From Planctomycetota bacterium (GTDB lineage Bacteria > Planctomycetota > Phycisphaerae > FEN-1346), in the NCBI GenBank assembly GCA_026386995.1, contig JAPLMO010000190.1, positions 1 to 5,246 of the forward strand: 5,246 bases of DNA, in the 5' to 3' direction. Positions 1-5,246 of this stretch are shown piece after piece; position 1 is the stretch's first letter, and every line of letters begins with the position of its first letter. The notes under the pieces were generated by a model that was not told the DNA's origin, made no database searches, and saw nothing but the letters and a program-made list of their open reading frames with translations. A program made the position numbers and the translations under genes.

Positions 1-1101
1 CGGCTGCGCCAGTTCGACGCGCGGCGGAACGATGCGCTCCCGCGGATGCGACACGAGCGGCCGCGGCTCGTGCAGATCCATGTCGCCGGTCTTCGCAAGG
101 AGCACCTGCGTGGCCCCCTGCCCGTCCATCAGGAGGATGCCTTGCGGACCCGCCACGAGGAAGCAATCTTCGGAGAACGGATACGGGTCGCGCCAGGCGT
201 TCCGGGAGTTGACCGGCCGGGCCATTGCCAGCGCGTCGGGGCCGCCGTTGGGATCCACGATCGTCACAGGCCCGGCGTGCTCCTTCATGCCATGGCCCGG
301 CGAGAAAATGGCGACCACCTTGTCGGTCCCGGGAATCGGCTTGGCGTCAAGCATGACGATGCCGGGGTGAAAGTTGCCGTAGTAAACCGTCTGCCCCGTG
401 CCGTCCGGGTTGGAGGTCCACAGGTGATGGTAGTGCACCTGGCTGCGGTCAACGTACTCCCACCGCATATACAGGATGCGGCCGTCGGGCAGAACCCAGG
501 GCGTGTTGTCGTGATCGTTGTTGCTGGAGATGGGGCGGATGTTCTGCCCGTCCGGCCCGCAGCGGTACAGGATCGCCACCTGCGTCAGCCAGCAGTTCAC
601 CCATCGGCGACAGCGGCTGGAGCCAAAGACGATGTCGCCGTCGGGCAGGTACACCGGCTCGATGTCGTCGTACTGGCCGTCGGTCAACTGCTTGAGGCCC
701 GAGCCGTCGGCGTTGATCTCGTAGAGATGGTACGGGTCGGTCCCGCCCTTTCGGTACGAGAAGAGGATCTTCTTGCCATCGTAGTGAACGACCGGGTCGC
801 GGACGCCGCCCTTGGGGTCGTCCAGCAGGACGGTGACCTGGCGCGAGCGGAGGTTCATGCGGCAGAGGCGCGCACCCTCGGTGTAGGCCTTTCGGTTGGC
901 GTCGGGGCCGAAGTAACTGAAGTTGGCGTACCAGTGGCCGTCGCTGCCCATGCGTCGGGCGGCGTAGACGATGTCGTCGACGCCGGCCATCGGCCCCGCG
1001 AGGGCCTTCTCAAGAAGCCCCGGCGGAGGCGGGGCGCTCTCGGCCTGTGCGGCGGCCGCGGCAAAGAGAACCAGAAGCCCAGAGATAGCCGGAAACCGCA
1101 T
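1..1101 (-). CDS. HzsA-related PD40/TolB-like beta-propeller protein, exported (C-terminus off the window)
   Basis: This reading frame is open from an ATG at 1101 to the left edge, giving 367 residues with no stop, so the C-terminus is missing. A Shine-Dalgarno-like GAGAGGGG lies 7 bases upstream of the ATG. Residues 1-20 form a Sec signal peptide: MRFP, a hydrophobic run, then AQA before ES. The mature part contains TolB/PD40 propeller blades: DGKKILFSYRKGG (about 108-120), LYEINADGSGLKQLTDG (about 126-142), then DDIEPVYLPDGDIVFGSSRC (145-164) and TPWVLPDGRILYMRWEY (200-216). The Y-DDIEP-YLPDG-IVF-S-RC pattern is what I know from the Planctomycetota family annotated as hydrazine synthase alpha-subunit-like. 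No CXXCH is visible; in true HzsA the haems are bound further on, so haem content cannot be judged here. Cysteines at about 80, 164, 170, 181 and 313 could be structural. It lies 173 bases downstream of a di-heme cytochrome gene on the same strand, suggesting a shared periplasmic redox role. Family membership is fairly sure; the reaction is unknown. Confidence 0.85.
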   Translation of the reverse strand, partial: MRFPAISGLLVLFAAAAAQAESAPPPPGLLEKALAGPMAGVDDIVYAARRMGSDGHWYANFSYFGPDANRKAYTEGARLCRMNLRSRQVTVLLDDPKGGVRDPVVHYDGKKILFSYRKGGTDPYHLYEINADGSGLKQLTDGQYDDIEPVYLPDGDIVFGSSRCRRWVNCWLTQVAILYRCGPDGQNIRPISSNNDHDNTPWVLPDGRILYMRWEYVDRSQVHYHHLWTSNPDGTGQTVYYGNFHPGIVMLDAKPIPGTDKVVAIFSPGHGMKEHAGPVTIVDPNGGPDALAMARPVNSRNAWRDPYPFSEDCFLVAGPQGILLMDGQGATQVLLAKTGDMDLHEPRPLVSHPRERIVPPRVELAQP

Positions 1102-1108
1102 CACGCAA

Positions 1109-1116
1109 CCCCTCTC
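1109..1116 (-). promoter_or_regulatory. Ribosome binding site of the HzsA-related gene
   Basis: On the minus strand this reads GAGAGGGG and ends 7 bases before the ATG at 1101. It supports that start, which also places a clean signal peptide at the N-terminus. Confidence 0.6.
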
Positions 1117-1142
1117 GCCACCAAACAACCGCCGCGGCGTTT

Positions 1143-1270
1143 AGAAACTGTTTCAGAACCGCGTGTCGCGCGGTGGGCAGTTTTGCCCACCGCGCATGCA
1201 AACCAGTCTTTGCGCGGCGGGCAAGACTGCCCGCCGCGCGATCATGCGATGAAAACCGGTTGTGAAACAG
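1143..1270 (-). terminator. Possible terminator of the cytochrome gene (outer stem plus short T tract)
   Basis: Read on the minus strand, the outer stem of the composite element starts 4 bases after the stop codon at 1275. Its distal arm, ending CTGAAACAG, is followed at once by TTTCT. Without the inserted hairpin pair this would look like a weak Rho-independent terminator. The T tract is short and the enclosed element long, so termination is only a possibility. Confidence 0.3.
1148..1270. repeat. Composite palindromic element, copy 1 (outer stem enclosing two 12-bp hairpins)
   Basis: The outer arms CTGTTTCAGAACC (1148-1160) and GGTTGTGAAACAG (1258-1270) pair over 12 of 13 positions. Inside are two perfect 12-bp hairpins. 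The first has arms at 1168-1179 (GCGCGGTGGGCA) and 1184-1195 with loop GTTT. The second has arms at 1212-1223 (GCGCGGCGGGCA) and 1228-1239 with loop AGAC. Sixteen bases (1196-1211) separate them. The loops read GTTT and, on the other strand, GTCT, so the second hairpin is an inverted copy of the first, as in REP doublets (REPINs). The same pair in the same order recurs at 3815-3886. The element begins 4 bases after the stop codon of the upstream cytochrome gene and fills most of the gap before the HzsA-related gene. It could be a mobile palindromic element, a terminator or an mRNA-end structure; the sequence does not decide. Confidence 0.9.
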
Positions 1271-1274
1271 CCGA

Positions 1275-3239
1275 TTACAGCGACAGCAGGTACACGATCA
1301 GGTCAGACAGTTCCTGTTTCGTCAGGTCCTTGGTCGAACCGTGGCGGCCCTGCTCGTTGAACTTCGTGAACACTTCCTCCAGCGTGGCCGCCTCACCCAT
1401 GTGCAGGTACGGGCCGATTCGATACAACTCGATCAGTGTAGGGGTGAGGAAATCGCCTCGCTGGTCGAGCGGCATGCGGGTGCCCACGTCGTACATCTTC
1501 TGGTCCGAGTGCATCGGGCCCACGTGGCAGACGATGCACCCCGCCTTGCCGCCCTCGAAGATCTTCTTGCCGCGCTGGGCCGCCTCTGACAGTTCGCCGT
1601 TGGGCCCCACGTAGGGGTTCCGCAGGGGCTGGAGGCTCGTCAGATAGGCATTGACTGCCGCGATCTCGTTGGGCTGCGGCTCGTGGAATTGGATGAACTT
1701 GAAGCCCGCCGCAACCGCGACCTCCATGTTCGAGCGGACGCCATGCGACATCACCGGCGACCTCTTATTCACCTGGAGGAGCGACTTGGCATTCTTCGGG
1801 TTGCCGATGCCGTCGTTCAGGAGGTCCCAGTTCAGGCCGTCGACTCGGGCGTCCTCAGGATGGCACGTCGCGCAGGAAAGCCAGTGCTGGAAGCAGTAGG
1901 CGGCATCGTGGAAGATCCGTTCGCCACGACGCGCGATGTTGTTCTCGCCGTCCGGTCCAATGCGGATCGTCTTGGTGGCCTTGCCGGTCTGCGAATCTGC
2001 CAGAATGACCGTGCCGGAGAAGTACATCGCGACGGCGACGTTCTTGCCGTCGGGCGCCAGGTCGATGCCCCTGGGCCCCTTGCCGTCCAGCGGGGTCCTA
2101 GTCAGCAAGCCTGCCGCATAGAGCGCCGCCAGGTCGTTGACGAGCATCTTGCGCTTCTCGGGGTCCTTTTTGATTTCGGCCCACGTGTCGGGCACCGCCC
2201 TGGCGGACTTGTCGGCGGCCGGCGCCTCGCCCTTCAGGAGCGCGTGCAGCGTCCCCGTGTCCACCCGCGCGATCTGGTGCACGCCGGCAATCGTCACCCA
2301 CATCGTCTTGCCGTCCTTGGCAAGCACAAGGCCCCACGGATCGGCCGCGCCCTCGCTCAGGCGGTCCAGGAGGAGCGTCGAGTCGAGCGTCTTCGCGCCG
2401 AGGTCGATAATGCTGAATGCGTTCGTGTTGACCCAGCCGCGTTCCAGTTGCGTCGTCGGCAAGGTCGTCCGTCCGACCGTATGAAGGGCGTACGCCCACT
2501 TGCCATCGGGCGACACGGCCACGCCGCGCACGCTCGTCGAGCCGCCCGGCAACCGCACGTCAGCCACGGACTTCATGGCCGCCAGGTCGATCAGGCTGAC
2601 CACGGCCGAGTTCATCGGGTCGTCCCCCCGGCCGGCCGGCAACAGGTTCCCGACCACGGCCATCGACTCATCGGGCGTGAGTACGACAAAGTACGGCTCG
2701 CGCGGCACGCGGACGCGGCCCTTCTCTTTGCCGGTGGCCAGGTCGATCACGGAGACGTCGTGCGTCACGGTGTTCGGGACGACGAGCAGGCCGCCCTTGG
2801 CTGCAACGGCAACGCCCATGGGCCTGAGGCCCGTGGGCAGGTGCCGCAGAACCTTGCCGGCGGCGGCGTCGATCTCGGCCACGGCGCCGGCGTTCCACTC
2901 GGCGCAGTAGATCTTCGTGCCGTCGGGCGACCATGCCACGCCGGCCGGTTTGCCGCTGACGGGGACCTCGCGGGCGACCTTTCCGGCGGCCACGTCGATA
3001 ATCACCACAACGGCGCGAGTCTTGTCGGAGACCGCCAGCCACTTGCCGTCGGGCGAGTAGTGCAGGTCCAGCGGCGAACTCGGCATCCCCGCAGCCCCTG
3101 CCGCAGGGGCCACCGCAGGCGCAGCCGCGGGGGCCGCCGCAGGCGCAGCCGCGGGCGATTCCCTGACATCGGCCAGAAACGTTCCAAGAAGAAGTCCGCC
3201 GACCCCCAGTGCCACGCTGATGGCCAATAACCGTTTCAT
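1275..3239 (-). CDS. YVTN-like beta-propeller protein with C-terminal di-heme cytochrome c domain, exported
   Basis: The product is 654 residues. I chose the ATG at 3239 because GAGGAG lies 5 bases upstream and MKRLLAIS starts a signal or anchor helix; an in-frame ATG at 3275 would add 12 residues with no such support. Order: hydrophobic segment (about 5-23), an Ala/Pro-rich linker (29-51), then propeller repeats such as YSPDGKWLAVSD (61-72), WSPDGTKIYCAEW (103-115), VSPDGKWAYALH (242-253) and LAPDGKNVAVAMY (394-406). The C-terminus has two class I haem c sites, CATCH (456-460) and CIVCH (568-572). A PYLHMGEAATLEEVF segment (610-624) resembles the C-terminal signature of MauG/CcpA-type di-heme proteins. 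That family usually has HDG where this has HMG, so Met614 is a candidate axial ligand. It is expected to be periplasmic, possibly membrane-tethered, with electron-transfer or oxidoreductase activity; the substrate is unknown. It is separated from cysA by about 675 bases and is probably its own transcription unit with the HzsA-related gene downstream. The domain calls are confident, the function is not. Confidence 0.93.
   Translation of the reverse strand: MKRLLAISVALGVGGLLLGTFLADVRESPAAAPAAAPAAAPAVAPAAGAAGMPSSPLDLHYSPDGKWLAVSDKTRAVVVIIDVAAGKVAREVPVSGKPAGVAWSPDGTKIYCAEWNAGAVAEIDAAAGKVLRHLPTGLRPMGVAVAAKGGLLVVPNTVTHDVSVIDLATGKEKGRVRVPREPYFVVLTPDESMAVVGNLLPAGRGDDPMNSAVVSLIDLAAMKSVADVRLPGGSTSVRGVAVSPDGKWAYALHTVGRTTLPTTQLERGWVNTNAFSIIDLGAKTLDSTLLLDRLSEGAADPWGLVLAKDGKTMWVTIAGVHQIARVDTGTLHALLKGEAPAADKSARAVPDTWAEIKKDPEKRKMLVNDLAALYAAGLLTRTPLDGKGPRGIDLAPDGKNVAVAMYFSGTVILADSQTGKATKTIRIGPDGENNIARRGERIFHDAAYCFQHWLSCATCHPEDARVDGLNWDLLNDGIGNPKNAKSLLQVNKRSPVMSHGVRSNMEVAVAAGFKFIQFHEPQPNEIAAVNAYLTSLQPLRNPYVGPNGELSEAAQRGKKIFEGGKAGCIVCHVGPMHSDQKMYDVGTRMPLDQRGDFLTPTLIELYRIGPYLHMGEAATLEEVFTKFNEQGRHGSTKDLTKQELSDLIVYLLSL
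3113..3155 (-). repeat. Tandem repeat encoding the Ala/Pro linker
   Basis: The 19-mer CCGCAGGCGCAGCCGCGGG (plus strand) occurs perfectly at 3113-3131 and 3137-3155, a period of 24 bases or 8 codons. It encodes part of the Ala/Pro-rich linker between the N-terminal hydrophobic segment and the propeller of the cytochrome. More degenerate Ala/Pro sequence continues to about 3090. In-frame slippage here would change linker length without breaking the gene. Confidence 0.8.
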
Positions 3240-3244
3240 CACGG

Positions 3245-3250
3245 CTCCTC
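3245..3250 (-). promoter_or_regulatory. Ribosome binding site deciding the cytochrome start
   Basis: On the minus strand this reads GAGGAG, 5 bases before the ATG at 3239. It selects this start over the in-frame ATG at 3275. Confidence 0.75.
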
Positions 3251-3252
3251 GA

Positions 3253-3286
3253 TTTGTGGCGGCGCCCCCGGCCACAAAAGGCCGGG
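3253..3286 (-). other. Two mutually exclusive leader hairpins upstream of the cytochrome RBS
   Basis: Two perfect stems share bases. One pairs 3253-3260 (TTTGTGGC) with 3271-3278 (GCCACAAA) around a 10-base loop. The other pairs 3267-3273 (CCCGGCC) with 3280-3286 (GGCCGGG) around a 6-base loop. Both use 3271-3273, so only one can form at a time. The first ends 2 bases from the Shine-Dalgarno sequence. I recognise no riboswitch family, and GC-rich leaders form such stems by chance. Confidence 0.35.
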
Positions 3287-3343
3287 CCCGCGCGCCTGGA
3301 CCCTATTTCCTCGCGTCCGCTGAGGCCAATGCTTTGGCGTCCG

Positions 3344-3354
3344 ATTCTATCATA
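3344..3354 (-). promoter_or_regulatory. Weak candidate -10 region for the cytochrome gene
   Basis: In an otherwise GC-rich leader, the minus strand reads TATGATAGAAT, giving overlapping -10-like hexamers TATGAT and TAGAAT about 105 bases before the start codon. I see no convincing -35 box at 16-18 bases, so this is only a candidate. Confidence 0.2.
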
Positions 3355-3423
3355 ATCCGCAGCCCGATGTTATAGACCTGCCGCCACGCCGGATAACTGA
3401 GGCGGAAACTCGACCGGCTGCGC

Positions 3424-3571
3424 GCCGGCGTACGTGTTTAGCGTGCAAGGCAAGACCTGTCATTCTGAGCGAGCGAGAGCGAGCGAAGAATCTCGGCCGT
3501 CCGAACGGCGAGATTCTTCGGCCCCGTAAACGGGGCCTCAGAATGACAGCGCTAAACACAAACGCGCCGGC
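3424..3571. repeat. Nested palindromic repeat with TGTCATTCTGAG arms
   Basis: The core runs 3457-3549. Its perfect 13-bp arms are CTGTCATTCTGAG (3457-3469) and CTCAGAATGACAG (3537-3549). Inside are a long hairpin and a short one. The long hairpin pairs 3484-3494 (CGAAGAATCTC) with 3510-3520 and has a 5-bp top stem at 3496-3500 and 3505-3509. The short hairpin pairs 3521-3526 (GCCCCG) with 3531-3536. A 10-mer GAGCGAGCGA is duplicated in tandem at 3467-3486. The core sits inside another inverted repeat, GTGTTTAGCG (3434-3443) with CGCTAAACAC (3550-3559), then GCCGGCG (3424-3430) with CGCCGGC (3565-3571). From general knowledge, TGTCATTCTGAG...GAAGAATCT repeats are dispersed in many environmental bacterial genomes; I assign it to that type without a search. 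It is probably a non-autonomous mobile palindrome. Confidence 0.85.
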
Positions 3572-3732
3572 CGACCGGACCACGACCCGCCCCGCACCAC
3601 GCACAGATGCAGCGCTGAACCGAGGTCTCCAGATTGAACACGGCACGGGCCGAAGAGGGCCGCAAGATAGTACTGCAACAACGCTCCCTTACGCGGCGGG
3701 TGCGGAGGGCCTGTTGCCGAATTGCCGTTCAT
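3572..3732. other. Intergenic stretch with no recognised feature
   Basis: I see no gene with a credible start and ribosome binding site here, no tRNA-like fold and no further copy of the neighbouring repeats. The short open frames on both strands run into the repeats on either side and encode no recognisable domain. Confidence 0.5.
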
Positions 3733-3758
3733 GTAGGGTGGTCGCCACGGCGACCACC
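3733..3758 (+). repeat. Single REP-like hairpin with GTAG head
   Basis: GTAG (3733-3736) is followed directly by a perfect 9-bp stem, GGTGGTCGC (3737-3745) with GCGACCACC (3750-3758), loop CACG. A GTAG or GGAG tetranucleotide 5' of a palindrome is the hallmark of REP sequences mobilised by RAYT/TnpA-REP transposases (established knowledge). A weaker 6-bp stem, GCCGTT (3724-3729) with AACGGC (3775-3780), encloses it. No transposase gene is present in the window. Confidence 0.6.
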
Positions 3759-3771
3759 ATTTTCACGCGAG

Positions 3772-3914
3772 AAAAACGGCTATAGCAGTTCACGCTTGAC
3801 TGTAGCGAGTGTGTGCGCGGTGGGCAGTCTTGCCCACCGCGCCGCCTCTCGATATTCCGCGCGGCGGGCAGGACTGCCCGCCGCGCGAGGGGCTACAAGC
3901 AAGCGTGAACTGCT
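3772..3914 (-). terminator. Possible terminator of the cysWA unit (outer stem plus T5)
   Basis: Read on the minus strand, the 15-bp outer stem of composite copy 2 begins directly after the cysA stop codon. Seven bases beyond its distal arm comes TTTTT (3772-3776). This resembles a Rho-independent terminator whose loop has been expanded by the hairpin pair. The T run is short and displaced, so confidence is low. Confidence 0.3.
3784..3914. repeat. Composite palindromic element, copy 2 (outer stem enclosing two 12-bp hairpins)
   Basis: Perfect 15-bp outer arms AGCAGTTCACGCTTG (3784-3798) and CAAGCGTGAACTGCT (3900-3914) continue, after a 2x2 internal loop, into a 6-bp inner stem, TGTAGC (3801-3806) with GCTACA (3892-3897). 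Inside are two perfect 12-bp hairpins. The first has arms 3815-3826 (GCGCGGTGGGCA) and 3831-3842, loop GTCT. The second has arms 3859-3870 (GCGCGGCGGGCA) and 3875-3886, loop GGAC. The hairpin arms are identical to copy 1, in the same order and with the same 16-base spacing, but the outer arms and the spacer are unrelated to copy 1. The right arm ends at the base next to the cysA stop codon. The predicted fold is a three-way junction. Confidence 0.92.
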
Positions 3915-4982
3915 CTAAATCGAGTAATCCTCGACGAAGATCTTCACCTGCCGCGGGGTCACGAAGACGCGGCTGCCGGGCGCCAGGTTCAGGGCGGCGC
4001 GGCGGTCTTGCGAGGTCTCGACCTTCACGTCTTCGCCCGAGTCGGCCACGACATGGATGCGCACCTGCGGGCCGGCGGAGTGGATGTGCTTGACGGTGGC
4101 CGCAAACGACGACGGCCCGACGGGCGCCAGGTCGATGTCGAGGTCGTGCGGCCGGATGAACGCCCGGGCGGGCACGGCGTCGCCCTTGCGGGCATAGTCG
4201 ACCTGGATGGGGCCGAAACTCGCCTTCCCCTCTCCCACGCGGCCGTGGAAGAGGTTCACGCTCCCGAGGAAACTCATCACGAATTCCGTCTCGGGGTTGT
4301 GGAACACGTCGTCGGGCGTGCCGACCTGCTCGATGCGGCCCTCGTTCATGACGACGACGCGGTCGGCCACCTCCAGCGCCTCTTCCTGGTCGTGCGTGAC
4401 GAAGACGCTCGTCACGTGCAGTTCATCGTGGAGGCGCCGCAGCCAGATGCGGAGTTCCTTGCGGACCTTGGCGTCGAGCGCCCCGAACGGTTCATCCAGG
4501 AGGAGCACCTCGGGCTCGACCGCCAGCGCCCGCACCAGAGCCACGCGCTGGCACTGACCGCCCGAGAGTTGCGACGGGTACCGGTCGGCCAGCGAGTGAA
4601 GTTGCACTAGTTTCAGGAGGCCCATGACGCGCTCGCGGATCTGTTCTTCGGCGAGCCGCTGAGGGCGCGGCCGCACCCGCAGGCCGAACGCCACGTTCTC
4701 AAACACCGTCATGTGCCGGAAAAGGGCGTAATGCTGGAACACAAATCCCACGCGCCGCTCGCCCACGCGGCGGGAGGCCACGTCCTCGGTGTGAAAGAGG
4801 ATCGGGCCGCTGCCCGCATCCGGCGCCTCCAGACCCGAGATGATCCTTAGGAGCGTGGTCTTGCCCGAACCGGACGGGCCCAGCAGGGCCACCAGTTCGC
4901 CCTTCGGCACGCCAAGGCTTACGTCTCGCAGGGCCGTAAACTTGCCGAAGGTCTTCGAGATGTTGCGGACTTCGATGCTCAT
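3915..4982 (-). CDS. cysA: Sulfate/thiosulfate ABC transporter ATP-binding protein CysA
   Basis: This is a complete 355-residue ATPase, a usual length for CysA. It should sit on the cytoplasmic face of the CysTW permease and hydrolyse ATP to drive sulfate or thiosulfate import. Visible motifs are Walker [10 protein letters not shown] (35-43), Q-loop Gln83, the ABC signature LSGGQ (139-143), Walker B VLLLDEP (159-165), D-loop GALD (167-170) and H-loop His197 in [11 protein letters not shown]. The stretch [18 protein letters not shown] (175-192) is typical of CysA rather than of PotA or MalK. Residues about 240-355 form the regulatory TOBE-like tail, including FIRPHDLDI (275-283). The signature is followed by Cys144, where Arg or Gln is more usual; this is unlikely to matter. 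The ATG at 4982 overlaps the upstream cysW stop as ATGA, indicating translational coupling, and GGAGGTG lies 7 bases upstream. The TAG stop directly abuts a palindromic repeat. The nearest alternative is another CUT1-like ATPase, but the CysW neighbour makes CysA very likely. Confidence 0.96.
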
Positions 4983-5246
4983 GCGGACTCACCTCCCGGG
5001 GCCCCTCGCTCCTGGGCCGCCAGTTCGCGCCGGAACTTCCAGGCCACGATGTTCTTTGCCGCCAGCGTCACCAGGGCCAGCATCGCCAGGACCGACGCCA
5101 CGGCGAATGCGGCCGTAAAGTTGTACTCGTTATAAAGGATTTCCACGTGCAGCGGCACGGTGTTGGTCTGGCCGCGGATGTGCCCCGAGACGACCGAGAC
5201 GGCGCCGAACTCGCCCATCGCGCGGGCGTTACAGAGGATGACGCCG
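4979..5246 (-). CDS. cysW: Sulfate/thiosulfate ABC transporter permease CysW, C-terminal part
   Basis: The last 88 residues and the stop are visible; the start lies beyond the right edge. The segment begins [20 protein letters not shown], then [20 protein letters not shown], which is the conserved region just after the EAA loop in CysW proteins. A final membrane helix follows (about [20 protein letters not shown]), then a short charged cytoplasmic tail. The protein is one of the two inner-membrane subunits forming the sulfate/thiosulfate channel. It precedes cysA with a 4-base ATGA overlap, the usual cysTWA arrangement, so cysT is expected further right. An internal Met at 5218 should not be taken as a start, because the conserved sequence continues upstream of it to the edge. 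Confidence 0.95.
4990..4996 (-). promoter_or_regulatory. Ribosome binding site of cysA, inside the cysW coding end
   Basis: On the minus strand this reads GGAGGTG, 7 bases before the cysA ATG. It is embedded in the last codons of cysW, consistent with coupled translation through the ATGA overlap. Confidence 0.75.

Follow-up and report, generated by a model that had tools for sequence, protein, structure and literature searches.

BIMEs and REPINs are inverted pairs of short palindromes of two subtypes, separated by a short spacer and present at high copy number. Examples of miniature transposons (MITEs) akin to IS630 or IS5 in bacteria are Nezha, RUP and Correia/NEMIS. BIMEs are defined in the portion of PMC2817692 drawn on here, and Nezha, RUP and Correia/NEMIS are named as MITEs in the corresponding portion of PMC3733652. 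That portion also reported, in 2013, REP dimers inside palindromes, with an excess of heterodimers, and termed the outer palindromes targets. As described there, GTAG-15 of Anabaena variabilis and CGTC-1 of Halothiobacillus neapolitanus consist of hairpin dimers, often heterodimers, within a longer palindrome.

We found the same arrangement in two composite elements in a stretch of 5,246 nucleotides from a Planctomycetota bacterium (GCA_026386995.1, contig JAPLMO010000190.1), hereafter the window. In contrast to GTAG-15 and CGTC-1 as presented in that portion of PMC3733652, the outer palindromes here were identified as the terminal inverted repeats (TIRs) of transposons, flanked by target duplications, and a single hairpin module is found in several different outer palindromes; these two features are what is new here. 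The elements resemble the IS630- and IS5-related bacterial MITEs in being short, non-coding and intergenic, with the TIRs of autonomous elements and short target duplications, but their interior is a REP-like heterodimer common to MITEs with unrelated TIRs. They share with BIMEs and REPINs the inverted pair of two palindrome subtypes, the short spacer and the high copy number, whereas the pairs here often lie within the TIRs of DDE transposons at a near-constant distance, have perfect stems and, in the window, are without an abutting GTAG. We conclude that both window features are very probably non-autonomous MITEs which carry the TIRs of two unrelated transposases around the same REP-like heterodimer interior.

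The two window elements and their hairpin pair

The boundaries of the two elements, set with the target duplications taken into account, are given in Table 1; those of the original prediction (1148-1270 and 3784-3914) located both elements but were slightly short. Element 1 has the same length as the family A copy at locus L002 (131 bp; 77.6% identity over 134 aligned columns), and no reading frame of its own was recognised within the 131 bp. Element 2 and the family B copy at locus L185 share 69.7% identity over 152 aligned columns. The target duplications, TTA/TTA for element 1 and TA/TA for element 2, are so short that they are weak evidence alone. Each element falls within the stop codon of the gene upstream, and that gene stays intact. 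At element 2, the right-hand TA and the element's final base make up the stop codon TAG of a minus-strand cysA-like gene, and when the flanks were joined without the element, the same stop codons were restored at both sites.

Table 1. Positions of the annotated features within the window
Feature	Position	Strand
Left target duplication TTA, element 1	1141..1143	
Element 1 (very probable family A MITE), 131 bp	1144..1274	+
Left TIR, element 1 (GAAACTGTTTCAGAACCG)	1144..1161	+
T-type hairpin, element 1	1168..1195	
C-type hairpin, element 1	1212..1239	
Right TIR, element 1 (CGGTTGTGAAACAGCCGA)	1257..1274	-
Right target duplication TTA, element 1; stop codon TAA of a cytochrome c / beta-propeller gene on the minus strand	1275..1277	
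Type C, a further miniature transposon, inserted into an existing palindrome	3430..3563	
Left target duplication TA, element 2	3781..3782	
Element 2 (very probable family B MITE), 133 bp	3783..3915	+
Left TIR, element 2 (TAGCAGTTCACGCTTGACTGTAGC)	3783..3806	+
T-type hairpin, element 2	3815..3842	
C-type hairpin, element 2	3859..3886	
Right TIR, element 2 (GCTACAAGCAAGCGTGAACTGCTC)	3892..3915	-
Right target duplication TA, element 2	3916..3917	

The T-type hairpins of both elements read GCGCGGTGGGCA...TGCCCACCGCGC and the C-type hairpins GCGCGGCGGGCA...TGCCCGCCGCGC. As the original prediction had described, the 12-base arms are identical in both copies, the T-type hairpin precedes the C-type hairpin in each, and the pair behaves as a unit whose polarity is fixed. 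The hairpins of the two copies differ in the 4-base loops alone, and the start-to-start spacing is 44 in each copy. A point missed there is that the two hairpins of each pair, with their loops, are inverted copies of one another. One stem position is C:G in one partner and T:A in the other. Among 48 pairs, 35 combined one C and one T hairpin in inverted orientation, and the loops were inverted with at most one mismatch in 46. After removal of ascertained loci, the C and T combination was present in 28 of 32 non-hybrid pairs (binomial p = 1.9e-5 against 0.5, assuming equal odds for each hairpin type). Like REP, BIME and REPIN sequences, the hairpins are high-copy short palindromes that often occur as inverted dimers; in genomes G001, G002 and G003, one core was found at 58, 10 and 1 places and the other at 254, 80 and 128 places, respectively.

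No tetranucleotide of the GTAG type abuts the window hairpins. A GTAG does occur inside the TIR of element 2, several bases from the hairpin. A Methylomonas match (L005), in which GTAG flanks a doublet of similar cores and no TIR could be seen, was regarded as a classical REP doublet and left aside. As a check on viral origin, the doublet pattern was searched in a collection of viral contigs, and no stretch matched.

Outer stems and TIR families in related genomes

Folded as single-stranded DNA, the window regions gave z-scores of -9.78 and -11.97 (200 dinucleotide shuffles each), and the outer flanks of both copies scored better than 200 of 200 mononucleotide shuffles. The outer stems of the two copies do not resemble each other, in agreement with the original prediction. 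It had also held that the nested-stem idea fails if other copies lack complementary flanks or have them no more often than expected by chance. A significant outer stem against shuffled flanks was present in 21 of the 46 scorable pairs (2 of the 48 were left out for flanks that were too short), far above the shuffled level, although many copies were without one. Because the TIR patterns used to fetch several of the loci inflate outer stems, a recount was made on the pairs fetched by the hairpin alone, and 14 of 34 had a significant stem. Outer stems thus recur around other copies above shuffled flanks, so that the refuting outcome named in the original prediction did not occur. With the flanks of other pairs as a harsher control, only 8 of the 46 pairs stood out at 0.05, partly because members of the same TIR family match each other. 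One of the significant pairs (L003) has none of the known TIRs and is possibly an unrelated match.

TIRs of five types (A, B, D1, D2 and E) enclose this kind of hairpin pair in related genomes. The distances between TIR and hairpin are near-constant within each type, and both window elements fit the distances of their family. Family A has IS5-like TIRs and a target of the TNA type, which is TTA in the window, and family B has IS630-like TIRs and targets TA within YTAG. Family A ends gave 21 matches in G001, where two such ends 0.9 kb apart (L026) enclose an IS4/5-type transposase (PF13340, PF01609) with reading frames broken by a frameshift. A family B end lies at the edge of a repeated element in G018, and this edge, the part covered here, codes for a DDE_3 domain (PF13358); the end of this element differs from the family B end of the window by single bases. 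TTA or TAA flanked 19 of 19 distinct family A ends in G006, and 21 of 21 distinct family B ends in G018 had the YTAG context. A further mark of MITEs was found for family A in G001 and for family B in G002. Stop-codon targeting as a general rule was dropped: only 10 of 107 family A and B ends elsewhere lay in stop codons, as counted by a simple test of codon usage trained on small sets, which is crude and may undercount. At one homologue of a host gene (L094), a REP-like hairpin was seen directly past the stop.

When up to 3 mismatches were allowed in typing, chance B matches arose in 101 of 1285 random 75-mers, and because of this excess a strict typing was adopted, under which 2056 random 75-mers gave 34 matches (A 20, B 12, E 2); these 75-mers were drawn from the same loci, and some of the 34 may be true copies. 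Under strict typing, the 160 hairpin clusters, from which any with under 40 bases of flanking sequence at either side had been left out beforehand, comprised 28 with two ends of the same type, 2 with mixed ends, 27 with one end and 103 with none. The last two classes indicate that hairpins lie outside the named MITEs as well, or within MITEs that are decayed or unnamed. Mixed copies (L079, L263 and L017) favour the preferred reading given below, though they may be misassembled, since all sources but one are draft-like assemblies of many contigs. D1 and D2 ends are alike in sequence, and the E end pattern matched in 15 of 61 genomes, nearly always at 2 mismatches outside G001.

Origin of the shared interior

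Two explanations had been offered originally for the unlike outer stems. One was that the stem belongs to a single structured element, whether of RNA or DNA, whose pairing is kept as its sequence drifts, which would account for stems that are complementary within each copy yet have no common sequence between the two window copies. However, the stems of relatives fall into discrete conserved families with no continuum between them, two of them on transposase-bearing elements, and Rfam gave no match in the window at gathering score. The discrete families, the near-constant distances, the target duplications and the transposase-bearing elements of A and B together argue for a set of TIRs and not a drifting stem, which makes this explanation extremely improbable. 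The other was that the pair had inserted into two pre-existing palindromes, as might be expected if the hairpin pair itself were mobile, in the form of a REP dimer or REPIN that a RAYT transposase moves. Insertion into existing palindromes does happen in this system, but the inserted element is the type C miniature transposon of Table 1. The hairpins do far outnumber the TIR-bounded copies, with 254 and 58 places in G001 and 103 of 160 clusters that have no recognised end, and Y1_Tnp (PF01797), the domain family of RAYTs that also covers other IS200/IS605-type transposases, matched in 6 of 6 genomes. Against this stand the near-constant distance from TIR to hairpin in each family, the absence of both GTAG and GGAG next to the window hairpins, and the homologues of the host genes, which by eye have no such palindrome directly past the stop; we consider a mobile pair of this kind unlikely.

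An interior that arose once in an ancestral MITE, whose TIRs then diverged without any exchange of chassis, deserves somewhat more weight, though we still doubt it. The likeness of the D1 and D2 ends points to TIR diversity that is partly divergence, and the mixed-end copies might be assembly errors. But the transposases of families A and B belong to different Pfam families (PF13340/PF01609 versus PF13358), and the family B pairs of G002 and G003 have GGGTC cores and gaps of 31-32, whereas the family B pair of the window has a GGGCA core and a gap of 20, as in family A.

Our preferred reading is that of two MITEs with unrelated TIRs and a common interior, and the hairpin pair seems to be a module found in mini-transposons of several kinds. 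Both MITEs would be moved in trans by transposases encoded elsewhere, and the pair may pass between transposon chassis when its hairpins undergo recombination or gene conversion. The difference between C and T would persist if a perfect long palindrome were cut or deleted by SbcCD-type processing, and hairpins just past stop codons may end or protect transcripts. We tentatively propose, as a possibility somewhat short of even, that the C/T pair is a module moving between unrelated MITEs by recombination at its own hairpins, the C/T mismatch being selected as it averts destruction of the palindrome. If this is true, the C/T pair would hitch-hike on several selfish elements at once. The findings offer a concrete answer to the puzzle raised in the cited portion of PMC3733652, namely why REP dimers sometimes lie in long palindromes and often have non-identical partners, and they provide a natural system for the acquisition and exchange of MITE interiors and for the survival of long palindromes in bacterial chromosomes.

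The hairpin pair and its sites in the window

It had been proposed that the two composite elements carry a common hairpin pair inside different outer stems, and this was confirmed. Each outer stem encloses one T-type and one C-type hairpin (REP-like hairpins with T:A or C:G at the same stem position), which lie 44 bp apart and whose 12-base arms are identical in the two elements. The partners within a pair are inverted copies of one another, loops included. Both elements folded far more stably than 200 dinucleotide shuffles (z of -9.78 and -11.97).

Features of the window
Feature	Coordinates	Strand
PD40 repeat protein	1-1101	minus
Composite element 1	1144-1274	
Cytochrome c / beta-propeller protein	about 1275-3240	minus
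Type C target duplications	3422-3429 and 3564-3571	
Type C miniature transposon	3430-3563	
Hairpin flanked by GTAG	3733-3762	
Composite element 2	3783-3915	
CysA-like ABC ATPase	3915-4982	minus

The composite elements adjoin the stop codons of the cysA-like and cytochrome c / beta-propeller genes, immediately downstream. When the flanks were joined without the elements, the stops were TAG for cysA and TAA for the cytochrome gene, unchanged from those with the elements present. Elsewhere, insertion at a stop codon was a minority (10 of 107 ends). Homologues of the cytochrome gene (39-70% identity) were inspected by eye at 12 loci: no family A element was seen in the stretch of up to 260 bases past the stop, and one locus (L094) has a REP-like hairpin there. 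The cysA homologue in the related genome G003 (L290, 68%) had no element immediately past its stop, and a B-like end sequence lay about 300 bases beyond it.

Two further structures were observed in the window. The GTAG-flanked hairpin (TGTAGGGTGGTCGCC...GGCGACCACC) resembles a classical REP. A third miniature transposon (type C, distinct from the C-type hairpin) is bounded by an exact 8-bp duplication, GCGCCGGC, and has a different palindromic interior (TGTCATTCTGAG...CTCAGAATGACA). Its 15-base end, with at most two mismatches, matched 297 times in G001 and 196 times in G002, both Planctomycetota drafts. Type C copies (L042-L061, L022) often lay inside palindromes, 10 of the 14 end pairs examined had an 8-base duplication with at most two mismatches, and the joined site formed a GCGGY..RCCGC hairpin in 6 cases. 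By eye, the L022 copy lies within one of the hairpins of a family A element.

The outer stems as terminal inverted repeats

Scanning of genome contigs for the hairpin doublet yielded six stretches, four in JAPLML01 (G001), one in JAUVZF01 (G002) and one in Methylomonas. The outer stem GAAGCTGTTTCAGAACCG / CGGTTCTGAAACAGCTTC, formed by the family A ends, encloses the doublet in three of the four G001 stretches and is missing from the fourth. At L005 in Methylomonas, a distant phylum, a GTAG-tagged doublet at 5711-5771 has the same T and C cores, and no outer terminal inverted repeat (TIR) was seen around it. The 14-base core of the family A end matched 21 times in G001 and twice in G002, there with one mismatch each. 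The 18-base A end (at most two mismatches) was found in 34 of 101 genomes around G001, led by G006 (19), G001 (18) and G057 (14), and many of the 34 had a single match, apparently in coding sequence. In L026 (G001), two A ends separated by about 0.9 kb bracket reading frames that a frameshift interrupts and that match PF13340 and PF01609, an IS4/IS5-type transposase; a third frame scanned gave no hit. TTA or TAA flanked all 19 distinct A ends in G006, and TTA lies at either side of element 1, a member of family A. At 131 bp, element 1 is exactly as long as the copy at L002 in G001, to which it is 77.6% identical over 134 columns. Based on this transposase, these flanks and this length match, element 1 is a miniature relative of an IS5-like element. 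In L125 (G031, 1385-1518), A-like ends surround a different long palindrome (GTTTCGCCGCAGGAGCGCAGCTCC..), so family A ends seem to bound other kinds of palindromic interior as well.

The family B end AGCAGTTCACGNTTGNNTGTAGC (at most two mismatches) was found in 6 of the 101 genomes, chiefly G002 (18 matches) and G018 (21). In G018 it terminates a repeated element, the edge of which encodes a DDE_3 transposase C-terminus (PF13358); this transposase was taken as IS630 / Tc1-mariner type. The 21 distinct B ends in this genome all lie in a YTAG context, and element 2 has TA at either side. IS630 elements prefer TA in CTAG as their target; no paper on this preference was found in the open-licence literature.

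The original prediction had explained the different outer stems either by insertion of the pair into two existing palindromes or by a structured element whose outer stem drifts in sequence while it keeps pairing. Both explanations were rejected, because the outer stems correspond to the TIRs of two transposon families.

Pair composition and end geometry among related loci

In G001, G002 and G003, respectively, the GGGCA core was found in hairpins at 58, 10 and 1 places and the GGGTC core at 254, 80 and 128. From the fetched loci and the window, 48 distinct hairpin pairs were gathered, of which 35 were C+T, 9 contained one hybrid hairpin, 4 were C+C and none was T+T. Among the 32 non-hybrid pairs that remained once the window and the loci fetched with the C/T-biased pattern were removed, 28 were C+T (p = 1.9e-5 against equal odds). 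In 39 of the 48 pairs the partners had identical 5-base cores, and in 8 their cores differed by one base, an agreement partly built in by search patterns that fixed one partner's core.

An outer inverted repeat was detected at p <= 0.01 against mononucleotide shuffles in 21 of the 46 pairs with enough flank, and in 14 of 34 from loci fetched by hairpin pattern only. Against the flanks of other pairs, just 8 of 46 stood out at 0.05, a control weakened by the mutual similarity of pairs within a TIR family. When the ends of 160 hairpin clusters (those of the window among them) were typed strictly, 28 clusters had two ends of one family, 2 had different ends, 27 had a single recognised end and 103 had none. 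The end-to-hairpin distance is near-constant inside each family, and each window element fits the geometry of its own family.

End-to-hairpin distances by TIR family
Family	Same-family two-end clusters	Distances	Clusters with these distances
A	6	23/34	5/6
B	4	29/31-32	4/4
D1	6	19/26	5/6
D2	5	26/28	5/5
E	7	34/38	7/7

In the family E elements L239, L240 and L242 (G001), which have the ends GTCCGTCACAATTG, the hairpins abut (gap 0). No transposase was identified for family E.

Typed B pairs in G002 and G003 have GGGTC cores and inter-hairpin gaps of 31-32; element 2, with B ends, is like family A in both core (GGGCA) and gap (20). L039 (G002) has both B ends and GTAC-centred hairpins. L104 (G004) has one recognisable A end, its second end not being found, and by eye a C + T pair again, with a GGCCT-type core. 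D1 and B ends are mixed in L079 and L263. In L017 the left half is of E type (98% over 57 bases) and the right half of A type (95-96% over 106-109 bases), the two overlapping within a hybrid hairpin. Such mixed copies are no more than suggestive of exchange between chassis, because the source assemblies are drafts.

Proposed mobilisation and maintenance of the hairpin cargo

The TIRs, target duplications, transposase-bearing relatives, near-constant architecture and C/T excess are all shown at the sequence level. The window elements are miniature non-autonomous transposons (MITEs) that belong to two transposon families and have a REP-like cargo in common. Insertion of IS elements into REPs was already known (PMC1525189). 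PMC3733652 describes REP dimers nested inside palindromes in two species, finds no obvious explanation for the heterodimer preference and proposes protection from SbcCD. Among the papers listed by searches of the open-licence literature, no title or abstract opening mentions a hairpin module common to MITEs with unrelated ends. We propose that the elements would be mobilised in trans and that their interiors may be exchanged at the hairpins. Following the idea in PMC3733652, the C/T difference may be favoured by selection as a guard against cleavage of long palindromes.
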